Assembly (NCBI GenBank): GCA_021772565.1
Contig: JAJFLR010000092.1
Coordinates: 1 to 62,510 of the forward strand
Reading direction: 5' to 3'
DNA from: Opitutales bacterium
GTDB taxonomy: Bacteria > Verrucomicrobiota > Verrucomicrobiia > Opitutales > JAJFLR01
Length of the DNA: 62,510 nucleotides
Shown here one piece after another: positions 1-62,510 of this stretch. The first letter of the stretch is position 1, and the number at the start of each line of letters is the position of its first letter. Position numbers and translations under genes: made by a program. The notes below the pieces were generated by a model. The model was given only the letters and a program-made list of their open reading frames with translations. It made no database searches and was not told the DNA's origin.

Positions 1-2
1 GG

Positions 3-60
3 ACAAGGCATCGAACAAGTTCGAGCCCTACAAATATAATTTGATAACATGATATTTATG
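3..60. repeat. Dispersed direct repeat, copy 1
   Basis: The 23 bases from 3 to 25 (ACAAGGCATCGAACAAGTTC and three more) recur exactly at 1314-1336, and a looser match continues for about 35 more bases. The core holds a small palindrome, TCGAAC-AA-GTTCGA. Together the two copies flank the first PEP-CTERM gene and the MITE-like element. The rest of 1-264 holds only AT-rich sequence with no recognisable gene. Confidence 0.8.
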
Positions 61-264
61 GACATATTGATCCGTTACTAGTTTTATTGCATTAATAACT
101 ATGATATTAAGTTATATTATTTATGACGACCACCACTAGTTTGAGAAATGTGAATAAGTTTAGGGTAAAATTTCTAAATTTTTCTTGTCTGTTGCTAAGC
201 ATTTTAATTATAAACGATGAAAATTAAGTAAAACAATCTCATTTAAAAAGTTTTAAATAAAACA

Positions 265-909
265 ATGTTAAAAATCATGAATAAAAATAAATTAATTATG
301 TCTCAGAAATCAATGAACAGTAAGTTGAAATATACGCAGCAATTAATGGGTACACTGATTGTCGCCTTATCACTTATTGGCTCTATGGCCACTAATGCCT
401 ATGGCGTAATCGTCATAAACTTTTCAGAGACGGCCGGCAATGTCATCGCAACCACTTCCGGCTCATACACTGTGCCGAACGTCACGCTGACGCCGCTAAC
501 CGTTACGAGTGTGACATTCTTAGGTGACACCGAACAATTCTATCATCTAAATAACCCAACTCTCAACTTTGCTCCCGGTGGTGTCCGCATTGTAACGACT
601 TTGAATACTAATATGAGTTCCAGCACAGGAGACACCTTTGGATACTCTGCGGATTCGGTAGCACTCGACTCAACTGTCACGCAAGGTTCGACGATAACCC
701 CTGTTACTACTTGGACTTGGTTATCTAACACAATATCGGGGATTGGACTTGGATCTTTGACTACAACGCCCACTGTCGTATATACTGCTGTCTCTGGTGG
801 AGATACAATTCAATTTGCCCTTGCTGCTGTTCCAGAGCCATCAACATACGCTTTTATTTTAGGTGCATTAACCTTAGGAGTAGTTGCAGTTAGAAAACAG
901 AGAAAATAG
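265..909 (+). CDS. PEP-CTERM sorting domain protein, function unknown
   Basis: A 214-residue secreted protein. A hydrophobic segment at about residues 28-46 (LMGTLIVALSLIGSMATNAYG) acts as a signal peptide. The middle is Thr/Ser-rich with a beta-type composition and no recognisable catalytic motif. The last 26 residues are a textbook PEP-CTERM tail: the VPEPS motif, then a hydrophobic helix, then a basic RKQRK end. In this family the tail is known to be cut by an exosortase (EpsH/XrtA type) and to target the protein to the envelope; no exosortase is encoded here. Several in-frame ATGs lie in the first 28 codons, so the exact start is uncertain. A strong hairpin terminator follows, so the gene is probably monocistronic. 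Confidence 0.85.
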   Translation: MLKIMNKNKLIMSQKSMNSKLKYTQQLMGTLIVALSLIGSMATNAYGVIVINFSETAGNVIATTSGSYTVPNVTLTPLTVTSVTFLGDTEQFYHLNNPTLNFAPGGVRIVTTLNTNMSSSTGDTFGYSADSVALDSTVTQGSTITPVTTWTWLSNTISGIGLGSLTTTPTVVYTAVSGGDTIQFALAAVPEPSTYAFILGALTLGVVAVRKQRK

Positions 910-930
910 TATAATAATTTTTAAATTTAA

Positions 931-967
931 AAAAGCCGAATGACTATTGTCATTCGGCTTTTTTTTA
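931..967 (+). terminator. Rho-independent terminator after the PEP-CTERM gene
   Basis: A perfect 12-bp stem (AAGCCGAATGAC at 933-944 with its complement at 949-960) has a 4-base loop and is followed by a run of T residues (959-966). It is flanked on the other side by an A run, so it could also work in the reverse direction. It lies 23 bp after the stop codon of the gene ending at 909. Confidence 0.93.
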
Positions 968-1119
968 TGCATATTATGACGATATCTTACATTACAGACC
1001 TCAGTAATTTAATCGTTATTTGTAACTACTCACGTCAATTTAGATGTAATATTGGTACCTACTCAGCTTGGCACCGGATATCAACTATTCTTCTGAATTT
1101 CATTGTAGGGCCTCTGCTT

Positions 1120-1281
1120 GGAGGCTGTTGAAAAACAGTAAGACTACGCAATTGTCATTGCGAGAAGCGAAGCGCCGCGGCAATCCAGACCGTGGAATGC
1201 TGATAGATTGCCGCACCATCATGCTGATGGCTCGCAATGACAAAAGTGTATAATATCTTTTGCTGTTTTTCAACAGCCTCC
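1120..1281. mobile_element. MITE-like element with 19-bp perfect terminal inverted repeats
   Basis: A 162-bp element opens with GGAGGCTGTTGAAAAACAG (1120-1138) and ends with the exact reverse complement (1263-1281). The inside is a second palindrome: TGTCATTGCGAG near 1154 pairs with CTCGCAATGACA near 1240, and GCGGCAATC pairs with GATTGCCGC. It carries no transposase, so it would need one supplied in trans. A degenerate relative lies at about 61978-62152. Short open frames across it on both strands are by-products of the palindrome. Confidence 0.82.
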
Positions 1282-1313
1282 TTGCGGAGTACCTCAAGTT
1301 GCTTAGTCTTCAT

Positions 1314-1380
1314 ACAAGGCATCGAACAAGTTCGAGTCCTGCAAAATTAGATTTAAAAACCTGGTATTTATAAATATGCT
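1314..1380. repeat. Dispersed direct repeat, copy 2
   Basis: Second copy of the repeat found at 3-60: 23 exact bases (1314-1336), then a diverged match that includes a shared GGTATTTATAAATATG-like tail. It lies 32 bp beyond the right end of the MITE-like element. Confidence 0.8.
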
Positions 1381-1423
1381 AAGTAGTTACCGTTATTTTT
1401 GATATACAATGGCAAGTTAAAAT

Positions 1424-1534
1424 CCCGATTTATCTCTTTCGTTGTCGTTGTCGTTGTCGTGATCGTAATCGAGAATCAACGAGAATCAACGATTACGATC
1501 ACGACAACCACTTCGCTGACAACGAAATATCGGG
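1424..1534. repeat. Long imperfect palindrome with a TCGTTG triplication
   Basis: GTTGTCGTGATCGTAATCG (1453-1471) has a perfect 19-bp inverted copy at 1490-1508. The loop contains GAGAATCAAC twice in tandem (1471-1490). Outer arms also match (CCCGAT at 1424-1429, ATCGGG at 1529-1534), and the left arm contains a tandem TCGTTG run. The DNA would form a long cruciform or RNA hairpin. No gene is credible across it. Confidence 0.88.
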
Positions 1535-1631
1535 AATTGAATCTGCGATTTAATACTGCCTCTCAGACTCGATACTACTGATATCTTACATTAAGCACCA
1601 TGACTTATTGATGTAATCTTGTCAGGGGAAT

Positions 1632-1864
1632 TCATTTTTTCATCAGTTTAACAAACTGCTCGACCGTTAAGCCAGACGAACGAATCAAACTTCTTAGAGG
1701 CCCTTTAGCAATCTCGTTATGGTTTGGCACAGGCAGTGTAACCGTGCTTTCTTCTTTCACTAAGATTATGTGGCTACCGCGCGTTGACGTGCTTTTATCC
1801 AACCGTCTTTCTCAAAAGCTTTAAATACTCCTTTACTACTTAAATTGGGAAGAAGAGATGGCAT
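1632..1864 (-). pseudogene. hicA: HicA-type toxin, frameshifted by a 2-bp insertion
   Basis: Read from an ATG at 1864, this encodes MPSLLPNLSSKGVFKAFEKD, then GWIKARQR, and then runs into a stop. Removing two bases from the CGCGCG tract at 1778-1783 restores GSHIILV and a normal HicA C-terminus ending at a stop at 1632-1634 (GPLRSLIRSSGLTVEQF). The restored RQRGSH matches the family core, which contains the catalytic His of this dsRBD-fold mRNA interferase. The length, 233 bp, is two more than a multiple of three. It sits 2 bp after the intact antitoxin gene. Either the toxin is dead or the assembly carries a 2-bp error. Confidence 0.85.
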
Positions 1865-1866
1865 CG

Positions 1867-2073
1867 TTAAACTGCGACTTTTACTTGCCTGGTTTCAATG
1901 GTTAAGGGCAGACCGCACTCCGCTCTTACTTTCAAACAGAGGGCTATTGCATCTTTAACATTACCCAAAGCCTCTGTACGTGTTTTGCCTTGACTGACAC
2001 AGCCCGGCACCGAAGGACACTCTGTTACCCAGAAGCCGTCTTCATCACGTTCTAATGTTACGACAAAATTCAT
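1867..2073 (-). CDS. hicB: HicB-family antitoxin
   Basis: A 68-residue protein with the partial RNase H fold of HicB: MNFVVTLERDEDGFWVTECP followed by a VPGCVSQGKTRTEAL segment, which is the family hallmark (xxPGCxSQGxTxxEAL). HicB proteins neutralise HicA by direct binding. This short form lacks a visible C-terminal DNA-binding domain. It is complete and precedes the broken hicA gene by 2 bp, an arrangement (antitoxin first) that is common in this family. Since its toxin is frameshifted it would now be an orphan, possibly acting against HicA toxins encoded elsewhere. Confidence 0.88.
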   Translation of the reverse strand: MNFVVTLERDEDGFWVTECPSVPGCVSQGKTRTEALGNVKDAIALCLKVRAECGLPLTIETRQVKVAV

Positions 2074-2245
2074 AGTGGCAGAATTATTATTTTTCAGTTT
2101 TAATGCAAATGTTTTCTGCTGTAGATTTCTCGACTCACTGATGAGCGCAGAATTTCATGTCAAGGATCTGTAAATAATTCTTCCTCATATTCTTTGTTTT
2201 ATCCCCTACCGAGAGGCAGTAGATGTTTTTTTAATAAAATAAATA

Positions 2246-2482
2246 GTAACTACCTACCACAAAGATGTAGTTAAGAATTCTTAACAATGAATATTAAAGT
2301 AAGCCACAGATGAAACACAGATTTTTCAGGTGATGGATTGCTTCGTCATTATATTCCTCGCAATGACAATCTACAATCCGAATTCTCAAATCTTAAATTC
2401 CTATATCTGTGTTTCATCTGTGGCCAAAAAAATCTTACAAATCAATATGAAATACAATAACCTCAATGAGGTAGGTAGTTAC
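2246..2482. repeat. Nested palindromic repeat element
   Basis: Two nested perfect inverted repeats occupy most of the gap between hicB and the ATPase. The outer pair is GTAACTACCTACC (2246-2258) with its complement at 2470-2482. The inner pair is GCCACAGATGAAACACAGAT (2303-2322) with its complement at 2405-2424. Between the inner arms is half of the ATTGCGAG-type repeat (2340-2372). No open frame is credible. The GTAGGTAGTTAC arm recurs at 31038-31049 in another hairpin. Confidence 0.85.
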
Positions 2483-2539
2483 GAAGCTTTAGAGTAAAAA
2501 TAGAAGTGGCAAAAAATCCATTCGATTACGAGCACGATT

Positions 2540-3736
2540 TTACTTGAGATACCCGGCAATATCAAATGCCGAAACATGAAACCGTCCTTTTCCAATTTTT
2601 CGTGTTCCGCTTATTCTACTAATAAGCACCACATCAGTTTCTTTAAATCTACCGGTTCGATCAAATATTTCAGCTATCTTGAATAATGGTAAAAATGATT
2701 TTTTCCCTGGCATCTCGGACCATTTTGCATCAAAGATACGAATTTTATCATTTGGTCCCTGAATAATAAAATCGGCTTCACGATTTTGTTGATCACGATA
2801 AAACCATAACGACCATTCAGGACGATAATTGCTCAGCCATTTAGAAATTTCTGAATGTACAAAGTTTTCCCAAACTTTTCCGATTAATGTCGAATTGATT
2901 AATGACTCACCGGATAATCCAAGAAGAAAGCAAAGCATACCTGTATCGTTAAAATACAATTTGGGAGATTTAAAAAGTCGCTTACCAACGTTTTCAAAAA
3001 ACGGCTCAAGTAACGTTACCTGATTACTTGCTTCAAGAGCCGATATCCATTCATTGACCGTAGGCTGAGAAATTCCAACATCTCTTGCTAATTCCGACTT
3101 ATTTAGTAATTGACTACTTCGTGCCGCACAAGCTCGAAGAAAACGCTCAAAGTCTCGCAGACTTCCAACATTCAAAACCTGTCGTAAATCACGCTCCAGA
3201 TAAGTGGCTAAATAACTTTGAAAAAATTCTCTTTCTGGTATTGCACGGTCTGCCCATAATTCAGGAAATGTTCCTCTAATCAGTAATTTAGCATGTGATG
3301 CGATATCGTCGGTTTTCAAGCCGGATAATCCTATCTCTCTTACCGTGAGACCAGGTAAGCTTAGTATGACACAGCGTCCGGCAAGACTTTCGCTCACTTC
3401 TTTCATTAACGTAAATTTCTGAGACCCTGTCATAATAAAACGGCCTTTTTTCTGCCTGTTGCGATCGATTTCAATTTTTAAATGTCGCAATAATTCCGGA
3501 GCGTACTGCACCTCATCTATCAACAAAGGCTGGGGATGATCTTTAAAAAAACTTTCGGGAGATTCTTCCGCCTGCTCAGCCAAAATACGTGAATCAAGAC
3601 TTACATAACTATAGTTGGGAAATAACTTTTGCAACAGAGAAGTTTTACCTGCCTGGCGTGCTCCGGTAAGAATTAAAGCCGGAAACAATTGAGAAAGCTC
3701 AATGATTTTATTTGAAAGTTCACGTTCGATCCACAT
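2540..3736 (-). CDS. AAA ATPase with C-terminal DUF4143 domain
   Basis: A 398-residue cytoplasmic ATPase. The Walker A motif GARQAGKTS is at residues 25-33 and the Walker B LLIDEVQ at 71-77; a sensor-like TGSQ follows near 103. The C-terminal half has the DUF4143 layout, including a winged-helix-like segment (ELARDVGISQPTVNEWISAL) and a PD-(D/E)XK-like stretch (EADFIIQG, then IFDAKW). These proteins are widespread in bacterial accessory DNA and their role is unknown. It stands alone, and the palindrome-rich region lies on its 3' side. The protein is complete and of the usual length for the family. Confidence 0.88.
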   Translation of the reverse strand: MWIERELSNKIIELSQLFPALILTGARQAGKTSLLQKLFPNYSYVSLDSRILAEQAEESPESFFKDHPQPLLIDEVQYAPELLRHLKIEIDRNRQKKGRFIMTGSQKFTLMKEVSESLAGRCVILSLPGLTVREIGLSGLKTDDIASHAKLLIRGTFPELWADRAIPEREFFQSYLATYLERDLRQVLNVGSLRDFERFLRACAARSSQLLNKSELARDVGISQPTVNEWISALEASNQVTLLEPFFENVGKRLFKSPKLYFNDTGMLCFLLGLSGESLINSTLIGKVWENFVHSEISKWLSNYRPEWSLWFYRDQQNREADFIIQGPNDKIRIFDAKWSEMPGKKSFLPLFKIAEIFDRTGRFKETDVVLISRISGTRKIGKGRFHVSAFDIAGYLK

Positions 3737-3817
3737 AGTTTACAATTTAAAATTCTCATCTTATATATGTCAAGCCTTGATTTTTATAATATCATTTAAT
3801 CTCTAAAGGAGGAGGAA

Positions 3818-3853
3818 TATAGCATCTACCAATTATTAATGGCAAATGCTATA
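3818..3853. repeat. Short inverted repeat with TATAGCATCT / AGATGCTATA-type ends
   Basis: TATAGCATCTACC (3818-3830) faces GGCAAATGCTATA (3841-3853), matching at 11 of 13 positions. The same end sequence bounds the 276-bp element at 58397-58672 and appears at 21518-21530, so this looks like a collapsed member of that family. Confidence 0.6.
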
Positions 3854-3939
3854 AATCGAAGCTTGCTACGGAGATTGTTTACTTCTGTATTCTCTATTCT
3901 GTATTCTTAAAAAGGTATGCTGAGAGGTTTTGGTTTTTA

Positions 3940-4000
3940 CATGGATATAAAACGATGGACAGGATTTTATTTCACATCCTGTATATCCTGTTAATCCATG
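3940..4000. repeat. AGGAT-type palindromic repeat
   Basis: CATGGAT near 3940 and ACAGGAT near 3958 face ATCCTGT (3977-3983) and ATCCTGTTAATCCATG-like sequence up to 4000. It is a short intergenic palindrome of the widespread 'ACAGGATTAACAGGAT' kind. The remainder of the 3737-4120 gap shows nothing else. Confidence 0.6.
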
Positions 4001-4120
4001 TTTAATATTTTCTCTTGAATGATCACGGTAATTTTACCTGAAATATACTGTATGGGTACAGCCGGAAAATTAAATTAGAATTTCAAAAGGTCGGACAGAT
4101 TTGTGTGGTATTTTTTGTAA

Positions 4121-4816
4121 TTATATTTCAGATGGAATTGTATCACCTTTTTCAATACCTTGTGAATTTGTACTTTTCCTGCCTTTGTTGTGACTCGGTT
4201 TTCTTTTAGTGTTGGGAAGTGTGGTTTCTTTTTCCTTATTCTCAGTTTTATTATTTTTCGATAAATCTTGGTTGTCTGGTAATATTCCATCGACTTTTAT
4301 CATTTCGTTTGGATCACCAAAAGTAATATCATCAGGTTTGTTTTCAGTCTGGTTTTCAGAACGCTCATTTTTATTGTCGGATTTTTTATTACTGGCTTTT
4401 CCATTTATATCTTTTTCTTTAAAGACAGTATCATCTGGCTTATCGAGTTTATCACCAATAGCTTTTCCTGTTTTATTTTCACTAATTTCGTTACTTTCAT
4501 GAGATTCAACGTTCGATTGATTAATTGAAATATTTTTCTCAGTTGATTCTTTTGCAATTTCTGAACCCACTTTACCATCAATTGCTGATGACTCATTCTT
4601 GCTTTCTTTTGATTCAGATGCTTTATTATTTCCTGTCTCTGAATCTTTGCTTGAAGAGGGAACTCCTAATTGAGGTTTGTTTTCAAATATTTTAGACAAG
4701 TATCCCTGTTTCTCTTTTTTGTAGTCGGACCCATCAAAAATATCTGGATCCGGTGCGGCCTCTAATGAGCTGAATGCAATTGTGGTAATGATTATTGTTT
4801 GACTTAATTTATTCAT
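4121..4816 (-). CDS. Secreted low-complexity Ser/Asn/Lys/Glu-rich protein
   Basis: Not a recognised family. The ATG at 4816 is preferred over one 16 codons upstream because it places a signal peptide at the very N-terminus (MNKLSQTIIITTIAFSSLEA, then APDPD). The remaining roughly 210 residues are strongly hydrophilic and almost free of aromatic residues, built from Ser, Asn, Lys, Glu and Asp, and probably disordered. The gene begins 76 bp after the stop of the TPR/PEGA-like gene upstream (28 bp from the longer start), so the two are likely co-transcribed and the product may work with that membrane protein in the periplasm. Confidence 0.6.
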   Translation of the reverse strand: MNKLSQTIIITTIAFSSLEAAPDPDIFDGSDYKKEKQGYLSKIFENKPQLGVPSSSKDSETGNNKASESKESKNESSAIDGKVGSEIAKESTEKNISINQSNVESHESNEISENKTGKAIGDKLDKPDDTVFKEKDINGKASNKKSDNKNERSENQTENKPDDITFGDPNEMIKVDGILPDNQDLSKNNKTENKEKETTLPNTKRKPSHNKGRKSTNSQGIEKGDTIPSEI

Positions 4817-4892
4817 TAAATTTTCAAAGTTTGATCTCAGTAATTTAGTAGAAAAATAATTCAATATAGATTAGTGGTGTTAAACATTTAAA

Positions 4893-6623
4893 TTAATTAT
4901 GTTTCTCTGTGCATATCACTGTAATTTCTCCTGGAACTTCTCCATTTCTAACTTTTAGCGGAATAAGAACATCTTTATATCTACTTCTTCTACCTCGTAA
5001 TTTATAATTTCCCGGTAGAAGTGAAAGTTCTGTTTCGGTAAATTTTTCTAACAATTTGTATCCTACTATACTGACATATGTTTTTTTGTCTGAAAGAAAT
5101 TTAATTTTTACCGGTTTGCTTTGAAATTTTAATTCACTTTGTAAAATTAAATTATCTTCAGTTAGTTGAAGGTATGAGGGCTTAATTTTCATAGCATTAT
5201 TAAATAGTTTGATCGCTTCGTTAAAATTTCCACTGGCTGCATTTTCTTTAGCTTGTTTAATTAGACTTTTATAGCGTATTAAGGTTCGCATCATGTTACC
5301 AGTTCTCAGTAAACCCTTTGATGCGAATGAGTGATCGGCATCTACCCGCAAGATTTCTAAATACTCTTTTCTTGCACTCGACCACTCATATTCTTTTTCA
5401 AGTTTAGCTGCTTTTTTGAGTGCTAGTAAAATTGTGTGATTCTTTTTCTTTTGCAGTGTTTTTTCTAACTCTTTTTTAATTTCTACTCTCTCAGGGTAAT
5501 TTTTCAGTGCCATTTCATAATTTGCTACAGCTGTATCCCAGTCTTTATTTTTAACAGCATTTTTGGCAGTGTTGATTAATTTATGAAACCGCTGTTTTTC
5601 AATTTCACTGGCTAGCCGACTCTTTTCTTGCTGAATTTTGACAGATAGTGGGTCTAGTTTAAATGCTTTGGTATAGATAGAGAGTGCCTTGTCTAAATTA
5701 TTATTTTGTTCAGCGATTTTTGCATCATTTATTAATGCGAATACTTGTTCGATTGTTTCAGCTCTTTTTAATCCGAATATTGCAGGTTGATAATCAGGGT
5801 GAATTGCCAATATCATTTCATAATATTTAACTGCGTCTTCCTTGTTGCCGTGGGATAGAGCTTTTTTGGCTAATAATTCATTGCTAGCCAATGAAGTATC
5901 CATTTTAGCTGTTATCGAGTTTAAAATATTGATTGCACCGTCAAATGATTCCACTGAATTTTTGAATTTTCCAAGACCTAAGTTTCTTTGCGCATCATGT
6001 CCTTTGGCTACTGCTCTCTCATATTCATAGGCTGCAAATTTTCTCGATGATTTTAGATTGTTCAAAAGTTCTACAAAAATATTGTATTTACTGTTAGCTT
6101 CTTCATTTAAGCTAATCAGATTGCGAAATTCAGAAACCAACTGGAGTGTCTCGGTGAATTTGTTATTGGCTTTTTGATATTTTCCGGATGAATAACTATC
6201 TTCACCTTTTTCGAATGCTTTTTCTATGCGAACCATTTCTTGCAACATTCTAGGATGGTCATTTGCAATATTTCGAGCTATTTGAAGTGAGTGAAGTGCC
6301 TCTGAACGAGCGTTGAAAACGACATTGCGACTTATGAAATTTGTTGATAAATCTTCCGAATTTTGGTTTGTATCAACATGTTCACTATTGTTTTTATTTT
6401 TACTGATCGAAGGCTGAATAACAACAAGCCAAATTCTCCAACTTAACCATACTGCAAATAACAAACATAAAATATAAATTATCTTTTTAAGTTTTAACCC
6501 ACCAGAGCTTTTAGAAATTTTTGAGTCTGCAGTATTATTTTTATCATTTTCAGCGGGGTTCCAATGAATTACTTTTCTCTTTTTAGAATCTGTACTGTTT
6601 TTGTTTTTATTTGTTTTTTCCAT
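4893..6623 (-). CDS. Membrane-anchored TPR protein with C-terminal PEGA-like domain
   Basis: A 576-residue protein. The N-terminal 45 residues are basic and Asn/Lys-rich (cytoplasmic), one transmembrane helix covers about residues 48-69 (IIYILCLLFAVWLSWRIWLV), and the rest is outside the cytoplasm. Several TPR units follow between about residues 90 and 490, seen as repeats like 'A..YY....AIHPDYQPAIFGL' and 'A...YTKAFKLDPLSVKI'. The final 70 residues resemble a PEGA-type beta domain (ELSLLPGNYKLRGRRSRYKD). This arrangement suggests a scaffold that binds partners or cell wall at the inner membrane surface. The downstream secreted low-complexity protein is probably in the same operon. Confidence 0.75.
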   Translation of the reverse strand: MEKTNKNKNSTDSKKRKVIHWNPAENDKNNTADSKISKSSGGLKLKKIIYILCLLFAVWLSWRIWLVVIQPSISKNKNNSEHVDTNQNSEDLSTNFISRNVVFNARSEALHSLQIARNIANDHPRMLQEMVRIEKAFEKGEDSYSSGKYQKANNKFTETLQLVSEFRNLISLNEEANSKYNIFVELLNNLKSSRKFAAYEYERAVAKGHDAQRNLGLGKFKNSVESFDGAINILNSITAKMDTSLASNELLAKKALSHGNKEDAVKYYEMILAIHPDYQPAIFGLKRAETIEQVFALINDAKIAEQNNNLDKALSIYTKAFKLDPLSVKIQQEKSRLASEIEKQRFHKLINTAKNAVKNKDWDTAVANYEMALKNYPERVEIKKELEKTLQKKKNHTILLALKKAAKLEKEYEWSSARKEYLEILRVDADHSFASKGLLRTGNMMRTLIRYKSLIKQAKENAASGNFNEAIKLFNNAMKIKPSYLQLTEDNLILQSELKFQSKPVKIKFLSDKKTYVSIVGYKLLEKFTETELSLLPGNYKLRGRRSRYKDVLIPLKVRNGEVPGEITVICTEKHN

Positions 6624-6748
6624 TTAAGTAAAGATTGGGCTTGTGATGTGAGTTTATAAAAAGATTGACCCTGAGTTTGGTTTTTGAGTTCCAGCTTATA
6701 GAGCAATACAATTTCAGTAAACTACCAGTAATATTATCGTGAAAAGAT

Positions 6749-7297
6749 TTAGCTAGTATCTTTTAAATTCGCAACGAATTTCAAAAAACCTTCTGTTTGT
6801 TCATTGATTCTAGACCTTATATCATCGTCCAAAAGATTACCATTTTCATCTAATAGTTTGTGTATTTGAGGCATAAATATTCTCTTGGGGTAGATAATGG
6901 CATTTCGATAACCGAAAATATGCTGTAATTGCTCAACGGGTCGTACTGCACCCGATGCACCAGCTGCAACTCCAATAAAGCAGACCGGTCGAAACTCAAA
7001 ACTTTCTGGAAATGGTAGCATGTCTACAAAATATTTTAAAGCTACTGAAGGTCCACCATTGTACTCAGGTGTGACAACAACTAATCCATCAGATTTTAAA
7101 ACTTTATCTGAATAATCTGTGACAAATTCTTTTGGTTTATTTCCATAAGATTCAGGTAAATAAATATCTTGAGGTAATTTTGATAAATCAAATATTTCAG
7201 AATTTGCATGTTGGAGGTCATAGACATCTTTCACTAATTTTGCTACCTTTAGTGAATTGCTGTATTTTCTATTAGTTCCTGAAATTATTATGATCAT
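6749..7297 (-). CDS. NADPH-dependent FMN reductase (flavodoxin-like)
   Basis: A 182-residue cytoplasmic flavoprotein of the FMN_red family. The phosphate-binding loop SGTNRKYSNSLKVA (residues 6-19) and the isoalloxazine loop TPEYNGGPS (about 76-84) are both canonical. The family reduces FMN, quinones, azo compounds or chromate using NAD(P)H; the substrate cannot be told from sequence. It starts immediately with the first beta strand at an ATG, as usual. The neighbouring phosphoesterase is on the same strand 67 bp upstream, so a shared transcript is possible. Confidence 0.88.
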   Translation of the reverse strand: MIIIISGTNRKYSNSLKVAKLVKDVYDLQHANSEIFDLSKLPQDIYLPESYGNKPKEFVTDYSDKVLKSDGLVVVTPEYNGGPSVALKYFVDMLPFPESFEFRPVCFIGVAAGASGAVRPVEQLQHIFGYRNAIIYPKRIFMPQIHKLLDENGNLLDDDIRSRINEQTEGFLKFVANLKDTS

Positions 7298-7364
7298 TTG
7301 ATGTGTAATTAATTTATCGAATTTGTAAGATGAAATAAAGTATCATTCCAAACTGTTGTAAATA

Positions 7365-8330
7365 TCAATTTTTTTGCAGTAGCGTATGCACTGTGATTTC
7401 GGGAGGGCAGAAATATCTTACTGCTATTCCACACGCACCTGTCCCACTAGACGTATATCCGTTAAGATTATTATATTTCCAGGCACCTTTGATCATGTTT
7501 GTAGGGCAATTTCCATTTCTAACTAATGGGATACCACCCGGTAAACAAACTTGTCCAGCGTGCGTATGGCCGGCAAGTAATAAATCAAATTGGTAGTCAG
7601 CAGCCGCACCGTATGTTTGAGGTGAATGTGAGAGTAGTATACTGAACGAATTACTTGGCATTAATTGATAGACTCTTTCAATATCATGTGTGCGATAAAA
7701 AGTTGGGTCATCTATACCAGCTATATAAATTTCTTCAGTGTTAATCTGAATTTTTTCAACCTCATTTAAAAGTACCGTTAAGCCCCTATTTTCAAGCAAA
7801 TCTACCATCTCTATGAAATCATGATTTCCTAAAATCCCTAAAACAGGACTTTTAAGTTCAGAAACTATTTTTGCTGTTTGTTCAATTGCTTGACTAAAAT
7901 CTTTTGTTGTCGAGTTTCTAAAATCTCCGGTAATCACAGCCAAATCATAATCCAGATCTTTTATCTTTTCAGAGATTACTGGTTCAAGGGTGTGGTCGAG
8001 ATCCAGGTGTAAATCACTCATGTGCAAAATTTTATATCCATGGAATGCAGATGGTAGTTTTTCAAACTCTATTCGATTTTCAGTAATCTTAATTTTTTTG
8101 AAATTATTATTTCCCCACCTGTATAAACCGGAAATTTTTAGAAATTTTTCCGCAATAACATCTATCGGAATAATCCCATTAAAACGTGTGATACTATAAT
8201 CTTGATGAATAATATTTGCATAATGCTTTGCTTGTTTTTGTAGACGATATCCAAGCATTTTTTCTCCAACACGTTTTTTTAATAACTCATAATCTGTATG
8301 GATAAACTTTTTGCTGTCTGTCTTTGGCAT
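7365..8330 (-). CDS. Metallophosphoesterase, YkuE-like
   Basis: A 321-residue calcineurin-like phosphoesterase. All metal-ligand motifs are present: DLH at 106-108, GD at 135-136, GNHD at 168-171, SH at 234-235 and GHTH at 254-257, the last followed by AGQVCLPGGIP, which is typical of the YkuE group. The N-terminal 100 residues are a predicted helical extension without a clear signal peptide. Enzymes of this group hydrolyse phosphodiesters, and some act on UDP-diacylglucosamine-like lipids. The ATG at 8330 is the first in frame. Confidence 0.9.
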   Translation of the reverse strand: MPKTDSKKFIHTDYELLKKRVGEKMLGYRLQKQAKHYANIIHQDYSITRFNGIIPIDVIAEKFLKISGLYRWGNNNFKKIKITENRIEFEKLPSAFHGYKILHMSDLHLDLDHTLEPVISEKIKDLDYDLAVITGDFRNSTTKDFSQAIEQTAKIVSELKSPVLGILGNHDFIEMVDLLENRGLTVLLNEVEKIQINTEEIYIAGIDDPTFYRTHDIERVYQLMPSNSFSILLSHSPQTYGAAADYQFDLLLAGHTHAGQVCLPGGIPLVRNGNCPTNMIKGAWKYNNLNGYTSSGTGACGIAVRYFCPPEITVHTLLQKN

Positions 8331-8451
8331 TACGAAAATTTCACTCTGATTCTTTTATATATCTACTGATCTTTAATATTATTTATAAATTATTAGCATC
8401 AATTAATATATGGAATTTGACACTGGTTTCTGTATTTAATTTATTAAATCT

Positions 8452-8736
8452 ATGATAGCAATTTTATCTGAAACTGAAATTCATAAAGCTATGATAAATT
8501 TACCTGCCTGGAAATTTATCGATAATAAAATCTGTAAGGAATTTAAGTTTAATGATTTCAGGGACGCAATTACATTTATAGTAAGAATAAGTTTTGAAGC
8601 AGAACAGCTGAACCATCATCCAGAATTGAGTAATTTGTATAATCGAGTAAGTATATTTTTAAATACACATGAAGCAGGTGGAAAAGTGACTGCAAAAGAT
8701 ATTGAGTTAGCAACTAAAATCGAATGTCTAGCTTAA
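8452..8736 (+). CDS. phhB: Pterin-4a-carbinolamine dehydratase
   Basis: A 94-residue protein with the family signature EQLNHHPELSNLYNRVSIFL, where HHPE (55-58) holds the catalytic histidines, followed by a downstream TH and KD pair (LNTHEAGG, TAKD). The enzyme dehydrates 4a-hydroxytetrahydropterin and recycles the cofactor of aromatic amino acid hydroxylases. No hydroxylase gene lies nearby, as is common in bacteria where the protein may have other roles (for example in molybdopterin metabolism or as DCoH-like). It is divergent from the phosphoesterase gene. Confidence 0.92.
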   Translation: MIAILSETEIHKAMINLPAWKFIDNKICKEFKFNDFRDAITFIVRISFEAEQLNHHPELSNLYNRVSIFLNTHEAGGKVTAKDIELATKIECLA

Positions 8737-8975
8737 GTAGTTTCATTAGAATTAACGTTTTATTTTAAGTTTTCAAAACTGACTTAAATTCAGGCCTTTT
8801 CTTGAGATTTCTTAAGTAAAATTTATTGAGTAAATCTTCTATTTGGCAAAAGACCAATTTTTTAGAAGTTTATGTGTAATTAACCTTGTTCATTATTGAC
8901 ATTCTGCAATGAATTACCATCTCTAAATTACTTTTCTAATTTAACAATTTTCTCAAAATTCAAAGCTAATTAATA

Positions 8976-11954
8976 GTGAACAATAATTTGTTTTCACGTG
9001 AACCTTATTTATTAAAAAGCATTCATGTCTGGATTTGTATCATATGCATTATGATATTTTATGGTTCCAATCTTTCTGGAACTAGTCCGACTATTGCAGT
9101 CTCAGCTCCAGCGAGTTTAAGCTTAAATATTAGTCATAATGAAACAGCAACTTTTAAAGTAAAAGTAACTGATGTTGACGATAATATTGCAGGTACAGAG
9201 TGGTATTTAAATGGGGGTAATCCTGTTTTAAAGCAGAATCTTGGTGATGGCCAGGGCACAGGGGCTGATTTTGTTTTTGAGTTTAATCATAAATTTATTG
9301 TTACTGGCGATGATGATACTGATACACTTGAAGTAATTGCCTACGATATTAATAACGTAGTCAGTAATACAATTACCTGGTCGATATTAAAAGCGTTACC
9401 TAATATTCGCCCAGTCGTTACCAGTTATTCACCAAGTCAAAATGAAATAGCTGTAGGAGAAAATATTGATCAGGAATTTTTAATACAAATTGAAAATGCT
9501 CAAGGGAATTTACGTGGAATCAAGTGGTACAAAAACACTCAGTTACTTGATGAGCAAATTTTAAATTCTACTGAACAGAGTAATTCGTCAGTGACATTTT
9601 CAAAAACAACCACATTTAATAATTTTGGCAAAGAATTATTTTCTGCAACTATCTATGATAATACAGGTGATATTACAGAAATTGTGTGGGTCATTAAAAC
9701 AGGTTTTTCAAATATATCAGCTGCACCTGAAATTACTCAGAATACTTCTAATGCAGGTGTAATAAATATTGCTGAGGGGGAAAAATTAAATTTTGAAGTT
9801 TCTGCAAGAGATAGCAATTACGATTTGCGAGGAATAGTGTGGTATGGTCTTATTAAAAGTCATTGCGATGATGATTCTACCCTTGTGACTCATTATATTA
9901 ATAGCCAAAACGCCACGGGTGATAATATTAAAGCAACATTTAGCGTTGAAAATACATTCGATGTTGCTGGTGAATATACTGTAGCAGCAGTTGTATTTGA
10001 TGCTGAAAGTGACTCATCTGAATTAATAGAGTGGAGTATTACTGTGGGTGGGGGTGTTGCAAATGCACCTCCTAATATAACCCTTATTCAGGAAAATAAT
10101 AATCCGGTAAATAATTCAGAAGTAACTATTGCTGAAGGCACTGAACTTGAATTCAAAATTGATGCTGTTGATGCAGACTGTAACTTAAGCGGTGCAGAAT
10201 GGTATGATGGCATAAATAAAGCATCGCTAGTGCTTTAGCGGCATTTTCTTATGATCATCAATTCAATGATCTCGGTGTTTTTCAAGTGAATGGTCAAACG
10301 TTTAATACAGGCAGTGCAGCTCTATCTTTGAAGAACTGGGTGGTAACTGTTAAGAAAAGAAGAAGAGGTATCTATGTTAAGGACTTCTTTTATATTTTAG
10401 GTGATGAAGAAAGAGAAAATGAATTGCTTGATTTAGTGAAGAATAAGAATTTCGATTATATTACGTTATTTGATCTCAATGATCTTTGGTTGCAGGAAAT
10501 TGCCATGGAGCGTTTTGATAGTCAGGAGGATGTAGCTGAACATCTAGCTCAATTTATATCTAAAGCTAAAAATAGTTTTGGAGTATTAGAGATTGGTGCT
10601 GCCGGTCAGACCAATGCATTTTTTGATAAAGTTCTAAATTTTAACAATGAAAGTAATGCCAAGTTTGATTTTCTTACATTAGAGTTTGAATATTGGTTAA
10701 GCGATACATCTGATTTTTCTGCTTTTGAGTCGGTTTTAATCCATATGCGAAATATTGCTGATTCTAATAGCTTAAAAGTCGAAGTATATATTGGATTTCC
10801 AGCGAGTGATACGGAAGCTTTAAGGATTGCTGAACTGGCAGATCGTATATTTAATTCATTCCTATACAACGGGAGAAAATTTAGTCTATCCATTTGCCAA
10901 AAATCGTCTGTATTTGTTTGGGACACTCAATAAACCGGTAGAAATATGGCCATTATTTTCTGCTGAAAATTCGTTTCAAGGTGCTGCATTATTAAACAGT
11001 ACGTTGATGGATACAACTGAAAGCGCGTACCTAAATGATTATGATAACGATGCAAATAATTTGAAATTTGGAGTAGGTTTAGGTGGGTTCCAATATTTTG
11101 CCTTTGGACTCGAAACAAGAGGAGAAAAAGAAAAAAGTACTACTGTCACCGGTATAAAACTACCAACTACTAATGATCTTAATCAAGTTGTTCAAGTGAC
11201 TCTATCAAGTGTTGGTAACCTAAGTATAAAAACTAATGTAGTAAATGGACTAACAAGTAATGATATCACAAATAATCACAGCAATAATGTGATATTAACC
11301 AGCACAATATCAAAAATAAATCGAACGTTGGAAACCCGCAATGGGTTAATTTACACCGGTGCATTAAATTTTTTGGGTAATGATAAAGTAACTATAAGTT
11401 CTGATACCGGATATTTTAGTCTTATTGATGTCAAAATTACAGGTGGAACAAAATACGACCAGTGGTTAGTAGATAATTTTAATATTTCTGACCTGACTAA
11501 TATATTAAAAAAATCTGATGTCTGGGGTGAAGATGCAGATCCCGACTTTGATGGATGGAAAAATTTACATGAAAATGCTTTTGGGTTAAATCCAAATACT
11601 AGAAATTTATATTCAATTGTAAATTGTGCTGACTTTAATCAAGCTTCTACAACCGGTGGAAATTCTACAGTAAACCCTCCTATATGTCAGGAAATAATTA
11701 GAAATTCAGTAACTGGAAAATCAAATTTATGTTTAACTTTTATCAGACAGAAAAGTGATGATAGTATTGAATACATTCCAGAAATTTCAACTGATCTAAA
11801 AAGCTGGAATTCTGATGGAATCGAAGAAATTTTAGTAGAAGCAATTACAAATAATAATGAATTCGAGTTAGCAACATATATGGTAATGAATTCTGTCGAT
11901 ACTTCAAAAGAACAATTTGTCCGCCTTAAAGTTAGTAGTGAGGCAGCTGATTAA
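8976..11954 (+). pseudogene. Ig-repeat surface protein with TIM-barrel-like middle, broken by two compensating frameshifts
   Basis: Starts at a GTG at 8976 with a signal peptide (SIHVWICIICIMIFYGSNLS). Four Ig-like repeats of about 100 residues follow, each marked by GxxWY (AGTEWY, RGIKWY, RGIVWY, SGAEWY). Near 10217-10226 the frame shifts (stop at 10236-10238) and sense continues in another frame (ASALAAFSYDHQFNDLG). Near 10862-10882 the frame returns to the original (TGENLVYPFAKNRLYLFGTL). The total, 2979 bp, is exactly 993 codons. The middle (10350-11100) looks barrel-like with a LTLEFEYW strand. The end has a calcium-type DPDFDGWKN motif and a DLKSW tail domain typical of Verrucomicrobiota secreted proteins. 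Function unknown. Confidence 0.75.
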
Positions 11955-12074
11955 CTATGATGTAAATAATTTTTGAGTATTAAGATTCAATTTTACGTTC
12001 TATGTACATACAGGATAATTATATTTTGTTATGTTAAGGCTTTACAATTTTGGTAATCCGATTTCTAAAGAAGA

Positions 12075-13634
12075 ATGTATTTTAAACTGCCTAGATATTT
12101 AAGAATACTTTTTGCTGTCCTGATTGCTTCATCAATTAATCCAATTGTTTGTTCTGCAAGTGAATCTCACATCTCATCATCTGCTGAACAAACATTTCCA
12201 ATACCTCTCGATCAGTATGATGACGAAGAAAATAACGGAATTGTTTCCTTAATAAAAAATCGGGCTGAAAACAATAAGTTTAATCTCATCGCTGCTCTCA
12301 TATTTCTAGGAGCGATCTTTCATACATTCATGGCAGCAAGATTCCAAAAGATGGCTCATGAAATTGAATTGAAACATCAGGAGAAAATTAAGAAAGAGGG
12401 CAGAACCGCTGAATGCAAGCCTCATGAAAATGCCATTGGCGACGTTAGTTTTAAGGCAGAACTATTTGAGTTTCTCGGTGAAGTTGAAGCCATCTTTGGT
12501 ATTTGGGTAATTCCGTTGGCATTTGCTATTATCAGTTTTGAAGGATGGAATACCATGATCCACTATATTGGAAAGACTGTGGATTACACTGAACCCTTAT
12601 TTGTAGTGATAATCATGACTATTGCTGCAACTCGACCTATTTTGAAATTTGCTGAATATTGTACAAGTAAATTTGCTAATTTTATTGGTAAAGGATCACC
12701 GGCGGCCTGGTGGATCTCCATTCTGACGATTGGCCCCATTTTAGGTTCATTCATCACTGAACCAGCTGCTATGACAATTTCAGCACTTCTCTTGTGCAAA
12801 AAGTTTTATGACCTTAACCCGTGTAGAAAATTTGCTTATGCTACAATTGGGCTCTTATTTGTAAATATTTCTATCGGCGGTACTTTAACCAACTTTGCGG
12901 CACCTCCCGTATTAATGGTAGCACAGTCATGGGATTGGTCTACAAAATTTATGTTATTAAATTTTGGCTGGAAAGCGGTAATTGGCATAATCATTTCTAA
13001 CGGCTTATATTATTTTTATTTTCGAAAAGAATTTTCTAATTTAAATTCCTATGACAGTTGTGAAACTAAAGATGTCGAACACTGGGCTGATCGTGATGAC
13101 GAAATACCAATATGGGTAACTATTATCCATTTAATTTTTATGGGATGGACTGTGCTCAATGCACATTATCCGGCATTGTTTATTGGCGGCTTTCTATTTT
13201 TTCTGGCATTTACAAAAGCAACTTTTCATCATCAAAATGTAATTAATCTTCGACCGGCAATATTAGTTGGATTTTTTCTGGCTGGTTTGAAAATTCATGG
13301 AGAATGTCAGGGCTGGTGGATATCTCCTGTGCTCATGAGTTTGACTGAGTGGCCGCTTATGATCGGTGCAACCGTTTTAACTGCATTTAATGATAATGCT
13401 GCAATAACTTTTCTCGCATCACAAGTTCCTGGATTTAGTGAAGAATTAAAATATGCAGTCATGGCGGGTGCCGTTACAGGTGGTGGGTTGACTGTTATTG
13501 CCAATGCGCCAAATCCAGCCGGCCAATCTATTTTATCCCGTTACTTTCCAGATGGAATCAGTCCAATGTGTTTAGCTGCCGGAGCGCTTATTCCTACAAT
13601 AATTGCTGGTTGTTGCTTTATGCTGATTCGTTAA
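12075..13634 (+). CDS. Putative Na+/H+ antiporter (Na_H_antiport_3 type)
   Basis: A 519-residue polytopic membrane protein with an N-terminal signal-like helix, a hydrophilic charged stretch (about residues 35-140, containing one helix), and roughly ten further helices. The conserved core of the family is visible: ITEPAAMTISALLL, IGGTLTNFAAPPVLMVAQSW, and near the end TAFNDNAAITFLASQVPG with GGGLTVIANAPNPAG. These paired Asn/Thr-rich broken helices are the usual ion-binding region. It would exchange Na+ for H+ across the inner membrane. The ion is inferred from the family name only. Confidence 0.85.
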   Translation: MYFKLPRYLRILFAVLIASSINPIVCSASESHISSSAEQTFPIPLDQYDDEENNGIVSLIKNRAENNKFNLIAALIFLGAIFHTFMAARFQKMAHEIELKHQEKIKKEGRTAECKPHENAIGDVSFKAELFEFLGEVEAIFGIWVIPLAFAIISFEGWNTMIHYIGKTVDYTEPLFVVIIMTIAATRPILKFAEYCTSKFANFIGKGSPAAWWISILTIGPILGSFITEPAAMTISALLLCKKFYDLNPCRKFAYATIGLLFVNISIGGTLTNFAAPPVLMVAQSWDWSTKFMLLNFGWKAVIGIIISNGLYYFYFRKEFSNLNSYDSCETKDVEHWADRDDEIPIWVTIIHLIFMGWTVLNAHYPALFIGGFLFFLAFTKATFHHQNVINLRPAILVGFFLAGLKIHGECQGWWISPVLMSLTEWPLMIGATVLTAFNDNAAITFLASQVPGFSEELKYAVMAGAVTGGGLTVIANAPNPAGQSILSRYFPDGISPMCLAAGALIPTIIAGCCFMLIR

Positions 13635-13966
13635 TAATCTAATAATAATCAAAAGCCTACTCCTGAATTAAATATTTTTAGTGTTAGTATCCGAATTTTT
13701 ATTCACAGTTGATTGAGTAATCGATTATTAATCTATAGCAATTTGCAAAAGTAATATCCGTTAAAAACAGATAAAAGGTGGAGCGGTCCCAATGTAAAAT
13801 TTGGATCGCTAAATTATGATTTTTATGATTTCTACCAAACGCGATAAGGTAAAACGTTTGAAATCTATATTCAAATTATAGCCTATTTCAAAATATGTTT
13901 TCGTTTATAACAGATACTATACCCACATTTGTGTAGGCCTTTGTGGTTTAGAATTTAAAGATGTAA
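13635..13966. other. Gene-free gap
   Basis: An AT-rich spacer between convergent genes (antiporter on the plus strand, secreted paralogue on the minus strand). No open frame, terminator-grade hairpin or repeat shared with other gaps was seen. Confidence 0.6.
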
Positions 13967-14662
13967 TTAATCTATCAAACTAAATTTCACATTATCGACA
14001 TATATTTTAATCTCAAAATCACCTTTATCAAATGGTATATCCATACTTTCTGTCGTCACAACAAATACAATCTGATACTCAGCAGCAGTTTTTTCAAAAA
14101 CTATTGGATTACTTCCTCCACTGGCAGTAGATAGCAGACCACCAATTTTTTTACTGCTATTTTTAGAACTAATTTTATACACTAAAGCTCCAGAACTATT
14201 TAATGGCTCGAGTCTCATCTCCCATATAAATTCACTGGGTGGAATAAAATTATCTCTTGGATTAGTATCAATGATTTCTGCACTGACGTATGCGGTTAAC
14301 TCAAGTTGATTAAATTGATATTCAGAAAGATCAGCGGTAAATACTTGTCTTGCACCAATAAAAAAGAATGCAATATCATTAGTTATGTCCTTCGTGTCGG
14401 GTTTAACTTTTGCATTAATTTTAAGGACATTATTATTTTTTACCGCTTTAATCACCTCAACTGTTGCATCAAATGTTTCTTTATTTTTAGCATTTTGAAA
14501 ACTATACCAAGGGTTATTTGCTGAACTCGTTCCGGCACCACCAATTCCACCAGTGCTGTAAGTGTCAAATCTCTCTACTACTATATCTTTAGCAAAACCC
14601 GATGTGACTAAACATAATGCATTTATTAATATAATTATTTTAGTTAATATTTTTGTATTCAT
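13967..14662 (-). CDS. Secreted protein, paralogue A of a tandem pair
   Basis: Not a recognised family. The ATG at 14662 is preferred over one 16 codons upstream because it begins a clean signal peptide (MNTKILTKIIILINALCLVT, then SGFAKD). The mature part is about 207 residues with a beta-rich pattern. It shares with the gene just upstream an opening 'D.YS/T.G', a centre motif FFIGARQVFTADLS, and a closing YQIVFVVTTES with IYVDNVKFSL, so the two arose by duplication. The pattern recalls a jelly-roll carbohydrate-binding or laminin-G-like fold, which is only a guess. Both genes are on the same strand with a 75-bp gap. Confidence 0.7.
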   Translation of the reverse strand: MNTKILTKIIILINALCLVTSGFAKDIVVERFDTYSTGGIGGAGTSSANNPWYSFQNAKNKETFDATVEVIKAVKNNNVLKINAKVKPDTKDITNDIAFFFIGARQVFTADLSEYQFNQLELTAYVSAEIIDTNPRDNFIPPSEFIWEMRLEPLNSSGALVYKISSKNSSKKIGGLLSTASGGSNPIVFEKTAAEYQIVFVVTTESMDIPFDKGDFEIKIYVDNVKFSLID

Positions 14663-14737
14663 ATTATTATTATTTTTTATTATTGTTATTTTAATGTTAA
14701 AAATATCCATATATTATAATATGTCAAATAAGCCTAT

Positions 14738-15424
14738 TTAAGGTGTGGTTTCAAACCTTATATTATCTATATATAAATGTAAGGAATAATTCCCACCTTT
14801 AAACGGAAACCCTAATGCTGAAGATGAAACTACAAAAACTATTTGGTATCGCTCATTACCATCTGAAATTTTAAAATTTGGTTTTCCTCTCTGCCCTTTA
14901 ATTAATGCACTTCCGGATTTAGAGAAAGTAGGCGTGCCCTTGTTATTAAAACTTATTGATCCTTCATTGCTGAGTGATTCTATTTTAAATTCAATCGAAA
15001 AAGTGTCAGGTAAATCAGTTTGTTTTTTACTATCTTTATTAATTAATTGAGCTTTAATATCTGCATGTAATTTTAAATCCTCGTGCAGCAGGCCAGTTAA
15101 ATCTGCATTAAACATTCTACGGGCGCCGATAAAAAAGTATCCCTTTGTTTCTGATTTTACATCAGCACTTATGTGGAGAATATTCGAATTGGAAATTTTG
15201 CTATTATTTTCAATTGCTATATCACTGCTGTACGAAAAATCGCCGCTGCTTCGGCCAAATGTAAACCAATTTTCATTGGCAGTGCTCTCTCCGCCTTCAA
15301 CAATTTTCCCCACTGTATAATTATCTAGATTTTCATCAAGAAATACTACTGCAGATTGTGCAGTATTCTGCAGAATTGTGTTGATGATAAACAGTATATA
15401 TAAAATTCGATAAATATTTTTCAT
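14738..15424 (-). CDS. Secreted protein, paralogue B of a tandem pair
   Basis: A 228-residue protein with a signal peptide (residues 1-24, ending NTAQSA). It aligns with the next gene downstream through ENWFTFG, YFFIGARRMFNADLTG, ERYQIVFVVSSSALGFPFKG and LYIDNIRFE. Paralogue B lacks the insertions seen in A. No catalytic residues stand out. Being first in the pair, it probably carries the promoter for both. No PEP-CTERM tail is present, so the protein is likely periplasmic or released. Confidence 0.7.
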   Translation of the reverse strand: MKNIYRILYILFIINTILQNTAQSAVVFLDENLDNYTVGKIVEGGESTANENWFTFGRSSGDFSYSSDIAIENNSKISNSNILHISADVKSETKGYFFIGARRMFNADLTGLLHEDLKLHADIKAQLINKDSKKQTDLPDTFSIEFKIESLSNEGSISFNNKGTPTFSKSGSALIKGQRGKPNFKISDGNERYQIVFVVSSSALGFPFKGGNYSLHLYIDNIRFETTP

Positions 15425-15551
15425 GGTTTTATTTTGCTCAATGCTAATTATTTAACTATTATTGAGGTGACTAAAGTCAATTAATCTTTTGCTATGATTT
15501 TTATTCTGTTTTATTATTATCTCCATTTAATGACAATATAATCTAAGACTT

Positions 15552-16277
15552 ATGTTCAGTGAGAGAAAAAAGGGATTTTCTCAAATGGAGTTGCTTACCA
15601 TTGTTGTAATTGTAGCAATAATTATGGGAATTATTGTTTCAGTTGTAAATATGGGTATTACCAGAGCAAACACTGCTGCTTCCTTGAGCAATCTACGTCA
15701 AATTGGGCTGGCACTGAATCTCTATGCTAATGAGCACAATGATATATATCCTTTGGGATATAATTATTATGGTGACGCCACTTGGGCTTCAGCAATTAAG
15801 GAATACATTAATGCTGATATTGAATATGATATAGAAAATATATTTATATCACCAAATGCAGAGTTACCACTTGAGGGGGGAACTGGAAGAATATTACTAA
15901 CATATTCTGCTCATGATACAATCTTTGAGACTATTGGAGAAAATAATATAGCACCCAACCGCATCAAACGACAAAATTTACCCAATCAGAGTGAGTTAAT
16001 TCTAATTGCTGACGGCTCACAGGTACCAACAGCACCTTTTAATAATCAGGCCCCCGCTACTTTTAAGTATCCAACTGGATACGTTGCTGGAAAAACTTCC
16101 GATGGATTGTTGGATAAATTTATTGGAACAGCTATCGATGAAGATACCGAAAGAGGAAAATTTTGGCTACGATACCGCAACAACGGTCATATTAACGTTT
16201 TAATGGTAGATGGACATGTGGAATCTATCAAAAAGGGAAAAGTGAAAGGGCGAAACCTTATTGCGATAGATAAATAA
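15552..16277 (+). CDS. Type II pseudopilin-like protein with H-X9-DG C-terminus
   Basis: A 241-residue protein starting with a class III signal: basic leader MFSERKKG, prepilin peptidase site after Gly, Phe at +1, Glu at +5 (FSQME), then a hydrophobic helix (LLTIVVIVAIIMGIIVSVVN). The following NLRQIGLALNLYANEHNDIYP and the C-terminal NGHINVLMVDGHVE are the marks of the H-X9-DG/DUF1559-like pseudopilins expanded in Planctomycetota, Verrucomicrobiota and Lentisphaerota. They are thought to form part of secretion or surface fibres. No other secretion gene is nearby. It converges on the LptC-like gene with only 6 bp between stops. Confidence 0.88.
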   Translation: MFSERKKGFSQMELLTIVVIVAIIMGIIVSVVNMGITRANTAASLSNLRQIGLALNLYANEHNDIYPLGYNYYGDATWASAIKEYINADIEYDIENIFISPNAELPLEGGTGRILLTYSAHDTIFETIGENNIAPNRIKRQNLPNQSELILIADGSQVPTAPFNNQAPATFKYPTGYVAGKTSDGLLDKFIGTAIDEDTERGKFWLRYRNNGHINVLMVDGHVESIKKGKVKGRNLIAIDK

Positions 16278-16283
16278 TAAATA

Positions 16284-16721
16284 TTATTCCAACAAGTAAT
16301 CGATTTCTTCGAACAAGACAACATTCACATTTTTGGAGATTTTGATATTCCTTGTTTTTCCATCCCATTCCCAGTTTTCGCCGGTGATCTGAAAATCTTC
16401 ATTTACCACCTTTAACCCATTTTCGCCACGCGCTTTACTCTCGTTGATCAAAATATTTGCATATGGGCTGGAAATTGTAGATTCCAATAAAATTCTCTCA
16501 TCACCCGAGAAAATTTGTAATACCATCTCTTTAACATCCATCCGGTTTTCAGATATATAATGCCCTTCACCACCCTGTAGATCCCAGGTCTTATAGCCGT
16601 TATCTCCAAACATCGGTAATCTGAAGTTAATCACTGGAGCGTCGGGTACCATTTGTCCAAAACAATTGAATACAAAAATTAGAATTAAAATAACCGAATA
16701 AATGATTTTTGAAAAATTCAT
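16284..16721 (-). CDS. LptC/OstA-like periplasmic protein
   Basis: A 145-residue protein with a signal peptide (MNFSKIIYSVILILIFVFNC). The Cys at the end of it could be a lipobox remnant (VFNCFG), though the fit is poor. The mature part reads as the beta-jellyroll of LptC/LptA proteins: 'RLPMFGDNGYKTWDLQGGEG', a strand ladder with 'A.....ENGLKVVNEDFQI', then GENWEWDGKTRNIKISKNV. This repeats the OstA pattern 'G..w..d...r.i.i..nV'. Such proteins carry lipopolysaccharide across the periplasm. No other lpt gene is near, so the role is inferred from pattern only. Confidence 0.5.
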   Translation of the reverse strand: MNFSKIIYSVILILIFVFNCFGQMVPDAPVINFRLPMFGDNGYKTWDLQGGEGHYISENRMDVKEMVLQIFSGDERILLESTISSPYANILINESKARGENGLKVVNEDFQITGENWEWDGKTRNIKISKNVNVVLFEEIDYLLE

Positions 16722-16858
16722 AATCGTCTAATGTTTTGACTCTGATCAATTGTTGTTGTTCTGATTTAAAAATACATTTAATTTTAAGAAAGAGTATGAA
16801 GGCAAATTTTTATTTTGAATCATCAAGTCATATATGTGATTTTGGCCATTTCAATTTT

Positions 16859-16886
16859 CCAATCTCCAATCTCCAATCTCCAATCT
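16859..16886 (+). repeat. Four tandem copies of CCAATCT directly before the glcD start
   Basis: The heptanucleotide CCAATCT is repeated four times without a break (16859-16886), ending 4 bp before the ATG at 16891. There is no purine-rich ribosome binding site in this interval, so the repeat occupies the ribosome-binding position. Confidence 0.9.
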
Positions 16887-16890
16887 TCTC

Positions 16891-18312
16891 ATGACTGAAT
16901 CCTTAGAAGCTCTAAAAAAATTGTTAGGGTCAGCAGTATTTGTTGATCACGAAACATTGTTCAAATCATCTATAGATAATTTGAGAATTTCAAAATTACC
17001 TGATGCAGTTATTATCCCGGAAAATGAAAATCAAATTGGTGAGTTGTTAAAGTTAGCTAACAAGTATAAAATACCGGTTACCGTTAGGGGTAGTGGGAGT
17101 GCAACCACTGGTTCGGCTGTTCCAATTAAAGGTGGCTGGATCCTTGATACTTCACATTGGAAAAAAATTGAAGTGGATTCAGTCTCAGGAATTGCTTATG
17201 TGGAGTGCGGTGCTCTCACTGTAGATGTGCATGAGGCTGTCGAAAGTGAAGGGTGGTTTTATCCTCCTGATCCGGCAAGTATGCAGTATTCTACAATTGG
17301 AGGTAATATTTCAACTAATGCTGGTGGATTGCGGGGTGCTAAATATGGAGTGACTCGAGATTATGTTTTGGGTCTGGAAGGATTTTTACCTACTGGTGAG
17401 AAGGTCACTTTCGGTGCACCTCTCAAAAAATTTGCCTCTGGATATAATATAAAAGATTTATGGATTGGCAGTGAAGGCTCACTTGGTATAATTACTAAAG
17501 CTATTCTAAAGTTAATACCTAAACCTGAAGATTTTTTTTGCTGCCTGGTTGCATACGAAAATGAGACAGTAGCACTGGATGCAGTTGAAAATTTATTGAA
17601 ACTTGGAATTCATCCATCAATTCTTGAATTTCTTGATCGACAAACAGTCACTTCAACCGAGTGCTATAATCATAATGCAGTTTTTCCCAAACATCCCGGA
17701 TGTGCACTGCTGTTGGTTGAAATTGATGGGAGTTGCGCCGATATCACAGGAAAAAGTGATGATTTAATAAATTGGGCAAAACAAGATTCACTCAGTTATA
17801 AAATTGCTGATAACGTTGATGAACGAGAAAAAGCTTGGAGTGTGCGTCGACAATGTTCCCAGGCAATGTATCAATTGGGTGATACTAAAATAAATGAAGA
17901 TGTTGTTGTTCCATTAAGATTTCAAAAAGAGTTGATTGAATTAACAGAAAAAATAAAAATGCAGACCGGTTTGGCAACACCTACTTTTGGACATGCCGCG
18001 GATGGAAATTTTCACGTCCATATAATGTATAATAGAAATGACAATGAGCATAAAAAAAAGGCCAGATGTGCCATTGATATGTTGATGAAGAAAGTAATTG
18101 AATGGGGTGGGGCTATTACTGGCGAACATGGTATTGGGCTGTCTAAATCTGTTTATTTTCAGATGCAACATAGTGAAGCAGAAATTGCAGCAATGCTTGC
18201 GATCAAAAAAGCATTGGATCCCAATAATATTCTTAATCCAGGAAAAATATTTGAGCCGTTTGACATTTGGAAAGAAACCAGAGTTGATGTGAAACTGCCT
18301 TGGGATAAATAA
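16891..18312 (+). CDS. glcD: FAD-linked oxidase, glycolate oxidase GlcD / D-lactate dehydrogenase type
   Basis: A 473-residue flavoenzyme. The N-terminal FAD_binding_4 domain (about 35-215) shows RGSGSATTGSAVP and GGNISTNAGGLRGAKYG with VTRDYVLGLE. The C-terminal FAD-oxidase domain has FGHAADGNFHVHI and GEHGIGLSKSVYF, which hold the metal- and substrate-binding His residues of the family. It oxidises a 2-hydroxyacid such as glycolate or D-lactate. The glcE and glcF partners are absent nearby, so the protein could be a stand-alone D-lactate dehydrogenase. The heptanucleotide repeat touching its start is unusual. Confidence 0.88.
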   Translation: MTESLEALKKLLGSAVFVDHETLFKSSIDNLRISKLPDAVIIPENENQIGELLKLANKYKIPVTVRGSGSATTGSAVPIKGGWILDTSHWKKIEVDSVSGIAYVECGALTVDVHEAVESEGWFYPPDPASMQYSTIGGNISTNAGGLRGAKYGVTRDYVLGLEGFLPTGEKVTFGAPLKKFASGYNIKDLWIGSEGSLGIITKAILKLIPKPEDFFCCLVAYENETVALDAVENLLKLGIHPSILEFLDRQTVTSTECYNHNAVFPKHPGCALLLVEIDGSCADITGKSDDLINWAKQDSLSYKIADNVDEREKAWSVRRQCSQAMYQLGDTKINEDVVVPLRFQKELIELTEKIKMQTGLATPTFGHAADGNFHVHIMYNRNDNEHKKKARCAIDMLMKKVIEWGGAITGEHGIGLSKSVYFQMQHSEAEIAAMLAIKKALDPNNILNPGKIFEPFDIWKETRVDVKLPWDK

Positions 18313-18334
18313 CGCTATTAGTAAAAAAGTATAC

Positions 18335-19789
18335 TTAGATCGTTATATCGTTTTTTAGTAATGGTAAAATTATAGAAACGCAAAGTCCTGCTGCATTTTC
18401 ATTATTAGTAACCAATATATTTCCACCATAGGTATAGACAATTGATGTTACTCTGGATAATCCAAGGCCCATACCCGGAATTTCTCCGGTGAAATCTTGA
18501 TCAATCTGAAAATATGGAAATTTAAGTCTGGAAAGTACTGTAGGGTCAACATTGACACCATCATCCGAAATTTCAATTAACAATTTATTATCCTCAGTTT
18601 CTGAAGTTCTTAAGTCAATTTGAGGGCTATCATTAGGATGGAATTTCTTGCAATTTTGAAAAATCTCATGGATTACCAATGAAAAGTGGTCTTGTGAAAT
18701 TGCTAAATAATTTTCATTAATATTATCATCCAAATGATAATTAATAGGATTTAATACGATCTCATTTTGATGATGGTTACAGATATTCAAAATCAGTTCT
18801 TTAATTTTAGTTTGGCTGATAATTTCAGTATTTGGTGGATGTAAATGATTGAGAATATTAGTTACACTGATTGTTAAACGATTAATAGAACTTTTAGTTG
18901 ATTTAATTAATTCTTGAGCATCATCACTGGTTAAATCTTTGTTACTTTGAAATAATAAATCAAGAGAACCTCGTAAGCCATTTAACGGAGTCCTCAATTT
19001 ATGTGCGACTAAATTTTCGAAAGTCCAAATGTTTTGTTTCAACTGTATTTGCTGACTGGTATCCCTTAATCTCAACATACAACAATCTTCTTTTCCTGTT
19101 TCTAATTCTAATAATTCAACCTTGAGCCATTTTGATGGGGTATTTTTTGTTTCGGGTTTCATGATATAAGCCTCACTTGGTAGATTTGGCCATTGTTCCC
19201 ACGCTTCAGATGTAACCAGGCTGAATAATTTTTTTATTCTTTCATGAAAATTAATTTCGTTAATATCCTCAATTTCATCATCAATATCCAGAATTTTATT
19301 TGCTGCGCTATTTGAAAATGCAATATTTCCTATATGATTTAATTCAACGTAACCTTCATGACTCTTTTCTACAACCCACTGAAAACGTAATCTTTCATTT
19401 TGTAAAATTTGATATCGATTGAGGCGTAAAATTGTTCTTATACGTAGTTTTAATTCCGTAATTTTAAAGGGTTTGCCAATTACATCTTCAGCTCCATATT
19501 TTAATCCATTTATCGCAGATTCTTCAATATCATGTCCTGTTAACATTAATACAGGAATTTGCTCCAAATCAGGATGAGCCCTAATCCATTTGCATACCTG
19601 AAATCCATTTATTCCGGGAAGTGCGACATCGAGTAATATAATATCAGGAACTTTCTTTTGTGCAATATCCATTGCTTCTTCACCTGTCCGAGCGATGGAA
19701 ATATCATAATTTTCATCTTTTAATAACGATATCATCAAATAGACGTATTCGTCTTCATCATCTACAATTAATACGACAGGATTTCTCAT
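18335..19789 (-). CDS. Response-regulator / histidine-kinase hybrid with an atypical H-box
   Basis: A 484-residue cytoplasmic protein. The receiver domain (1-120) has the acidic pair DD near 10-11, phospho-acceptor Asp54 (LLDVALPG), Thr84 and Lys106 (GKPF). A PAS-like region follows (135-245). The HisKA-like H-box reads VAHKLRTPLNGL with His263, but the usual Glu/Asp after it is Lys264. The ATPase domain keeps the N-box (HEIFQNCKKF), the G1 box (ISDDGVNV) and the G2 box (GMGLGLSRV). No cognate regulator or output gene is adjacent. Phospho-signal probably enters the receiver from another kinase. The strand opposes metF. Confidence 0.85.
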   Translation of the reverse strand: MRNPVVLIVDDEDEYVYLMISLLKDENYDISIARTGEEAMDIAQKKVPDIILLDVALPGINGFQVCKWIRAHPDLEQIPVLMLTGHDIEESAINGLKYGAEDVIGKPFKITELKLRIRTILRLNRYQILQNERLRFQWVVEKSHEGYVELNHIGNIAFSNSAANKILDIDDEIEDINEINFHERIKKLFSLVTSEAWEQWPNLPSEAYIMKPETKNTPSKWLKVELLELETGKEDCCMLRLRDTSQQIQLKQNIWTFENLVAHKLRTPLNGLRGSLDLLFQSNKDLTSDDAQELIKSTKSSINRLTISVTNILNHLHPPNTEIISQTKIKELILNICNHHQNEIVLNPINYHLDDNINENYLAISQDHFSLVIHEIFQNCKKFHPNDSPQIDLRTSETEDNKLLIEISDDGVNVDPTVLSRLKFPYFQIDQDFTGEIPGMGLGLSRVTSIVYTYGGNILVTNNENAAGLCVSIILPLLKNDITI

Positions 19790-19958
19790 TAGATTTTTGC
19801 AGGATCAATTAATTTATTTGGAATAGTAACTAGTTATATTCTGGTTTGTAAACTCATTTATCACATCTATTTTAAGTTTAGGATGTCATAATATATTGCG
19901 AAGATTACGAATATAAATTCTTTACATCTAACCATAATGAAATATATAAACTTGTATT

Positions 19959-20864
19959 ATGTATCATAATCGACCGATCACTGATTTTCTTTCAAAAGAC
20001 AGAAAGGTTATCTCTATAGAATTTTTTCCACCTAAAAATGAAGTTGGTGGAAAACTAATTCTAAAGACGGCAGCAGAAATTAAAGCGATAATGAAACCGG
20101 ATTTTGTTTCAATAACTTATGGTGCCGGTGGAACTACCAGAGATACAACTGCTCAATACGCCAGATTACTTAAAGATGATTATGAGTTTCAAGTTATGCC
20201 TCATTTGACCTGTGTCGGCTCATCCAGAGATGAAATTTTGGAAATTTTAAAAGGGTTTCAGGACGATGGATTTTGTAATATTATGGCACTCAGAGGTGAT
20301 CCTCCAATTGGTGAGACAGAGTTTAAACCTCATCCGGATGGTCTTCCTTATGCGAGCGATCTTGTAAAATTAATCCGTGATAATTTTTCTGGATTTAGTT
20401 TAGGTGTAGCCGGTTACCCGGAAAAACATCCTGAATCTTCAGATATTGAAACGGATCTCGATAATTTAGTGCATAAAGTCAATCAGGGTGCTTCCTTTAT
20501 TACTACTCAACTATTTTTTGAAAATAAACGTTACTTTGAGTTTGTAGAAAATTGCCATAAACGAAATATCAATATTCCAATCATTCCCGGTTTGCTTCCT
20601 GTTCTATCTCTTAAACAAATACGTCGATTTTGTGATTTTTGCAAAGCTGAACTTCCAAAAGAATTGGAATCAAAACTTGAAGCTTGTGGTGATGATGCTG
20701 AAGCTGTTAAAGAGGTTGGTGTTGAGTGGGCTTATAATCAAATTAAAGAAATGCTGGAAAATGGAGCTCCAGGATTTCATTTATATATTTTAAATCGGAG
20801 TGACTCGGCTATTTCTTTGATTAAAGCGTTAACTAAAGACGGTATTATTGAGTCAAGGTCGTAA
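19959..20864 (+). CDS. metF: 5,10-methylenetetrahydrofolate reductase
   Basis: A 301-residue TIM-barrel flavoprotein. Clear family features: SIEFFPPKNEVGG at the start, VSITYGAGGTTRDTT, the HLTCVG strand, NIMALRGDPP, and ASFITTQLFFE. It reduces methylene-THF to methyl-THF, the methyl donor for methionine synthesis. The upstream 170 bp hold no SAM riboswitch that I can recognise. The cystathionine gamma-synthase-like gene at 24.8 kb serves the same pathway but is not in the same operon. Confidence 0.95.
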   Translation: MYHNRPITDFLSKDRKVISIEFFPPKNEVGGKLILKTAAEIKAIMKPDFVSITYGAGGTTRDTTAQYARLLKDDYEFQVMPHLTCVGSSRDEILEILKGFQDDGFCNIMALRGDPPIGETEFKPHPDGLPYASDLVKLIRDNFSGFSLGVAGYPEKHPESSDIETDLDNLVHKVNQGASFITTQLFFENKRYFEFVENCHKRNINIPIIPGLLPVLSLKQIRRFCDFCKAELPKELESKLEACGDDAEAVKEVGVEWAYNQIKEMLENGAPGFHLYILNRSDSAISLIKALTKDGIIESRS

Positions 20865-20933
20865 TGATAAAGCTTTTTAATATTGGTATCAAAAAATTCA
20901 ATTGTGTGCTTGATTATATTAACAATTTTTGAA

Positions 20934-20990
20934 GCGCAGCGGCCTTCGGCGTGAGCTCAGTCGAACACATGACGCCGCTTTTCGGTCGAT
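20934..20990. repeat. REP-like palindrome
   Basis: A GC-rich palindrome in an AT-rich gap: CGGCGTGAGCTCAGTCG (from 20947) faces TGACGCCG (to 20977), with a further GCGGCCTTCGGC before and GCTTTTCGGTCG after. It closely follows the metF stop and could serve as a transcript-end hairpin. Confidence 0.65.
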
Positions 20991-21210
20991 TAAAAATAGT
21001 AGTTGATTTTGCAAGTGATATTAAAAATCTTTATAATCTTAATCTATAACATTTACCAAAATAAATTGGTAGATGTAGTTTTCAACTCGGTACCGAAAAG
21101 AGTTTTTGTTCAGTTTACATCTGTTCTTTTCAAATCGCTTCATACTAAAATCAGGAATATCGCTAACACATTTGGCACGACATGTACCCTATAATTCGGA
21201 AAATTTTAAT

Positions 21211-21531
21211 AGTAGATGCTCTATCAATAGACAAAACAGATATTTGTAGATTATCTATATGATAAATATTTCCGTAGCCCGAAGGGTTTATCTATACTAG
21301 CCCAGAGTACAGCTCTGGGAATTTTTAGTTTTAGTTACAAGCCCCAACGGGGTGAAGTAATTATTCATGTCTGTCATAATCTCTCGCAAAAATTTATCTT
21401 CAAATCAGCTTTAGCACATAAGATACTATATCATCCTTTCAGGGCTCGTTTATTTATAATTATTGGTTCCCCAGGGCTGTAACCCCTGGGCTGGTATAGA
21501 GCTGCCTTACAGGCATGTATAGCATCTGCTA
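21211..21531. repeat. Hairpin-cluster repeat (type CCCAG-CTGGG), large copy
   Basis: A 320-bp block made of small hairpins: AGCCC-GAA-GGGTT near 21276, CCCAGAG with CTCTGGG (21301-21319), CCCC-AAC-GGGG (21342-21352), and CCCAGGG with CCCTGGG (21470-21490). Diverged ends AGTAGATGCTCTA (21211-21223) and TATAGCATCTGCT (21518-21530) are inverted copies of each other. Related blocks are at 30536-30600 and 59517-59585. The rest of the 20865-21604 gap is AT-rich without a gene. Confidence 0.7.
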
Positions 21532-21604
21532 AAATAAACTCTCGAAAATAAGTTTACATCAGAGAATGTAAGTTCATTTCAAATTGCTATTTTTAGATAT
21601 CATT

Positions 21605-23644
21605 CTAATTACTCGAAATATTTAAGCGAAAAAATAATTTTGTATTGCTCAAACCTTGTTCATTCGGTTTAAAATGCACCTTCCTGTTTCGACCTACATT
21701 TATATCCTCTGTGCGAACTATTTCAATCATCGATATCGCATTTTGCCAAGACGTCAGATTTTCTGAATACTCAATATTGTAATTAATATCTAATATATCA
21801 GAACGCTTATCGAAATTGAATTCTAAGTTATTGTTCGGTATTATACCCAAGAGATAATCCGATGAAATTGTATCCACTGGTTCAGCAGACTTTGGGTCTA
21901 AGTTAAACACATATTCCAAAAAATTATTCCACTCATCATTATCAGGATTCGCAGTTGCATCGGCCATATTACTAACTGTTAATTCTTGTGGAGTTAATTT
22001 TGTTTTAATCCATGCATCATAAGTTAAAGAGGGTTCGTTGATGGTTATAAGGGTATTTATTTGTGAATTCTCAATGACTTGTTCGATGCCACTTGGCCAA
22101 TTCAATGTTATTTTGAAAATTGGGTCACTGTGATTACCAAGGCCAAAGTGTACTACTCTATCACTTTGACTTAAAAACTGATTTCCTCCAGATACTTCCA
22201 TAAATTGCTCACTTCCGCCACTGCTTGTTTGTAGTTTTATTCTTGTGCCAATTGCATCTTTATTCGAATGCCGACCTACTGCTTTGATTTTTATCCAATT
22301 ATTATTCGTACTACTATCGTTTCTATATAGGTCAGGAGTATCTGTATTATTCGTAACAAAAATATCGAGATCACCATCGTTATCATAATCAAATGTCAGT
22401 AACCCTTTGCCTGATTTATTACTCGTTATTCCAAGTGATTGCGATACTTCTGTATAAACACCATTGTTATTTTGCCAAAACCGCATTAGATCATTATTGT
22501 AGGGATCTTCAAAAGTAGTATTAGCTACGACCATGCCATTTGTCATTACAATATCAAGGTCACTATCATTATCATAATCAAGAAATGTACAACCCCAACC
22601 CCAGCCGCCGTCGCGAACATTAGCACTGTCAGTGATATCTGTAAATGTTCGGTTTCCCATATTTTTATAGAGTCGATTGCCACTAGCACCCCAGGAACAT
22701 TCCTCGTTACCGAATCCACCATTGTCACCACATGAATCATTTGGATCAAAAATAGATGTTATGAACCAATCCATTAAACCATCGCCATCATAGTCGGCAA
22801 TTGCTGATCCCATTCCGTTTTCATCAGTTCCTACACTCGCAGCTTGAGTTCCATTGGAAAAAGTGCCATCGGCATTATTCCAATACAGAATGCTATTACC
22901 AAAATCTGCAGCAATAGCCAAATCTTGCCAACCATCGTTATCCAAATCTACAAATCTCGCAGCAAAGGCAAATTCAGTTAAGAAAAAATCTACCGGTAGC
23001 AGCAAGTTTGATGTCATAGTTACATTATCAAATATTGCTGGAGATTGAGATCCTTTATTTCTGAATAAACTCGATTGAACATTTTGTTGTACCACACCCC
23101 ATTCACTTGTGTGAATATCAAGCCAGCCATCACGATCAAAATCTCCAACACTTGCGCTCATACCATTGTGCAAGGTATTGATTTCAATTGCCACACCTCT
23201 ATTCACCGCATCTTCTGTAAAAGTACCATCACCATTGTTCATATAAAGATAAAAACGGTTAGTGTCGACTGTGGTAATGTATAGATCACTATCGCCATCA
23301 TTATCCAAGTCGCACCATAGTGGGCAGTTGGACGATGTTGCTAAATTAAATCCGGCAATTGTTGATACGTCTTCAAAAGTACCATCGCCCTTATTTCTGA
23401 ATAAAATATCTGTTTCATATAATCGGGTAACAAACAGATCAACCCAGCCATCATTGTCATAGTCTCCAGCTGCTGCACCTCCTGTTATATTAGCAATACC
23501 ACTGGTAGATGGATTGGCAACAGGATCATATTGAACATAGGAAACGCCGGCTGAATCTGTTACATTGGTAAAGGTTTGGCCGTATGAAAAAATTGAAATG
23601 CCCAATATATAACAGGTTAATAAAAATTGCAGATAATTTATCAT
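21605..23644 (-). CDS. FG-GAP/VCBS repeat protein with ASPIC/UnbV domain
   Basis: A 679-residue secreted protein using the ATG at 23644, which starts a clean signal peptide (MINYLQFLLTCYILGISIFS); one ten codons upstream is also possible. At least seven calcium-binding FG-GAP-like repeats follow with DYDNDGWVDLFV, DLDNDGDSDLYI, DYDGDGLMDWFI and DYDNDGDLDIFV. An ASPIC/UnbV domain (about 440-520) shows AVGRHSNKDAIGTRIKL and FGLGNHSDPIFKITLNWPSG. The tail has WLxTKLT..E-like text and a DNDEWNNFLEYVFNLDP calcium motif, then the LTSWQN tail domain. Homologues are beta-propeller surface proteins; CRTAC1 is a distant relative. The ligand is unknown. Confidence 0.9.
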   Translation of the reverse strand: MINYLQFLLTCYILGISIFSYGQTFTNVTDSAGVSYVQYDPVANPSTSGIANITGGAAAGDYDNDGWVDLFVTRLYETDILFRNKGDGTFEDVSTIAGFNLATSSNCPLWCDLDNDGDSDLYITTVDTNRFYLYMNNGDGTFTEDAVNRGVAIEINTLHNGMSASVGDFDRDGWLDIHTSEWGVVQQNVQSSLFRNKGSQSPAIFDNVTMTSNLLLPVDFFLTEFAFAARFVDLDNDGWQDLAIAADFGNSILYWNNADGTFSNGTQAASVGTDENGMGSAIADYDGDGLMDWFITSIFDPNDSCGDNGGFGNEECSWGASGNRLYKNMGNRTFTDITDSANVRDGGWGWGCTFLDYDNDSDLDIVMTNGMVVANTTFEDPYNNDLMRFWQNNNGVYTEVSQSLGITSNKSGKGLLTFDYDNDGDLDIFVTNNTDTPDLYRNDSSTNNNWIKIKAVGRHSNKDAIGTRIKLQTSSGGSEQFMEVSGGNQFLSQSDRVVHFGLGNHSDPIFKITLNWPSGIEQVIENSQINTLITINEPSLTYDAWIKTKLTPQELTVSNMADATANPDNDEWNNFLEYVFNLDPKSAEPVDTISSDYLLGIIPNNNLEFNFDKRSDILDINYNIEYSENLTSWQNAISMIEIVRTEDINVGRNRKVHFKPNEQGLSNTKLFFRLNISSN

Positions 23645-23696
23645 AATAATTAATTTTACAGTTGATCGTATCATATTAAATTTATTTTTAAAATTA

Positions 23697-23727
23697 AAAA
23701 CCCCGGTATTATTATATCCGGGGTTTT
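23697..23727 (-). terminator. Terminator after the PEP-CTERM gene at 23.8 kb
   Basis: A perfect 10-bp stem, AAAACCCCGG (23697-23706) with its complement at 23718-23727, has an 11-base loop. On the minus strand it is followed by a U-rich tract. It lies 26 bp after the stop at 23753. The same stem sequence terminates the paralogous gene at 50.1 kb. Confidence 0.92.
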
Positions 23728-23752
23728 AGGTTCTATTTTTGTTTTCGATCTT

Positions 23753-24496
23753 TTAATTCTTTGATCGGGTTTTATTGCCTGAACGGCGGCGATAATAAGC
23801 GAGTCCCAGAGCACCAAGACCAAGTGCTGCAGCATATTCAGATGGTTCAGGTACTGCTGTACTGGTAACTACTAAACTAGTGCTAGCTGTTGATTCATAT
23901 GATCCGCCTAGTATCGTTAATGTTCTTGTAGAGACATTCCAATCAACATTGATGAAACCAAATTGATTGTCTCCGGTTTTGAATCCGATAGCCCCATTTT
24001 GATTAGATTCCCAGACACCCTGTTCGCTTGAATAACTTCCGTGGTCTATATATCCTTGTGAGCTGGCGGTGTTTAACGAGCCATCTACTGTAGCGCCAAT
24101 TGCGTAAAAGCGTATCACATCTTTTGTTGCACCACCCGGTAAATAGGTAAACACATCAGCATCGTTTCGTGCAAAGAGCCGAAGAATACCCCCAGCTGTG
24201 GCGGTACCAGCAAATAACAGATCATCATCAGTATCAGTAGTTGAAGAATCAAGGTTATATATTTTAAGATTTCCGGCAGTTCCACCCCCACCAGCTATCA
24301 AGGTTTCATCAACGTTTGGCCCATCCAGGTTAAGCACCTGAACACTGGCATTACTGGTTGCATGCTGCCCCAATACTCCGGCAATTATCGCCAAGCTTTT
24401 AGAGCCCAGTGAATATTTATGTAATCTACTTTGTCTTTTTGCAGACGTATTTACTTTTGTTATATCATTTACTTTATTTGTTATACTATTATTCAT
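23753..24496 (-). CDS. PEP-CTERM protein, paralogue 1
   Basis: A 247-residue protein. The N-terminal part has an extended basic lead (to about residue 30), then KSLAIIAGVLGQHATSNA, a twin hydrophobic signal segment. The core opens with ASVQVLNLDGPNVDETLIAG and closes with GFINVDWNVSTRTLTILGGS. The tail has VPEPSEYAAALGLGALGLAY and the basic end RRRSGNKTRSKN. The protein is closely similar to the one at 49382-50116 through all of these blocks, and a decayed third copy is at about 30723-30955. An exosortase outside this window would process it. Function unknown; a beta-sandwich is likely. Confidence 0.88.
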   Translation of the reverse strand: MNNSITNKVNDITKVNTSAKRQSRLHKYSLGSKSLAIIAGVLGQHATSNASVQVLNLDGPNVDETLIAGGGGTAGNLKIYNLDSSTTDTDDDLLFAGTATAGGILRLFARNDADVFTYLPGGATKDVIRFYAIGATVDGSLNTASSQGYIDHGSYSSEQGVWESNQNGAIGFKTGDNQFGFINVDWNVSTRTLTILGGSYESTASTSLVVTSTAVPEPSEYAAALGLGALGLAYYRRRSGNKTRSKN

Positions 24497-24522
24497 TATT
24501 TATTTCTATTTATGGTTAATGT

Positions 24523-24547
24523 GTCTTTTGCCACTGTGGCAAAAGAC
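24523..24547. promoter_or_regulatory. Leader hairpin before the PEP-CTERM gene
   Basis: A perfect 11-bp stem, GTCTTTTGCCA (24523-24533) with its complement at 24537-24547, has a 3-base loop. It lies 27 bp upstream of the start at 24496. No U tract follows on the minus strand, so it is more likely a 5' leader structure or operator than a terminator. Confidence 0.55.
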
Positions 24548-24772
24548 GCGAAATTTGTTGACAAATCACACATTTAACCAACTCGACCATCTGAATCAGG
24601 ATAGGGGTAAATTACAGATTCTGTTACAGCTGCCTAGGCAGAGTACAATGTTAAAAACTGTTATTTAATTTCTTAATTTGACTAGGGTAATCAAAAGGGT
24701 ACCTATCATTTGTTTCAGCCACATTAGGCTTCGGGTTATTTTGAGTTCATTGTTAACTTAAAGACTAAAAAA

Positions 24773-26269
24773 TTAGAGAACTTTACTGAATTCGTTTATA
24801 ATCTCTTCGATATTTTCTGTGCCAACAGATATGCGAATTAAATTCGCATCAAGATGTAGATCTGATAATTTTCTTTGGCCATCTTTATTGCCGGCTAAAT
24901 CATAATGTGCTAAGTATAAATAGGGACAAATGAGTGTGAAGCTGACGCCGAAACTGGGACCTTTTACGACTTTTATCAGATCATAAAAATCTCTAATTGG
25001 TTTGTTTAATGTAATCGTTATGATACCGCCGGGAGAATCAGTACGACATTCAATTTTTCGATAGTTTTCTTCAGATTGTTTTTCGTAGGCCCAGTATACT
25101 TTTTTAACACTAGATTGTTTTTCTAACCATTGTGCCAAGGCTATTGTGTTTTGATTAATTATTTTGATTGTTTCCTTATAGTTAGATACTTCATGGGCTA
25201 ATCTTTCTAAATCTCTAATGTACGGTGAGAGGGTAAATTTTGGAATTTCATTCTTTAAATCTTCATAGAATTGTGACTCTTTATTGAACACCAATGCACC
25301 ACCCATTACGTCACCTTCATTAGCCGCATATTTTGTTAAACTATTTATCACCAAATCAGAGTGGGGTAGAATATTGATGTTAAAGGGAGTTACCATTGTA
25401 GGATCAGTTAAAAATACTGCACCATATTTTTTTGTTAACTGAAAAATTTTATTAATATCGCAAGTTTGCATTAACGGATTCGTCGGTGTTTCTGTGATAA
25501 TACCGGCAATTCTTTCACCCTGTTTTGCAAATATTTTTTCAAGTCCATCATAATCTAAAACATCGTAGTGGATAATTACTTTTTGATCTGCACCACAAAA
25601 TTTTTCCAGAACTTTTGATGTATCAACATAGAGCCAACCAAATTGTATCCATATAGTTTTATTATTTCTTTTCTGTATTTTATTTATACTTTTAAATGCT
25701 GCATAAAAAGCGTTGGCCCCGTTATTGGTTAAGATAATATTTCTAGTGTCAGTTCCAGAATAGAAATTTGCTAATGTTTTTTTAATCTGTTGATCAGAGT
25801 CACCTTTGAAAATTTCTTCTCCTTGTTTTGAAGAAATTATATTTTCCTTAAATAGTAAATCCTCTGCATGTCTTGAACTAATACAACTCCCGGTATGTTG
25901 TAAGTAAGCTTTTGCTTTAATTAATAATGCATTAACATTGGGAACAGCAACAATTACGTAATCAAATTCTTCTTCGATTTTGATACTATCACTGTTTAAA
26001 TATTCTACCAAATCATCGGCAGACTGCATTGATCTTAACAGGTAGATATGGAAATCATCTAAGCCTCGAGATTTTTTTATAAAATCCGCATAACGCTCCA
26101 CATATTCATGAATGACAAACCTTGGGTACCCCGATTTTATTTTCTCCATTACATCGGGTCTTTTTTCCTCATAGCCGATAACATCGTCCATAGTCGGTAA
26201 ACTGCAGACAACGCTATGAATACTATCAGGAATTTTTTTACCTGTAGGATAATGGCGAAATTGGGTCAT
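24773..26269 (-). CDS. Cystathionine gamma-synthase-like PLP enzyme, long fungal-type form
   Basis: A 498-residue Cys/Met-metabolism PLP enzyme. The PLP lysine is Lys313 in NSLTKYAANEGDVMGGALV, and the cofactor-binding Asp is Asp289 (FLTDPTM). Compared with ordinary bacterial MetB (about 390 residues) it carries a roughly 110-residue N-terminal extension, with LPTMDDVIGYEEKRPDV and SGYPRFVIHEYV. The same blocks are what I recall from fungal cystathionine gamma-synthase (STR2/MET7), as is the C-terminal CPYLYLAHYDLAG with LIRISVGTE. Reaction: activated homoserine plus cysteine to cystathionine. It follows the lysA-like gene by 12 bp and is surely co-transcribed with it. Confidence 0.82.
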   Translation of the reverse strand: MTQFRHYPTGKKIPDSIHSVVCSLPTMDDVIGYEEKRPDVMEKIKSGYPRFVIHEYVERYADFIKKSRGLDDFHIYLLRSMQSADDLVEYLNSDSIKIEEEFDYVIVAVPNVNALLIKAKAYLQHTGSCISSRHAEDLLFKENIISSKQGEEIFKGDSDQQIKKTLANFYSGTDTRNIILTNNGANAFYAAFKSINKIQKRNNKTIWIQFGWLYVDTSKVLEKFCGADQKVIIHYDVLDYDGLEKIFAKQGERIAGIITETPTNPLMQTCDINKIFQLTKKYGAVFLTDPTMVTPFNINILPHSDLVINSLTKYAANEGDVMGGALVFNKESQFYEDLKNEIPKFTLSPYIRDLERLAHEVSNYKETIKIINQNTIALAQWLEKQSSVKKVYWAYEKQSEENYRKIECRTDSPGGIITITLNKPIRDFYDLIKVVKGPSFGVSFTLICPYLYLAHYDLAGNKDGQRKLSDLHLDANLIRISVGTENIEEIINEFSKVL

Positions 26270-26281
26270 GGAATTTCTAAT

Positions 26282-27535
26282 TTAGATTTGTATCTCGTTC
26301 TGAATTATTTGCTCCAGAGTTTGACGTTTTCGTATCAGTTTTAAATCTCCATTTTCGCATATTAATAATTCAGGTGCTTCAGGAAATGAATTATAATTCT
26401 TTGCGCACATTGATGAGCAATAAGCTCCCACACCTTCAATGATACAAATATCACCAATATCAGCTTCTGACAATTCTCGTGGTTCCAGACTGTCAGGTTC
26501 ATTTTGTGCTGTTGTTATTAAGTCACCTGACTCACAACAATGTCCAACAACTATATAATTTCTGGAATTTCTGGATTCTTTTTCAGATAGAATAATAATC
26601 GGATGTTGAGCACCGTATAAAGCTGGTCGCATGATTTCCGTTAGACCGGTATTCAGTTTTAAAAATGAGTAGCCGTTATTACCAGTTGTCACAATATCTT
26701 TAACCGTAGTTAAAAGTGAGCATGCATTTGCTACTAAAAATGTCCCGGGCTCGATTTCTAAATGGATTTTTCGTCCTGACTCTTGATGAAAAACAGATAA
26801 GGCATCACGGATTGATTTGCCAATATTTTTTAGATTTGTCTGCGGTTCATCACTCATCCTGGCAACTTTGAACCCGCCGCCCAAATTCAAATATGTGGCA
26901 TCAGGAAAATGGCGTAACAGATCAATACTCGATTTAGCTACTTCTTCCCAAACTTTAGGATCACTGCCTGAGCCGATATGAGTATGAATTCGGACAACTT
27001 TTAATTTATATTTTTCAATTAATAATTTTGCTTCAGAAATCTGTTCATGCCAAATCCCAAAACTGGATGAGGGACCACCAACATTTGTTTTTTTCGATCC
27101 TCCCGATCCAACGCCCGGATTTATTCTGAGTCCAAAACTTTCTTCTGGAAAAACTTTGCCAAATTTTTCTATCATTGAAAGCGAACAGGCGTTGAAATGG
27201 ATTCCTTTTTCAAAGAGATCCACAAAATCTTCAGGAAACTCCTGACTGCTCAGGGAAATTTTTTCTGGAGAAATTCCTGCTCGTATTGCTCGGTGAACTT
27301 CAAAACCTGAACTAGCATCGATGTGTATACCATCCTTATCAAATAATCTGAGAATTGAGGCATTCGAACACGCCTTCATTGCATATCTAACAGTCAGTCC
27401 AAATTTATTTGGAAAGGATAATGCGGATGAAGCATTTTTTTTAAGTGCAGATTCACTATAGACATACGCTGGTGATCCAAAATTTTCCCTGATTTCGCTC
27501 GCTTTGTTTTTCGTTAAAAAATTTAATGTTTCCAT
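26282..27535 (-). CDS. lysA: Diaminopimelate decarboxylase-like PLP enzyme
   Basis: A 417-residue fold-III PLP decarboxylase. The ATG at 27535 (METLNFLTKN) is preferred because it matches the usual start. The PLP lysine is Lys54 in RYAMKAC. Other motifs: HTHIGSGSD, NLGGGFKV, EIEPGTFL (phosphate binding), CCESGD with the catalytic Cys, and EGVGAYCSSM with the substrate Tyr. The family decarboxylates meso-diaminopimelate to lysine, but some close relatives act on carboxynorspermidine or other D-amino acids. The neighbour downstream is a cystathionine gamma-synthase-like enzyme, so both amino acids branch from aspartate. Confidence 0.82.
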   Translation of the reverse strand: METLNFLTKNKASEIRENFGSPAYVYSESALKKNASSALSFPNKFGLTVRYAMKACSNASILRLFDKDGIHIDASSGFEVHRAIRAGISPEKISLSSQEFPEDFVDLFEKGIHFNACSLSMIEKFGKVFPEESFGLRINPGVGSGGSKKTNVGGPSSSFGIWHEQISEAKLLIEKYKLKVVRIHTHIGSGSDPKVWEEVAKSSIDLLRHFPDATYLNLGGGFKVARMSDEPQTNLKNIGKSIRDALSVFHQESGRKIHLEIEPGTFLVANACSLLTTVKDIVTTGNNGYSFLKLNTGLTEIMRPALYGAQHPIIILSEKESRNSRNYIVVGHCCESGDLITTAQNEPDSLEPRELSEADIGDICIIEGVGAYCSSMCAKNYNSFPEAPELLICENGDLKLIRKRQTLEQIIQNEIQI

Positions 27536-27847
27536 GATGACAATTCGATTAACCCAAAAAGCTAAACTATAATAAAGCAATCAAAATTGATTGCCTATTC
27601 ATTTTGAATAAACTGTAGTCAAAATATTGTTTTAATACTCATTCTCAGATTTACGCGGATTATTAAAATACGGTGTCAGTTGGAAATAATTCACAGGCTG
27701 TCGAATATTAGATTTTCATTTGGATACTGAATAACCTACTAATACAATTTAAGAGAAAATCTAATTAATAAGCGTAATCTGTGGATAAAGCTTGATTCAA
27801 AAATCGAAGACAGAGTAAGTATCTTTTAATTTATTAACTTCTATAAA

Positions 27848-28828
27848 ATGAGTAACAACGAAAATACTAACTCTCAAAAACTTTATTCAGTAAGCGATTT
27901 AAGCTATCAGTTGAAATGGGAAGATTTGGATGAAAAATTCCTTAAATCTCAGATTAATGTAGCTAAAGAAGAAGATCTTGAAGGTATTGGTCTCGACAAT
28001 CACTTTTTGAAAAATATTGAAAAATTTTCAGGAGATATTACTTCGAATTTATTGCAAAGTAAGAATGATGAAAAAGCTGTGCTCAAATCTCGTTCTGACA
28101 TGATTGTTTGCGGCTTGAAATTAGTTCCAATAATTTTAGATGCCTATGGATTTGGCTGTAAATTTAAACCTGCTACTAACGATGGTGATAGAGTAATTGC
28201 CAATACTGAACTCGGAACTATTTTAGGATCGGGTAATATAATTTTAACGGCCGAGAGAATCATCTTAAATTTTTTACAGCATTTATCTGGTATCGCCAGT
28301 CTAACTTCAGATTTTATCAGTACCTTGGATTCGATTAATACTCGTTTACTTGATACCAGAAAAACAACTCCTGGGATGAGAGCATTGGAGAAATATGCGG
28401 TATCATGCGGTGGAGGATGGAACCACCGTTATGGTTTGTTTGATAGAATTATGCTAAAAGATAACCATTTGGCTAATTTAAATAAAACTACAGCTAATGG
28501 TTGTATTAATGATGAAAATTTAACTAACCTGATAAAAAAATATCGTTCCACTTATCCAGGCATCCCTATCGAAGTTGAAGTAGATAACATTGAGCAAATT
28601 GATTCTGTTATTACTTCAGGTATTGATATCATTCTTCTCGATAATTTTATTCAATCAGAATTAGAGATCGCTGTTAAAAAAATAGACAACAGAGTCGTGA
28701 CAGAAGCAAGTGGTGGAATTACATTAGAAAATATTTCCAGTTTGAAAAATATTGGTTTGGATTTTATTTCAACGGGTGCGTTAGTTCATCAAAGCCAGTG
28801 GAAGGATATTGGCCTTGATTGGCTATAG
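27848..28828 (+). CDS. nadC: Nicotinate-nucleotide pyrophosphorylase (carboxylating)
   Basis: A 326-residue enzyme converting quinolinate and PRPP to nicotinate mononucleotide in NAD synthesis. Family core motifs are intact: LDTRKTTPGMRALEKYAV, GGGWNHRYGLFDRIMLKDNH, PIEVEVDNIEQ, ILLDNF and TEASGGITLENI. The N-terminus carries about 30 additional residues before the usual domain start. nadA and nadB are not nearby. It stands alone on the plus strand. The 267-bp gap upstream holds a loose palindrome (CAGATTTACGCGGATTATTA facing TAATAAGCGTAATCTG). Confidence 0.95.
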   Translation: MSNNENTNSQKLYSVSDLSYQLKWEDLDEKFLKSQINVAKEEDLEGIGLDNHFLKNIEKFSGDITSNLLQSKNDEKAVLKSRSDMIVCGLKLVPIILDAYGFGCKFKPATNDGDRVIANTELGTILGSGNIILTAERIILNFLQHLSGIASLTSDFISTLDSINTRLLDTRKTTPGMRALEKYAVSCGGGWNHRYGLFDRIMLKDNHLANLNKTTANGCINDENLTNLIKKYRSTYPGIPIEVEVDNIEQIDSVITSGIDIILLDNFIQSELEIAVKKIDNRVVTEASGGITLENISSLKNIGLDFISTGALVHQSQWKDIGLDWL

Positions 28829-28917
28829 GTTTCAAAATCATTTTGTTAGCCTGTGTACTTGACAATATTTGACCATTGGCATTATTATAGGTCTATTAAA
28901 TCCTATTTTAAAAACTG

Positions 28918-29199
28918 ATGTCGATTCACAACGTAAGTATTACAGAGCACGACGACTCATTTATCGAGAATAATGTAAGATCCGGCCGATTCGACAATGT
29001 AAGCGAAGTATTTCGGGCGGGATTGCATCTTTTACAACAACAAGATAAAGAAACAAAACTTGAATGTTTATGTAAAGCGGCAGAGATTGGATTTAGGCAA
29101 TTAGACAAAGGTGAAGCTGTAATTGTAGCTGATAGTAAATTAGAAGAATATATTACTGCCCTTGGCCAAAAATCTACTGAAGAAGCGAAGAACCTTTAA
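28918..29199 (+). CDS. parD: ParD-family antitoxin
   Basis: A 93-residue ribbon-helix-helix protein: SITEHDDSFIENNVRSGRFD, then NVSEVFRAGLHLLQQQD, the standard ParD pattern, followed by a C-terminal toxin-binding tail. It is complete, sits directly upstream of the parE remnant with a 3-bp gap, and would normally repress its own operon. Because the toxin is shortened, it is now a probable orphan antitoxin. Confidence 0.9.
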   Translation: MSIHNVSITEHDDSFIENNVRSGRFDNVSEVFRAGLHLLQQQDKETKLECLCKAAEIGFRQLDKGEAVIVADSKLEEYITALGQKSTEEAKNL

Positions 29200-29202
29200 G
29201 TT

Positions 29203-29409
29203 ATGTGGCAGCATTTCATTTCTCCTGCTGCAGAACAGGATATAATTGATATATTATGTTGGTCGGAACTGATTTTCGGTGAAAAGGGAAAAAAACCGCG
29301 ACACATTATCCTCTATCGAAAAATGGATAAAAAGGAATTGGAGATTGCTCGTTTCCTGCATGACAGCATGGATTTAGTTAGACACCTTCCAGAAATTTAT
29401 TTGCATTAA
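29203..29409 (+). pseudogene. parE: ParE-family toxin with a large internal deletion
   Basis: The 68-residue frame keeps both ends of ParE but not the middle. The N-terminus WQHFISPAAEQDIIDILCWS is normal, up to FGEKG. The sequence then jumps to KKPRHIILYRKMDKKELEIA and ARFLHDSMDLVRHLPE, the normal C-terminal strand and helix. In the ParE group I recognise (about 100-125 residues, with the KKPRH junction) roughly 45-55 residues are missing, including the helix pair after residue 30. The deletion is in frame. A protein could still be made but the fold would be incomplete, so toxicity is unlikely. Confidence 0.85.
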
Positions 29410-29430
29410 TATCGGAGTAAGCATTTATCA

Positions 29431-30426
29431 ATGGTCATTAATATTTCCATCTTAAAATCATTATTGTCTAGTCCGACAGAATATATTTCAGGTGCAAATT
29501 TGGCAACCGAGTTAAATATTTCCAGAGTAGGAATTTGGAATCGATTGGAAAAATTAAAGCAGCAGGGGTTTGAGTTTGAAGCTATTCGACATCGTGGCTA
29601 CAAAATAGTTAAAGAACCTGAAGCTATTCATCTACAACTTATATGTGCTTATCTTGAGTTGGATAAAACAAATGTTTCAGTTAAGCACTTTGAAGATTTA
29701 GATAGCACAAACAGTGAAGCTGAGAGACAAATCTCACTGGGTTTAAATACACCGTTTGTTGTCATTGCTTCCTCGCAGAATAAGGGCAGGGGCCGTATGG
29801 GGCGAACCTGGCACAGTCCGCAAAATGGTAATTGTTATTTAAGTTTCGCTTTTTGTCCGAACTTACCACCGGATCGCATGAACTCAATTACGCTTTGGAT
29901 GGGTGTTGCGATCTGTCAGTTTATAAATGATCACTGCCAATTGAATGCAAAAGTTAAATGGCCGAATGATATAATTATTAATAATAAAAAAGTGGGTGGC
30001 ATGTTAACTGAAGCTCGAATCGATTCTGACCATACTCGGGATTTAATTATTGGAATTGGCATTAATTTAAACAGTGATTGTTCGAACTGGCCTGAAGAAT
30101 TATCACAGCGTGCAACTTCATTGTCAGAAGTAAAAGGAAGCAATTTTTCAATCAATCAATTTGCCTCAAAATTGATCCAATGTGGGCTGAAGGCTTATGC
30201 TGATTTTAGTAGTGATAACTGTCAGGAGGAATTTACTAAACTATGGCAGCGTTATGATATTTTAAAAGGTAAAGAAGTTGTCGCGGAACATTTTGAAAAA
30301 ACAATCACTGGTATCGCAAATGGCATTGATGAGACTGGGGCGTTATTGATAAAAGTGTCCTCAGGTAAAGTAGTTGCAGTAAGAGCTGGGGAGGTTTCAT
30401 TGTCAAAAGGCGGTTATACTAAATAA
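29431..30426 (+). CDS. birA: Bifunctional biotin-[acetyl-CoA-carboxylase] ligase / biotin operon repressor
   Basis: A 331-residue protein. Residues 1-65 form a winged helix (GANLATELNISRVGIWNRLE, then GFEFEAIRHRGYKI), as in the BirA repressors. The catalytic domain shows the biotin/ATP loop QNKGRGRMGRTWHSP, KVKWPNDIIINNKKVGGML and IGIGINLNSD. The C-terminal SH3-like domain ends with GVAVRAGEV-like text (KVVAVRAGEVSL). It attaches biotin to acetyl-CoA carboxylase and may repress biotin genes; none of these is in the window. The start is 21 bp after the parE remnant, and a TTG-free ATG was chosen. Confidence 0.94.
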   Translation: MVINISILKSLLSSPTEYISGANLATELNISRVGIWNRLEKLKQQGFEFEAIRHRGYKIVKEPEAIHLQLICAYLELDKTNVSVKHFEDLDSTNSEAERQISLGLNTPFVVIASSQNKGRGRMGRTWHSPQNGNCYLSFAFCPNLPPDRMNSITLWMGVAICQFINDHCQLNAKVKWPNDIIINNKKVGGMLTEARIDSDHTRDLIIGIGINLNSDCSNWPEELSQRATSLSEVKGSNFSINQFASKLIQCGLKAYADFSSDNCQEEFTKLWQRYDILKGKEVVAEHFEKTITGIANGIDETGALLIKVSSGKVVAVRAGEVSLSKGGYTK

Positions 30427-30535
30427 TAGGTAGTGGTATTTTTCTCATCGGGGTGGGACTTGATTTTTTGAAAATAATAATGTTTTGTATTTGACCCAAT
30501 GTCTCGTTTTTTGCGCTGATGGCACTACAAATTAT

Positions 30536-30600
30536 AACCCAGTACAAAGCGCTGGATATTGGTGAACCCCCAACAGGGTTCAGCCTGAAGGGCTGATCCA
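30536..30600. repeat. Hairpin-cluster repeat, small copy
   Basis: Hairpins in tandem: CCCAG...CTGG (30538-30554), GAACCC...GGGTTC (30564-30581), and CAGCC-TGAAG-GGCTG (30581-30595) followed by ATCCA. The last unit and the CCCAG hairpin match 59517-59585. No gene lies between the birA stop and 30720. Confidence 0.7.
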
Positions 30601-30722
30601 ATTCCCAATATGATAACGATCACGAAACCTTTCTTAGTCTCATGTAAAATAGTTGTGAAATGACTCTTGACACTTCACACCGTGTGCTTCATTTAATTCA
30701 TAAATCATGATTTTGCTTAAAT

Positions 30723-31018
30723 GGTGACGCTACCAACAATAGGGTGATCGTTTTTGGGTTTAATGGGCGTCCGTATTTAATGTCGGCACTGGTCTCTCTG
30801 CCGTTGTGAATCTCTACAGCGTTGGTTCAGTAGAGAATAGTTTTGGCTCATCCGGAACCGGTTACTTATCACGTATTAATAATTTGAGTCTATGGGGTGT
30901 CGATCATAACTCCGGAGCCATAGGTTATAAAAATGGTGACCGAGTCATTGACACATTATTTAATGCTGTCTCAGTGACTCAGTGTTTTTTTTTTGAGATA
31001 ACTGGTTTGTTGAAGTAA
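30723..31018 (+). pseudogene. Decayed copy of the PEP-CTERM paralogue
   Basis: An internal fragment, not an intact gene. The frame beginning at the GTG 30806 reads NLYSVGSVENSFGSSGTGYL and later HNSGAIGYKNGDRVID. GAIGYKNGD corresponds to GAIGFKNGD in the intact paralogue at 49.4 kb and GAIGFKTGD in that at 23.8 kb. An upstream piece reads NGDATNNRVIVFGFNG in another frame. Stops and the loss of the signal peptide and PEP-CTERM tail show decay. It ends against the truncated VOC-family gene. Confidence 0.6.
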
Positions 31019-31050
31019 CCACATTGACCTCTTCAATGTAGGTAGTTACC
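31011..31050. repeat. Short hairpin with GTAGGTAGTTAC arm
   Basis: GTAACCACATTGA (about 31015-31027) faces TCAATGTAGGTAGTTAC (31033-31049), an imperfect inverted repeat. The right arm reuses GTAGGTAGTTAC, the outer arm of the nested palindrome at 2246-2482. Confidence 0.6.
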
Positions 31051-31150
31051 TTTGTTTTAATTTTGATCTCATTTCTCAGACCATGTTTAATTATCCATTT
31101 GGTTTCTTTAGTAGCGTTGATTTGCCACTTTTTAATAACAGCTTTTCGGA

Positions 31151-31444
31151 TTGAGGATCGGTGACACAACCTTAATGTTATCAGATACCTGTACAGAAAT
31201 GGGCAAAGTCCCTTCTCAGAATCAGGCATTTTATGTATATTTTGATGATGCTGAAGCAACACAGGCAAAAGCAGTTGCGGCAGGATTTGAAGAATTGCAG
31301 CCGGTGCAAGAAATGTTCTGGGGCGACAAAATGGGAGTGGTGAAAGATAAATTTGGTTACACCTGGAATATTGCTACGCACGTCAAAGAAGTTTCAGCTG
31401 AAGAGATGGCTGAAGCCATGAAACAAATGGCGAGTGCAGGATAA
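31151..31444 (+). pseudogene. VOC-family (PhnB-like) protein lacking its N-terminus
   Basis: The 97-residue frame starts abruptly at LRIGDTTLMLSDT, which in the PhnB-like glyoxalase group is the middle of the protein (the usual 'AELRIGDS..MLAD'). Downstream blocks are normal: FYVYFDDAEATQAKAVAAGF, EELQPVQEMFWGDKMG and FGYTWNIATHVKE. About 60 residues of the first beta-alpha-beta-beta unit are missing, and no plausible piece is found upstream. The 5' end is probably lost in the same event that left the PEP-CTERM remnant. Only the TTG at 31151 could serve as a start. Confidence 0.8.
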
Positions 31445-31668
31445 TTCCTGAGAATCCCAGTTTAGCAACTAAAAGTTAAATTTCGGTGGGCGTTTGTCTT
31501 GGAAATGAGATCATATCTAGTCGAACGCTCAACCCGATTATAGAAATCCATTATATTTTAGGCATATTATACTTTTTTTCCTTACTGTGGATGAATAAGT
31601 TGCATTTAAAGATTTATGTAACAATCGTTTTATTTATGGAATTTACGTTGTTTATAATTAATATTACT

Positions 31669-32616
31669 ATGAAAATAAACTTGTTGTCTACCATCGGCCG
31701 AAAAGTAATAATTGCTACAATTCTTACTTCATTATTTTTAAGTTCAACAATATTAAACGCGATCAGTATCAGGCACGATGTTGCTGAGTCTAATTATTTT
31801 AATTTGGCAGCCCCATACGATGCTGTGGGCAGACTTTCATGGTCAACTGCTATTGGAACAGCAACACTTGTAAGTCCAACAAAAATTCTTACAGCCGCTC
31901 ATAACGTAGATAATGATATTGATGGAGTTTTAGATGATACATTGGCCAACTATCAATTTTTAACAGGAACAGATGTTGATACAGCGACTAACACATTAAG
32001 TAGTTTTGCATCTATTGTTATTAACCCTAATTGGATTACTTCTACTGGATCGGCACAATACGACATGGCGGTAATCACTCTTTCAACTCCTTTTGGAGGT
32101 ATCACACCTATGTCTGTATCAATACAAAATCCTGTTGGCCAAGTTGGAATAACTGTTGGTTATGGGGGAAATGGAAATGGACAGACGTTTGCAGATGGTC
32201 TTGATGGATTACGTAGAGCTGCTAATAACCAGATTGATTTTGTAGGTACTGAGTCAGGTGCGTTTACAGCTCAGACGGATTTTGACAGTCCGGCAGGTGA
32301 TACAAATACTTATGGTTCATCCGTAGCATTGGCATTCGAAGGAACTACAGCAGGCGGTGATAGTGGCGGACCCTTACTAGCAGATTTTGGATCAGGGTAT
32401 TCTATTGTTGGAGTATTAAATGCTGGATTTAATCCCACTGGTAGTGGAAATGCTTCTGAATATGGTGATGTTTCAATCTGGGCGTCAATACTGGACTCAG
32501 ATAATCAAAATTTCTTAACGGCAAATGGAATAACATTGGTACCAGAGCCTGCTACCTATGCTATTATTTCTGGCATTGTAATGTTGTTGATTACTGCTGT
32601 TAGAAGAAGAAGATAA
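31669..32616 (+). CDS. Trypsin-like serine protease with PEP-CTERM anchor
   Basis: A 315-residue secreted protease. The ATG at 31669 gives a clean signal peptide (MKINLLSTIG... ISI). The catalytic triad is complete: His78 in LTAAHNV, Asp132 in YDMAVI and Ser232 in GGDSGGPLL. The substrate and specificity cannot be assigned. The tail has the PEP motif (VPEPATYAIISGI), a hydrophobic helix and RRRR. The combination suggests a protease targeted to the cell envelope by the exosortase system. The gene is alone, between the VOC remnant and the ribosomal cluster. Upstream in-frame codons (31486-31668) are poorly supported. Confidence 0.87.
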   Translation: MKINLLSTIGRKVIIATILTSLFLSSTILNAISIRHDVAESNYFNLAAPYDAVGRLSWSTAIGTATLVSPTKILTAAHNVDNDIDGVLDDTLANYQFLTGTDVDTATNTLSSFASIVINPNWITSTGSAQYDMAVITLSTPFGGITPMSVSIQNPVGQVGITVGYGGNGNGQTFADGLDGLRRAANNQIDFVGTESGAFTAQTDFDSPAGDTNTYGSSVALAFEGTTAGGDSGGPLLADFGSGYSIVGVLNAGFNPTGSGNASEYGDVSIWASILDSDNQNFLTANGITLVPEPATYAIISGIVMLLITAVRRRR

Positions 32617-32826
32617 ATTAGTTCAGATTATTGTCTTTTTAACAGATATATATATCATCTGTTGTCTAATCGGGTGCTACAATTGCATTATTGAGTATTT
32701 AATTACTCAATTTGAAAAGTGCATAAAATTGTATTTAAATATCTTTTATTTGCATTTTGCAGTGAAATGACTATGAGCAATGCTTTTTAATTAATTTAAC
32801 AGGATTGAAAGAGAAATTTTCGAAAA

Positions 32827-33453
32827 ATGAAACAGTATACTTTAGAAGTGCATTCAAGAGAGGATAAAGGCAGCGGTGTCGCTAATAGGTTGCGGAGAGC
32901 AGGTAATATTCCAGCTGTGGCTTATGGAGTGTCAGGGACGCGCAAGCTCGCTGTCAATCAGGTAGATTTTAGAAAACTTTGGGTCAAAGTTGCAGGGGCT
33001 ACCGCGATCATTGAAATCAATGACGATAAGAAAGAAAAAACATTGTCTATCATACAAGATGTTCAACGTGATCCTTTAACAGATCAAATTTTACATATTG
33101 ATTTTCATGAAGTTGAAAGTGATAAAAAAATGCATGCCAGTGTAACTATCCATGTATTTGGTGAATCAGTTGGTGTAAAGAACGAAAATGGATTTTTAGA
33201 CATACAATCACATGAAGTTGAAGTAAATTGTTTACCACAAAACCTACCGGAATTTATTGAGATTGATGTGAGTGATCTTCATGCAGGGCAAGCTATCCAT
33301 ATTAAAGATTTAATTAAACTTGATGGTGTTGATTATTTAAATAATCCAGAAGATGTAATTGTTTCATGTATCGGAAAATCAATTGATATAGAAGAAGAAT
33401 CTGATAAGGCAGATGACGTTGATGTCATTAATGAAGACGCCACCAAGTCTTAA
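32827..33453 (+). CDS. rplY: 50S ribosomal protein L25 (CTC form)
   Basis: A 208-residue protein with the L25 N-terminal domain (EDKGSGVANRLRRAGNIPAV, then AYGVSGTRKL) and the longer TL5/CTC C-terminal beta domain (IDVSDLHAGQAIHIKDL). It binds 5S rRNA in the large subunit. First gene of an eight-gene cluster on the plus strand; the next gene, pth, starts 64 bp later. Confidence 0.95.
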   Translation: MKQYTLEVHSREDKGSGVANRLRRAGNIPAVAYGVSGTRKLAVNQVDFRKLWVKVAGATAIIEINDDKKEKTLSIIQDVQRDPLTDQILHIDFHEVESDKKMHASVTIHVFGESVGVKNENGFLDIQSHEVEVNCLPQNLPEFIEIDVSDLHAGQAIHIKDLIKLDGVDYLNNPEDVIVSCIGKSIDIEEESDKADDVDVINEDATKS

Positions 33454-33517
33454 ATAATCTGAATTAATTTGATCTTGTTTGCTGATTTTATGCCCTAATT
33501 TTATGATAAATTTGATT

Positions 33518-34129
33518 ATGGCTATTTCAGTAATTGTCGGCTTGGGTAATCCCGGTGATCAATATAAAGATACGCGACATAATGTCGGATTTAAAGTGAT
33601 CGAAGCATTTGGCAGCACTCATTCTGCTCAATGGAAGGATGAAAGTCGATTTCAGTCTTCCATTGCAAAAATTCAAATTAACGAGCAACCTTTATTTTTG
33701 ATCAAACCGCAAACTTACATGAATCTCAGTGGTGTTGCGCTCCTGAAATTCTCGCAATATTATAAGATTGAGCCGTCGGAATTTATGGTAATTTATGATG
33801 AGGTTAACATAAATTTGGGGCAAATAAAATTAACAGTCAACGGAAGTGCAGGTGGCCATAACGGTATTGAAAATATTTTACAAAATTTAGGAGATGGATT
33901 TACAAGATTTCGAATTGGAATCGGACCAAAATATCCACCGCAACTTGAAATAAGTAATTATGTACTTGGAAAATTTCTTAAACCTGAAGTTAATATTGTG
34001 AATAAAAAAATGAAAGATTTTGTTGATGGATTAAAGCTGGTGATTGACAGTGGATCAGTACTTGCCATGAATCAGTTAAATAGAAAAGAAATTAATTATG
34101 ACACAGATAGCAGAAAAGAAGAAATATAA
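33518..34129 (+). CDS. pth: Peptidyl-tRNA hydrolase
   Basis: A 203-residue enzyme that releases stalled peptides from tRNA. Start chosen at 33518 (MAISVIVGLGNPG), since the family starts with this strand; earlier ATGs would add an unusual hydrophobic tail. Motifs: GLGNPGDQYKDTRHNVGF with the catalytic His, KPQTYMNLSG, YDEVNINLG and GSAGGHNGIENI. Its end overlaps the start of rpsF by 32 bp, so translation of the two is likely coupled. The rplY-pth neighbourhood is widely conserved. Confidence 0.94.
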   Translation: MAISVIVGLGNPGDQYKDTRHNVGFKVIEAFGSTHSAQWKDESRFQSSIAKIQINEQPLFLIKPQTYMNLSGVALLKFSQYYKIEPSEFMVIYDEVNINLGQIKLTVNGSAGGHNGIENILQNLGDGFTRFRIGIGPKYPPQLEISNYVLGKFLKPEVNIVNKKMKDFVDGLKLVIDSGSVLAMNQLNRKEINYDTDSRKEEI

Positions 34130-34403
34130 AGCAATGTTTATTCTTGATACCAGAGGGTATGAAGATGGTATTGAGACCATTATTGATCGTGTTAATGCGG
34201 CAATAAAAAAAGTTGGCGGAGGTTCAGAAAACGTCGATAATTTAGGTAGAATGGATTTTGTCCGAATTACTGATAAAAATCATCCAGGTGATTTCTATAT
34301 TCAAATTCTGATAGATGGTCCGGTTAGTTTAGTTCAGGATTTAAATAATGAATTACACTTGGACAAACAAATTAAACGAATATTTATAACTGAAGAAAAA
34401 TAG
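34098..34403 (+). CDS. rpsF: 30S ribosomal protein S6
   Basis: A 101-residue protein with KKKYKAMFILDTRGYEDGIE, the S6 N-terminal strand, and the RMDFVRITDKNHPGDF block in the middle. The start (34098) lies inside pth; an internal ATG at 34134 would delete the first strand, so the longer frame is preferred. S6 binds S18 on the 30S platform. The usual next gene pattern rpsF-ssb-rpsR-rplI is broken here: rpsR is missing. Confidence 0.9.
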   Translation: MTQIAEKKKYKAMFILDTRGYEDGIETIIDRVNAAIKKVGGGSENVDNLGRMDFVRITDKNHPGDFYIQILIDGPVSLVQDLNNELHLDKQIKRIFITEEK

Positions 34404-34411
34404 GTTGGACT

Positions 34412-34867
34412 ATGGGATATTTAAATAGAGTGATTTTGATGGGGAATTTAACACGTGACCCGGATTTAAGAGTAACTTCTAACGGTAATTCGATTTGTAA
34501 AATTAGTATAGCGCTAAATAGATCTTATAAATTACAGGATGGAACAACACGTGAAGAAACGACATTTGTGGATGTCGATGTTTTTGGTAAACAAGCTGAA
34601 GTTGTATCAAAATATTTCAATAAAGGAAAACCAATTTTATTGGAAGGTAGATTACGCTTCGACACATGGGAAACCAATAATGGCGAAAAAAGAAGTAAGC
34701 TCAATGTTGTTATGGAAAACTTTCAGTTTGTTGGAGGACGTTCAGAATCTGATGAAGGACCTGGCAATAATTTCGACCAGTCATCACCACCGAGAAGGGA
34801 ATCAAAAACACCACCTAGTCAAGTAGCATCAAATACTGAAATTGATGATGATGATGTGCCTTTTTGA
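34412..34867 (+). CDS. ssb: Single-stranded DNA-binding protein
   Basis: A 151-residue OB-fold protein. The start GYLNRVILMGNLTRDPDLR and the strand ETTFVDVDVFGKQAEVVSKY are canonical. The C-terminal tail is acidic and ends DDDDVPF, the tip that recruits replication and repair partners. It follows rpsF by 8 bp. Confidence 0.96.
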   Translation: MGYLNRVILMGNLTRDPDLRVTSNGNSICKISIALNRSYKLQDGTTREETTFVDVDVFGKQAEVVSKYFNKGKPILLEGRLRFDTWETNNGEKRSKLNVVMENFQFVGGRSESDEGPGNNFDQSSPPRRESKTPPSQVASNTEIDDDDVPF

Positions 34868-34913
34868 TCAGTTAAATCTTACAATAGTTATAAAACATCG
34901 AAAACTTTAAAAT

Positions 34914-35381
34914 ATGGCAACTACAGAAATATTATTAATTAAACCGTTGGAAAATCTTGGCAATGAAGGTGATCAGGTGAAAGTGCGTTCAGGTTATGCT
35001 CGTAATTATTTACTACCTAAAAAAATAGGCATTCCAATGACTAACGCTAACAAAAAACAAATTGAAGCTCTTCAAATTGCAAAAGATAAGAGAATAAGTG
35101 CTGAGTTGAATAATGCAAATGAAACGCTGGAGAAACTCAAAAATTTAAAAATTACGCTAGCAGTTAAAACAGGACCAGGTGGAAAAGTTTTTGGCTCAGT
35201 TACTTCCCATTTTATTACAGAAAAAATTAAGGAATTAGGTGTTGAATTAGATAAAAAACAAGTTCCACATTTTAGCCCTGTGAAAGCGTTAGGCAAGCAT
35301 ACTGCATTAATAAGATTACATTCTGATGTGAAACACGAAATTGAATTTGAAGTTGTTTCAGAAAACCTAATTGTGGAATAG
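34914..35381 (+). CDS. rplI: 50S ribosomal protein L9
   Basis: A 155-residue protein. N-terminal domain: LLIKPLENLGNEGDQVKVRS followed by GYARNYLLP, the rRNA-binding L9 signature. A long charged connecting helix (KKQIEALQIAKDKRISAELN) leads to the C-terminal domain (VTSHFITEKI). It lies 46 bp after ssb, with no rpsR between. Confidence 0.95.
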   Translation: MATTEILLIKPLENLGNEGDQVKVRSGYARNYLLPKKIGIPMTNANKKQIEALQIAKDKRISAELNNANETLEKLKNLKITLAVKTGPGGKVFGSVTSHFITEKIKELGVELDKKQVPHFSPVKALGKHTALIRLHSDVKHEIEFEVVSENLIVE

Positions 35382-35424
35382 AGATAAAGCGTGTTATTAA
35401 AAACGGTGCCGAAAGGAAAAAACT

Positions 35425-36873
35425 ATGCCAGCTACTAAGGCAGCGAACACTATCTCAAATGACAAAAACACCTATTTAGGTGATAGAGCAAGTTCTAGAA
35501 ATAAAGTTAATATACTTGATAGAGTTTTACCTCACAATATTGATGCAGAGGAGGGATTAATTGCAAGTTGTATTCTTGATTCAGGACAAGAAGTAGTCTC
35601 GTGGTGTATGGAATCACATATAACCGCGGAGTCATTTTATAAACCTGTTCATCAAATTATTTATCAAGCTATAGTTGATTTATTTAACACCGGTTCTGGC
35701 GTTGACGAAATTATTTTGTGTGATCACTTGCAAAACAAAAAACAGCTGGATGAAATAGGCGGTTACTCAACTGTTACTCGAATTTCCAATCGAATTGAGA
35801 CTACAGCTCATGCTAAATACTGGTTGGAGATTGTACGTGAAAAATATATGACACGCAGGTTAATAAGTACCTCAACTGGCATAATTGACAAATGTTATCA
35901 TTCAGAAGACAGTCTTGATCATTTACTGGAAAGTGTTGAGCAGGAAATATTTCAAATTAGCCAGGACAGAGTTTCTGATTTTGCCCAACAAATTGAAAAA
36001 CCAATAGATTCCGCCGTAAATATAGTTAATTCCATGCTACAGAGGAAAGGTGAGTTAACCGGCGTGCCTAGTGGATTTACAGATCTTGATCGAATGACTT
36101 TTGGGTTTCATAGACAGGAAATGATAGTTTTAGCTGCGCGCCCATCCATGGGTAAAACATCATTGGCAATGAATATTGCAGAATTTGCGGTATTAAATAA
36201 TAGAAGCAATGCACAACCAATACCAACGTTAGTATTTAGTTTGGAAATGAGTTCTGAACAGTTGGCGCTAAGATTGCTTTGTTGTCGAAGCAGAGTAAAT
36301 ATGCAGCGTTTGAAAGAAGGCTTTATTCCAAAGCAGGGTGGGGGAAAGGCATTGGCAAAAGCTGCAAAGGAGTTGAAAGGAGCCCCACTTTGGATTGATG
36401 ATTCAGGACACTTAACAATTTTGGAATTACGTGCTAAAGCAAGACGATTGAAATCAAAAGTCGATATAGGATTGATCGTAATTGATTACCTGCAGTTAAT
36501 TTCCGGAACGGATAATCGAACCGGGAGAGAACAGCAAATTTCTGAAATATCAAGAGGCATAAAAGCTATGGCAAAAGAATTGAATGTTCCAATAATTGTG
36601 CTCAGTCAATTAAACCGTGAATCAGAAAGAGAAAAGAGAGCACCGCGCTTATCTGATCTTAGAGAATCGGGTAGTATTGAGCAGGATGCAGACGTAGTTT
36701 TATTGCTTGCAAAACGTGGTGAAAAGGATGAGGGTTCTCAAAGTTCTTATGATTCGAGTACGCGTGATTTAATAATTGCCAAGCAACGAAACGGACCAGT
36801 TGGTGATGTTACTTTAACTTTTATAACTGAATACACTAGATTTGAAAACTACACACAGCACAAAACGGATTAG
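35425..36873 (+). CDS. dnaB: Replicative DNA helicase DnaB
   Basis: A 482-residue helicase that unwinds DNA at the replication fork. The N-terminal helical domain (about 30-150) starts LPHNIDAEEGLIASCILD. The RecA-like ATPase shows Walker A AARPSMGKTSLA, Walker B IGLIVIDYLQLI, the H4 loop SQLNRESEREKRAPRLSDL, the RESGSIEQDADVV segment and the arginine-finger region. It ends 4 bp before bamA. Confidence 0.96.
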   Translation: MPATKAANTISNDKNTYLGDRASSRNKVNILDRVLPHNIDAEEGLIASCILDSGQEVVSWCMESHITAESFYKPVHQIIYQAIVDLFNTGSGVDEIILCDHLQNKKQLDEIGGYSTVTRISNRIETTAHAKYWLEIVREKYMTRRLISTSTGIIDKCYHSEDSLDHLLESVEQEIFQISQDRVSDFAQQIEKPIDSAVNIVNSMLQRKGELTGVPSGFTDLDRMTFGFHRQEMIVLAARPSMGKTSLAMNIAEFAVLNNRSNAQPIPTLVFSLEMSSEQLALRLLCCRSRVNMQRLKEGFIPKQGGGKALAKAAKELKGAPLWIDDSGHLTILELRAKARRLKSKVDIGLIVIDYLQLISGTDNRTGREQQISEISRGIKAMAKELNVPIIVLSQLNRESEREKRAPRLSDLRESGSIEQDADVVLLLAKRGEKDEGSQSSYDSSTRDLIIAKQRNGPVGDVTLTFITEYTRFENYTQHKTD

Positions 36874-36877
36874 TTGA

Positions 36878-39325
36878 ATGAATAAGATAAGTCTGATCAG
36901 TTTTAAAATATTTTTATTACTAATTATTATTGGTAGTTCAGCTTTTGCCAATGACAAAAATTTATATGCGGCAAATACTGAACGCAACAATTGGGAGGAT
37001 ACATTTGCAGCTGAGGTAGAAAGAGATGATTGGGATGAATCATTATTTGCTGTAAAGTCCAGAGCTAAACGCAATAAGCCCAAAACAGCAGAGGGTCCAA
37101 GAGTTAATCTAATTGAAATAGAATACAAGGGTCTGCAAAACGTCAGTGAGCAGGTTATTCTTTCTCACATAAATATCAGACGGGGGAGACCACTTAGTCA
37201 AAATGCAATTGAAGATTCAATTCAAAAATTAAATGACACAAATTTATTTGAATCTATCGATGTTAAAACTGAGATTAATGGTGATGACGTTGAATTAAAA
37301 TTTATAGTTGAGCCACGTTATCGAATATCGAGTATCAGTTTTAATGGAAATGACAAAATGTCTGATAGAAGATTATTTACAAAGATTGATTCTAAGAAAA
37401 ATAATTTTCTCGATGAAAAATTGATTAAAAAAGATCGAGATGCCATATATGAGTATTATTTGAAAAATCGATTTTCAGATTCAGAAATATATTATGACAT
37501 TGAAAGAGATTCAAAAACTGGATTTGGCACAGTAGTTTTCAATATATCTGAAGGACCGAAACTGCGAATAGTTAAAATAAAATTTAATGGAAACAAGATT
37601 ATTTCATCCAAAAAATTAAGAAAGGTTTTAAAAACAAAACAACAAAATACTTTTTCCTGGTTTACGGGTGCGGGTAAGTTTAATGAAGATAAATTTAGAG
37701 AAGATATAAGAAAATTACGTGAGCATTATACTGAAAAAGGATTTTTAGATATCAATATTTCTGAGCCAAATATTAAACTCGATTATCCAACCGAAAATAC
37801 GATTTTAATAAATATAAAAATTAGTGAAGGTAAAAAGTATCATGTCGGTAACGTTAATTTTGAAGGGAACCTCAGGCATTCATATCAGGATATATTTGCT
37901 AAATTATCATTAAAACCCGGTGAAACTTTTGTGCCAAGTAAACTGGGCAAAGATATTACAGCCATTAGTGATTTATATGGCAGAGAAGGATATTTGGATA
38001 CAAGGGTAACAGTTGATAGAAGACCCAATGTAACTTCCGGGGACATGGACTTAAGTTATCAAATTGTTGAAAATGGAAAATTTCAAGTGGAGTCAATTAG
38101 AATTGAAGGAAATACCAAAACTAAAAGTACGGTAATTATTCGAGAATTAGCACTTGCACCTGGAGATATTTTTGATTCGGTTAGGATGCGCAACAGTGAG
38201 GCCCGTCTCAGAAACACGCGATTTTTTGATCAAGTTAATTTATCTTCAGAAGTTACAAATGTACCAACGCGCAGGAATTTAAAATTAAGTGTGTCTGAAG
38301 CGCGTACCGGTAATTTTACATTTGGGGCTGGGTTCAGTTCGCTTGAGAATGGATTATTTTTTGCAGAACTTACCCAAGGTAATTTTGATTTGTTTAATTG
38401 GCGTTCATTTTTTCAGGGTGATGGACAGAAATTTAGATTGAGGTTTCAACTTGGTAGTCGCTCAAATGAAATAGTACTGGCATTTGAAGAACCTTGGCTG
38501 TTTGAAAAAGAGCTTGCATTTGGGTTTGAGATATTCCGTAGAGAAACAGATTTTGTGAGTAGTTTATATGACGAGTTACGTGCTGGATTCGAATTGTATT
38601 TAAGAAAACGTATCGTTGGTCTTTGGGAAGGGCGGTTATCATATCGTTTTGAAAATGTGGATATTGTTGATGTGGACGCGTCTGCACCAGACGTGATTAA
38701 TAATGAGGAGGGCAAACGATCAGTCTCTAAGGTTGGCTTTTCATTACTTAGAGATACGCGAGATAGTATACTCTATCCGACCCGTGGAAACAGAATTTCT
38801 ATATTAAATGAATTAGCTGGTTTAGGTGGTGACACTAAATATTACCGATTTGAAACTAGAGCCTCTCAGCATTATCCGACATTTAAATTTGCCGGCCAGG
38901 TTATTTCCTTTTTAGGGCGAATAGGAACTATTATTGGCTATGATAATTCAGAGGTACCGTTTTTTGATAAACAGTTTCTTGGAGGTCCTAATTCATTAAG
39001 AGGTTTTGATTTTAGGGAAGTCGGTCCCAAAGATCCAACTACTGAGGAACCAATTGGTGGGAATTCTTATGGCTTTGCCAGTGTAGAGTATACATTCAAG
39101 ATTGCTGAACCTCTACGTATAGCATTTTTTTATGATTGGGGGTTTGTTAATAAGGATGAAATTGATTTTGATACTTCAGATTATAACTCAAATTGGGGGA
39201 TTGGATTTAGAATATTAGTTTTAGGAAGTCCCATGCGGCTTGACTTTGGTATTCCTATTACTACCGACAGTTTTAATGATAATGACGGAAATGAATTTAA
39301 TTTTTCATTTGGAACAAGATTTTGA
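36878..39325 (+). CDS. bamA: Outer membrane protein assembly factor BamA
   Basis: An 815-residue Omp85 protein: signal peptide (1-24), five POTRA domains (about 80-425), then a 16-strand-type barrel. The conserved substrate-exit loop reads FLGGPNSLRGFDFR (the VRGF/Y motif). It folds and inserts outer-membrane beta-barrels. Between the signal and POTRA 1 is a non-conserved 35-residue linker with two near repeats, ERNNWEDTFAAEV and ERDDWDESLFAVK. It starts 4 bp after dnaB, and ompH follows 45 bp downstream, as in many Gram-negatives. Confidence 0.95.
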   Translation: MNKISLISFKIFLLLIIIGSSAFANDKNLYAANTERNNWEDTFAAEVERDDWDESLFAVKSRAKRNKPKTAEGPRVNLIEIEYKGLQNVSEQVILSHINIRRGRPLSQNAIEDSIQKLNDTNLFESIDVKTEINGDDVELKFIVEPRYRISSISFNGNDKMSDRRLFTKIDSKKNNFLDEKLIKKDRDAIYEYYLKNRFSDSEIYYDIERDSKTGFGTVVFNISEGPKLRIVKIKFNGNKIISSKKLRKVLKTKQQNTFSWFTGAGKFNEDKFREDIRKLREHYTEKGFLDINISEPNIKLDYPTENTILINIKISEGKKYHVGNVNFEGNLRHSYQDIFAKLSLKPGETFVPSKLGKDITAISDLYGREGYLDTRVTVDRRPNVTSGDMDLSYQIVENGKFQVESIRIEGNTKTKSTVIIRELALAPGDIFDSVRMRNSEARLRNTRFFDQVNLSSEVTNVPTRRNLKLSVSEARTGNFTFGAGFSSLENGLFFAELTQGNFDLFNWRSFFQGDGQKFRLRFQLGSRSNEIVLAFEEPWLFEKELAFGFEIFRRETDFVSSLYDELRAGFELYLRKRIVGLWEGRLSYRFENVDIVDVDASAPDVINNEEGKRSVSKVGFSLLRDTRDSILYPTRGNRISILNELAGLGGDTKYYRFETRASQHYPTFKFAGQVISFLGRIGTIIGYDNSEVPFFDKQFLGGPNSLRGFDFREVGPKDPTTEEPIGGNSYGFASVEYTFKIAEPLRIAFFYDWGFVNKDEIDFDTSDYNSNWGIGFRILVLGSPMRLDFGIPITTDSFNDNDGNEFNFSFGTRF

Positions 39326-39370
39326 TTTGATTTACTAGTAAATACCAATTAATCCATTTTAATAAATATT

Positions 39371-39949
39371 ATGAAAAAATATATTACTACAATTATACTC
39401 TTAATGTTAATTAAGTCTTTCAGTTTTGCTGAAGGTCATAAGATAGTTACAGTTGATATGGAAAAACTGTATGTCAGTTATTACAAAACTAAGGAGGCTG
39501 AAGAAAAAATTAAAACTAGTTTTGATAAAGCTCGTGAACAAAATGAATTGCTAGTTAAGGAACATCAGGAGTTGTTAGAGAAGTTTAATGAAATTAATGA
39601 AAAAGCCAATAATCCTTTAAGAAGTAGTGAAGCACGTGAGGATGCAACTGAAGAAGCTAAGGCGGCATTTAAAGTTTTGAGAGAAAAAGAACAAGCTGTA
39701 AAAGAATTTCAGGTTACCACTCAGCAATCACTCATGCAAAGACAAAAAAATCACAGAGATTTAATGCTTGAGGAAATAAAAGAAGTTGTGCTTAAGCATT
39801 CCAGAAAAAGAAATGCAGCAATAGTCTTAGATACAAATGGGAAAACGCATATTGGAATATCTAATGTAATTTATACAGATCCAGAATGGGATATCACAGA
39901 ATCAGTCATTACAGATTTAAATAAAAACGCACCTGCTACAAAAGAATAA
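39371..39949 (+). CDS. OmpH/Skp-family periplasmic chaperone
   Basis: A 192-residue protein with a signal peptide (residues 1-20, ending SFAEG). The mature part is mostly long coiled coil with IVTVDMEKLYVSYYKTKEAE, a typical Skp beginning, and a final strand AAIVLDTNGKTHIG that completes the trimer base. Skp carries unfolded outer-membrane proteins to BamA, encoded just upstream. Confidence 0.9.
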   Translation: MKKYITTIILLMLIKSFSFAEGHKIVTVDMEKLYVSYYKTKEAEEKIKTSFDKAREQNELLVKEHQELLEKFNEINEKANNPLRSSEAREDATEEAKAAFKVLREKEQAVKEFQVTTQQSLMQRQKNHRDLMLEEIKEVVLKHSRKRNAAIVLDTNGKTHIGISNVIYTDPEWDITESVITDLNKNAPATKE

Positions 39950-40055
39950 ATTAAACTATCAAGTTTAATATAAATCCTACATCTTTAATATCATTTAAAG
40001 TTTAAGATGATGATTCTTACTTTCTGTAATTATAAGGTCATGTAGTCTGCTAGGC

Positions 40056-40751
40056 ATGCACAGCTCAGATTTATCAAAAAAAATTGTAATTACCGGTGTG
40101 ACTAGGGGCTTAGGACGTGCTCTTGTCAGTAAGTTTATTGATTTGGGACATTCTGTATATGGTTGTGGAAGAAATGAATCTATAATATCAAATTTAAATA
40201 AACAATTTGGGCCACCTCATTTATTTTGTGCGGTTGATGTCGTTGATTTTTATAAGGTATCAAAGTGGACTGAACTAATATTAAATGATTTTGGGTTACC
40301 TGATATTTTGATAAACAACGCTGCTATAATCAATACTGACGCCCCACTATGGGAAATATCAGCAGAAGAATATTCCGGTATAATCGATGTGAATATTAAA
40401 GGTGTTGCAAATGTCATGCGGGCTTTTTTACCGACATTAGTAAAAAATAGGGTGGGTAAAATTATTAATTTTAGTTCTGGAGCAGGTAAAGTTGCGTATC
40501 CCAATATTTCAATATATTGTGCCACAAAATTTGCTGTTGAAGGCATGACCCAGGCAGTTGCTCAGGAATTGCCATCTGGTATGATTGCAGTGCCGTTATC
40601 ACCAGGTATTATAAATACTGATATGTTACGTTCACATTATGGAGAACGAGCAGATGAATATCAAAGTCCTGATGTGTGGGTTGAAAAAGCAGCACAATTT
40701 ATTTTAGATATTGGGATTAAAGATAATGGAAAATCTTTGATTATATCCTGA
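40056..40751 (+). CDS. Short-chain dehydrogenase/reductase
   Basis: A 231-residue Rossmann-fold enzyme. The cofactor loop VITGVTRGLGRALV (TGxxxGxG), the NNAA motif (ILINNAAIINTD) and the catalytic residues Ser (INFSSGAGKV) and Tyr-x-x-x-Lys (IYCATKFAVEGM) are present. The substrate cannot be predicted. It lies 106 bp after ompH and may be transcribed separately. Confidence 0.9.
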   Translation: MHSSDLSKKIVITGVTRGLGRALVSKFIDLGHSVYGCGRNESIISNLNKQFGPPHLFCAVDVVDFYKVSKWTELILNDFGLPDILINNAAIINTDAPLWEISAEEYSGIIDVNIKGVANVMRAFLPTLVKNRVGKIINFSSGAGKVAYPNISIYCATKFAVEGMTQAVAQELPSGMIAVPLSPGIINTDMLRSHYGERADEYQSPDVWVEKAAQFILDIGIKDNGKSLIIS

Positions 40752-40890
40752 TTAAACTAATAACCCAAATAAATTTTTGCAATTTTGTCTGTACTGCCCG
40801 GTGCAATTTATAGTATTTGGCACAATATACCAAGAGCTCAGCTCAATACCTTTTGGTCTGTTAGAAGTGATAAACAAATATTAAAATGAG

Positions 40891-42327
40891 CTAGTCGTTA
40901 GACTTGAGTTTGTTTATATTTATTGGTTTAGGCAAATCTTCTGCTCTGATCTGTGAAGTATTATTTTCAGTATCAGAAATTGGACTTTTGGTTTTTAATT
41001 CAATTGTAAATAAAAAAGTACTACCTTCACCAATGGTACTGTTTAACCATATTTTTCCATTCATTAGTTTTACTAATGTTTTAGCAATCGATAATCCCAA
41101 ACCAGATCCTGACTCTTCCATCCTTTTATTACTTTGATTTTTGAAAAATGGTTTAAAGATATTTTGTTGTTCATCTATTGGTATCCCATTACCAGTATCA
41201 CTAACTGAAAATAATAAGTTAACGCTATCATCAGTGTCGTGATTTTGTAAAAGTGTTTGATTCTTATCCCTTTTAACCTCAATTGTAACAAACCCTTTTT
41301 CTGTAAAGTTAACTGCATTGCTGACTAAATTAACAAGAATTTCCCATAAACGAGCTGAATCACCAAAGAGAGATTCCGTTAAATTACTTTCTATGGAATA
41401 GTTTATATTTAAATTTTTTCTCGTTGTAGTCGGTTTGAAATTATCAATGATCGATTTGAGAATATTTTCTAAATCTATTTGTTCATTTTTTAATACAATA
41501 TTTCCAGATTCAAATTTAGCGAGATCGAGGACATTATTTAATATTCCGAGTAAGACATCACCATTTTTATGTATAATTTCAATGTACTCTTTATATTCAC
41601 CGTCTAAAGGTGCATCCTGCAAGAGGTCACTAAATCCCATAATACTCTGTATTGGAATTCGGATCTCGTGACTTAACTTGGCTAAGTATGAATTTTTGGA
41701 TCTATTAGATTGATCAACGACATCAAATTGTTCCTGAGATAATTTAATATCTGTATTCAGTTTGTGATTTAAGTCGTTATTTTTCTGGCTTTCAGCCTGC
41801 AGTTTTAAATCACGTTTTTTAATATCAGTGATATCATAGTATTGCTCTATTCTGCCGCCAGCTAGTTGTCCATTTAGTATTGGGCGACTTTGATGCTCAA
41901 GCCATCTTTCTTCCCTGTTTTCAGTTGATGGAATATGACATTGAAAACACTCAAAGTATGAATTACTGAGGTAAGACTCTGTCATCTTGCGGACTATTTC
42001 ATCAGGATTTTCAAAAATATTTTTAATTCGACTATTTAATAACGTTTCTTTATCCTTACCTATTAACTCATTTAGGTTTAAGTCAAAGTATAATGCAAAT
42101 GCACGGTTAGCCCAGATTACTTTTTGATCTGCATCAACAACACATACTCCAATTGTTGCATTACTTAGAGCATCATCAACTAATGATTTATATGTATCAT
42201 CATTTCCAAGATCAACATTGATGCATTTTTTTAATTCAGATATAGATTGTTCCAGCTCACTGACTTTAAGCTGAGCATTATCTAATTGATGCTGCAGACT
42301 ATCTTTTATTTTGTTTTGGGTAATCAT
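40891..42327 (-). CDS. PAS-containing sensor histidine kinase
   Basis: A 478-residue kinase with no transmembrane segment, so it senses inside the cell. Residues 1-35 form a coiled coil, 55-165 a PAS/PAC domain (ATIGVCVVDADQKVIWANRA), and a linker follows. The H-box is LAKLSHEIRIPIQSIMGFSD with His220 (note Ile in place of the common Thr). The ATPase domain has LVSNAVNFTEKGFVTIEVK, VSDTGNGIPID and the F/G2 boxes FKPFF, GSGLGLSIAKTLV. The C-terminal receiver is absent. Its partner is unknown; no response regulator is next to it. Confidence 0.9.
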   Translation of the reverse strand: MITQNKIKDSLQHQLDNAQLKVSELEQSISELKKCINVDLGNDDTYKSLVDDALSNATIGVCVVDADQKVIWANRAFALYFDLNLNELIGKDKETLLNSRIKNIFENPDEIVRKMTESYLSNSYFECFQCHIPSTENREERWLEHQSRPILNGQLAGGRIEQYYDITDIKKRDLKLQAESQKNNDLNHKLNTDIKLSQEQFDVVDQSNRSKNSYLAKLSHEIRIPIQSIMGFSDLLQDAPLDGEYKEYIEIIHKNGDVLLGILNNVLDLAKFESGNIVLKNEQIDLENILKSIIDNFKPTTTRKNLNINYSIESNLTESLFGDSARLWEILVNLVSNAVNFTEKGFVTIEVKRDKNQTLLQNHDTDDSVNLLFSVSDTGNGIPIDEQQNIFKPFFKNQSNKRMEESGSGLGLSIAKTLVKLMNGKIWLNSTIGEGSTFLFTIELKTKSPISDTENNTSQIRAEDLPKPININKLKSND

Positions 42328-42816
42328 TTGTACTAAAATCTATAAATAAGCTAAACGGAATTAATTATGTAATATTAACTGTAATTCTTAATAGGTTTTA
42401 TATAGGTGAAGTATTTAATTTTTCTATAAGCATTATTCCCTATTTCACGAATATAAACAATTTATTTATAAATTAAAGCAAAAAAACTAATTATATGTAA
42501 AATAAATCGATCATTAATGGTTTATAAATTTTAAGCCTAAATATTAACTAGTTGTTATTAATGAATAGTTTACGTAATTAATGTCGCTTTTAGCAGACGA
42601 ATTTATTTAATCCGGAAATGGGGATTAATGAAATGATCCTCTAAAAATTATATAATTATATACATAATTCGACATTAATATTTATAAACAAAATAAATAA
42701 ATCTTTTAAAAAAACTAATCTTTAGCCTGAGTAAAATAGGTATAGATATCATTATATTTTCTCCAACCTAATTTTTTTTAAAATTGAATTACATAAGGGC
42801 AATTAACTTAAATCCA
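42328..42816. other. Gene-free AT-rich gap
   Basis: 489 bp, among the most AT-rich sequence in the window, between the kinase and the TPR protein genes, both on the minus strand. It holds the kinase promoter region and the end of the ABC operon. No gene, terminator-grade hairpin, or repeat shared with other gaps was seen. Confidence 0.6.
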
Positions 42817-43593
42817 CTATTTAATTGATAGCTCTGTTTCCAGATCATTTATTCTTTGTAACACTACGTCTTTGTGAGCCAATGGATTATTGGCAGGTAA
42901 TTTGGGATAAAGATTTCTATACCAGATAAGTGCTTTTCTTTTTTCTCCAATCTGACGCAATATTTCAGGATAAATTCTAGATACATAATAGGGTGCTCCG
43001 TTTTTCTCTGATGCCATACGATAATATTTAGCTCCCATTAGTTTATCATCAAGTCGGTTAATATACATAGATGCAATTTCTATATAAATAAGTGGTTCAT
43101 TTGGATGAAACAAAAGTGCTTTTTCTAAAAATTTAATTCCATCTTTTGCTTGTTCATCCCATATACTTTGTTTTGTTAATTTAGGAATATTTTCGACACG
43201 GCCTATTAATTTTAATCTCCAGTTCGACATATCGTAACTGATTATTCTAGCGCCATTAATCCAGAAATATAAAGATTCAGGAACTAAATCAGTGGTGAGA
43301 TATATAAATGTTTCAGTTGCCGGGAGATTGGATTTTTCCCAGTATATAGAATTCTTGATCCAAATAATGTCAGCTACTAAATTGCGCAAACCACCTAACA
43401 TTCCAACAACTAGGCCAGTACTGAGTGGTTGATTTGTTTTTTTAACGCTTAAATCAATTCCTTGAGAATTTAAATCGAGCCATATTTTTCTTTCGAGCGG
43501 CCTGATAAATATGCCTAATATTAATAGTGAGAAGAATAAAATTAATATATTAAAATTAAGCTTTGTATACTGATATAAGATACTATTATTCAT
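42817..43593 (-). CDS. Membrane-anchored TPR-like protein, last gene of the ABC operon
   Basis: A 258-residue protein: one N-terminal transmembrane helix (about 14-30), then a TPR-like helical region with DGIKFLEKALLFHPNEPLIY and SMYINRLDDKLMGAKYYRMA. A conserved-looking stretch WINGARIISYDMSNWRLK is present. It is not a recognised transporter subunit. It follows the permease gene by 12 bp on the same strand, so it likely works with the exporter, perhaps as an accessory subunit. Confidence 0.7.
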   Translation of the reverse strand: MNNSILYQYTKLNFNILILFFSLLILGIFIRPLERKIWLDLNSQGIDLSVKKTNQPLSTGLVVGMLGGLRNLVADIIWIKNSIYWEKSNLPATETFIYLTTDLVPESLYFWINGARIISYDMSNWRLKLIGRVENIPKLTKQSIWDEQAKDGIKFLEKALLFHPNEPLIYIEIASMYINRLDDKLMGAKYYRMASEKNGAPYYVSRIYPEILRQIGEKRKALIWYRNLYPKLPANNPLAHKDVVLQRINDLETELSIK

Positions 43594-43605
43594 ATTAGGA
43601 AAGGC

Positions 43606-44433
43606 CTAGATCTCTCTTCTTGAAAAGCAAATTGTTGCAATATATAAATAAGCTGATGAGTAAATTGTAGTATATAATAATAATTTAACCATCAGCATTA
43701 AACTAATTGTAGTGCTCGTAGCTCCGTGTTCTCCTAAGTTAAATATTTGAAAATTTGGGAATAAATAGCTAATCATTGCAACGAACCAGTTTAGAGGTAT
43801 AAAATCAGTTGAGCTATAAGTAATTCTTGCAAGATATTGTAGTTGGCAAATTGTCAGTATTAAAAAAGAGGAAACAGTTGAAAATATTATCGTTTGAGAA
43901 TAGCTCGAAACTAATATTGTAATAGCACAGATCATAACAAATTTAAGCCATTGAGCTATGGAATAGATAATTAAATTTGTGTAGTTGAGCAGTCTTTCAT
44001 CTGCATAGAATGCAGTATTATTCAGTAGTAGTTTTGTTTCTCCAAATTTTAGTACAAGGATTAGAATTGATATCATAATTCCGGTGAACAATGCCAATAA
44101 TATTATTATCCCTAAAAATTTTCCTAATATAAATTCTGACTTCCTTATTGGCTTAGCTAGTATTGTAATTGCATTGCGGTTTTCGATTTCACTAAAAAAC
44201 AGTTGAGCTGATATTGTGATAGTTAGGATAGATCCAAAAAGCAAAATCGTTCCATATCCAAGATTGAATATAAAATTTATTTCAGAACTACCAAAATTTA
44301 ATTCCCTTAAAAAATAGATACCAGTTATCATGCCGATTGAAATAAACAATATGGCATAAAAAATTTTTTGACGGATCGATTCCCTAAGACAATTTTCTGT
44401 GATTAAGTAAACACGTCTAATTGAGTTTAGCAT
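43606..44433 (-). CDS. ABC transporter permease, ABC-2 type
   Basis: A 275-residue membrane protein with about six helices. N-terminal TITENCLRESIRQKIFYAIL-type opening, followed by a cytoplasmic coupling stretch ENRNAITILAKPIRKSEFIL (the ABC-2 signature), then several helices. It pairs with the ATPase gene 29 bp upstream. The substrate is unknown; ABC-2 systems export lipids, polysaccharides or drugs. Confidence 0.85.
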   Translation of the reverse strand: MLNSIRRVYLITENCLRESIRQKIFYAILFISIGMITGIYFLRELNFGSSEINFIFNLGYGTILLFGSILTITISAQLFFSEIENRNAITILAKPIRKSEFILGKFLGIIILLALFTGIMISILILVLKFGETKLLLNNTAFYADERLLNYTNLIIYSIAQWLKFVMICAITILVSSYSQTIIFSTVSSFLILTICQLQYLARITYSSTDFIPLNWFVAMISYLFPNFQIFNLGEHGATSTTISLMLMVKLLLYTTIYSSAYLYIATICFSRREI

Positions 44434-44462
44434 AAATGTATTTTTATTCTGGTATTAGTAAA

Positions 44463-45314
44463 TTATTTATCAGATGACAGATGATCTAAATAAATTTCTT
44501 CAAGTCGCTTAACTGGAGGGTTAATTATTTTTGAGGTCGTTTTAAAACTCTTTAAAAATTCATTTAATGGATCAATTAAATCATTATCAAAATTTTCAAT
44601 AAGTAATGCTTTATTGTTTTTAGATTTTCTAAATACATTTAAGTTCTCTTCTGCGATTAGTTTTCCTTTGTTTAAGATAGCAACCCGATCGCAGATTAAT
44701 TCTATCTCTGATAATAGGTGTGAACAAATTATAATTGTTTTACCCTCATTTTTTAAGTTTAACACAATGTTGGCAAAATCAATTGCTCCCACTGGATCTA
44801 CGCCGGCTGTGGGCTCATCAAGAATAATTAGATCAGGGTTATGGATAATTGCCTGAGCCAGTCCAATTCTTTGTAGCATCCCTTTGGAGTATGTTTCTAT
44901 TCTACGATTGGCAGCTTCTTTCAGCCCAACGTTATTTATAGTTGTTGAAATTAATTCATCCAAAGAGCTTTTATCAGATAAACAAATTTTTGCAGCTAGA
45001 CGTACAAATTCTGTACCAGTCAAATAACGATAGAAACAGGGTGATTCAGGCAAGAATCCAACATTCCTGCGAGAAATTAACAATTTACTCGATTGACCAA
45101 AAATTTCGCATGATCCTGATGTTGGATGAAGGAGTCCTAGAATCAGTTTTAGTGTAGTACTTTTTCCGGAACCGTTTGGTCCGAGTAATCCATAAATTTG
45201 ATTAGGTTCAATAGTTAAATTTAAATTATCAACCGCTCTAACTTTTAATCGTCGAATTCCTGAAGGATAGTCTTTAATAAGGTTTGTTATTTTAATAGCT
45301 GGAGTCGGCATCAA
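44463..45314 (-). CDS. ABC transporter ATP-binding protein
   Basis: A 283-residue ATPase. Walker A GLLGPNGSGKSTTLKL, Q-loop NVGFLPESP, signature YSKGMLQRIGLAQAI, Walker B LIILDEPTAGVDP, H-loop CSHLL. The C-terminal 75 residues form an added domain seen in CcmA/NatA-like exporters. The pair with the ABC-2 permease makes it an exporter. It follows the acylphosphatase gene by 7 bp. Confidence 0.92.
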   Translation of the reverse strand: MMPTPAIKITNLIKDYPSGIRRLKVRAVDNLNLTIEPNQIYGLLGPNGSGKSTTLKLILGLLHPTSGSCEIFGQSSKLLISRRNVGFLPESPCFYRYLTGTEFVRLAAKICLSDKSSLDELISTTINNVGLKEAANRRIETYSKGMLQRIGLAQAIIHNPDLIILDEPTAGVDPVGAIDFANIVLNLKNEGKTIIICSHLLSEIELICDRVAILNKGKLIAEENLNVFRKSKNNKALLIENFDNDLIDPLNEFLKSFKTTSKIINPPVKRLEEIYLDHLSSDK

Positions 45315-45321
45315 TCTAATA

Positions 45322-45603
45322 TTAGTAACTTATTTTAAAATCAGTATAGAGTTGAATATTAGCATCTTCTTCTTGCTCTACTTTTTTTATAAATGAACTC
45401 ATCTGGTTTTCGATTTCCTTCTTGAATTTCAAAACCTCAATCTTATTTCCGGTAACATCGACTTTAACCCTACCATCGTTCAAATTTTTTACCGTGCCAG
45501 TTACTTCAAATCCCATAGCTATTCTCACTGTCTGATAACGAAACCCGACTCCCTGAACATGCCCTGAAAAAAAAATTGTAAGATGATAGTCAATATTATC
45601 CAT
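45322..45603 (-). CDS. acyP: Acylphosphatase
   Basis: A 93-residue enzyme with the signature FFSGHVQGVGFRYQTVRIA, where the Arg in GFRYQ binds the acyl phosphate, and the catalytic Asn in GTVKNLNDGRVKV. It hydrolyses carboxyl-phosphate bonds such as in 1,3-bisphosphoglycerate or acetyl phosphate. It sits first in the exporter operon, 7 bp before the ATPase gene. A link to the exporter is only by position. Confidence 0.92.
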   Translation of the reverse strand: MDNIDYHLTIFFSGHVQGVGFRYQTVRIAMGFEVTGTVKNLNDGRVKVDVTGNKIEVLKFKKEIENQMSSFIKKVEQEEDANIQLYTDFKISY

Positions 45604-45812
45604 AATTTATAAATTAGATATAAACCATCTAAATTTCAATATTACATATTTTTGTTCTATGTTAACAATTGATTTAAGAGAACATTGAGAAATCTTTGTG
45701 TCAGTAGCCTGTAAGGCTCATTGTAATTTATTTTTTATTAATTATTGATTATTTTTAGAATAATGACAGTGTATTCATATTAAATTTCTCACTAACCAAA
45801 TTAATATTAAAA

Positions 45813-46520
45813 ATGAGCAATTTTGATTTTGAAGGAACTTCCGGTAATGGAGACTGGGATGAAAGAAGTGAGCTATTCTGGGGTGAGGAAGATTGGCGGC
45901 TATACCTTAATCAACAAAATCGTGAAATTGCCAGATTCATAACACTTTACAGAAAATTAAACCAGTTTCCCAATCATCTGGATGATATTGCAAAACTAAT
46001 GGGTTGGGATGTCATTAATTGGTCTAATCAGGATTGGATTGGTGAAGATATACCTGATCAATATACTGAATTAAATAGTCATGAAAACAATGATGAAAAT
46101 GATGATTTTGATCCTTATACAATTCATCGTCATCCAGTGTTCATTGTAACTTCAGGAATATTTCATTGTTTAAAGAAAGAGGTTGAGCTCTTATTTCAAA
46201 GACGGACTATTCATCTAGAGTCTAAAATGGTTTGGAATTTATCTAATCACTTACAAAAGAGTGAAATAAATATTTTACATGCACTCCAGGCAATTGATAT
46301 GGGCGATTTTGCTTTAGCAATCTGTCATTTGAAAATTTCATTATCTGAAATAAATGATATTTTAAACATCACCTGTAATAACAAATTTGATCAATCATCT
46401 GATGGGGAAAAATTTGTAACAGATATTCGACTCTGTTTATTTGATCTGCGCGAGATGGCTTTAAGAATAGTTGATGACTGTCGAGTTGAAATTAAAAATT
46501 TTGGACAAAATTTGGATTAA
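45813..46520 (+). CDS. Conserved-looking hypothetical protein
   Basis: A 235-residue acidic cytoplasmic protein, not recognised. The N-terminus is rich in Asp, Glu and Trp (DWDERSELFWGEEDWRLYLN), then a helical segment, an Asn/Asp/Glu-rich linker (about 88-110), and a helical C-terminal half (HPVFIVTSGIFHCLKKEVEL, ALQAIDMGDFALAICHLKIS). The ALQAIDMGDFALAICHLK stretch resembles one TPR/HEPN-type helix pair but the match is weak. It is divergent from acyP and lies 48 bp before a PEP-CTERM gene on the same strand. Confidence 0.65.
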   Translation: MSNFDFEGTSGNGDWDERSELFWGEEDWRLYLNQQNREIARFITLYRKLNQFPNHLDDIAKLMGWDVINWSNQDWIGEDIPDQYTELNSHENNDENDDFDPYTIHRHPVFIVTSGIFHCLKKEVELLFQRRTIHLESKMVWNLSNHLQKSEINILHALQAIDMGDFALAICHLKISLSEINDILNITCNNKFDQSSDGEKFVTDIRLCLFDLREMALRIVDDCRVEIKNFGQNLD

Positions 46521-46568
46521 TTTTTATTGACACTATTTTATTTAATTTAAATGAGATAGTGTAAAACA

Positions 46569-47249
46569 ATGAAAAATTTAAAGTACAGACGCCTTATATA
46601 TTTTATAACATTATTTACTGTTTCAAATGTTAATTTTGCTCAAAGTAAATTTGGATTATCCGGTAATACTCCAATAGGTCCATATCAGGAAATATTTAGT
46701 GGTTCATCTCAGGTTGATATCAACTTGTCAAATGCATCATTCTATCCGGAACAATCCGCTACACCTTGGAAAAAACAAATTTCAATAGATGCATCTCGCT
46801 CTGGTGGATTAAGTAATGGCAATACTTTTATTGTTGAAGAATCAATCAATTTTCTAACCGCTGATGGAGCTATTAGTAGCTATGAACTAACGGGATGGCA
46901 GATGGAACTGGAATTTATGACAGGTGATAATAATTCTTTTCAATTTAACTCTGCTGGCTTTTCTTTATTTAGTGGTGTCAGTAATTCCAGTGTTGATGTA
47001 ACAAATAATATACTCACATTTTCCTTTGATCCGGTCACTATAAATGCGGACAATAAAAAGGGATTATTTATCAATGTTCCTATTATTTATTCAGGTGACA
47101 CTAAAAGTAGCGGAAATCAAACATTCCACATAAATCAATTTGCTATTATTGATTCAAGTGCGATCCCCGAGCCTTCTATAATTCACCTATTTATAATCGG
47201 ATCAATATTACTCATATGTTTTGAGGTCAGGAAAAAACTGTCTAAATAA
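46569..47249 (+). CDS. PEP-CTERM domain protein
   Basis: A 226-residue secreted protein: signal peptide (about 1-25, LIYFITLFTVSNVNFAQ), a beta-rich Ser/Asn-rich body, and a tail IPEPSIIHLFIIGSILLICF with a basic RKKLSK end. The Ile before PEP and the weak motif make it a variant of the family. No enzyme motif is seen. It converges on lpdA, with a 11-bp gap. Confidence 0.8.
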   Translation: MKNLKYRRLIYFITLFTVSNVNFAQSKFGLSGNTPIGPYQEIFSGSSQVDINLSNASFYPEQSATPWKKQISIDASRSGGLSNGNTFIVEESINFLTADGAISSYELTGWQMELEFMTGDNNSFQFNSAGFSLFSGVSNSSVDVTNNILTFSFDPVTINADNKKGLFINVPIIYSGDTKSSGNQTFHINQFAIIDSSAIPEPSIIHLFIIGSILLICFEVRKKLSK

Positions 47250-47260
47250 ATTTATTAAAT

Positions 47261-48658
47261 TTAGATATGTATAGCCTTATTGTAAGCTGCTCCGCAAGCC
47301 TCAGCTAACGCTTCACTCATTGTTGGATGAGCATGGATTGTGTGATGGATTTCTTCAGCAGTGATCTCCGTATTCATTGCAAGCACATATTCTGCTATTA
47401 GTTCTGTTGCATTTGATCCAATTATGTGGGCTCCCAATATTTCACCATACTGTTCGCCAATTAATACTTTAACAAAACCGTCTTTGTGATTAACAGCTAC
47501 TGCTTTCCCCGAAGCCATAAATGGAAACTTGCCTACACGATATGGTATGCCGCTTTCTTTTACTTGTGCTTCAGTTAATCCGACACTGGCAATTTGCGGT
47601 TGGCAGTAAGTACAACCTGGGAATTCTTTTACTCTTTTCGGTTCACTTTGATTGAAAATCCCGTTGACTGCCTGAAGTGCTTCATATGTCGCAACATGGG
47701 CTAACCATGGAGGTCCAATAATATCTCCGGCCGCAAATATTCCGTCAATATTTGTTTCGTATCGATCGTTTACTATTATGAAACCTTTTTCAGTTTCCAG
47801 TTTTATTTTATCAGATAAAAGCCCATTAGTATTTGCTACAACTCCTATTGCTAACAAAATACTCTCTGCTTCTATTGATTCAGTTTTCCCATTTTTTACC
47901 AAATCCAGTTTTACAGAATTTTTTTCTACACTAATATTTTCAACTGATGTGCTAACACTGACTTCAATACCTTGTTTTTTAAATGATCGGCTTAAAATTT
48001 TTGAGACCTCTTCATCTTCAACCGCAATAATTCTGGGTAGCATTTCAACTAATCTGACCTTACAACCGAATGAATTTAGAAAATAGGCAAACTCAACACC
48101 GATTGCACCCGCTCCAATAATAACTATAGATTCTGGTAGTTTTTTCATCACCAATGCCTCACGACTCGTCATTACACGTTCACCATCAACTTTTACATCG
48201 GGTAATGTTCTGGCCTTACATCCTGTGCTGATTAAAATATTTTCTGCATTTAATATTTTCCCCGTATGTTCACCGTCTTTAATTTCAATTGTTCCAGGAT
48301 TTGTAATTTGTCCACAGCCTACAAAATAATCGACTTTATTTTTTTTGAATAAAAATTCTATGCCGCTTCCCATTTGATCAGAAACTTTCCTCGATCGCTC
48401 AATAACTTTAGAAAAATTAAAATCGACATTACTACTAGAAATTCCAAAATCATCGGAATGCTTGATCGACTGATAAAGCTCTGCAGCCTTCAGCAGTGCC
48501 TTTGAGGGAATACAACCCCAGTTTAAACAAGTACCACCGGCACGTTCTGCTTCGATACAAGCAACTTTTTTACCTAACTGTCCGGCTCTAATGGCTCCGG
48601 CATACCCGGCAGGTCCACCCCCAATAGCTATAAGATCATATTTTTCACTATCACTCAT
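47261..48658 (-). CDS. lpdA: Dihydrolipoamide dehydrogenase
   Basis: A 465-residue FAD disulfide reductase. FAD site GGGPAGYAGAIRAGQLG, redox-active Cys44/Cys49 in GGTCLNWGCIPSKALL, NAD site IVIIGAGAIGVEFAYFLNS, and the active-site His-Glu pair in HAHPTMSEALAEA. It reoxidises lipoamide as the E3 subunit of pyruvate and 2-oxoglutarate dehydrogenase or of the glycine cleavage system. None of those subunits is nearby, so it is a stand-alone E3. Confidence 0.95.
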   Translation of the reverse strand: MSDSEKYDLIAIGGGPAGYAGAIRAGQLGKKVACIEAERAGGTCLNWGCIPSKALLKAAELYQSIKHSDDFGISSSNVDFNFSKVIERSRKVSDQMGSGIEFLFKKNKVDYFVGCGQITNPGTIEIKDGEHTGKILNAENILISTGCKARTLPDVKVDGERVMTSREALVMKKLPESIVIIGAGAIGVEFAYFLNSFGCKVRLVEMLPRIIAVEDEEVSKILSRSFKKQGIEVSVSTSVENISVEKNSVKLDLVKNGKTESIEAESILLAIGVVANTNGLLSDKIKLETEKGFIIVNDRYETNIDGIFAAGDIIGPPWLAHVATYEALQAVNGIFNQSEPKRVKEFPGCTYCQPQIASVGLTEAQVKESGIPYRVGKFPFMASGKAVAVNHKDGFVKVLIGEQYGEILGAHIIGSNATELIAEYVLAMNTEITAEEIHHTIHAHPTMSEALAEACGAAYNKAIHI

Positions 48659-48884
48659 AATTTAAATCTTTTAACAGATATTATCAGCGGATCAATGATG
48701 ATTTTTAAAATGCTTGAGTTTAATTCTGGATCGGGAATCTCTATTACTAATCTATTTGTTGTAGAATCTACGCTTGTCTGAGTAATTCTCTATTCTTATC
48801 ATAGAATTTATACTGGTTCTGGAAAATAATTTCACAAAGTGATTTGAAAAAGTTATGAAGGCTCAAGTTACATAGATTACTTCG

Positions 48885-48998
48885 TCTAGCCGTCGTAGCA
48901 ATAGGCTACTATGGCGGAGTAGGCTCGCGTTGCTCCTCGCAATGACAACGGTGTTTCCCGTTGTCATTGCGAATTCGACTTTAGTCGAATGTGGCAAT
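48885..48998. repeat. ATTGCGAG-type palindrome, inverted pair
   Basis: Contains CGCAATGACAACGG (48938-48951) and its exact complement CCGTTGTCATTGCG (48958-48971), a 14-bp stem with a 6-base loop, and a flanking GGCAATCCATCTGAC. The left part (TCTAGCCGTCGTAGCAATAG at about 48888) resembles the CTAGCCGTAGCCTATTG repeat at 50.3 kb. The rest of the 48659-49381 gap is AT-rich with no credible gene. Confidence 0.8.
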
Positions 48999-49381
48999 CC
49001 ATCTGACTTGGCTATTGGCTAAAATACAAACGGCTAGTTTAATACTGTCTGCTCTCTCAGTCAAATTGTTGTTGTCAAGTTTTCTGTTTGAGCGGAATCG
49101 TATTAAAAATACATTGAGAATAAATTATTCCACCATGATTAAAATAGTAGGTTCCGATTACTATCGGAAGCGCATCTGCGAACAAGCTTGGCTCCACAAT
49201 ATTGGCAATACGACGGATGATCCTGATTTTACATCGGGGTTCTCTACCACCCAAATGTCAAATTTAATATTAATTCAGTGCTCACCCGAATGCCCAAGTG
49301 CGTTCCACCCCCAAATTTTCACTTTGGCTTTCTGCTCGGTGGCAGATGGCAATTAATAATAATAAATAGAAATGTAATAAT

Positions 49382-50116
49382 ATGAATACGAAAATAGAAA
49401 TGAATAAAATAACCAATGTAACAAAAAATCGGAAACAGATAATAAACAAACTGCATAAATATTCACAGGGTTCACAAAGCTTAATGGTGATGGCAGGTGT
49501 ATTGGGTCAAACAGTAATCTGTTCTGCCAGCGTTCAAATACTAAATCTAGATGGACCAAATGTAGGTGAAACCTTGATTGCCGGGGGCGGCGGTACTGCA
49601 GGGGATCAGCCCATCTATCTTCTGGATTCATCTGCCTCATCATCGGACGCTCTAAACTTTGCGGGAAATTCTGCATCTGGCGGACGTGTTTTTATCAACG
49701 GGGCTAACGGTGCGAATATAATGAATATTGGATCAGGTAGTAACGGGGCTGCAATTATATATTACGCATTGGGGGAGTCGATTGATGGTTCCGCTGATAA
49801 CTCGTCTGTGACTTACGGTTATACATTTGCTGGTGCTTTTGGGGGTGCACGCGGGGACTGGACTGTAGATAGACCGTCTGGTGCCATTGGATTTAAAAAC
49901 GGAGATGGTGAATTTGGGTTTTTGAATGTTGATTGGGATGTATCCACTAAATCTTTAACTATTCTTGGAGGTAGTTATGAAGATTCTGGTGCTGCGATTA
50001 CAGTAACGGCCGTCCCTGAACCAGCCGAATACGCAGCAGCACTCGGTCTTGGTGCTCTTGGCCTCGCATTCTATCGCCGTCGTCCTGAAAATAAAACCCG
50101 ATTAAAGAATAAATGA
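49382..50116 (+). CDS. PEP-CTERM protein, paralogue 2
   Basis: A 244-residue protein, close paralogue of the one at 23753-24496. Shared blocks: KLHKYSQGSQSLMVMAGVLG, ASVQILNLDGPNVGETLIAG, GAIGFKNGDGEFGFLNVDW and VSTKSLTILGGSYE. The tail is VPEPAEYAAALGLGALGLAF with a basic end. The long basic N-terminal lead before the signal segment is also shared. The gene is followed by the same terminator stem as paralogue 1. Function unknown; both products probably sit in the cell envelope. Confidence 0.88.
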   Translation: MNTKIEMNKITNVTKNRKQIINKLHKYSQGSQSLMVMAGVLGQTVICSASVQILNLDGPNVGETLIAGGGGTAGDQPIYLLDSSASSSDALNFAGNSASGGRVFINGANGANIMNIGSGSNGAAIIYYALGESIDGSADNSSVTYGYTFAGAFGGARGDWTVDRPSGAIGFKNGDGEFGFLNVDWDVSTKSLTILGGSYEDSGAAITVTAVPEPAEYAAALGLGALGLAFYRRRPENKTRLKNK

Positions 50117-50182
50117 TTTGGATTACTGAATAATCAATAAATAAAGTTAGTCGAATTATTTTATAGTTACTAACGATATTTA

Positions 50183-50215
50183 ACAAACCCCGGTATTTTT
50201 TATGCCGGGGTTTGT
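50183..50215 (+). terminator. Terminator after PEP-CTERM paralogue 2
   Basis: A perfect 11-bp stem, ACAAACCCCGG (50183-50193) with its complement at 50205-50215, with an 11-base loop. The T-rich tract after it is short (GTTTATTA). The AAACCCCGG core is the same as in the terminator at 23697-23727 and is retained with the gene copy. Confidence 0.88.
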
Positions 50216-50294
50216 GTTTATTACCTCAATACTTAACTCCTAACACATTTAACAAGGAATTGTATCTGCTAGGTATAAATCTAATAAGATGTTT

Positions 50295-50478
50295 TTCGGT
50301 ATCGGTATCAGTACATCTAGCCGTAGCCTATTGGCGAAGACTGTTGAAACGGCAATCGGTATCAGTACATCTAGCCGTAGCCTATTGGTGAAGACTGGTG
50401 AAACGGCTATCGGTATCGCTTTCGGATTATTCCCAATGTTAAATCGGAATACCGATACGGATAACCGAATGGCATTTC
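50295..50478. repeat. 54-bp tandem repeat with flanking inverted GGTATCGG ends
   Basis: Two adjacent 54-bp units (50301-50354 and 50355-50408) start ATCGGTATCAGTACATCTAG and differ at only a few positions; a third, partial unit follows. The left end CGGTATCGGTAT is nearly inverted at ATACCGATACGG (about 50450). Each unit length is 18 codons, which keeps a frame open, but the resulting protein looks spurious. Part of the unit recurs inverted at 58358-58390. Confidence 0.85.
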
Positions 50479-50557
50479 CATGTTGATAGCGATATTTTAA
50501 AATTATTTTTTGCTTCCGACTTTGACGGGTTGGAATTTATAATATTGTTTCTCCAGC

Positions 50558-51025
50558 CTAAATATCAATTACATCGTCATCTTTATACTGTATCGGTTTC
50601 CTGTCTCGAATCGGCGCATTTCTACTTTCGGTGGAATAAGTATTTACTTGAATTTTAGATTTCATCATAAATAATTTTGCAATCAGTGGTGTAAGACTGA
50701 CTATCATCGCTCCCCATAATGCCGATGTAAATGATACTACGGTAAAGCCGGAAACAATTTCAGCAACCAACATAAATAGACACGCATTTATAAACCATAA
50801 CCCCAATCCTAATGTGAGAATAACAAAGGGTAGGGCAAATAATACCAGAATTGGTTTAATCAATATATTCAAAATAGTTAGTATGATGACTACGAAAAAA
50901 AGAGTTGATGGTTGGTCGTAATGAATTCCAGAGGATGTGTGCGAAGCAATAATAACACCCAATGCAACAAGACCTGCATTGATGAATTTTGCTGAAAAAC
51001 TGTTCTGTGATTGATTTATAGTCAT
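50558..51025 (-). CDS. Phage holin family 4 / YvlD-like membrane protein
   Basis: A 155-residue protein of four predicted helices with the YvlD pattern (ILTILNILIKPILVLFALPF, VILTLGLGLWFINACLFMLV). It follows the 'NxxIxPxLxxLxLPxxxLTLGL' motif of the family. Despite the name it is chromosomal and not a phage lysis gene; its role is unknown (some relatives are stress-induced). It is alone on the minus strand. Confidence 0.85.
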   Translation of the reverse strand: MTINQSQNSFSAKFINAGLVALGVIIASHTSSGIHYDQPSTLFFVVIILTILNILIKPILVLFALPFVILTLGLGLWFINACLFMLVAEIVSGFTVVSFTSALWGAMIVSLTPLIAKLFMMKSKIQVNTYSTESRNAPIRDRKPIQYKDDDVIDI

Positions 51026-51302
51026 ATTATTCTGATTTCTTATCTCAGACTACTGTCGGCGAATCAAGTTCAGATAATCATAGTTTTTACAAGTTTGGTC
51101 GGGAAACATATCCTATACATCCCACTTGACTGACTTGGATGTAAAACGTAAAACGAATATTTAAGAATTTGTCTGTGAGCTCAGTTTAATGAACAAAAAT
51201 CACTTTTGCATTGTGAAGTCCTGATCAAAGGAATTGTCTAACTATACTATCCTCACTAAACAGCGACCTTGCAATCAGCAGATTATTTTTATCCAGTCAC
51301 CA

Positions 51303-52352
51303 ATGAGCAGTAAAATTAACATACGTTCATTGTCTTTGGCAGATCTCATCGAAAGTATTACATCAATTGGAGAAAAGTCTTTCAGAGCAAAACAAATTTT
51401 TGAATGGTTATGGAAGAAAAATGTCGGATCGTTTGATGAGATGACAAGTTTGTCTAAGGAATTCCGAGATAAACTACTAACCACTTATATTATAGATAAA
51501 ATTGTTTTAGCTGAGAAACAGATCAGTTCTGACAAAACTATAAAATGTGCATTTAGAACTCACGACGGTCATATTATTGAAGGTGTTCTGATTCCTGTCA
51601 AAAATCGAATGACTGCCTGCATATCATCACAAGTTGGTTGTAGTTTAGCTTGTAAATTTTGTGCGACTGGAAAACTGAAACGTCTACGGAATTTGAGCTT
51701 TAGCGAAATTTACGATCAAGCATTTATTATCAATCAAATTGCAACTGAGCATTACGACACACATCTATCAAATATTGTTTATATGGGAATGGGTGAGCCA
51801 ATGTTGAATTATACTAACGTTAAAATCTCGGCTGAAATGATTTCATCTGAAGATGGCATGGCAATGTCACCAAAAAGAATAACCGTGTCCACAGCGGGTA
51901 TTGCAAAAAATATTAAAAAATTAGGTGATGATGATGTTAAGTTTAACCTGGCTTTATCGCTGCATGCAGCACAAGACAATAAAAGGAGTAAAATTATGGA
52001 GATTAATAACTCCAATAATCTTGAAGCACTGGCTGAAGCTATTAAATATTTTTATGAAAAAACAGGTTCGAGAATAACATTTGAGTACATTATATTTAAA
52101 GACTTTAACGACGCCATGAATGATGCACAGGAACTTGCACACTTTTGCAAAAATGTACCGTGCAAAGTAAACATCATCGAATACAATCCTATCGATGATG
52201 GAGAATTTTCACAGGCTGAAACGCAAAAGGTTAAAGCATTTGCCAATTTTCTTGAGAGTAAAAATATTATTGTGAATATTCGAAGAAGTCGTGGTAAAGA
52301 CATTGACGCTGCTTGTGGTCAACTGGCAAATAAAAACGCTTTAACTGGCTAG
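51303..52352 (+). CDS. rlmN: 23S rRNA (adenine-2503-C2)-methyltransferase
   Basis: A 349-residue radical-SAM enzyme using the ATG at 51303 (MSSKINIRSLSLADL). The iron-sulfur cysteines are C113, C117 and C120 (CSLACKFC). Other blocks: FRAKQIFEWLWKK, MGMGEPMLNY, RITVSTAGI, NLALSLHA, and the C-terminal DIDAACGQL with the second catalytic Cys. It methylates A2503 of 23S rRNA and also tRNA. It ends 15 bp from the convergent gatC. Confidence 0.95.
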   Translation: MSSKINIRSLSLADLIESITSIGEKSFRAKQIFEWLWKKNVGSFDEMTSLSKEFRDKLLTTYIIDKIVLAEKQISSDKTIKCAFRTHDGHIIEGVLIPVKNRMTACISSQVGCSLACKFCATGKLKRLRNLSFSEIYDQAFIINQIATEHYDTHLSNIVYMGMGEPMLNYTNVKISAEMISSEDGMAMSPKRITVSTAGIAKNIKKLGDDDVKFNLALSLHAAQDNKRSKIMEINNSNNLEALAEAIKYFYEKTGSRITFEYIIFKDFNDAMNDAQELAHFCKNVPCKVNIIEYNPIDDGEFSQAETQKVKAFANFLESKNIIVNIRRSRGKDIDAACGQLANKNALTG

Positions 52353-52367
52353 AGTAATCTGGGTCAA

Positions 52368-52667
52368 TCATGCGTCTCCGACAACTTTTGGTACGACAAC
52401 ATGGTTGTTGCGAATAGCAGGTGAGTTAAGTAATGCTTCTTCCGTGGTAAAACCAGGTTCAGGTGTATCTTCCTGCCAGACATTATAGACTGGAAATGCA
52501 TGCGCCATTGGCTCGACACCACTAACGTCGACCTCGTTTAACTTTTTGAAATATTTTAATATATCACCGAGTTGAGACGAGAATTTTGTTTTCTCATCGT
52601 CAGTGAGCTCAATGCGGGCGAGTTTTGCAACGTAATCAATGTCTATTTTTGGTGAATCTTCATCCAT
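52368..52667 (-). CDS. gatC: Aspartyl/glutamyl-tRNA amidotransferase subunit C
   Basis: A 99-residue GatC: DYVAKLARIELTDDEKTKFS and QLGDILKYFKKLNEVDVSGV, then PMAHAFPVYNVWQEDTPEPG. It links GatA and GatB in the enzyme that makes Gln-tRNA or Asn-tRNA. gatA and gatB are not in the window. The gene converges on rlmN. Confidence 0.94.
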   Translation of the reverse strand: MDEDSPKIDIDYVAKLARIELTDDEKTKFSSQLGDILKYFKKLNEVDVSGVEPMAHAFPVYNVWQEDTPEPGFTTEEALLNSPAIRNNHVVVPKVVGDA

Positions 52668-53053
52668 AAATATATTGTGTAAAAGATTTATTTTTTAATT
52701 TCAAACTCCAAATTTTGAAAGTCACTAAAATAAACAAAAAAAAATTTAGCCACGGATTTCAGGTATGCGGTTTGTCACGGATTAAACGCCGATAATTTCC
52801 CCTAAATTTAAAACTACAGCTTCAATAAATTTTTATTGAGCTAGTAACTTTGGGATGTATTTGGTTATTTTTGATTGTTGTATTAATGCATTTAGAAACT
52901 TAAAATTCTATGTTTAATACCCGTGTATCAGTGGCTCAATTCTTTTCTATTGTGTCTACATTCCTGAAATTACAACAAATTCATCATGTTTATTATTGAA
53001 CAAAATTGGATTTTATTGTTTCTCTACGCTTTAATTTCAATTTAAGGAGTGAT
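52668..53053. other. Gene-free gap with a decayed palindrome
   Basis: AGCCACGGATTTCAGGTATG (near 52747) resembles the AGCCACAGATGAAACACAG arm at 2302, and TGTCACGGATTAAACGCC follows. It looks like a worn copy of the same repeat family. No gene is seen. Confidence 0.5.
53044..53049 (+). promoter_or_regulatory. Shine-Dalgarno site that fixes the PPIase start
   Basis: AAGGAG at 53044-53049 lies 4 bp before the ATG at 53054. Few genes in the window have such a clear site, and it supports this start over an in-frame ATG 48 bp upstream. Confidence 0.75.
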
Positions 53054-54079
53054 ATGAAAATAAACAGAATAAAAATTTGGATACTCACGGTGAGTATTAT
53101 TATTAATTCATTATTAGGAAATATTATGGGTGCAGAGGATAAATTATCGGATGGAATGTATGCTGAGGTGGATACCACTAAGGGCAAAATATTGTTAACT
53201 TTGGAATTTGAAAAAACTCCAATGACCGTTTGTAACTTTGCAGGTTTGGCCGAAGGTAATATTAAAACAGACAAACAATCGGGTCAGCCGTATTATGATG
53301 GCCTGAAATTTCATCGGGTCATTGATGACTTCATGGTTCAGGGAGGTTGTCCATTAGGCACTGGAACCGGTGGTCCAGGTTATAGTTTCCCAGATGAGTT
53401 TGATTCAAGTTTGAGACACAGTGGTCCCGGTATTCTATCAATGGCTAATTCCGGCCCGGGAACAAACGGCTCTCAATTTTTTATCACTCATGTTAAAACA
53501 CCTTGGTTAGATGATAAGCACACTGTCTTTGGACACGTTGTCGATGGTCAGGATGTAGTGAATAAAATTAAAACTAACGACAAAATTAACAGTATAAAGA
53601 TTATTAGAGTCGGTGAAAAAGCTACTGCATTTTTGGCATCTCAAGAATCTTTTGATAAATTGCGCTCAAATATTAAAAGTCCATTTAGCGCAAACTTAGA
53701 TAAATCTGAAGAATATATGTCAAGTATTGCAAAGACTGAAGGCGTTGTTAAAACTAAATCAGGATTGTGCTACAAAGTTTTAAAGGAGGGAAGCGGTAAT
53801 AGCCCTCAATCAACTGATGAAGTAACGGTTCATTATGAAGGGAAATTGATTAACGGTAATGTTTTTGATAGTTCGATAAAAAGAAATAAACCAGCGACTT
53901 TTAAATTAAATAGAGTGATATCCGGGTGGACTGAGGGTTTATCTTTAATGAAAGAAGGGGGCAAAAATATTTTATATATTCCACATGAGTTAGCTTACGG
54001 GAAAAAAGGTGCAAGCGGGGTAATCCCGCCAAACTCAGCACTTATATTTGAGGTCGAGTTACTTAAAGTCGGTAATTAG
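53054..54079 (+). CDS. Cyclophilin-FKBP fusion, secreted peptidyl-prolyl isomerase
   Basis: A 341-residue protein: signal peptide ([20 protein letters not shown], about 6-25), then a cyclophilin domain (about 33-195) with [35 protein letters not shown] and [14 protein letters not shown], then an FKBP domain (about 240-341) with [32 protein letters not shown] and [20 protein letters not shown]. Both isomerase active sites look intact. It is probably a periplasmic foldase with two different prolyl isomerase folds. The pairing in one chain is uncommon. Confidence 0.9.
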
Positions 54080-54155
54080 AAATTGGCAATCGTCTATTGG
54101 CTATTGTGTTTTATCCAATTAACAACATAAGGTCATTCTATTATAAATTAATTTG

Positions 54156-54175
54156 TAATTAGTAATTACTAATTA
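54156..54175. promoter_or_regulatory. 20-bp perfect palindrome before rapA
   Basis: TAATTAGTAATTACTAATTA is a perfect 20-bp palindrome, ending 13 bp before the rapA start codon. It may be an operator. It is low in complexity (A, T and a single G/C pair), so chance is possible. Confidence 0.5.
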
Positions 54176-54188
54176 GTAATTTAAACAA

Positions 54189-57032
54189 ATGGTTTTAAAT
54201 AAAATTGGACAGCGTTGCATGAGCGAGCCTGAACCCGAGCTTGGTTTGGGTATAGTAGTTAGCATTGATCGACATCAAGTTGGCATAAGCTTTCCTGCTA
54301 CCGGTGAACAACGAATTTATGCATCGGATACCACAGTCCTGAATCGTGTGCAGTTTCGTGAAGGTGAAACAATCAATACCAAAGAGGGTGAATCAATTGT
54401 TATTGAAGCTGTTGAAGAGGTTGATGGGTTATTAGTTTATTTAGGAAATAACCAAAGAGTTCAGGAAGATAAAATCTCTGACGTTTCAAATTTTACTCTT
54501 CCACAGGAACGTTTGATGAAAGGTCAAACTGATCCAATTGAAGTTTTTGATCTGCGCCTCAAAACTCTTCAATCACAATGTCATTCTCGTCAATCTGATG
54601 TGCGAGGTTTTTTAGGGGGTCGGGTTGATTTGATTCCCCATCAATTTTATATTTTAAAAGAAGTCTCTACGCGCCAAATTCCCAGAGTCCTACTCTCGGA
54701 TGAAGTGGGGTTGGGTAAAACAATTGAGGCCTGTTTGATTTTGCAGAGATTATTGGTTATTGGAAAAGTCAAACGTGCGTTAATTTTGGTTCCTGAATCG
54801 CTCATACATCAATGGTTTGTTGAGCTTCTCAGACGTTTTAATTTGTGGTTCAGCATTTTTGATGATGCACGATGTAAAGCAGCAGAACAGAGTAATCCTG
54901 AGGGAAATCCATTTCTTGATCAGCAGTTAGCCCTAAGTAGTGTTTCTTTTTTAACTGATAACGAAATCAGACAAAACCAAGCGGTTGAAGCGGGGTGGGA
55001 TATGGTAGTCGTCGATGAGGCTCATCATCTCGAATGGACACCAAAAGAATCAAGTCCCGAGTATGAGATGGTAGAGCGTTTAGCACAAAATTGTCATGGG
55101 CTTTTACTTCTAACGGCTACTCCAAATCAATTGGGACTTGAAGGCCATTTTGCGCGACTACGCCTGTTGGATTCTGATCGATACAATGACTTTGATCAAT
55201 ACCTGGAAGAGGCCGAAGATTTTGGCTTAGTCGCAGAAATTACTGGCAAGATTATTGATAACAAAGCTTTGACTAAAAACGATCATGCTTCGTTAAAGAA
55301 AATTTTTAATAAAAATTTGGAATCGCTGAATATTCATCTGGAAGCACTCGCATCTAAAAAGTCTGGCGCAAAAGAGGCATTGATTAAATCTTTACTGGAT
55401 GAGCATGGAACCGGCCGTGTTGTTTTTCGTAACAGCCGTGCAAATATGAAAGGCTTCCCCAAACGAAAATTTTGCCCTGTGCCATTAGAAATTGAAAGCA
55501 AAACTATTCTCAATCGTATGTGCAAAGAGTTGGAAGCAGAGGCTGCTGATAAGGATGACTCTATCCGTTACTCATTTAAAGATGATCCTCGAATTGATTG
55601 GCTGGCAGAATTTTTAAAGAAAAATCAATCTACAAAAGTTTTATTGATTTGTCGATCACAGCGAAAAGTCATGGCAATTGAAGCTGCCTTGTTAACAAAA
55701 ATTAATGTTAAAATCGGCTTGTTTCATGAAAATCTACCGCTTGTCAGTCGCGATAGAAATGCTGCCTGGTTTGCTGAAAAAAATGGTGCACAACTTCTTA
55801 TCTGTTCTGAAATTGGCAGTGAAGGTAGAAATTTTCAATTCGCTCATCACCTGGTATTGTTTGATATTCCGCTCAACCCAGGTTTGGTTGAACAGCGGAT
55901 AGGCCGCTTGGATCGTATTGGTCAAACTGAAACGATTAAAATTCATCTGCCTTATGTCGTTGGAAGTTGTCAGGAATTTGTTGTTAAATGGTATCATGAA
56001 GGATTGAATGCCTTGGAGACGCCGCTACATGGCGGTAATGAATGCCAAGTTAAGTTTGAAGAAAATTTACTGAAATTGGCGTTAGACTATGATAATAAAT
56101 CCAAAAAAAATCAAAAATTAACAGGCCAGTTTATTGAAGATACAATAAAATTTCGTAAAGAACTTACCAAAAAGTTATCTAAAGGACGTGATCGATTGCT
56201 CGAAATTAATTCATATAATGAAGAAGTCGCGCAAAATGTTATTGGCCAAATACGAGAAGCAGAAAGTGACTCATTATTTAAAGTTTTTCTCTGTGACTTA
56301 ATGGATCACTTTGGTGTGAGAATTGTAGAGCACGAAGATGGCGATGTATTTTTAGACCCCAGCCACGCATATGTTGAAGCTTTTCCATCCATATCTCAAG
56401 AAGGCGATTTAGTCACTTTTGATCGGAAACGAGCGACTACCCGTGAAGATATTATTTTTATCACTCCAGATCATCCGCTTTATTGGGACTCAATGGATTT
56501 AATGATAAATTCTAAAACAGGAACTACATCATTTGGTCATGTAGATGCAGATGACCAAGGTATTCTATTGGAAGCAATTTTTATTCTCGAATCAGTCGCT
56601 CAAAATAGCTGGCACGTTGAACAATTTCTGGCACCAGCTCCAATACGTGTTGTGGTAGATCTTTCAGGAAATGAATTAACTGAAGAGTGGGATACTGAAA
56701 CGCTAAATAAAAATTTAGATCAGGCTGATATCTATCGGTTTTTAGAACGTCCTGAATTTACCGAAGATATTCTCAAAACAATGATTGATACAGCAAGCGA
56801 ATTTGCCGACGTGAAAATCCAGTCGATAAAAAATAAATCGATAGCTAAAACTAAAAAGATTCTCGGGTCAGATATTCAACGGCTTTTAGATTTGAGGAAA
56901 ATAAATGATCACGTCAAAATAGAAGAAATTGAACTCTCTCAAAATCAACTAAATTCATCCACTGAAGCCATCGAAAATGCCAGACTCAGACTTGATTCAA
57001 TACGGTTAATTGTCTTTGGCGATCAACCGTAA
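54189..57032 (+). CDS. rapA: RNA polymerase-associated SWI2/SNF2 protein RapA
   Basis: A 947-residue ATPase. The start is supported by the usual beginning (KIGQRCMSEPEPELGLGIVV). SNF2 motifs: I DEVGLGKTIEACLIL, II VVVDEAHHLEW, III LLLLTATPNQLGLEG, VI GRLDRIGQTETIKIH; the ERI-type RapA C-terminal region follows (DHFGVRIVEHEDGD, FGHVDADDQGILLEA). RapA recycles RNA polymerase after transcription. The next gene begins 16 bp later and is likely co-transcribed. Confidence 0.94.
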   Translation: MVLNKIGQRCMSEPEPELGLGIVVSIDRHQVGISFPATGEQRIYASDTTVLNRVQFREGETINTKEGESIVIEAVEEVDGLLVYLGNNQRVQEDKISDVSNFTLPQERLMKGQTDPIEVFDLRLKTLQSQCHSRQSDVRGFLGGRVDLIPHQFYILKEVSTRQIPRVLLSDEVGLGKTIEACLILQRLLVIGKVKRALILVPESLIHQWFVELLRRFNLWFSIFDDARCKAAEQSNPEGNPFLDQQLALSSVSFLTDNEIRQNQAVEAGWDMVVVDEAHHLEWTPKESSPEYEMVERLAQNCHGLLLLTATPNQLGLEGHFARLRLLDSDRYNDFDQYLEEAEDFGLVAEITGKIIDNKALTKNDHASLKKIFNKNLESLNIHLEALASKKSGAKEALIKSLLDEHGTGRVVFRNSRANMKGFPKRKFCPVPLEIESKTILNRMCKELEAEAADKDDSIRYSFKDDPRIDWLAEFLKKNQSTKVLLICRSQRKVMAIEAALLTKINVKIGLFHENLPLVSRDRNAAWFAEKNGAQLLICSEIGSEGRNFQFAHHLVLFDIPLNPGLVEQRIGRLDRIGQTETIKIHLPYVVGSCQEFVVKWYHEGLNALETPLHGGNECQVKFEENLLKLALDYDNKSKKNQKLTGQFIEDTIKFRKELTKKLSKGRDRLLEINSYNEEVAQNVIGQIREAESDSLFKVFLCDLMDHFGVRIVEHEDGDVFLDPSHAYVEAFPSISQEGDLVTFDRKRATTREDIIFITPDHPLYWDSMDLMINSKTGTTSFGHVDADDQGILLEAIFILESVAQNSWHVEQFLAPAPIRVVVDLSGNELTEEWDTETLNKNLDQADIYRFLERPEFTEDILKTMIDTASEFADVKIQSIKNKSIAKTKKILGSDIQRLLDLRKINDHVKIEEIELSQNQLNSSTEAIENARLRLDSIRLIVFGDQP

Positions 57033-57047
57033 AAATACTTTATTATT

Positions 57048-58268
57048 ATGACAAAGAAACCCTCAAACGAATTTAAAGATATCACGTTAGAAGAATTTCC
57101 GACATGGATTAATAATTATGTCAAAGAGCTGAAGTGGAAAAAGTATGATCGAAAAATGCAATTGAATAGAGAGATTTTATTTCAATCTTTTTCACTCGGC
57201 CAACAGTTTTTTATCAATAATCAAAAACCTGAAGGGAATATGAATTATCAATATGACTTTATTGATAAGAAGATGGAGGCCGATGATAATCAGGTTCGTC
57301 AGGCAGGCGCATTGTGGGGTTTGGCATTAATGTTACAATATGATCAGGATTCTTCCACTAAAGGTGCTCTCGATAAAAATCTTAAATTTTTTTTCAAGCA
57401 CACGATTAAAGGTCCAGTTAAAGACTCACTTCTTATTGCTTACCCGGGTGAAAGCAAATGTAATTCTGGTACTGTTGCATTAGTCGCATTGGGAATTATT
57501 GAATATCTATTTTTAGAACAGACAGGACATATTATTCTCGATATAAAATATCGAGCTAAACTCACTGATAAGTTAAATGGTTACTTGGGATTTTTGAAAT
57601 ATATGCGATTGAAAAACAAGCATTTTTCAGATGCATACTCATTAACAAGTAAAACTAAGAAATCAAAATATAGTCCGTACTTTGATGGAGAAATTATGCT
57701 CTGTTTAATCAAAGCGGCAAAGTATCTCAGATACACTAGCCTTATCCCAATTATCGAAGATTCTGCTATGGTTATGGCTAAAGATTATACGATTAGCCAA
57801 TGGCGTACCGATCCGGATTCTGATCTGACAAAAGGATTTTTTCAATGGAGTTGTATGGCATTCTGGGAATATCAAAATGCCGGATGGAAAAATTCAAAAA
57901 CTTTTGGGGACTATTTACTCTGTATCGGCTGGTGGATGATTCATGTGCATAAAACATTAGGTAGAGTTAGAAACACCGGCTACGCTGTTGAAGGATTAAC
58001 TCATGTTTACCGTCTTGCAAAAAGTAGGGGAGAAACAGCAGCAGCAGATGATTTGAGAAATACTATTGATCAAATACTTTTTAAACTGACGAGTTGGCAA
58101 GTCGAAGGTCCTTTGAAATCAGAAAACGAATTTCTCGCTGATAGCAAAATTACCGATCCGTTAGCAATTGGTGGCATAATGAATCACAAACAGGAAGCTC
58201 CATTACGGGTAGATGTTGTGCAACATCAAATGCACGCTGTAATTTTAGCCCTAAATAGTATATATTGA
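57048..58268 (+). CDS. Helical toroid-like protein, unknown function
   Basis: A 406-residue cytoplasmic protein without a signal peptide. The sequence looks like an (alpha/alpha) toroid of the kind found in glycoside hydrolases and some lyases: QVRQAGALWGLALMLQYDQD, SPYFDGEIMLCLIKAAKYLR, RNTGYAVEGLTHVYRLAKSR and APLRVDVVQHQMHAVILALN. The recurrent aromatic-acidic pockets and the closing RVDVVQHQMHA suggest a substrate site, but I cannot name a reaction. It follows rapA by 16 bp and is probably co-transcribed, which links the two by position. Confidence 0.7.
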   Translation: MTKKPSNEFKDITLEEFPTWINNYVKELKWKKYDRKMQLNREILFQSFSLGQQFFINNQKPEGNMNYQYDFIDKKMEADDNQVRQAGALWGLALMLQYDQDSSTKGALDKNLKFFFKHTIKGPVKDSLLIAYPGESKCNSGTVALVALGIIEYLFLEQTGHIILDIKYRAKLTDKLNGYLGFLKYMRLKNKHFSDAYSLTSKTKKSKYSPYFDGEIMLCLIKAAKYLRYTSLIPIIEDSAMVMAKDYTISQWRTDPDSDLTKGFFQWSCMAFWEYQNAGWKNSKTFGDYLLCIGWWMIHVHKTLGRVRNTGYAVEGLTHVYRLAKSRGETAAADDLRNTIDQILFKLTSWQVEGPLKSENEFLADSKITDPLAIGGIMNHKQEAPLRVDVVQHQMHAVILALNSIY

Positions 58269-58396
58269 AATTTAAATCGCTTTCGCAATCGAAATTGAAA
58301 TTGAAATCGAAAAATGTCGAAAGTGATACCGAAACCCGTATCATCAGCCTTTGTTGTTAGCTACGGCTAGATTAAACTGATACCGATTGTGAATAT
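58269..58396. repeat. Low-complexity TCGAAATTGAAATT repeat and CTAGCCGTAGC-type repeat
   Basis: TCGCAATCGAAATTGAAATT is followed by GAAATCG and TCGAAAGTGATACCG, a run of short imperfect direct and inverted repeats of the kind seen at 1435-1500. At 58358-58390, AGCTACGGCTAGATTAAACT followed by GATACCGATTG is the inverted copy of the unit at 50353-50383 with a 2-base difference in spacing. Confidence 0.65.
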
Positions 58397-58672
58397 TATA
58401 GCATCTGCCATAAGAAATTTCCGAAATAAATCAGTGTATGCAATCAATAGATGTAAGTCAGATAGATTGCCACACTCTGCTTTGGCAGAGCTCGCAATGA
58501 CAATTTAGGTTTTTACTTTGTCATCGCGAGGAGCAGCACGACGTGGCGATCCATGAATTTTCTAGCCAGAACTTTTACGAAATGCTAAACGACTTTATTT
58601 TAATATGCTGCTAAACATAATTGTTACAGAACATTCTATCTATTTTGGAAATTTCTTATGGCAGATGCTATA
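58397..58672. mobile_element. 276-bp element with 26-bp perfect terminal inverted repeats
   Basis: The left end begins TATAGCATCTGCCATAAG and is 26 bp long (58397-58422); its exact reverse complement is at 58647-58672. The inside carries an inverted pair of ATTGCGAG-type repeats (GAGCTCGCAATGACAA near 58493 facing TTGTCATCGCGAGG near 58520). There is no open frame inside. The terminal TA on both sides may be the duplicated target. It resembles a MITE; related ends occur at 3818-3853 and 21518-21530. Confidence 0.85.
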
Positions 58673-58718
58673 CCAATATTATTTGTCGTAATAGAAAAAT
58701 CATTTATTGGTAAAATTC

Positions 58719-59297
58719 CTAATCTCCTCCAGCTCTTCTTTGTCTAACGATTTCAAAAAGACAGATTCCTGCGGCAACTGAAACATTCAAACAATCAACA
58801 TGACCTTCCATTGGCAGAAAAACATTTAGATCGCAATTTTCCAAAGTAAGTTTGCGAACACCTGCTCCTTCTGATCCCAAGAAAATTGCAATTGGCCCCG
58901 TTAAGTTTTCATCATAGATGCATTGTTCTGATTTGTCAGATGTTCCTACAGTGGTGATACCTCTTTTGTATAACTGTTTTATGACAATGCCAAAATTCAG
59001 AACTTGAATGAGCGGAATACGGCCGGCTGCACCACAGGCTGCCTGAATTACAACTTCTGTCATTGCCACAGAACCTTTACGTGGTATGACTACTGCATTA
59101 ACACCAGCGGCATCCGCACTTCTCAGGCAAGCACCTAAATTTCGCGGATCTTGTACTCCTTCCAAAAATAGAATAAACGGATTCTCAGTATCATCAAGAA
59201 TTTGATAAAGATCATTTTCCCCTAAAACAACTATAGGGTCATAGTTTTCAGCATGTTTATGCTTGCGGGTATTTTTTGATCTTTTTTGACGTGACAT
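58719..59297 (-). CDS. TrmH/SpoU-family RNA 2'-O-methyltransferase
   Basis: A 192-residue methyltransferase. The ATG at 59297 is preferred: it begins MSRQKRSKNTRKHKHAENYD, a basic RNA-binding tail, then the SPOUT domain with EGVQDPRNLGACLRSADAAG, AIFLGSEGAGVRKLTLENCD and SVAAGICLFE (the trefoil knot that binds SAM). The usual RlmB N-terminal L30-like domain is missing or much shortened, so the RNA target may not be G2251 of 23S rRNA. The gene is alone on the minus strand. Confidence 0.85.
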   Translation of the reverse strand: MSRQKRSKNTRKHKHAENYDPIVVLGENDLYQILDDTENPFILFLEGVQDPRNLGACLRSADAAGVNAVVIPRKGSVAMTEVVIQAACGAAGRIPLIQVLNFGIVIKQLYKRGITTVGTSDKSEQCIYDENLTGPIAIFLGSEGAGVRKLTLENCDLNVFLPMEGHVDCLNVSVAAGICLFEIVRQRRAGGD

Positions 59298-59516
59298 CTG
59301 ATAAATGGGATTTATAAAAAAATTTCTATAATCATAATCGTATATTTTGTATTTTTGAAAACATATAACTACTAAAGACACGAAATGCACGAAAGTTTTA
59401 TTTTATTATTTTAGCGAAAGCCAAATTTAATTATTATAGATATTTAGCAGACGTTAACTTACCACTCCAAATTGCAATTCTCTAAAGCTAAATTTTGCAC
59501 TGAAAGTGCTAACTAT

Positions 59517-59585
59517 ATCAGCCCAGTGTGATTCACTGGGGTTCAGGTAAATCTTCAAACGAGCCTCAGCCTGAATGGCTGATCC
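59517..59585. repeat. Hairpin-cluster repeat, small copy
   Basis: CCCAGTG with CACTGGG (59522-59540) and CAGCC-TGAAT-GGCTG (59567-59581) followed by ATCCA reproduce the units at 30536-30600. GCACT-GAA-AGTGC just before (59497-59509) adds a third hairpin. The surrounding gap (59298-59655) has no other gene. Confidence 0.75.
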
Positions 59586-59655
59586 ATATTAGATAAATTT
59601 TCATACAACTTAGCATGCTTGAATAATATTATTTAATTCTATATTAACCCGTCAC

Positions 59656-59835
59656 ATGGAAAATATAACCTGCCCCTATTGTTGGCAAAAAATTGATTTT
59701 GACCTACCAGGTTACAGCGATGTATCAATTGAACTAGTAGTCGATTGCGAAGTCTGTTGTCGTCCAATAACAGTTACAGTTGAATGGACAAGTCCTGATG
59801 AAGAGCCATTGATTTCGGCAGAGGCGGAGTCATGA
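59656..59835 (+). CDS. CPXCG-type cysteine-rich small protein
   Basis: A 59-residue protein: ATG at 59656, stop at 59833-59835. It starts ENITCPYCWQKIDFDLPG and later has DCEVCCRPITVTVEW, two Cys-x-x-Cys pairs that would bind one zinc ion, as in the CPXCG-containing cysteine-rich family of Gram-negatives. The fold is a zinc ribbon; the function is unknown. The acidic tail ends AEAES. The small size and conserved cysteine spacing make it a convincing gene although it is easily missed. Confidence 0.85.
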   Translation: MENITCPYCWQKIDFDLPGYSDVSIELVVDCEVCCRPITVTVEWTSPDEEPLISAEAES

Positions 59836-59892
59836 TAAATTTGATAGATTTCTATTAACTTAAGTCTAACGGATTTATCCATTTCACATTTT

Positions 59893-60021
59893 TTATTCTA
59901 TAAAAATCATTATCGGTAGAGTTTCTGATAAAGATTTTTCCCACCATGCTTTGGAAATTTTATGATGCGGAGAATCTTGATTAATTGCATAAAGAAGTAA
60001 ATTTGCGTCTACAATTTTCAT
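59893..60021 (-). pseudogene. vapC: VapC PIN-domain toxin, truncated after about 40 residues
   Basis: From the ATG at 60019-60021, MKIVDANLLLYAINQDSPHH and KISKAWWEKSLSETLP match the first third of a PIN-domain toxin, including the first catalytic Asp (VDAN). The frame ends at a TAA at 59893 after 42 residues. About 90 residues with the other acidic residues of the nuclease site are missing; no trace is seen downstream. It overlaps the vapB stop by ATGA (60018-60021), the usual arrangement, so this is a true module with a dead toxin. Confidence 0.85.
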
Positions 60022-60284
60022 TTCCTGAGGTTTATTTTTCTGATGATTTCCTCATCCTCCATATTTGCTGCCATTTGCAATGATTTATCTAAATTATAAT
60101 TTGGGTCATATCCCATTTTTACCGTTTTCAATTTATACTTCTTTAGTTTGGGGGGATTTTTTAATTGTTCTAAACCTAGGCGTAAAGCTTGATTAACTAC
60201 CTTTTTAAATGGTTTTTTTAAATCATGTACTGCTTCTTTTAAGTGAACAGATACATCTTCTTCTAATGTTAATGTTGTTCTCAT
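60018..60284 (-). CDS. vapB: VapB-family antitoxin
   Basis: An 88-residue protein: MRTTLTLEEDVSVHLKEAVH, then KKPFKKVVNQALRLGLEQL, a ribbon-helix-helix DNA-binding domain, followed by the toxin-binding tail ending MEDEEIIRKINLRK. It is intact and overlaps the start of the truncated vapC by 4 bp. It is probably able to bind its own operator but has no local toxin. Confidence 0.88.
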   Translation of the reverse strand: MRTTLTLEEDVSVHLKEAVHDLKKPFKKVVNQALRLGLEQLKNPPKLKKYKLKTVKMGYDPNYNLDKSLQMAANMEDEEIIRKINLRK

Positions 60285-60450
60285 AAAATAACATCATGAT
60301 GCTTTATTGCTTAAGGTCAAGATGTTTAATCTCGGATATTGCACCACGTTTTCAACACTTCAATTATGGTCTGCGGTCATCCCACGTAAAGTCTGGACTC
60401 TCTTGTCAATAATTTCGCAAGCTACACATTTTTCTAATGCAAAATCTGGC

Positions 60451-61407
60451 TTAATTATTTAAAAACTCACTTGCACGTAGTTCATGCCAGTAAGTTTTAT
60501 TACTATTGAAGGTAACAAAACCCATATGTCCTCCCTGTTTTGGCATTTCTAAATAAAAATATTTGTTATCCTCTGCTTCTGAAATTGGGTAACAAGATTC
60601 TGATAAAAACGGATCATCAACTGAATTGATCAATAGGGTAGGGATTTTTATATTTGGTATAAACTGCCGACAGCTACATTGCCTCCAATAATCTTCTGCA
60701 TTTTTAAAACCATGTTCGGGCGCGGTGTAGGCGTCATCAAACTCTGCAAACGTTTTCATCTGAGAATATGATTGTTCGTTAAAATTTGTCTTCAGAATCC
60801 TGTTTTTAAGACGAATTTTTTGAATCAAAAATTTTATGAATCGTCTCATATAAATTTTGTTCTGAAGCTCAGTCAATTTGTATGCACTGCCTTTAAGGTC
60901 ACATGGGACTGATATGGCGACTGCTTTAGTTATGTTAGGATAAATTTCGTTTTCGCCCAAATATTTTAAAATTAGATTTCCACCCAGGCTAAATCCAAGC
61001 AATGAAATCTGAGTATAATTTTTTATCTTTTCTAAATAACTAATAACGTATCTTAAATCATCTGTGTCACCGCTATGATAACTGCGACGCAATCGATTCG
61101 GGTCACCACTGCAACCTCGGAAATTCATACAGACGACATCCCAGTTATTTTCGACAAGATGTTTTGCCATGCCACGCATGTAATGAGTTTGTGAACATCC
61201 TTCCAGTCCATGACATAAAATAGCTACGCGATCATGGCCATTGTGAACTGTATCAATATCAATAAAATCATCGTCCGGTAATTCTATGCGTTTTCTTTTG
61301 TACTCAGTAGGAAGTTTAACTTTTCTAAACAGAGTAGGGTAGGATGTGAGTAGATGAGAGTTTTGAAGAAGTATAGGCGCAGTGTATGTGCTTTTGATTA
61401 CGGGCAT
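60451..61407 (-). CDS. YheT-family alpha/beta hydrolase
   Basis: A 318-residue hydrolase of the YheT/ABHD1-3 group. The nucleophile elbow GFSLGGNLILKYLGE, oxyanion region CHGLEGCSQTHY, the NFRGCSGDPNR block and late SVDDPFLSES and GGHMGFV with catalytic Asp and His are all intact. The reaction is esterase-like and the substrate is unknown. It is alone on the minus strand. Confidence 0.88.
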   Translation of the reverse strand: MPVIKSTYTAPILLQNSHLLTSYPTLFRKVKLPTEYKRKRIELPDDDFIDIDTVHNGHDRVAILCHGLEGCSQTHYMRGMAKHLVENNWDVVCMNFRGCSGDPNRLRRSYHSGDTDDLRYVISYLEKIKNYTQISLLGFSLGGNLILKYLGENEIYPNITKAVAISVPCDLKGSAYKLTELQNKIYMRRFIKFLIQKIRLKNRILKTNFNEQSYSQMKTFAEFDDAYTAPEHGFKNAEDYWRQCSCRQFIPNIKIPTLLINSVDDPFLSESCYPISEAEDNKYFYLEMPKQGGHMGFVTFNSNKTYWHELRASEFLNN

Positions 61408-61514
61408 TGTAAATGAATATTTCTCACTTAGTGGCTGAAACGCAAAGTTTATTGTAAAAGTTATTTAGTTAAAAAAAGATTGATTATGTGACCCATGAGG
61501 GCTGCAGTAAGATT

Positions 61515-61775
61515 ATGGAAATTAAAAATGCTATTGTGAAAGCACGTATAGAGCCAAGTCTCAAAGAGGAAACTGAGAATATTTTGCGTGACCTCGGATT
61601 AAGCACAACAGATGCTATTCGGATGTTTTTTAATCAAATTCGTTTGCATAAAGGTATACCCTATCCGGTTCGGATTCCAAATCAAAAAACCCAAAAAGCC
61701 ATCAATGAGTTGGAATCTGGAAAAGGTAAACGTTTAAATAGTGTGGATGCGCTTTTTGCAGAATTAGACGAATAA
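61515..61775 (+). CDS. RelB/DinJ-family antitoxin
   Basis: An 86-residue protein using the ATG at 61515: MEIKNAIVKARIEPSLKEE, then ENILRDLGLSTTDAIRMFFN, the ribbon-helix-helix domain of DinJ, and a tail NELESGKGKRLNSVDALFAE. An earlier in-frame start at 61488 is less likely. The gene is complete and ends just before the yafQ-like remnant, so it would normally be the antitoxin of a DinJ-YafQ module. The symbol is left open because the exact subfamily is uncertain. Confidence 0.85.
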   Translation: MEIKNAIVKARIEPSLKEETENILRDLGLSTTDAIRMFFNQIRLHKGIPYPVRIPNQKTQKAINELESGKGKRLNSVDALFAELDE

Positions 61776-61779
61776 TAAT

Positions 61780-61921
61780 ATTCGTCTAATTCTGGAAGTC
61801 GTTAGTTCGTTACAGTTTAAATGTGACTTGAAAAAGGCCATAAAACAAGGCAAAGATTTAAAGATACTCCAACAGTTATTGAACTTCTTGTTCTGGAAAA
61901 TCATCATAACGTTATAAAGAT
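61780..61921 (+). pseudogene. YafQ/RelE-type toxin remnant
   Basis: Directly after the antitoxin stop, a frame reads IRLILEVVSSLQFKCDLKKA, then IKQGKDLKILQQ, the N-terminal half of a YafQ-like toxin (usual 'SxQFKxDLKKAxKQGKDL'). The first codon is ATT, not ATG. At about 61871 the frame slips by one, and VIELLVLEN continues in the next frame. After that no further toxin block appears. The start codon is lost, there is a frameshift, and the C-terminal half with the catalytic His is missing. Confidence 0.8.
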
Positions 61922-61977
61922 CATGGGTAGTATAAATAATTTTTCTTACTAAGACTCTACGACGCAAAGTATTATGT

Positions 61978-62152
61978 CTGGTAGTACTACACTATTGTCA
62001 TTGCGAGAAGCGAAGCGACGAAGCAATCCAGATCGTCGAATCTAGGCGGCTATCTTGCAGGTGGCTCGCAATGACATATGGGGGTAAGTCATTTACGTTA
62101 ATTCGTTTAATCTATCCCGCTGTTACTTTCATTTTTCAATAGCCTCCTCTGA
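61978..62152. mobile_element. Degenerate second copy of the MITE-like element
   Basis: TGTCATTGCGAGAAGCGAAG (61997-62016) repeats the inside of the element at 1120-1281 almost exactly, followed by CAATCCAGATCG, and CTCGCAATGACA (62065-62076) closes the inner palindrome. A right end TTTTTCAATAGCCTCC (about 62133-62148) is a worn copy of the TTTTTCAACAGCCTCC terminus. The left terminus is mostly lost. Confidence 0.75.
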
Positions 62153-62249
62153 GCATTACACTAAATAATCTATAATTAGTTAGGAATAATTTTATAAATA
62201 ACTTGCATTCGTCTAAAATTATATTTCCATAAATTTTAATCCTTTCTTT

Positions 62250-62420
62250 ATGCATTTAATACTATTAGTTTTGGTTTTAGTATATGCTCCTTTTGCTTTA
62301 GTTGCAAAAAGTGAACATTCTTCTAAGCCGTCTGCGCAATCACAAGTTATAGCTACTGGCTATGATTTTAAATTTATTGTCCATGTGCCAGGTCTAAAAC
62401 CTCCTCCTTTAGGAGGATAG
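62250..62420 (+). CDS. Small secreted peptide, unknown
   Basis: A 56-residue frame (ATG at 62250, stop at 62418-62420) with a near-perfect signal peptide, MHLILLVLVLVYAPFALVAK, and a short mature part, SEHSSKPSAQSQVIATGYDF then KFIVHVPGLKPPPLGG. The proline-rich end resembles a bioactive or surface-exposed tail. No family is recognised. It could be an unannotated small gene or a chance frame. Confidence 0.45.
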   Translation: MHLILLVLVLVYAPFALVAKSEHSSKPSAQSQVIATGYDFKFIVHVPGLKPPPLGG

Positions 62421-62510
62421 CTTTAGCATTGAATTTGTGACTATAAAATTCAAACTTTGTGTTAATGAAGTATCGGAAGGGAAGTCATACAGTATACGAC
62501 ATAAAATATC

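What the first reader, a model, noticed from the sequence alone, without database searches (positions are those of the whole stretch)
1120..1281. MITE-like element with 19-bp perfect ends and an inner ATTGCGAG palindrome
A terminal inverted-repeat shell surrounds a second, unrelated-looking palindrome, giving a two-layer hairpin. A worn copy at 61978-62152 keeps the inner part best, which suggests that the inner palindrome is the conserved unit and the shell its vehicle.
Basis: seen in the sequence. Interest (0 to 1): 0.55.

Follow-up and report, generated by a model that had tools for sequence, protein, structure and literature searches.

The report
Repeat hairpin nested inside mini-transposon
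This is a small jumping element without genes that has landed in the loop of one kind of repeated DNA hairpin and carries a second, very widespread repeated hairpin inside it; such boxes within boxes are common in this bacterium and show how different mobile hairpins stack into one another.

Summary
The joined flanks match a paralogous empty site of the same genome without a gap. Fourteen two-ended copies were cut out of the fetched loci; all 14 hold the inner palindrome and lie in a GTAG-type REP hairpin. In 6 of the 7 copies with a direct duplication, that duplication is the hairpin loop.

The inner palindrome is a dimer of a cross-phylum REP-like unit (TGTC-ATTGC...GCAAT-CCA) with a hypervariable, covarying tip. 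It resembles the published CGTC REPs, said in 2013 to lack a dedicated transposase. Small GIY-YIG nuclease genes lie beside such repeats here and in other bacteria; I recall, unseen, that this partnership is published (Ssn, 2025).

Here about half of the tested unit clusters (33 of 66) sit in inverted-repeat shells of at least four kinds; elsewhere 5 of 136 and 0 of 15 did. But the shell ends are about as conserved as the inner part, and shell C can carry other cargo. No transposase with these ends was found.

The parts
1105..1116 (+). left part of the GTAG-type REP hairpin that was hit: GTAG 1105-1108, stem arm CTCTG 1112-1116
1117..1120 (+). target duplication CTTG, left copy (= loop of the REP hairpin)
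1121..1138 (+). left terminal inverted repeat GAGGCTGTTGAAAAACAG
1153..1187 (+). first half of the inner REP-like dimer: tag TGTC, stem ATTGC/GCAAT, tip AAGCGAAGCGCCGC, tail CCA
1204..1242 (-). second half of the inner dimer, tip CCATCAGCATGATGGTGC, tail CTA
1263..1280 (-). right terminal inverted repeat
1281..1284 (+). target duplication CTTG, right copy
1285..1293 (+). right part of the hit REP hairpin, stem arm CGGAG 1285-1289
1318..1342 (-). second, degenerate REP of the same GTAG dimer (GGCATCGAACAAGTTCGAGTCCTGC)
   Evidence: by eye
61978..62146 (+). worn copy of the longer shell-A subtype: inner dimer 61996-62076 with a 9-base deletion, right TIR kept with one mismatch, left TIR lost
58397..58672 (.). 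shell C element: 35-nt ends, 94% complementary, round a dimer of the same inner family (58465-58501 -, 58520-58551 +) in the opposite arrangement
48809..48999 (.). remnant of shell D: left end TATACTGGTTCTGGAAAATAATTTCACAAAG, then an inner dimer whose first half has a further palindrome in its tip
   Evidence: shell D end and first half by eye
2303..2424 (.). another kind of inverted-repeat shell (perfect 20-bp arms GCCACAGATGAAACACAGAT) round one inner half at 2336-2367 (-); a weaker inverted repeat, 71%, at 2228-2268/2460-2500 outside it

Best explanation
A non-autonomous DNA transposon (MITE, shell A) with 18-bp ends that inserts into the loop of GTAG-type REP hairpins and duplicates that loop. 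At the apex of its own hairpin it carries, as a passenger captured before the family spread, a dimer of an independent cross-phylum REP-like repeat of CGTC type. Shown: boundaries, target duplications, paralogous empty site, position in a GTAG hairpin in 14 of 14 copies, independence of inner unit and shell. Inferred: movement in trans by a cut-and-paste transposase not present or not assembled here; that the inner unit is the partner, and probably the single-strand cutting target, of small GIY-YIG nucleases, as in the Ssn/NTS pair of Neisseria (recalled); that other mobile palindromes in this genome captured the same repeat separately, because the shell families mostly have their own dimer types.
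For: Copies and ends. Duplications. GTAGGGC lies near one edge of the element at the same distance in 14 of 14 copies (11 exact, 2 with one change, 1 with two); 1 of 2000 random window places has it exactly. Joined window flanks align over 103 columns with 7 mismatches and no gap to C74, and the element in place stops the alignment at the loop; a second pair (L016/L350) shows the same place occupied differently. 86 uninterrupted GTAG hairpins of the target form against 1 control. Inner unit without this shell elsewhere. Inner unit in several shells. Fixed frame and covarying tip. GIY-YIG genes beside such repeats.
Against: No transposase with these ends: PF05598 has no match, and the 7 PF01609 loci show no paired ends of this kind. 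Only 7 of 14 copies have a direct duplication, and the restored hairpin folds better than shuffles by z -2 or less in 8 of 14 only; for the window copy z is +0.1. The loop of the C74 empty site reads CTAG, not CTTG. Covariation of the whole dimer on 17 copies is no better than shuffles on most measures. The GIY-YIG link is by position; no cleavage was tested; the strict hairpin motif was found beside 3 of 16 strong and 0 of 13 weak GIY-YIG hits in the phylum, and one of the 5 small own genes has no unit in its 3.2-kb locus.
Confidence: 0.78

Rival explanations
1. Apex insertion: the inner repeat entered ready-made MITE hairpins, and repeatedly, because loops of extruded hairpins are preferred landing sites for every mobile palindrome here; nesting is then the result of a targeting rule, not of capture before amplification.
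For: Shell A sits in GTAG hairpins in 14 of 14; another 25-nt palindrome sits at the same loop position in L350; tips of several units hold a further palindrome; shell C exists with other cargo.
Against: The 14 two-ended shell-A copies share alignable left spacers between end and dimer, and none without the dimer was seen apart from a 35-base hairpin with shell-A-like ends at C33:37249, which may be one; this fits one capture per shell family. Duplications round the inner dimer were not looked for.
Confidence: 0.3
2. The two-layer hairpin works as RNA: a 3' end or attenuation structure between convergent genes, kept by selection on transcripts.
For: Strong RNA fold; it lies downstream of the + ORF 265-909 and downstream of the - ORF 2540-3736.
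Against: The + ORF has its own terminator-like hairpin at 929-964; insertion with duplication and dispersed copies are explained by mobility alone; no Rfam match at gathering threshold in the window.
Confidence: 0.08
3. One reading: the inner palindrome drives spread and the shell is only its packaging.
For: The inner unit is far more widespread than the shell and occurs in several shells.
Against: TIRs about as conserved as the inner part; insertion boundaries, duplications and target belong to the shell; shell C without the unit.
Confidence: 0.1

Closest known systems
CGTC-tagged REPs (Di Nocera et al. 2013, PMC3733652; outline with abstract, passages and section 7 read)
   Same: Tag TGTC (their text allows CGTC changed to TGTC), AT at the stem base, tail CCA in most, dimers, several phyla; Halothiobacillus neapolitanus dimers lie within 41-bp palindromes
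   Different: Outer stem of 5 bp and a long hypervariable tip instead of an 8-9 bp stem and 4-5 nt loop (that paper notes other loops in three species); here in several shells and beside GIY-YIG genes, while that paper reports no dedicated transposase
REPs as IS targets (Tobes and Pareja 2006, PMC1525189; passages read) and Coxiella QMITE2 with a GTAG REP hit by IS1111 (PMC5896051; passages read)
   Same: Mobile element inserted in REPs; ISRm22 with 6-bp duplications, some copies unmatched, explained there by recombination
   Different: Here a gene-less element with 18-bp TIRs whose duplication equals the hairpin loop, itself carrying a second repeat family
Ssn family of GIY-YIG single-strand nucleases with NTS repeats in Neisseria (2025; recalled, not held, nothing seen)
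   Same: Small GIY-YIG gene beside TGTC/CGTC-type repeats; the N. gonorrhoeae relative of the own protein lies among CGTC hairpins
   Different: Cleavage untested here; repeat has a hypervariable tip and is packed in transposon-like shells
Anabaena variabilis GTAG-15 dimers within TATAGGA...TCCTATA palindromes (PMC3733652, section 7 read)
   Same: REP dimer inside a longer palindrome with TATAG ends, like shell C
   Different: Other REP superfamily; no further nesting mentioned in that section

Membership tests
MITE | terminal inverted repeats | tested here: met
   18 bp, perfect in the window copy; 14 two-ended copies
MITE | target site duplication | tested here: met
   direct in 7 of 14 copies: CTTG x3, CAAG x2, CTTA, TCAAG; paralogous empty site
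MITE | short, too small for a transposase gene, several copies | tested here: met
   159-210 bp, 14 copies
MITE | related autonomous element with the same ends | tested here: inconclusive
   none found in a draft of 124 contigs; only two Pfam transposase families were searched for this
CGTC REP superfamily (inner unit) | CGTC/TGTC tag | tested here: met
   TGTC in 151 of 151 own units; the search word itself held GTC
CGTC REP superfamily (inner unit) | tail mostly CCA | tested here: met
   CCA 83, CTA 65, CAA 3 of 151 own units
CGTC REP superfamily (inner unit) | 8-9 bp stem and 4-5 nt loop | tested here: not met
   5-bp outer stem plus variable tip hairpin; so called CGTC-like only
GTAG REP (flanking hairpin) | GTAG at one end of a short palindrome in many copies | tested here: met
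   86 sites against 1 control
GTAG REP (flanking hairpin) | RAYT gene flanked by the repeat | tested here: inconclusive
   17 Y1_Tnp matches, some pieces of one gene; GTAGGGC hairpins on both sides of the C26 gene; the others were not examined systematically
Ssn/NTS-like pair | small GIY-YIG protein encoded beside its repeat | tested here: met
   4 of 5 small own genes; 28 of 39 loci share a word of 14 nt or more between flanks, 0 of 39 shifted controls; strict motif at only 3 of 29 phylum loci
Ssn/NTS-like pair | site-specific cutting of the single-stranded repeat | not testable with these tools
   needs protein

The most novel reading that the evidence does not exclude
In this genome several unrelated mobile palindromes share one landing rule: they enter the loop of a hairpin that is extruded at the time, so that the duplicated target is the loop itself (5-nt loop, 5-bp duplication in L009), and successive arrivals build nests of up to five layers (shell C, GTAG dimer, shell A, TGTC-ATTGC dimer, tip hairpins in L016; shell B in place of shell C round L010). 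Single-strand nicking of the inner repeat by small GIY-YIG nucleases may help its capture by transposons.
Probability: 0.22. Interest if true: 0.75.

Novelty: new variant of a known kind. Interest (0 to 1): 0.52.

Why it matters
What moves the CGTC type of REP was left open in 2013. Here relatives of that type sit next to small GIY-YIG nucleases and ride in gene-less transposons, which makes two routes of spread testable in one genome. The loop-equals-duplication pattern would also give a structural rule for how some elements choose REP hairpins.

Tried and rejected
Helper transposase: the ends were searched genome-wide; in 51 other genomes of the order, 15 have one or two sites at 1 mismatch, those in one genome on different contigs, and the reversed control has 6; PF05598 has no match; PF01609 has seven matches without paired ends of this kind. 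Other transposase families were not searched for this. A pattern of shell plus inner part in genome contigs found nothing (the own genome may be left out there).

Covariation of the whole dimer on alignment A1: cells paired 93.8% against 93.3% shuffled (73 of 500 shuffles as high), covariation score reached by 166 of 500, only 'cells with a change on both sides' high (6 of 500); so covariation is shown for frame and tip of the half unit, not for the dimer. An alignment of half units came out misaligned because some coordinates I gave were wrong and was not used.

The first GIY-YIG profile was built with some wrongly framed rows (minus-strand loci) and run on 80 of the 117 loci; its two hits are strong, and I keep only their positions.

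Rows left out: clusters closer than 200 bases to the end of a fetched stretch; 5 of 29 phylum loci, as cut by contig ends. One of the 33 positive clusters (L077) owes its match to the repeat itself. In one search overlapping end pairs inflate shell C to 33 and shell A to 15 rows; 14 is the number of distinct shell-A elements. Loci for shells B-D were fetched because they hold GTCATTGCGAG, so their share with the unit is biased. The shell-C regions were chosen as places where no unit was known.

Paper searches; listings were capped. None of the papers listed pairs small bacterial GIY-YIG genes with REPs as far as titles, abstract starts and term counts show; 33 papers hold TCATTGCGAG (20 listed, none about bacterial repeats by title); no paper holds any of six longer words of the repeat. 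The Ssn paper is recalled only.

Full report
What is there. The window is contig C116 of a 3.57-Mb draft genome in 124 contigs. The element folds into one long hairpin with three inner hairpins, z about -11 as DNA and as RNA. Its limits are 1121-1280: the flanks carry CTTG on both sides (1117-1120, 1281-1284), and in copy L015 the base next to GAGG changes together with the duplication, CTTA.

Copies. A search of the own genome gives nine copies over the whole or nearly whole length at 86-100% identity, then longer and partial ones. The end word gives 43 sites with up to 2 mismatches, 6 for the reversed word. Fourteen distinct elements with both ends were cut out of the loci fetched, 159-210 bp; all 14 hold the inner unit. 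A 35-base hairpin with similar ends and no unit stands at C33:37249. Pairwise identity over the 14: left TIR 0.946, inner 0.896, right TIR 0.871, left spacer 0.789, right spacer 0.608. So ends and inner unit are both kept and the spacers drift.

Target. In all 14 a GTAGGGC word stands at the same distance from one edge of the element (offset 10 of the 26-base flank in 13, offset 9 in L009): 11 exact, 2 with one change, 1 with two; 1 of 2000 random window places has it exactly. Seven copies have a direct duplication: CTTG three times, CAAG twice, CTTA, TCAAG. In six of these the duplication is the loop of the restored hairpin in the predicted fold, including the 5-nt loop TCAAG in L009; in L002 it is 4 of 5 loop bases. 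Three of the other seven have mirror-image flanks (L004, L005, L010) and four have mismatched ones, as recombination between copies would give. The restored hairpins are short: z is -2 or less in 8 of 14, and +0.1 for the window copy. Uninterrupted hairpins of the target form number 86, 1 in the control. The joined flanks of the window copy align over 103 columns, 7 mismatches, no gap, to a paralogous stretch near the start of C74 whose loop reads CTAG; with the element in place the alignment stops at the loop. L016 against L350 shows the same place taken by shell A in one and by a 25-nt palindrome in the other. GTAG at the end of a short palindrome is the mark of GTAG REPs (PMC3733652, abstract and passages). 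The genome has 17 Y1 transposase (RAYT domain) matches; one gene, on C26, has GTAGGGC hairpins on both sides.

The inner unit. It is a pair of inverted halves: tag TGTC, stem ATTGC...GCAAT, tail CCA or CTA (TGTC in 151 of 151 own units; CCA 83, CTA 65, CAA 3; the search word itself held GTC and AT). The third stem pair is T-A in 109, C-G in 43, other in 4 of 156 halves found with a loose word, and T-A in 72, C-G in 15, T-G in 1 of 88 distinct halves found with a stricter word that allowed only these letters. Between the stem sides sits a tip that differs from copy to copy yet often stays a hairpin: of 85 distinct tips of 14 nt or more, 52 have a stem of 5 bp or more, against a mean of 13.9 and a maximum of 22 after swapping 3' halves. 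These are copies, not independent events. On the 17 aligned whole dimers covariation is not better than shuffles on most measures.

The inner unit is not tied to this shell. GTCATTGCGAG occurs 165 times, control 0. Of the 100 places listed, 99 were read: two-sided shell A 17 (4 of them also within shell C), shell C 20 more, B 3, D 5, no known shell 28, the rest one-sided or cut short. Without using known ends, 33 of 66 testable unit clusters have an exact inverted repeat of 12 nt or more in their 200-bp flanks; 0 of 400 random window places do. Elsewhere this is rare: 5 of 136 clusters in loci of named genomes, control 2 of 348, and 0 of 15 in class genomes, control 0 of 54; those loci were picked by the repeat. 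Among 383 other genomes of the class, 12 match, and all 20 matches listed cover only the inner part (2 candidates scored per genome). Shell C has 166 ends, control 5; 2 of 8 two-ended copies fetched where no unit was known carry another palindrome instead (L342, L347). Shell B ends (GTAAGCGTTCACAG) have exact 8-bp duplications in L010 and L024 and one with a mismatch in L021. In this window the inner unit stands in five places, each within or beside a shell or shell remnant: shell A at 1121-1280 and worn at 61978-62146, shell C at 58397-58672, a shell-D left end at 48809, and a 20-bp perfect inverted repeat at 2303-2424.

A protein partner. The own genome has 6 GIY-YIG matches; one lies in a 488-aa UvrC-like ORF and 5 are small; four small ones were confirmed by Pfam. 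Four of the 5 have a unit within 400 bp, two of these sharing one unit. With 6.8% of the window within 400 bp of a unit, 4 of 5 has a chance of about 1e-4 if they were independent, which they are not quite. Starting from P0001, tblastn found 32 plasmid-collection records; I read 15, one or two per genus. CGTC hairpins number 29 within 500 bp of the genes (15 kb) and 23 in the other 105 kb: on both sides in two Shinella, Rhizobium CIAT894, Aeromonas, Azospirillum, Neisseria gonorrhoeae and Neorhizobium, on one side in Photobacterium, none close in Planktothrix, two Sinorhizobium, Spirosoma, Novosphingobium, Sphingobium and R. tumorigenes. A test without any motif: 28 of 39 GIY-YIG loci share a word of 14 nt or more between their two 400-bp flanks, 0 of 39 shifted controls (some are plain direct repeats). 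Against: the strict motif was near 3 of 16 strong and 0 of 13 weak hits in the phylum, with none in controls. Of 80 loci picked by the inner repeat, 2 hold such a gene, 8 and 162 bp from a unit. The PDB holds only two weak matches to P0001, both UPF0213 proteins. Di Nocera et al. [quoted passage not shown] I recall, but could not read, a 2025 report of the Ssn family: GIY-YIG nucleases that cut single-stranded DNA at such repeats in Neisseria and other bacteria. If so, the partnership is known, and what is new is its repeat form here and its packing in transposon-like shells.

How it most likely works. Shell A is moved by a cut-and-paste transposase acting on the 18-bp ends and choosing hairpin loops of GTAG REPs (inferred). 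The inner dimer was captured before shell A spread, as left spacers align in all copies; other shells mostly hold other dimer types (shell A: AAGCGAAGCG and CCATC..GATGG tips; shell C: often GAGCAGCGCGACG and CTCTGC..GCAGAG; shell D: TTCGACTTTAGTCGAA), which points to separate captures; shell B holds some tips like those of shell A. L016 shows five layers: shell C, GTAG dimer, shell A, inner dimer, tips.

What is ordinary and what is not. MITEs, REPs as insertion targets and REP dimers inside palindromes are in print (PMC3733652, PMC1525189, PMC5896051; passages read). The unusual points are the number of different shells round one repeat in one genome, the agreement of loop and duplication, and the variable tip on a fixed frame.

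Noticed in passing
L077 (C1:7500-9400), L090 (C19:12900-13900): Tandem arrays of inner dimers, mostly at about 106-114 bp spacing, without a known shell; the C1 array encloses a small GIY-YIG gene.
   Followed up: partly
L016 (C47) and L350 (C117): Paralogous shell-C copies with a GTAG dimer; five nested palindrome layers in L016, another palindrome in the same loop in L350.
   Followed up: partly
L010 1383-1689 (C102): Shell B with an 8-bp duplication TAAATCAG round a GTAG hairpin that holds a shell-A copy.
   Followed up: partly
L342 (C14:961-1236), L347 (C23:2-251): Shell C with a different palindromic cargo and no inner unit.
   Followed up: no
L102 (C33:37249): A 35-base hairpin with shell-A-like ends and nothing inside, next to what looks like a degenerate inner unit.
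   Followed up: no
window 1441-1511: Another palindromic repeat rich in GTCGTTGTCG; similar sequence at the start of C74 (L045).
   Followed up: no
L125 1447-1500: The GIY-YIG protein P0002 begins with VECPEPVEG before the domain, which looks like translated repeat sequence.
   Followed up: no
window 265-909: Short protein with a PEP-CTERM-like end (VPEPSTYAFILG..VRKQRK read by eye; weak NCBIfam matches below cut-off), followed by a terminator-like hairpin 929-964.
   Followed up: no
unit tips such as L081, L103, L296: A long palindrome with CGCCATAGTAGC..GGCTACGACGG lies inside the tip of several inner units.
   Followed up: no
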